From the NCBI GenBank assembly GCA_027067015.1, contig JAMOMS010000092.1, positions 1 through 14,423 of the forward strand: 14,423 nucleotides of DNA, in the 5' to 3' direction. Below the pieces are notes generated by a model. It had not been told where the DNA came from. It did not search any database and saw nothing but the letters and a program-made list of their open reading frames with translations. This DNA is from Campylobacterales bacterium (lineage in GTDB: Bacteria > Campylobacterota > Campylobacteria > Campylobacterales > Hydrogenimonadaceae). The translations under genes were made by a program, and so were the position numbers. Every line of letters starts with the position of its first letter. Position 1 is the stretch's first letter. This document shows, in pieces, positions 1-14,423 of the stretch.

Positions 1-1
1 G

Positions 2-583
2 CCCCATCCCGAAGGGTACCGCAAGGCGTTAAGAGCCGCCAAGCTGGCCGAGAAGTTTGACCTGCCCATTCTCATGCTCATTGACACCCCAGGCGCCTAT
101 CCGGGCCTGGGGGCCGAGGAGCGGGGGCAGAGCGAGGCAATCGCCCGCAATTTGCTGGAGCTTAGCCGTCTGGATACCGTGACGGTTTCCGTGGTGATCG
201 GCGAAGGAGGTAGCGGCGGGGCGCTGGCTATCGGTGTGGCGGATCGGCTGGCCATGATGCGCTACTCGGTCTTTAGTGTCATCTCTCCCGAAGGGTGTGC
301 CGCCATTTTGTGGAACGACCCGGCCAAAGTGGAACAGGCCACCAAGGCGCTTAAAATCACCCCCGACGCTTTGAAAGAGATGCGGTTGATCGACGACATT
401 ATCGACGAGCCGCTAATAGGTGCCCATCGTGACAAAGAGGGGGCGGCCGAAGCGGTGAAAACCTATTTTCTTGAAAGTGTTAAAAGCCTGCGTGAGCTTC
501 CCGCTCAGGAGCGCATGGCCAAGCGCTATGAGAAGATGATGGGGTTTGGGGCTTTCGCGGAGTCGCAAAAAGCAGAGTCGTAA
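2..583 (+). CDS. accA: Acetyl-CoA carboxylase carboxyltransferase subunit alpha (3' part)
   Basis: AccA pairs with AccD to transfer the carboxyl group from carboxybiotin to acetyl-CoA, the committed step of fatty acid synthesis in the cytoplasm. The frame is open from base 2, so the visible 193 residues are the C-terminal part of a protein usually near 310-320 aa. The first visible residues read [10 protein letters not shown], followed by IDTPGAYPG and [13 protein letters not shown], all AccA signatures. The glycine-rich oxyanion region [12 protein letters not shown] (about visible residues 67-78) and the block [10 protein letters not shown] complete the carboxyltransferase fold. An ATG at 74 lies inside the conserved core and is not the true start. 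The gene ends at a TAA followed by a strong hairpin terminator. The C-terminal tail after about visible residue 150 is less conserved. Identity is very secure; only the N-terminus is missing. Confidence 0.97.
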
Positions 584-604
584 AACGGTTTGATAATCAA
601 AAAG

Positions 605-638
605 AAAAGGGCCAAAGCGTAACGCTTTGGCCCTTTTT
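605..638. terminator. Bidirectional intrinsic terminator between accA and the DUF465 gene
   Basis: A perfect 15-bp inverted repeat (605-619 with 623-637) has a 3-nt loop. An A-rich run lies on the left and a T run (634-638) on the right, so it can stop transcription on both strands. It lies between two convergent genes, accA (+) and the DUF465 gene (-), and probably serves both. Confidence 0.93.
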
Positions 639-682
639 GCGTTGTATCGTGTGGCAAAGAGGCGAGAGCGCCTCTGTTGATT

Positions 683-910
683 TTAGAGGTTGTGCTCTTT
701 TTTGTACTCAAGAATCATGCGATAGGCTTCATCTTTGAGGCGCAGTTTCTCTTTTTTGAGCTTCTCAAGCTCCAGATCATCCATATGCAAACGTCCCTCT
801 TCCGCTTCGGTGACGGTTTTGTCCAGTTCGTTGTGTTTTTCAAAGATTTTCGCAAAATGCGCGTTTTCGACCTTCAGTTTGCTGATGATGTCGCGGTATT
901 CGTGAAGCAT
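683..910 (-). CDS. DUF465 (YdcH-like) small alpha-helical protein
   Basis: A 75-aa protein, highly charged and almost wholly helical. It begins MLHEYRDIISKLK and contains HFAKIFEKHNELD followed by a Lys/Glu-rich helix ending YKKEHNL. This pattern matches the YdcH/DUF465 family of short antiparallel coiled-coil proteins, whose molecular role is not established. The ATG at 910 is preceded by a good ribosome site (AGGAG, about 5 nt away). A TATAAT on the minus strand at 941-936 could give it its own promoter, although argJ lies only 46 nt upstream on the same strand. A small DUF465 gene next to rpmB is, as I recall, common in Campylobacterota; here argJ sits between them. Family assignment is confident; function is unknown. 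Confidence 0.85.
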   Translation of the reverse strand: MLHEYRDIISKLKVENAHFAKIFEKHNELDKTVTEAEEGRLHMDDLELEKLKKEKLRLKDEAYRMILEYKKEHNL

Positions 911-935
911 CGTCTCTCCTGTTGAAATTTTCCCG

Positions 936-941
936 ATTATA
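936..941 (-). promoter_or_regulatory. Possible -10 box for the DUF465 gene
   Basis: The minus strand reads TATAAT exactly in the 46-nt gap between argJ and the DUF465 gene, 25 nt before the start codon. No convincing -35 at 17 nt is seen, which is normal for Campylobacterota sigma-70 promoters. A small inverted repeat (948-952 with 957-961) covering the argJ stop lies just upstream. Confidence 0.45.
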
Positions 942-956
942 GTCTATCTTGACTTA

Positions 957-2144
957 TCAAGTCCTGTAATCGGCGTTGATTTTGACGTATTCATGGCCAA
1001 GATCGCACCCGTAGGCGGTAAAGGCCCCCTCGCCCACGCCAAGGTGGCAGTGGATGGTAAAGGCGCTTCTTTTCATCACTTCGGCGGCCCTTTTTTCGAT
1101 CTCTTCGTCAAAGAGAATCTCCCCTTTGTCGTACACGGTCACGTTGCCAAACGTGATGGTAAGCGTCGCCGGGTCGCAGGTTACGCCGCTGGCACCGACG
1201 GTCGAGGCGATGCGGCCCCAGTTGGGGTCTTCGCCGTAAAGGGCGGTTTTGACCAGCAAGGAGTTGCTCAGCGCCTTGGCGCAGATCTCCGCCTCCGCTT
1301 CATTGAGGGCGCCGGTTACTTTGAAGGCGACGCATTTGCTCGCCCCCTCGCCGTCGGCGACGATCTTGAGGGCGAGTTCGTGCAGTAGGCGTTTGAGCGC
1401 CTCCGCAAAAGCCTCTTTTTCGTACACGCCGCTTGCGCCGTTGGCCAACAGCATCACCGTGTCGTTGGTGGAGGTGTCGCCGTCGACGCTGATGGCGTTG
1501 AAGGTGGTTTTGACACCCTCTTGCAAAATCTTTCGCATGGTATCGGTGGGTACGGCGGCATCGGTGGTGATGAAGCAGAGCATGGTGGCCATGGCGGGGT
1601 TGATCATCCCCGCGCCCTTGGCCATGGCGCCGATGCGAAAGCTTCGGCCCCCTTGCAAAGTCACTTCAAACGCGACCTGCTTGGGGTAGCTGTCGGTGGT
1701 CATGATGGCTTTGGCGGCGGCATCGGGGTTTTTGGCGTGCAGGTCAAACCGCTCAAGGCCCGCCGTGAGTTTGGCTTTGGGCAGGCGCACGCCGATGACG
1801 CCGGTAGAGCTCATGACGGGATTTTCAATGGCCGGAAAAAGCGTTTGGGCGTGATGTAAAATCTCCTCAATATCGGCAATGCCCGCCTCGCCCGTCATGG
1901 CGTTGGCGTTTTTGGCGTTGATGAGCACGAAGTTGGTGCGGGTGATGTCGTGCTTTTGAAAATGTTTGATGGGAGCCGCCTGAAAGCGGTTGGCGGTAAA
2001 GACGGCGGCGGTGTCGCACGGGGTGTCGGCGTAGATAAAGGCCATGTCTTTGGCGCCGTTTGGCTTAAGACCGGCGGCGATGCCGTCGGCGAAGAAGCCT
2101 TCGGGCGCGCAGACGCCGCCTTCAATGGGGGTGATGGTATACAT
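957..2144 (-). CDS. argJ: Bifunctional ornithine acetyltransferase / N-acetylglutamate synthase
   Basis: ArgJ recycles the acetyl group from N-acetylornithine to glutamate in the cyclic arginine pathway, and in bifunctional forms also makes N-acetylglutamate from acetyl-CoA. The 395-aa protein shows the family marks: [13 protein letters not shown] (about 48-60), [19 protein letters not shown], and the autocleavage region [20 protein letters not shown]. Cleavage is expected between A186 and T187, freeing Thr as the nucleophile of the beta chain. DPNWGRI and [10 protein letters not shown] are also present. A TTG at 2165 would add seven residues, but the ATG at 2144 has a clear AAGGAG about 6 nt upstream and gives the usual N-terminus, so I use it. 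It lies downstream of rpmB, behind a terminator hairpin, with no clear promoter of its own. Whether it is mono- or bifunctional cannot be read from the sequence. Confidence 0.96.
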
Positions 2145-2163
2145 GGATGCTCCTTTTTGAGGC

Positions 2164-2198
2164 AAAAAAAAAGGGCCGAAGGCTTGCGCCCCCGGCCC
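2164..2198 (-). terminator. Intrinsic terminator after rpmB, directly before argJ
   Basis: On the minus strand, a GC-rich stem (2193-2198 with 2173-2178, and an inner GGC/GCC pair at 2181-2183/2188-2190) is followed by nine T residues (complement of 2164-2172). The tract ends about 20 nt before the argJ start codon, leaving almost no room for a separate argJ promoter. Confidence 0.85.
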
Positions 2199-2220
2199 CT
2201 TTTTCGGTAGCTTCCCGGCC

Positions 2221-2418
2221 TTAGGCCAGGCCGCCTTTTTTCTTCATGGTCCGAAGCGTAGAGGCCGCGACGCGGATCTTCTTACGGGTGCCGTCTTCCA
2301 GGGTAACGCGAACCGTGCGGAGGTTCGGCAGGAAGCGGCGTTTGGTTTTGTTGTGCGCGTGGCTGACGTTGTAACCGGTCATCGGGCCTTTGCCCGTTAC
2401 TTGACATTTTCTTGCCAT
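2221..2418 (-). CDS. rpmB: 50S ribosomal protein L28
   Basis: A 65-aa basic protein starting [24 protein letters not shown], with RRFLPNL and [28 protein letters not shown]. This is a complete bacterial L28, which binds 23S rRNA in the large subunit. The open frame extends upstream, but the ATG at 2418 gives the exact family N-terminus and has an AAAGG about 8 nt upstream. Only one Cys (C5) is visible, so this is a form without the four-cysteine zinc site. It is transcribed alone or first, from a promoter in the divergent region shared with the HDOD operon, and ends at a strong hairpin. The rpmB-rpe-dnaQ neighbourhood fits Campylobacterota. Confidence 0.98.
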
Positions 2419-2458
2419 GATTCGTGCCTTTAAAATTACAGGGATAAAAAGTTGGCAA

Positions 2459-2466
2459 ATTCTATA
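2459..2466 (-). promoter_or_regulatory. Likely rpmB -10 region
   Basis: The minus strand reads TATAGAAT here, about 41 nt upstream of the rpmB ATG, after a T-rich stretch (the complement of the A-rich run 2468-2482). This is the usual look of Campylobacterota sigma-70 promoters, which have a good -10 and a periodic T-rich upstream region instead of a -35. Confidence 0.55.
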
Positions 2467-2536
2467 GAAATAAACCAAAAAATCCGCTTAAATTAAGAAG
2501 TTTTTTATCTCTTGTTTCTGTTTTAAATTTTTACGA

Positions 2537-2542
2537 TAGAAT
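2537..2542 (+). promoter_or_regulatory. Likely -10 box of the HDOD-STAS/CheX-rpe-trpF-dnaQ operon
   Basis: TAGAAT lies 42 nt before the HDOD gene start, preceded by AT-rich sequence (2498-2532) that stands out from the GC-rich genes. The start codon is preceded by AAAGG at 2569-2573, somewhat far for a ribosome site. The whole gap 2419-2584 holds only the two divergent promoters. Confidence 0.5.
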
Positions 2543-2584
2543 ACAAAAGAGCTGTTTCAACACCATTTAAAGGTTATACGCGCG

Positions 2585-3382
2585 ATGATTACGGCAGAGC
2601 AGTTAAACCGTTACCTTAAAAACGTGCCGCCGCTTCCCGAGACGTTGAGAAAGACGTTGGAAGCGTTGGATCAGGGCGATCTGGCCGGCTCAGCCAAAGA
2701 GGCCGAAAAGGACCGGGCACTGGTTTTTTATTTAAAAGGTGTCGTCAACAGCGCCGCTTTTGGTTTCAAAAGCGAATTAAACGACGTGCCGCAGATCTTT
2801 TCGGCCCTGGGAATCCAGCGGGCCAGGCAACTGCTTTACGCCTATATGGTGGCTTCCATGGCCCCGGAGACGTGGGGCTATTTTGATCTGGATACCGAGC
2901 ATTTCAGGGATTTTCAGGTCACGATGATGCGTCAGTGGGAGCGTATTATCAAAGCGGAAAACGCGCCGGAATCCTATCTGGCCGCGTCGGCCCTTTTGGG
3001 CGCCGGGTTGGTGGTAGCCGACGCCGTTTTCGCCGAGCGGGCCAAAGATGTGGCGCTTTTACAGTCGATGGAGGATCTGACGCTGGATACCATTTTGGAG
3101 CGGATTAGCGGCGTGGACTTTGCCAAACTGGTAGGGATGATCGCGAAAAAGTGGGAGGTGAGTGCTGAGGTTGCGGAAGTGGTATTACTGGCTTTCGGGA
3201 AAAGGGCGTGCGACAAAGAGGCGACCTCTTGCCGTCTGGCCAAACTCCTGCACCTACTGCTCTTTTACGCCCTCAGCCGTCCGGCCATGATGCGGGCGGG
3301 CGTGAACGGTTTTGTGACGTTCAACCCCGCCTTCTCGGAAGATGTGACGGCCCGTTTTCAAGAGATAGTGGAGATCGCATGA
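2585..3382 (+). CDS. HDOD domain protein (degenerate HD signalling domain)
   Basis: A 265-aa soluble protein. Residues 14-20 (VPPLPET), the following KDRALVFYLKGVVNSAAFGF (43-62) and ALGIQRARQLLYAYM (74-88) match the start of the HDOD fold, a signalling relative of the HD phosphohydrolases. The canonical catalytic His-Asp is not seen: where families have a LLHD-like motif this protein reads ALLGAG (136-141), so it is probably a binding or scaffold module rather than an enzyme. It has no signal peptide or membrane helix. Its stop overlaps the next gene's start (ATGA), so translation is coupled to the STAS-like/CheX protein, which suggests a shared role, perhaps in chemotaxis or regulation of motility or metabolism. 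The ATG at 2585 is the only sensible start. The specific function is unknown. Confidence 0.82.
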   Translation: MITAEQLNRYLKNVPPLPETLRKTLEALDQGDLAGSAKEAEKDRALVFYLKGVVNSAAFGFKSELNDVPQIFSALGIQRARQLLYAYMVASMAPETWGYFDLDTEHFRDFQVTMMRQWERIIKAENAPESYLAASALLGAGLVVADAVFAERAKDVALLQSMEDLTLDTILERISGVDFAKLVGMIAKKWEVSAEVAEVVLLAFGKRACDKEATSCRLAKLLHLLLFYALSRPAMMRAGVNGFVTFNPAFSEDVTARFQEIVEIA

Positions 3383-4776
3383 GACCGGTTATCAAAAAGC
3401 AGAGGGTTGCCGTTTTCTATCCCCAGGGTTTTCTGGACGGCAACAGCGCCTCGGAACTGATTACCATTCCCGATATGCAGGCGGTAAAGGCTTCCAACGC
3501 CGTGGTGGTAGTCGTTTCGATGAAACGGGTGGTTTTTTTCAATAAAAACGGGATCCAGATTATTCTGGACGCCTTGAGTAAACTCCAAAAAGAGATGAAA
3601 CTGACCATCGGTTTTTGTGACTACAACAAACAGCAGTACGAGGCTTTTTTCAAATACTTTAATAAAGATGTGCCTTTCTCACTCTTTAAGACTTTGGATA
3701 TCGCCATGCTCTTTGGCGGGGTGCATAAAGAGGAGGAGAAGGAGGGCAATGTGCTGGTCTGGCATGAAGATCCCACCCAGCGCAGTATGCAGGCCATTGA
3801 GGTGTATGACCGGGGGTTTACGCCCGTCGTGGCCCAAACCGAGGAGGATTTCCTGGCCCGACGCAAGGATGAGAAGCTCTTTTACGCCGTGGTGGAGATG
3901 AGCTATCTGGGGTTGATGGCCAACCGCATCGCCGCCAAGACCCGGGGCAACTGCGTTATCTACTACCTCAAAGGCTTTCTTGACGGGTCGGTAACGGAGC
4001 AGTTTGACGTGCTCTATCACCAAAACTGCCTCAAGGTCGGCTTTCAGCTCTTTATGTTTGACGCCACGCGGGTCAGTTCGCTCAATATTCACGCCGCCAA
4101 CTTCTTCTCCCGCCTCTCAACCGCCGGGGCCGAGTACGGGGCGCTGATCGCTATTGTGGGATTGGATATGGAGAAAACCCCCAAGGCTTTCGTGGAGGAG
4201 TTGGAGGACGCGGGGATTATGTTTTTTGAGAATGAATCCGACTTTTTTGCCGACGAGACGGTGCAATCCATGAGCGGCGGCGGGGCGGCCGTGAAGAAAG
4301 AGAAGAACAAACTTACCAAAGCCATGGTGGCCAAATTGCCGGTTTTCGTGGACGCGACGCTGGATACGTTGGAGATGATGACGGGGATGGAAGCGGTAAA
4401 AGAGGGTATGAATGTCCGGGCGTTTGAGGCAAGCGCTGAGCGTTTGATGGGCAGTTCCATCGCCTTTTACGGCGATATCGACGGACGTATTACCCTGGTG
4501 ATGCCGCGGGAATTGGTAAAAAAAGCGTGCGCGCTACTGATTGGGGAGGAGAGTGACGACACCGAGATTTTGGCCGACGCCCTCAGTGAGCTGGTTAATA
4601 TTATCGCCGGTAAATCCAAAACCCATCTGCAGGAGAACCGCACCCATATCAACATTACCCTGCCGCGCAACTATCTGGAACTGGAAGATTTGAAGCAGAC
4701 ATTGCAGGGGATCCAAGGGGTTCAGGTCGATTTCAGGTTCGGGGATTATCCTTTCATCTTCTATCTTAGCCCCTAA
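3379..4776 (+). CDS. STAS-like / STAS-like / CheX-type CheY-P phosphatase domain protein
   Basis: A 465-aa cytoplasmic protein of apparently three domains. Residues 9-112 and 191-291 look like two copies of a STAS-like alpha/beta fold; both open with a strand and a shared GFLDG (17-21 and 199-203). The C-terminal 320-462 resembles CheX/CheC/FliY phosphatases, with the helix ALSELVNIIAGKSKTHLQE (401-419). Its E404xxN407 matches the catalytic Glu-Asn pair that dephosphorylates CheY-P in CheX. I chose the ATG at 3379, which overlaps the HDOD stop by 4 nt and has GGAG upstream. The open frame runs further upstream, but that part lies inside the HDOD gene in another frame. Rpe follows after 9 nt. 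The substrate response regulator is not in the window. The CheX call is fairly good; the STAS call is by fold pattern and less certain. Confidence 0.75.
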   Translation: MRPVIKKQRVAVFYPQGFLDGNSASELITIPDMQAVKASNAVVVVVSMKRVVFFNKNGIQIILDALSKLQKEMKLTIGFCDYNKQQYEAFFKYFNKDVPFSLFKTLDIAMLFGGVHKEEEKEGNVLVWHEDPTQRSMQAIEVYDRGFTPVVAQTEEDFLARRKDEKLFYAVVEMSYLGLMANRIAAKTRGNCVIYYLKGFLDGSVTEQFDVLYHQNCLKVGFQLFMFDATRVSSLNIHAANFFSRLSTAGAEYGALIAIVGLDMEKTPKAFVEELEDAGIMFFENESDFFADETVQSMSGGGAAVKKEKNKLTKAMVAKLPVFVDATLDTLEMMTGMEAVKEGMNVRAFEASAERLMGSSIAFYGDIDGRITLVMPRELVKKACALLIGEESDDTEILADALSELVNIIAGKSKTHLQENRTHINITLPRNYLELEDLKQTLQGIQGVQVDFRFGDYPFIFYLSP

Positions 4777-4785
4777 GGAGACGCC

Positions 4786-5427
4786 ATGCTGGTTGCCCCC
4801 AGTATCCTTTCGGCCGATTTCGGCCACTTGGCCCGTGACGTCAAAGCGATCTGCGACGCCGGGTGTGATCTGGTGCATGTGGATGTGATGGACGGCCATT
4901 TTGTTCCCAACCTTACCATCGGCCCCGTGGTGGTTGAGGCGGTGGCCAAAGCCGCGACCAAACCGCTGGACATTCACCTGATGGTGGAGAACAACACCTT
5001 TTTCGTCGATCTCTTCGCGCCCATCAACCCTGAATTTATCTCATTTCATATTGAGGAAGAGAAGCACCCCCATCGCCTGATTCAAAAGATTCGCGCTCTT
5101 GGCATTCGCCCGGTCGTGGTGCTCAACCCCCATACCCGACCCGAAAGCGTGGAGTTTTTGCTTGAGGAGCTGGATATGGTTTTGCTTATGAGCGTCAACC
5201 CGGGATTTGGGGGGCAAACGTTCATTCCTTCGGTAATCGAGAAGGCCAAACGGCTCAAAGAGATGATACAAAAGCGCAATCCCAAATGCCTGATAGAAGT
5301 GGACGGCGGCGTGAACGACCAAAACATCCATGCGCTCAAAGCCGCCGGCGTGGATGTGGCGGTGGCCGGCAGTTACGTCTTCAAACACGCCGACATCAAG
5401 GCGGCCATTGAGAGTCTGAAGGTATGA
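4786..5427 (+). CDS. rpe: Ribulose-phosphate 3-epimerase
   Basis: Rpe interconverts ribulose 5-phosphate and xylulose 5-phosphate in the pentose phosphate pathway (and Calvin cycle, if present). The 213-aa TIM barrel begins MLVAPSILSADF and shows all family blocks: VHVDVMDGHFVPNLTIGP (H31, D33), DIHLMVEN (H64), SVNPGFGGQ (136-144), EVDGGV (D173) and VAGSYVF near the phosphate site. H31, D33, H64 and D173 are the expected metal ligands, and D33 and D173 the acid-base pair. The length is normal. A strong AAGGAG overlaps the preceding stop and sits 5 nt before the ATG. The stop overlaps the trpF start (ATGA). An rpe next to dnaQ and rpmB is typical of the phylum; trpF is an insertion between them here. 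Confidence 0.97.
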   Translation: MLVAPSILSADFGHLARDVKAICDAGCDLVHVDVMDGHFVPNLTIGPVVVEAVAKAATKPLDIHLMVENNTFFVDLFAPINPEFISFHIEEEKHPHRLIQKIRALGIRPVVVLNPHTRPESVEFLLEELDMVLLMSVNPGFGGQTFIPSVIEKAKRLKEMIQKRNPKCLIEVDGGVNDQNIHALKAAGVDVAVAGSYVFKHADIKAAIESLKV

Positions 5428-6023
5428 GGCCAAGGGTTAAGATTTGCGGCATTACCAACCTTGAAGACGCCTTAGCGGCCGTGCGGGCCGGGGCGGACGC
5501 GCTGGGATTTGTCTTTTATGAGAAATCTCCCCGATTCGTCACCCCCGAAGCGGCGGCGAAGATCGCGGCCAAGATTCCGCCGTTTGTGGAGCGGGTGGGG
5601 CTTTTTGTCAATGAAGAGCCTAAAACGGTCGACGCGATCTGCGAAGAAGCGGGCATGGGCCTGGCGCAGATACACTTTGAGGTGGATGAGCGTTACCTCA
5701 AAGCGCTCAAAACCAAAGCCCTGCCGGTGGTGCGGGCAAAGTCGCCTGAAGATGTGCATAGGTTTTCGGGGCGTTTCAGGCTGGTGGACGCTTACTGCGA
5801 AGCCTACGGCGGCATGGGCAAACGGCTCAACCTGGCGTGGTTTGAGGGGGCCGATTGCGAGCGAATCGTCATTGCGGGAGGATTGCGGCCTGACAACGTG
5901 GCCGAGGTATTGCCCTACGGCTTTTACGGGGTGGATGTCAGTAGCGGCGTGGAAGCGGCCAGGGGCAAGAAAGAGGCGGCGAAGATGGAAGCGTTTGTAG
6001 GGGCGGTTAAAGGCGGGATGTGA
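5424..6023 (+). CDS. trpF: Phosphoribosylanthranilate isomerase
   Basis: TrpF performs the Amadori rearrangement of phosphoribosylanthranilate to CdRP, the third step of tryptophan synthesis. The 199-aa TIM barrel has VKICGITNLEDA with catalytic Cys8, GADALGFVFYEKSPR, a general-acid Asp in LVDAY (D122), GGMGKRLNLAW, AGGLRPDNV and the phosphate-binding GVDVSSGVE (169-177). These are complete and in order. The more usual QLHG reads AQIHFE here, within normal variation. It overlaps rpe (ATGA) at the start and dnaQ (GTGA) at the end, so it is translated as part of this operon. No other trp gene is visible, so trpF is separated from the rest of the pathway. Confidence 0.96.
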   Translation: MRPRVKICGITNLEDALAAVRAGADALGFVFYEKSPRFVTPEAAAKIAAKIPPFVERVGLFVNEEPKTVDAICEEAGMGLAQIHFEVDERYLKALKTKALPVVRAKSPEDVHRFSGRFRLVDAYCEAYGGMGKRLNLAWFEGADCERIVIAGGLRPDNVAEVLPYGFYGVDVSSGVEAARGKKEAAKMEAFVGAVKGGM

Positions 6024-6808
6024 GAAACTTGATAGACTCTCTTGTTACGGCGCTCAAAAAAGAGGGCGGCGTGATGGCGAGAGAGCGATTTGAGGCACTG
6101 TTGCAAAAGGGGCGGGATTCTTTGTTTGAGGATGCCGATACCCTGCTTGAGTTGGTGATCGCTTCAGGCGTGCCGATTGCCGTGGAAGAGGGGACGGTAC
6201 GGCTTTTAAGCGCTTTTCGTCCCTGGCGGGAAGAGACCTTTTGCGTGGTGGATATTGAGACCAACGGCAGTGTGCCGAGCCGTTCGCAGATTATTGAGAT
6301 CGGGGCATTGAAGTGGCGAAACGGCGAGATTGTCGGGCGTTTTGAGAGTTTCGCGGCCTGTAGCTATTTGCCTGAGAATATCAGCGAAATTACCGGCATT
6401 TATCCTGAAGATCTCAAAGACGCGCCGCCGCTTTTTAAAGTGTTGGGCGATTTTCGCGCCTTTTTGGGGGACGCGCTTTTTGTGGCCCACAATATCTCGT
6501 TTGATTATAACTTTATCTCCCACTCGTTGGAGCGGTTTGGCCTTGGGGTTTTGGGCAATCGCAGGCTCTGTACCATTGAGCTGGCCCGGCGAACCATCGA
6601 GGCGGAGCGCTACGGGCTGGGACATCTGAATATCGCCCTGGATATCAATACGCTGGTGCATCACCGCGCCTTTGCCGATGCCCTGACCGCTTCAAAAGTT
6701 CTGGAGATCGGGCTTGGAAAGCTTCCTGCGCAGGTTATAACCTCCGAAGAGCTGATTGATTTTACCAAACTGCCTGTCGCCAAAGCCAAACGGCTTCAGG
6801 CGATGTGA
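6020..6808 (+). CDS. dnaQ: DnaQ-like 3'-5' exonuclease (DNA polymerase III epsilon type)
   Basis: A 262-aa DEDDh exonuclease, probably the proofreading subunit of the replicase. Exo I is VVDIETNG (D78, E80), Exo II is VAHNISFDYNF (D162), and Exo III is HHRAFADA (H215, D220), so all five catalytic residues are present. The first about 70 residues form an extra N-terminal helical part not found in E. coli epsilon, which seems usual in this phylum. The start is GTG at 6020, overlapping the trpF stop by 4 nt, with GGCGGG upstream. The C-terminus (about 228-262) is short, and I see no obvious clamp-binding motif. The last 13 nt overlap the end of the convergent hexapeptide gene. A paralogous exonuclease of the same family cannot be ruled out. 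Confidence 0.9.
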   Translation: MRNLIDSLVTALKKEGGVMARERFEALLQKGRDSLFEDADTLLELVIASGVPIAVEEGTVRLLSAFRPWREETFCVVDIETNGSVPSRSQIIEIGALKWRNGEIVGRFESFAACSYLPENISEITGIYPEDLKDAPPLFKVLGDFRAFLGDALFVAHNISFDYNFISHSLERFGLGVLGNRRLCTIELARRTIEAERYGLGHLNIALDINTLVHHRAFADALTASKVLEIGLGKLPAQVITSEELIDFTKLPVAKAKRLQAM

Positions 6809-7332
6809 TCGATATAGTCGTTTTTAAAAGCCACGTAACGTTTGGCCGAGGCGTAGAGTTCGGCCACCTCTTCGTCGGTTAGCTTGCGCACAACTTTGGC
6901 CGGAGAGCCGAGAATCAGGCTTCTTGGCGGAAAGACCTTGCCGCCCGTTACCAGCGCCCCCGCGCCCACAATGGACTCTTTGCCGATCACCGCGCCGTCA
7001 AGAATGGTGCTGTTCATACCGATCAGACATCCGTCTTCAATGGTGCATCCGTGCAGCATTACCCGATGGCCGACGGTGACGTCGTTGCCGATGATCGTGG
7101 GATAGCCGTCGCTCATGTCGGGCTTTTTGTAGTGGGTGACGTGGATCATGGTTAGATCCTGGATATTGGTGCGGTCCCCGATGCGGATTTTGTGCACGTC
7201 GCCGCGAATGACACACCCAAACCAGATGGAACACTCCTTACCCGTCTCCACATTGCCCACGATCGTGGCGTCGGGGGCGATCCATGTGTTTTGGCCGAAC
7301 TTGGGAAACCACTCTTTGTAGCGCAGTAGCAT
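6796..7332 (-). CDS. Gamma-carbonic-anhydrase-like left-handed beta-helix protein
   Basis: A 178-aa hexapeptide-repeat protein of the gamma-CA-like (YrdA/PaaY) family. It has RGDV (R43-V46), TNIQD (55-59) and three likely metal His residues: H64 in MIHVTH, H89 in VGH and H94 in LHGC. IGMNSTILDGAVIG and LGSPAKVVRKL follow; the last is the usual exit of the helix into a C-terminal alpha helix. Such proteins form trimers with zinc or iron between subunits; some hydrate CO2, while many have unknown activity. The frame extends to a TTG at 7359, inside the toxin gene, but the ATG at 7332 has AAAGGA 7 nt upstream and gives the family N-terminus. It follows the toxin by 10 nt on the same strand, so it may be co-transcribed with the toxin-antitoxin pair. 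Its tail overlaps dnaQ. Confidence 0.9.
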   Translation of the reverse strand: MLLRYKEWFPKFGQNTWIAPDATIVGNVETGKECSIWFGCVIRGDVHKIRIGDRTNIQDLTMIHVTHYKKPDMSDGYPTIIGNDVTVGHRVMLHGCTIEDGCLIGMNSTILDGAVIGKESIVGAGALVTGGKVFPPRSLILGSPAKVVRKLTDEEVAELYASAKRYVAFKNDYIDHIA

Positions 7333-7342
7333 GATAATCCTT

Positions 7343-7720
7343 TTATAGCAGTTTGACAAGACCGCCGTAGCGGGCTATATGTCTGTCGACACTCAAAAGT
7401 ATCAAATCCTCACTCACAGCCTGGGCAATCAGCATCCGGTCGAAAGGGTCTTTGTGGTAATTGGACAGGTCTCTCAAGGCCAGAGCGTGCGAAGATTTGA
7501 TCGAAAGGATATCAAACCCTTCCTCTTTTACGGCTTCTGGGTAGGCCGGATCGATCACGAGATGGCCCAACGCCGACTTGATCTCGATCTCCCAGAAGGA
7601 GGCGACGCTGACGACGATGGCGTTGGTGGGATCCATGATCAGATTTCGGTGGCGTTTTGGAAGCTTCGGGTCGTCATAGAGCCACCAGATCAGGATATGG
7701 GTGTCCAGCAGACAGGTCAT
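7343..7720 (-). CDS. VapC-like PIN-domain toxin
   Basis: A 125-aa PIN-domain ribonuclease, the toxin of a type II pair. Acidic residues of the Mg2+ site are visible: D6 in LLDTHILIWW, E44 in SFWEIEIKSALG, D91/D94 in HKDPFDRMLIAQA and D112 in LLSVDRHIARYG. This looks complete, so the enzyme is probably intact. Likely targets in the family are tRNA or rRNA sites, but none can be named here. Its ATG overlaps the antitoxin stop (ATGA), the classic arrangement, and the gene ends 10 nt before the hexapeptide gene. Base use resembles the neighbours, so there is no sign of very recent transfer, although the pair sits between two conserved blocks. Confidence 0.92.
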   Translation of the reverse strand: MTCLLDTHILIWWLYDDPKLPKRHRNLIMDPTNAIVVSVASFWEIEIKSALGHLVIDPAYPEAVKEEGFDILSIKSSHALALRDLSNYHKDPFDRMLIAQAVSEDLILLSVDRHIARYGGLVKLL

Positions 7721-7953
7721 AGCGATTTTTTGCCAAAGAGTTTTTCGATCGTTTTGTCGGCTTCGTCGAAACGGGTCATATCCAGCGGCTTGCCTTTCAA
7801 GCGTCCCGGACGGCGTTTGGCGGGCGGTTTGTTGTAGGGCTTGAGCACGGCGACCGCTTCGCCAGCTTTGGCGATAATCACCTCTTCGCCTTTTTGGGCC
7901 AGTTCCACCAGTTTGGAGAGGGTCGTTTTGGCTTCATGCATATTGACGATCAT
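7717..7953 (-). CDS. Phd/YefM-type antitoxin
   Basis: A 78-aa protein whose first 40 residues (MIVNMHEAKTTLSKLVELAQKGEEVIIAKAG) are the Phd/YefM fold, which dimerises and binds DNA. The tail, about 41-78, is basic and Pro-rich and then helical (ADKTIEKLFGKK), and should wrap and block the toxin. The ATG at 7953 has AAAGGAG 6 nt upstream. The gene is first in the pair and its stop overlaps the toxin start. A perfect 22-bp palindrome lies directly over the upstream edge of the ribosome site, so the antitoxin, alone or with toxin, likely represses the operon. uvrB ends 42 nt upstream on the same strand. Confidence 0.9.
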   Translation of the reverse strand: MIVNMHEAKTTLSKLVELAQKGEEVIIAKAGEAVAVLKPYNKPPAKRRPGRLKGKPLDMTRFDEADKTIEKLFGKKSL

Positions 7954-7961
7954 CTTCGCTC

Positions 7962-7983
7962 CTTTAGCTAATATTAGCTAAAG
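7962..7983 (-). promoter_or_regulatory. Palindromic operator of the Phd/VapC pair
   Basis: A perfect 22-bp inverted repeat holds two identical 8-bp palindromes (TTAGCTAA at 7964-7971 and 7974-7981), 10 bp centre to centre, which puts them on one face of the helix. It starts 9 nt upstream of the antitoxin ATG, touches the ribosome site and contains a TAATAT that could be a -10. Position and symmetry fit autorepression by a Phd-family dimer pair. Confidence 0.85.
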
Positions 7984-7995
7984 CATGATTTTTTG

Positions 7996-9966
7996 TCAAA
8001 GTTTCTTGATCTTCTCAATCTCATCCCGCAGTCTGGCGGCCTCCTCAAACTCCAGCCGTTTGGCTGACTCGTGCATCTTTTTGGTCAGCTCCTTGATAAT
8101 TTTTTGGCGCTCTTTGGCGGGCATCTTTTCGAGCTTGCTCTTTTTTTCGTACAAGATGCCGTGATCTTCGAGTTTGAGGTTCTCATCGAGCTTGCGGCCC
8201 ACGGTTTTGGGGATGATGCCGTGTATTTCGTTGTACTTTTTCTGGCGTTTACGCCTGCTTAGCGTCGTGTCGATGGCCCGGCGCATGGAGTCGGTGACGG
8301 TTTTGGCGTACATCAGCACTTTGCCGTTGACGTTTCGGGCCGCGCGGCCCATGGTCTGAATCAGCGCCGTTTCACTGCGCAAAAAGCCCTCTTTGTCGGC
8401 ATCCAGGATCGCCACCAGGCTCACTTCGGGCAGGTCCAGCCCCTCTCTTAGCAGGTTAATACCCACCAACACGTCAAACTCTCCCATTCGCAGTCCCCGG
8501 ATAATCTGATTGCGCTCAATGGCGTCGATGTCAGAATGCATATATTTGACCTTCAACCCCAGGTCGTTGTAGTAGGTGGTCAGCTCCTCGGCCATCTTTT
8601 TGGTCAGTACCGTAATTAACACCCGTTCATTCCTGGCGACGACTTTTTTGATCTCGTCATAGAGGTGCTCTACCTGGTATTCGCTGTCAACCACCTCCAC
8701 CTCCGGGTCCAGCAGGCCCGTGGGGCGGATGATCTGCTCGGCCACGACGGCGGAGAGCTTTAGCTCCAGTTCGGCGGGGGTGGCGGAGACAAAAAGGTAG
8801 TGGGGCGCCTTGTCAATAAACTCCTCAAACTTCAAAGGCCGGTTGTCCAGGGCGCTGGGGAGGCGGAAACCGTACTCCACCAGCACCTCTTTTCTGCTTC
8901 TGTCGCCCGCGTACATCCCCCGAAACTGCGGCAAACTCACGTGGCTTTCATCGACGATGATGAGGTAGGGACGGTTTTTGATCTCAAAGTAGTCCAGCAA
9001 AGAGTAGGGGGTCTCCCCCGGTTTTTTGCCCGTCAGATGCCTGGCGTAATTTTCAATCCCCTTGCACATACCGGTGGTCTCCAGCATCTCCAGGTCAAAC
9101 TCGGTGCGCTGTTTAAGACGCTGGTACTCAAGCAATTTGCCCTCTTTTTTAAAGTAGGCCAGCCGCTCGGCCAGCTCCTCTTCGATGCTTTTAATGGCTC
9201 GCTGAAGCCTGTCGGGGCCTACGATAAAGTTGCTGGCGGCGTAGACGGTGGTGGTTTTAAGCTCGCCTGTTTTGCGGTTGGTGAGCGGATCGAAGGTGTA
9301 AATGGCTTCGACCTCGTCGCCGAAAAACTCCACCCGCACCGCCTCCTCTTCGCTGTAGGCCGGGTAGATGTCGATGACGTCGCCCGAAACCCTAAAGTTA
9401 CCGCGGTCAAAAAAGTTGTCGTTGCGGCTATATCCCATCTCCACAAGTCTTAGCATCAGGCTTCGCTGATCGATCTCGTCGCCGATTTCAAGCTTTTGGA
9501 CCATCTTTTTGTACTCAACCGGGTTGCCAAGACCGTAGTTGGCGCTGACGGATGCCACAACGATCACGTCGTCGTAGGTTAGCAGGCTGGCCGTGGCGCT
9601 CAGTCTCAATCGCTCCAGCTCTTCGTTGATGGAACTGTCCTTTTCAATAAACAGATCCTGCCGGGGGATATAGGCTTCGGGCTGGTAGTAGTCATAATAG
9701 CTGATGAAGTATTCGACATGGTTGTGGGGGAAAAAGCCCTTAAACTCACTGTAAAGCTGGGCCGCCAGGGTCTTGTTGTGGGTCATGATAAGGGTGGGCA
9801 TCTGGAGCTTTTGGATAATCTGCGCCATCGTAAAGGTTTTGCCGCTTCCGGTGACGCCAAGGAGCGTCTGGTAGCGGTGGCCCGCCTCTATGGAGTTGGT
9901 GAGCAGTTTGATGGCTTGGGGTTGGTCGCCCGCGGGGGCGTAGTCGCTTTTGAGTTCAAAGAGCAA
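7996..9966 (-). CDS. uvrB: UvrABC excinuclease subunit B
   Basis: UvrB receives damaged DNA from UvrA, verifies the lesion and recruits UvrC. The protein is 656 aa, normal for the family. Visible features in order: PAGDQPQAI (11-19), Walker A GVTGSGKT (37-44), the beta-hairpin start [12 protein letters not shown] (90-101), DESH (339-342), SATP, motif [14 protein letters not shown], and a C-terminal UVR motif (about 625-656, [15 protein letters not shown]) for UvrC contact. All parts are intact. The start is TTG at 9966, since no ATG lies in a plausible place. AAGGA sits 5 nt upstream and the protein begins at the conserved place. It is divergent from the coiled-coil gene, with 80 nt between, and has a -10 there. 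The toxin-antitoxin pair follows on the same strand. Confidence 0.98.
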
Positions 9967-9998
9967 AAAGATCCTTTGGCAAACGAGGAGTTTTTGAC

Positions 9999-10008
9999 TA
10001 TAATTATA
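9999..10008. promoter_or_regulatory. Overlapping back-to-back -10 boxes (uvrB / coiled-coil operon)
   Basis: TATAATTATA is its own reverse complement and contains TATAAT on the plus strand (9999-10004) and TATAAT on the minus strand (10008-10003). It lies about 33 nt from the uvrB start and 38 nt from the coiled-coil gene start, good distances for both. The two directions would then compete for polymerase at one site. Confidence 0.7.
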
Positions 10009-10046
10009 CCAACCGAAAATCCCAAAAAAAGTGAGCTTTAACGAAA

Positions 10047-10277
10047 ATGGAAACGATGAACCCTTTGGAGAAACTGGCCCAAAAGATTGACGGCATGATT
10101 GTCAAACTCAAAAACCTCGAAGATGAAAACGCCGCCTTGCGCAATGACCTGATGGCCGTTAAGGCCCAAAACGAGGCCAAAGACGCGCAGATCGCCAAAC
10201 TCAACGACGAGTTGGCCATGAAAGACCTGGAGATTGAAGAGGTCATCGGCAAAATCGAGGCCATTCTGGGCGAATAA
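10047..10277 (+). CDS. Small coiled-coil protein, possibly cell-division associated
   Basis: A 76-aa, highly charged protein with an almost continuous heptad pattern from about residue 7 to 74 ([27 protein letters not shown]). It is a single long helical coil like ZapB or other short FtsZ-ring or scaffold proteins. There are no catalytic residues, signal peptide or membrane segment. The start is ATG at 10047, with a second ATG three codons later; neither has a strong ribosome site. Its stop overlaps the next ATG by 1 nt (TAATG), so the two are translated together, and the next protein resembles ZapA. A ZapA/ZapB-like pair is the natural reading but remains inference, since coiled coils of this length look alike. 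Confidence 0.7.
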
Positions 10278-10492
10278 TGAAAAAAATCACCCTCGCCGTC
10301 GGCGGCAAGCAGTACACCATTTCGCTGGACGAACCCTACGCCGAGGCGATGGAAAAAGAGCTCAAAGAGACCTTTGTGATGGGGCAGGACAATGATGTCA
10401 AAGTCCTACTGCAAGCCTATTTGACCAAACAATTGGCCTATTTTGAAACCATGAACGAAATTAAACAGTTGTGTGAAAAACTTTCTGATTAA
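10277..10492 (+). CDS. ZapA-like small protein
   Basis: A 71-aa protein. The N-terminal [19 protein letters not shown] resembles the beta strands of ZapA (a short strand, GKxYTI, then a loop). The C-terminal helix, about 43-70 (VLLQAYLTKQLAYFETMNEIKQLCEKL), resembles the ZapA coiled coil that tetramerises and bundles FtsZ. It is shorter than E. coli ZapA (about 109 aa). It starts right at the stop of the coiled-coil gene. No further gene follows in this operon; a pilin promoter begins about 25 nt after the stop. Functional assignment is tentative; it could be a different small DNA-repair or division helper linked with uvrB. Confidence 0.55.
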   Translation: MKKITLAVGGKQYTISLDEPYAEAMEKELKETFVMGQDNDVKVLLQAYLTKQLAYFETMNEIKQLCEKLSD

Positions 10493-10515
10493 GCGATATT
10501 TTATTTTGTGTGTTA

Positions 10516-10521
10516 CATAAT
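10516..10521 (+). promoter_or_regulatory. Likely -10 box of the first pilin gene
   Basis: CATAAT, preceded by TGTTA, lies 62 nt before the pilin ATG after a T-rich run (10498-10513). It would give a leader of about 55 nt containing the hairpin at 10532-10549 and a strong AAAGGAG. I see no -24/-12 sigma-54 site here. Confidence 0.5.
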
Positions 10522-10531
10522 GGCAAGTGAG

Positions 10532-10549
10532 CCTTCGTAGCGACGAAGG
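10532..10549 (+). other. Stem-loop in the pilin 5' leader
   Basis: A perfect 7-bp stem (10532-10538 with 10543-10549) with a 4-nt loop AGCG. No T run follows, so it is not a normal terminator. Placed in the leader of a probably abundant mRNA, it might protect the 5' end or be bound by a regulator. Confidence 0.55.
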
Positions 10550-10582
10550 ACACAAAACACCATTCATATAAAAGGAGCAATC

Positions 10583-10960
10583 ATGCGACGCGGTTTTACC
10601 ATGATCGAACTGATCTTCGTGATCGTAATTCTGGGTATTCTGGCGGCTGTGGCCATTCCCAAACTGGCGGCAACCCGTGACGACGCCAAAGCCTCTACGG
10701 AGCTGACCAATCTCTCGACCTGTATCAATGATGTAGGTAACGCTTACACCTCTACCGGTACGGAAGACAACACCAGTGCGGCTTGTAACGCGCTGAAATG
10801 TGCTTCTGTTAATTTGGGTAACTCTACGACTGACGGTAACATTACTGTAAACCTGTCAAGCTCGACAACTCCTTCTTATTGTCCTGCGGTTAAAACGGCG
10901 GCAGAAGCCAAAGACCTGAACGGTACGCACGAGTTTGGCGGTACGCACGTAACCTACTAA
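10583..10960 (+). CDS. Type IV pilin / pseudopilin 1 (probable major pilin)
   Basis: A 125-aa prepilin. The leader MRRG is cut before F5, giving a mature start FTMIELIFVIVILGILAAVAIPKLAATRDDA with Glu at mature position 5. This is the type III (class) signal processed and N-methylated by prepilin peptidase PilD. The hydrophobic helix (about 8-25) anchors it in the inner membrane and packs the fibre core. The C-domain holds four cysteines (C47, C68, C73, C100), room for two disulfides, many Ser/Thr/Asn residues and the C-terminal GTHVTY. AAAGGAG lies 6 nt before the ATG. The strong ribosome site, own promoter and hairpin terminator just after suggest it is made more than the two pilins downstream. 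Whether the fibre is a type IV pilus, type II secretion or DNA-uptake pseudopilus is not shown. Confidence 0.88.
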   Translation: MRRGFTMIELIFVIVILGILAAVAIPKLAATRDDAKASTELTNLSTCINDVGNAYTSTGTEDNTSAACNALKCASVNLGNSTTDGNITVNLSSSTTPSYCPAVKTAAEAKDLNGTHEFGGTHVTY

Positions 10961-10984
10961 TTCTCTTAAGCCAACTTACGGAAG

Positions 10985-11022
10985 AGGGTTTTGGGGGCGT
11001 TTGCCGCCAAAACCCTTTTTTT
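10985..11022 (+). terminator. Intrinsic terminator between pilin 1 and pilin 2
   Basis: A 10-bp perfect stem (10985-10994 with 11007-11016) continues after a single G-G mismatch with three more pairs around a GTTT loop. Seven T residues (11016-11022) and a TC-rich tract follow. It ends 24 nt before the pilin 2 start, so pilins 2 and 3 would be expressed by read-through or a very short promoter (TACAAT at 11028-11033). Confidence 0.93.
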
Positions 11023-11046
11023 CTCTCTACAATACAAGGATGCGAT

Positions 11047-11499
11047 ATGCGGCACGCCTTTACCATGATAGAACTTGTCTTCGTTATTGTGATACTGGGC
11101 ATCCTTGCGGCTATTGCCATACCTAAATTTGCGGCGACTCGGGACGATGCGAAAGTTGTAACGCTTGCGCAACAGATTATGACGGGAGCGCAAGATATCT
11201 CCATGTACGCGACGGCCCAGGCCAAAACCGAAAACGATTTGACAAAAATGTCCAACACGTTGGCCAGCCTGAAGAACCAGGGCCTGTTGACGGTCAACAC
11301 CGCCAACAAGTCGGTGGACGTAAAGGCCGGAAGCGTGAACAACTGCGTGACGCTCAAGATCGTTACCGGTATATCTGATGACAACCTAACCATCACTTTT
11401 AACTCGACAGGCGGGGATGTGCTATGCGTGCAGTTGCAAAAGGTTATTCCCGCCGCGGCCTACCCGATGCGGTTAAGGGGAACCCATGTGCAATATTAA
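11047..11499 (+). CDS. Type IV pilin / pseudopilin 2
   Basis: A 150-aa prepilin with leader MRHA, so the processing residue before F5 is Ala rather than the more common Gly. The mature N-terminus FTMIELVFVIVILGILAAIAIPKFAATRDDAK is nearly the same as pilin 1. The C-domain (about 35-150) is different, with C100 and C127 as a possible disulfide. It ends GTHVQY, sharing GTHVxY with pilin 1. AAGGA lies 6 nt before the ATG. Its stop lies inside the next gene (14-nt overlap), so pilins 2 and 3 are coupled. A minor-pilin role fits its position after the terminator. It could equally belong to a competence or type II secretion pseudopilus. Confidence 0.88.
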   Translation: MRHAFTMIELVFVIVILGILAAIAIPKFAATRDDAKVVTLAQQIMTGAQDISMYATAQAKTENDLTKMSNTLASLKNQGLLTVNTANKSVDVKAGSVNNCVTLKIVTGISDDNLTITFNSTGGDVLCVQLQKVIPAAAYPMRLRGTHVQY

Positions 11500-11917
11500 A
11501 AACCGACGCGCCTTTACCATGATTGAAGTGGTTTTTGTCATTGTTATTTTAGGTATTTTGGCGGCGGTGGCCCTTCCAAGATTGGCCGCGACCAGGGAGG
11601 ATGCGTTTGTCGCCAAAGCGCAGGCCAAAGTGGATGCGATTAGAAGCGGTTTGCAAAACTATCGTTCAAAGTCCCTGTTAAAGGGCAACGGAGCGGTCTA
11701 CCCCGCCTCTTTGGATAGCGGCGGAAAGCTCTTTTCGGTTGTGACAAACGGTGTCACGCCCGGCAGTAATGCCGGGCAGTGGCAGGTAAGCGGCTCAACC
11801 TATACCTATAGTACGGGCGGGCATAGTATCGTGTTTGATTACAACGCCTCTTCGGGGACCTTTACTTGCAACCGTTCTTCAACCTCTCCCTCTTCATTGT
11901 GTGATAAGTTTGAGTAG
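11486..11917 (+). CDS. Type IV pilin / pseudopilin 3 (GspG/H-like)
   Basis: A 143-aa prepilin with a longer leader (MCNIKNRRA) cut before F10 and a mature start FTMIEVVFVIVILGILAAVALPRLAATREDAF. The residue before the cut is Ala, and mature residue 5 is Glu. The helix runs to about 60. The C-domain is Gly/Ser/Thr-rich with VYPASLDSGGKLF, which recalls the YP region of GspG-like pseudopilins, and a Cys pair C128/C139. It lacks the GTHVxY ending of the other two. AAGGGG lies before the ATG, inside the pilin 2 gene. Three pilin-like genes before priA point to a fibre or transformation apparatus whose motor and secretin genes must be elsewhere. Confidence 0.86.
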   Translation: MCNIKNRRAFTMIEVVFVIVILGILAAVALPRLAATREDAFVAKAQAKVDAIRSGLQNYRSKSLLKGNGAVYPASLDSGGKLFSVVTNGVTPGSNAGQWQVSGSTYTYSTGGHSIVFDYNASSGTFTCNRSSTSPSSLCDKFE

Positions 11918-11935
11918 TTACGTCTTTGCTCTTCT

Positions 11936-11970
11936 ATCATAGCCGCCCGAAGGGGCGGAACCTCTATGAT
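11936..11970. other. Two-part stem-loop between pilin 3 and priA
   Basis: An outer pair (11936-11941 with 11965-11970, 6 bp), an asymmetric inner loop and a GC-rich inner stem (11943-11948 with 11953-11958) close a GAAG loop. No T tract follows on either side, so a rho-independent terminator is only weakly supported. It may end the pilin transcript in a factor-dependent way or act in the priA leader. The rest of 11971-12040 holds only the priA promoter and ribosome site. Confidence 0.5.
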
Positions 11971-11999
11971 GTCATCAGCCTTTAAAATCCCGGTCGACT

Positions 12000-12010
12000 T
12001 ATAGTATGAT
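12000..12010 (+). promoter_or_regulatory. Possible priA -10 region
   Basis: TATAGT (12000-12005) and TATGAT (12005-12010) overlap 30-40 nt before the priA ATG. Either gives a short leader with GAGGAG before the start. No -35 is clear. Confidence 0.4.
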
Positions 12011-12040
12011 GCCAATATTTTAGTAGGTGACGAGGAGAGA

Positions 12041-13888
12041 ATGGCCGAAGAGACCTCATACTATTATGAAGTGGCTATACTGGGGCGCAAACTTTCTTTG
12101 TTGATCTATCGGTCGGATGAGAAGGTGGAGACGGGGAGGGTTGTTGATGTGCCGTTAAGGGGAAAAGACGCGCGCGGCGTGGTGCTTGACGCGGCGGTTT
12201 GTCCCTCTTACGCGACGCAAGCACTTACGCAAACCTCATATTTTTTTTCAGACTGGCAGATAGAAACAGCCCGTTTTATGGCCGGTTACTACCGGTGTCA
12301 AGTGGGTGAGGCGCTGGCCCTTTTTCACCCCTACTCTTTCTTGCCCTCACACCCCCAACGTTTAGATTTGGCGTGGCGATCAACCTTGACGCCGGCACAA
12401 AGTGAAGCGGCTAACCGGTTGGCTGACGGCGGCGGTCTGCTTTTTGCGCCTACGGGCAGTGGGAAGACGGAGGTCTACTTTGAACTCTTTGCCCAGACGC
12501 TCAAAGAGGGCAAAAGCGCTATTTTTTTGATGCCCGAAATCAGCCTCACGCCCCAGATGCAAAAGCGCTTACAGGCCCGCTTTGGCGACCTTGCCGTTAT
12601 TTGGCACTCCCGGCTGAGTAAAAAAAAGCGCGAGGAGACATTGCAAAAGATCAGGGAAGGGACGGCGCGCATTGTGGCCGGTCCCCGCTCGGCGCTCTTT
12701 TTGCCTCTGGATAATATCGGTTTGATCGTGGTGGATGAGGAGCATGATGACAGTTACAAAGCCCACACCCGTCCCCGTTACCACGCCAGGGATGTGGCGC
12801 TTTATATGGGAAAGGTTTTGGGCGCAAAGGTGGTGCTCGGCAGTGCCACGCCCTCGGCCACCAGTTACGCCAGACAGCCGGTGACGCGCATTGCCTCCCC
12901 CTACATTCAGACCCAAAAACGCTACCTTTTTGAAAGCGGCGGCTGTTCATTGACGACCGATATGCTGGCCCGCATTGAGCGACACGTCAAAGCGGGCGGC
13001 CAGGCGATGATCTTTTTGCCCACGCGCGCCAATTACAAGTATCTCTATTGTGAGGGGTGCGGCCATACGCTTACCTGTCCTTTCTGTTCGGTAGGCATGA
13101 GCCTGCATAGCAAGAAACGGGCGGTGCGGTGTCACTACTGCGGCTATGCCGAGCGTATTCCCTCCGCCTGCCCGCAGTGCGGGCAGGTGATGCGTAACGA
13201 CCGTATGGGAACGGCGGAGGTGGTGGCGTTATTGGAAGAGAACCTGCCCAACGTGCGGGTTCAGCAGTTTGACAAAGATATCATCACCACGGCCAACAAA
13301 CTGCAAAAGGCGCTGGAGAGGTTCGCCAAAAAAGAGGTGGATGTGTTGGTGGGCACCCAGATGCTGGCCAAAGGACACGACTATCCCGATGTGACGCTGG
13401 CCCTGATTTTGGGACTGGATTACCTTTTGGCCATGCCCGACTACCGGGCCAGGGAACGGGCCATGAGCCTGTTTGTGCAGATTGCCGGGCGGGCGGGGCG
13501 CAGCCGGGAGGCGGAGGTGGTGGTGCAGACCAACCAGCCCGACTTTTTCCGGGATTTTCTGAACGATTATGAAGGCTTTTTGAAAGAGGAGATTGCCGAT
13601 AGAGAGGGGCTCTATCCGCCCCACGCCTTTTTGTGCCGGCTCCTTTTTTCTGCCAAAGATTTCCAACAAGGCGAAACGGCACTGCGCCGTGTCGAGACAG
13701 CCCTGCGAAGCCTCGGCGGACTGGCGGAAGTGGTGGGGGCGGGCCAAGCGCCAATTGAGCGGATCGCCGGAAAGTGGCGTTTTCATATTTTGCTTAGAAG
13801 CGCCAGCCGCGCCAATCTTCTCAAAGCCGTCTCAGCGGTGGAAGACGGGCGTTTCGAGGTCGATATGGACCCGGTCGATTTTGCGTAA
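12041..13888 (+). CDS. priA: Primosomal protein N' (replication restart helicase PriA)
   Basis: PriA recognises stalled forks and D-loops and reloads the replicative helicase. The 615-aa protein has Walker A APTGSGKT (136-143, K142), DEEH (232-235), GSATPS (267-272) and eight zinc cysteines in four CxxC pairs: C337/C340, C346/C349, C364/C367 and C377/C380. GTQMLAKGHDYPDV (438-451) and AGRAGR follow. All helicase motifs are intact. It is about 115 residues shorter than E. coli PriA, mainly in the N-terminal DNA-binding part; this size seems normal in Campylobacterota. AGGAG is 3 nt before the ATG, slightly close. It follows the pilin genes by 123 nt with a hairpin between, so it is probably transcribed separately. 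Confidence 0.97.
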   Translation: MAEETSYYYEVAILGRKLSLLIYRSDEKVETGRVVDVPLRGKDARGVVLDAAVCPSYATQALTQTSYFFSDWQIETARFMAGYYRCQVGEALALFHPYSFLPSHPQRLDLAWRSTLTPAQSEAANRLADGGGLLFAPTGSGKTEVYFELFAQTLKEGKSAIFLMPEISLTPQMQKRLQARFGDLAVIWHSRLSKKKREETLQKIREGTARIVAGPRSALFLPLDNIGLIVVDEEHDDSYKAHTRPRYHARDVALYMGKVLGAKVVLGSATPSATSYARQPVTRIASPYIQTQKRYLFESGGCSLTTDMLARIERHVKAGGQAMIFLPTRANYKYLYCEGCGHTLTCPFCSVGMSLHSKKRAVRCHYCGYAERIPSACPQCGQVMRNDRMGTAEVVALLEENLPNVRVQQFDKDIITTANKLQKALERFAKKEVDVLVGTQMLAKGHDYPDVTLALILGLDYLLAMPDYRARERAMSLFVQIAGRAGRSREAEVVVQTNQPDFFRDFLNDYEGFLKEEIADREGLYPPHAFLCRLLFSAKDFQQGETALRRVETALRSLGGLAEVVGAGQAPIERIAGKWRFHILLRSASRANLLKAVSAVEDGRFEVDMDPVDFA

Positions 13889-13895
13889 GGTGTGT

Positions 13896-13901
13896 TATAA
13901 T
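13896..13901 (+). promoter_or_regulatory. -10 box for the Uma2-like gene, giving a leaderless mRNA
   Basis: An exact TATAAT preceded by TGTGT ends 7 nt before the ATG at 13909. Transcription normally starts about 6-8 nt after the -10, so the message would begin at or next to the start codon. No ribosome site is present in the gap. Confidence 0.6.
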
Positions 13902-13908
13902 CGGCGCT

Positions 13909-14423
13909 ATGGAAGCGATACGTTATGAAGAGTTTTATACCATTGAAGACTACGATAAGTGGGAAGGGGACTGGGAGCTGATCGAAGGGCGTCCTTATGC
14001 CATGTCGCCGGCGGCGACGGTGATCCACCAGCGCATTGCGTTCGGGTTGATGAAACTCCTTGACGAGGCGATGGCGGAAGCGTGCGAGGGGTGTTATGTG
14101 GTAGGAGATGTCGATTATGTCGTTGCCAGCGATACGGTTTTAAGGCCGGATGTGGTGATAAGTTGCGAAGAAGCCCAAAAACGGTTGGAGAAGGCTCCGA
14201 TAGCGGTTTTCGAGGTGATTTCACCATCGACGGGAAGGCGCGACGAGACGATGAAAATGGAAATCTATCGTCAAGAAGGGGTGCGCTGGTTTGGATTGGT
14301 CTATCCGGCTTCACGTATCATCAAGCTTTTTCGTTTGACGGAGTTTGGCACCTATGTCAAAATGGGTGATTATACCGATGAGACGGTGACGCTGGAAGAT
14401 TCACGTTGCGCGTTGAAACTTGA
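13909..14423 (+). CDS. Uma2 family (DUF820) nuclease-like protein, 3' end cut by the window
   Basis: The frame is open to the end of the window (171 codons plus two bases). The protein begins MEAIRYEEFYTIEDYDKWEGDWELIEGRPYAMSPAATVIHQ in short blocks typical of DUF820/Uma2. It then has LRPDVVI (D81), FEVISPSTGRRD (E102, D112), K116 and the end block YRQEGVRWFGLVYP. These fit a restriction-endonuclease-like PD-(D/E)XK fold, although activity of most members is untested. The ATG at 13909 is chosen because the family N-terminus starts there; no ribosome site precedes it, and a TATAAT lies just upstream. The only other start (M32) would cut into the conserved part. The family is common in several bacterial groups, often in many copies and outside clear operons. 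Function here is unknown. Confidence 0.85.
   Translation, partial: MEAIRYEEFYTIEDYDKWEGDWELIEGRPYAMSPAATVIHQRIAFGLMKLLDEAMAEACEGCYVVGDVDYVVASDTVLRPDVVISCEEAQKRLEKAPIAVFEVISPSTGRRDETMKMEIYRQEGVRWFGLVYPASRIIKLFRLTEFGTYVKMGDYTDETVTLEDSRCALKL

Follow-up and report, generated by a model that had tools for sequence, protein, structure and literature searches.

What might two overlapping signaling genes do at the head of a row of housekeeping genes in a bacterium of the Campylobacterota, when one encodes an HDOD-domain protein and the other a protein that ends in a CheX domain? The genes lie in a 14,423-nt stretch of DNA (the window) from a Hydrogenimonas-like genome (own assembly coded G000). The 465-aa product of the second gene is here called STX, and its named homologs are ∼70 to 75% identical to it. 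Among related bacteria, STX is almost confined to those with one chemotaxis class, F3, so it probably belongs to the accessory machinery of bacterial steering and is as yet undescribed, "undescribed" referring to the open-licence PMC literature searched.

Locus layout

The ATGA overlap of the two signaling genes and the position of STX ahead of housekeeping genes, both features of the original prediction, are present in the window (Table 1). The prediction also placed the pair outside any chemotaxis cluster. This holds at the loci opened, including the neighbors of STX paralogs and the family f5 neighbors, where no chemotaxis gene was recognized by eye beside STX, but it is unremarkable: in the phylum, the F3 cheY, cheZ, and cheX genes are scattered next to unrelated genes, according to PMC9321776.

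Table 1 Features of the HDOD-STX locus (positions in the window)
Feature	Position	Strand	Basis
rpmB (ribosomal protein L28), divergent upstream neighbor, ORF span	2221..2478	-	Pfam 2.2e-25 for 2224-2421
HDOD-domain protein gene, 265 aa	2585..3382	+	Pfam HDOD 1.9e-13; AF2 model
ATGA stop/start overlap, HDOD gene/STX gene	3379..3382	+	
STX gene, 465 aa, STAS - half receiver - STAS - CheX	3379..4776	+	
STAS domain 1, residues 1-112	3379..3714	+	Profile match to STAS2; SpoIIAA profile hits
Half receiver, residues 120-180, beta1-alpha1-beta2-alpha2-beta3	3736..3918	+	hhalign; weak PDB profile hits
E173, phospho-Asp place of half receiver	3895-3897	+	
STAS domain 2, residues 183-298	3925..4272	+	
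CheX domain, residues 314-465	4318..4773	+	
ExxN motif, E404 and N407	4588..4599	+	Alignment to CheX from T. maritima and B. burgdorferi
rpe, conserved neighbor downstream of STX	4786..5427	+	Pfam 1e-80
trpF, downstream neighbor	5424..6023	+	Pfam PRAI 1.6e-35
dnaQ-like exonuclease, downstream neighbor	6020..6808	+	Pfam RNase_T 3.3e-24

Domain architecture of STX

The predicted STAS and CheX folds were recovered by profile and structure searches, and the proposed STAS/STAS/CheX architecture requires one addition, a half receiver between the two STAS domains. Pfam supports CheX in STX and places STAS just below the cut-off; among 74 STX homologs, at E ≤ 1, STAS was matched in 66 and CheX in 65. 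STAS domain 1 is assigned by profile, through matches to STAS domain 2 (probability, 96.4) and to SpoIIAA (E = 0.0014 to 0.0025). STAS domain 2 has the STAS fold, and SpoIIAA and RsbS matches were obtained for the two STAS domains.

The half receiver was aligned with 23 receiver-domain matches from the same genome (hhalign probability, 91), compared with at most 1.1 for other families and at most 0.5 for column shuffles; the top control for any STX region in the panel was CheX against TrpF (6.1). In the PDB, the same region weakly matched response regulators by profile (PhoP, E = 0.0035; CheY, E = 0.068). It carries an acidic pair, E130/D131, and a glutamate at the phospho-Asp place, and the alignment covers just the first half of a receiver, not a full (beta-alpha)5 fold with its phospho-Asp (PF00072). 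No Pfam receiver hit was obtained in the window STX, and none appears for the 74 members in the 25 families listed out of 53; the assignment thus rests on profile-profile comparison and the weak PDB hits.

The CheX fold (PF13690) extends across the last domain, and the ExxN motif that had been read as intact is confirmed by the alignment of E404 and N407 with the Glu and Asn of CheX from T. maritima and B. burgdorferi (1xko and 3hzh). Against the NCBIfam equivalog CheX_Thtogales, the score is 31.4 bits (cut-off, 280), which places the domain in the same superfamily but not in the Thermotogales equivalog. Elsewhere in the same genome stands a short cheX, which carries an ELAN motif of its own and precedes frames resembling FliN and FliO (G000:C235; FliN and FliO named by eye). 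STX therefore provides a second, additional CheX domain, and its identification as the ordinary F3 cheX was rejected.

The HDOD partner and its linkage to STX

The product of the first gene scores 50.8 bits against the Pfam HDOD family (cut-off, 22.9), and its AF2 model (pLDDT, 90.9) matches HDOD structures, including that of SadB (9qzk, E = 2.3e-3). The top PDB sequence match of its profile is the HDOD protein Cj0248 (1vqr, E = 6.2e-8), yet this match covers residues 9 to 109 only, and orthology to Cj0248 was dropped. A further HDOD gene of the genome (L121:1072-1932, minus strand) lies between polA-like and uvrA-like genes, named by eye, on the contig that carries the cheX-fliN-fliO genes.

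A profile of the partner detected it in 58 genomes at E ≤ 8.8e-51, whereas the next matches, to other HDOD proteins, reached only 2.4e-16 or weaker. All 58 genomes also contain STX and CheA, and the two genes were separate in 6 of them. Linkage in relatives, which the original prediction required, was found in most full-length, HDOD-positive relatives opened. The usual order is a divergent rpmB, then HDOD-STX-rpe(-trpF)-dnaQ, and 48 loci contain full HDOD, STX, and Rpe. With start codons picked by similarity, 49 of the 52 linked loci show an overlap between the HDOD and STX genes, which is 4 nt long in 39. At one locus (L085, G243), the HDOD gene is split over two frames and the adjoining STX gene is open. 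When rpe loci were checked in 20 genomes, 19 had no STX, which was present only in G174. In six genomes (G139, G191, G063, G026, G011, and G013), rpmB adjoins rpe without the pair; in 13 of the 19 STX-less genomes, rpmB was not in reach.

Family f5 is the case in which HDOD and STX sit in different housekeeping operons yet co-occur. At the three STX loci inspected, STX is flanked by trpE-like and aroE-like genes, and at the five HDOD loci inspected, the HDOD gene has rnhA-like and rnc-like neighbors (named by eye in both); the HDOD and STX genes are 0.75 to 1.07 Mb apart in the three single-contig genomes, by contig coordinates. Both genes are present in 6/6 CheA-positive f5 genomes, counting G224, whose STX gene (L080) reads in three frames and looks broken or misassembled. 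Conversely, the f5 genome without FliG and CheA matches (G086) has neither the HDOD partner nor STX.

HDOD and STX distances also correlate beyond what Rpe accounts for (partial r = 0.81 over 48 loci, a value that carries no significance test). Naming the STX domain contacted by HDOD from such mirror-tree values was not decisive: the partial r with HDOD is 0.74 for STAS1, 0.53 for the half receiver, 0.64 for STAS2, and 0.815 for CheX over the 48 loci, and 0.72, 0.62, 0.775, and 0.74, respectively, over the 34 loci outside family f3. Taken from the overlap, the co-occurrence, and the correlated distances, the likely relationship is that the HDOD protein acts with STX.

Distribution and phylogeny of STX

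A single Hydrogenimonas query (E ≤ 1e-5), with which far-diverged members may be missed, matched 97 of 249 genomes of the phylum. Two of these (G007 and G244) have only a short stand-alone CheX, leaving 95 with STX relatives: 82 full length and 13 with only a short, one-STAS form. Within a set of 40 relatives, 31 matched STX, G007 by its short CheX only. The idea of STX as a curiosity of one MAG was rejected, given the 95 phylum genomes and the matches in 17 of 18 genomes of its own genus. A protein homolog search (7,996 candidates scored) yielded at least 1,015 homologs, and among the best 120 of the 1,015 the only database name is "chemotaxis protein CheX."

In a quick tree of 92 STX rows (LG+G4), the linked rows of family f8 cluster, as do the f1 rows, one of which lacks HDOD. 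A separate branch (support, 99; 26 rows, with long branches among them) unites the f2 rows with the short forms and with the second copies found in several genomes, so many of the HDOD-less members constitute a sister subfamily. Among the 82 genomes with full-length STX, 24 have no HDOD partner (17 in f2, 6 in f3, and G174). Within the linked set, the profile found no partner genome-wide in G174, G170, G201, G214, G020, G023, and G130, and none was present in G259 at its locus, the place looked at.

Association with the F3 chemosensory class

To our knowledge, the F3 chemosensory class has been described only from Campylobacterota. STX was found in none of 26 FliG-less genomes among the 249, and in 1 of 29 CheA-less genomes (G174) compared with 94 of 220 CheA-positive ones (Fisher P = 8.6e-6); the identities of 6 FliG-less and 9 CheA-less genomes were deduced from gaps in the numbering. 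CheA was typed in 47 chosen genomes with an F3-type CheA carrying the extra receiver as the query. The match runs through the receiver end in 29 (17 STX positive and 12 not); it stops short in 18, namely, all 12 CheA-positive f7 genomes and all 6 f9 genomes, none of which has STX. Pooled, STX occurs in 1 of 47 genomes without CheA or without F3-type CheA against 94 of 202 others, some of unchecked CheA type (P = 3e-10); because genomes share ancestry, both P values are too small and overstate independence. In families f5 and f8 combined, STX is present in 21/21 CheA-positive and 0/4 CheA-negative genomes, two of these four being FliG positive without CheW or MCP matches.

The F3 class is given as absent from Nitratiruptor, Arcobacter, and unflagellated species in the relevant passages of PMC9321776. 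Absence of STX recurs in f4, group g17 of f3, f8 (G191; G015 and G027), f5 (G086), f7, and f9, and for some of these groups the absence may be the ancestral state and not a loss. G015 and G027 have FliG, no CheA, CheW, or MCP matches, and no HDOD-STX pair. STX is not essential, since of the 202 other genomes 108 gave no match to it, including 12 of the 29 with checked F3-type CheA. The near-confinement of STX to the F3 class makes a link to chemotaxis well supported; of the link to growth or motility first proposed, the results bear on the motility part, which genome co-occurrence narrows to this class.

Proposed role and alternatives

We modestly favor a reading of HDOD-STX as an HDOD-controlled module that dephosphorylates or binds CheY-P, accessory to the F3 chemosensory pathway. 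By analogy with the CheX family, the CheX domain of STX would bind CheY-P or a closely related receiver and is predicted to dephosphorylate CheY-P where E404/N407 are intact. The STAS and half-receiver modules would form a docking platform, and the cotranslated HDOD protein, by binding it, would set when or where the CheX domain works. Counting against this reading are STX in G174, which has no CheA, CheW, or MCP matches, the 108 STX-less genomes among the 202 others, the lack of chemotaxis neighbors at the loci opened, the loss of ExxN in part of the family, the 24 full-length STX genomes without the partner, and the short cheX that the organism already carries.

The CheX fold and the ExxN pair of the window protein agree with the phosphatase switch of the original prediction, but the pair is decayed in part of the family. 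Of the 52 rows linked to HDOD, 36 retain it; the 16 without it comprise both rows of f11 and 14 of the 15 from f3. The six f3 rows that have no HDOD, and the long f11 row that has none, are likewise without the pair. The short relatives (L093-L100, L102, L103, and L117; 345 to 358 aa), which consist of STAS1, the half receiver, and CheX without STAS2, retain Glu and Asn in 11/11 rows (8 f11, 1 f8, and 2 f13); in G262, a twelfth row counted as short, the contig ends before CheX. Two genomes (G165 and G195) have a short form with an intact ExxN beside a long form that has lost the Asn. Thus, phosphatase activity is not the whole function everywhere: in f3 and f11, where the gene pair is still there and the catalytic pair mostly decayed, binding can matter without catalysis, or the activity can have passed to another CheX.

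The CheX fold is common to FliM and FliY, so STX could instead be an adaptor rather than an enzyme, one that binds the switch complex or sequesters CheY-P and for which catalysis is optional. We consider this unlikely, though a serious alternative. Rather improbable is the view that the target of STX is a response regulator with no part in chemotaxis and that the F3 association of STX reflects only lifestyle or shared ancestry. The genome offers 23 receiver-domain matches, the STX gene lies away from chemotaxis genes, and G174 (L035/L111) keeps STX without CheA, CheW, MCP, or HDOD-partner matches, with Tyr at the N407 place; against this view, STX was not found in any of the 18 FliG-positive genomes with a non-F3 CheA, nor in the two FliG-positive genomes without CheA. 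A regulator of sigma factor or stress response by STAS partner switching, of the SpoIIAA/RsbV type, would suit the two STAS domains with their SpoIIAA and RsbS matches and is highly improbable; the place of the phosphorylatable Ser in the SpoIIAA motif, DSSG, appears to be taken by N57 in STAS1 (Asn in 48/74 homologs) and H238 in STAS2 (His in 58/74), as judged by eye.

Within the favored reading of an HDOD-controlled CheY-P module, we regard as doubtful a more specific version, a self-gated CheY-P phosphatase in which the half receiver is a tethered pseudosubstrate that plugs the CheX site until HDOD releases it. The acidic pocket of E130, D131, and E173 would then mimic phosphorylated CheY. 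Acids 130 and 131 are both present in 40 of the 57 members whose ExxN is intact and in 1 of the 17 that have lost it; the counts are 11 of 22 against 1 of 14 in a 60% nonredundant set (P = 0.011) and 6 of 15 against 1 of 12 in a 50% set (P = 0.09). This co-retention is suggestive of a pseudosubstrate, and shared ancestry of the ExxN-less members may explain it.

Relation to known systems

In agreement with the original prediction, no description of the HDOD-STX pair was found in searches of main texts of the open-licence PMC literature. STX shares the CheX fold, the ExxN pair, and PF13690 with T. maritima and B. burgdorferi CheX, whereas the matched PDB chains are stand-alone proteins of 155 to 172 aa and the CheX of STX is the last of four modules, with an HDOD partner. 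The F3 cheX-fliNO genes, as presented in passages of PMC9321776, resemble STX in phylum, in having a CheX domain, in lying scattered beside unrelated genes, and in tracking F3; unlike the four-module STX, that cheX is a separate short gene, found also in the genome studied here. The words "STAS" and "HDOD" are absent from the main text of PMC9321776, and STX proteins may stand uncommented in its supplements. The chemotaxis parts of Campylobacterota were established through experiments on H. pylori and C. jejuni (PMC9321776).

In Pseudomonas, the HDOD protein SadB controls flagella and is a c-di-GMP binder (PMC6543031), which raises c-di-GMP as a possible ligand of the HDOD partner. SadB and other HDOD flagellar regulators share the HDOD domain with the partner, theirs being tied to flagellar output; SadB differs in its YbaK-like domain and c-di-GMP binding, and the SadB passages of that paper name no CheX partner. 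Aspartate-less receivers (ALRs), reported to be often associated with HDOD domains (PMC4395418), resemble the half receiver in having no phospho-Asp, whereas the latter comprises the first half only and is flanked by STAS domains; the main text of PMC4395418 contains neither "CheX" nor "STAS." A Vibrio CheX-family protein, VC0377, was hit in a motility suppressor, its role left undetermined in the passages of PMC8789113 concerned.

A two-gene module that tracks F3 yet is missing from many of its members would be an unrecognized regulator of CheY-P or of the motor. The proposed reading assigns a likely role to a gene listed in databases just as "chemotaxis protein CheX," makes clear predictions for CheY-P turnover, HDOD contact, and swimming bias, and offers a lead on the action of HDOD proteins, whose mechanism is called not established in the passages of PMC6543031.

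Other genes of the window

Three neighboring genes at 10583-11917 (plus strand) carry type IV pilin/pseudopilin N-methylation motifs (Pfam N_methyl). On the minus strand, a PIN-domain gene (7343-7720) overlaps a hexapeptide-repeat gene (6796-7359) that is gamma carbonic anhydrase-like by eye.
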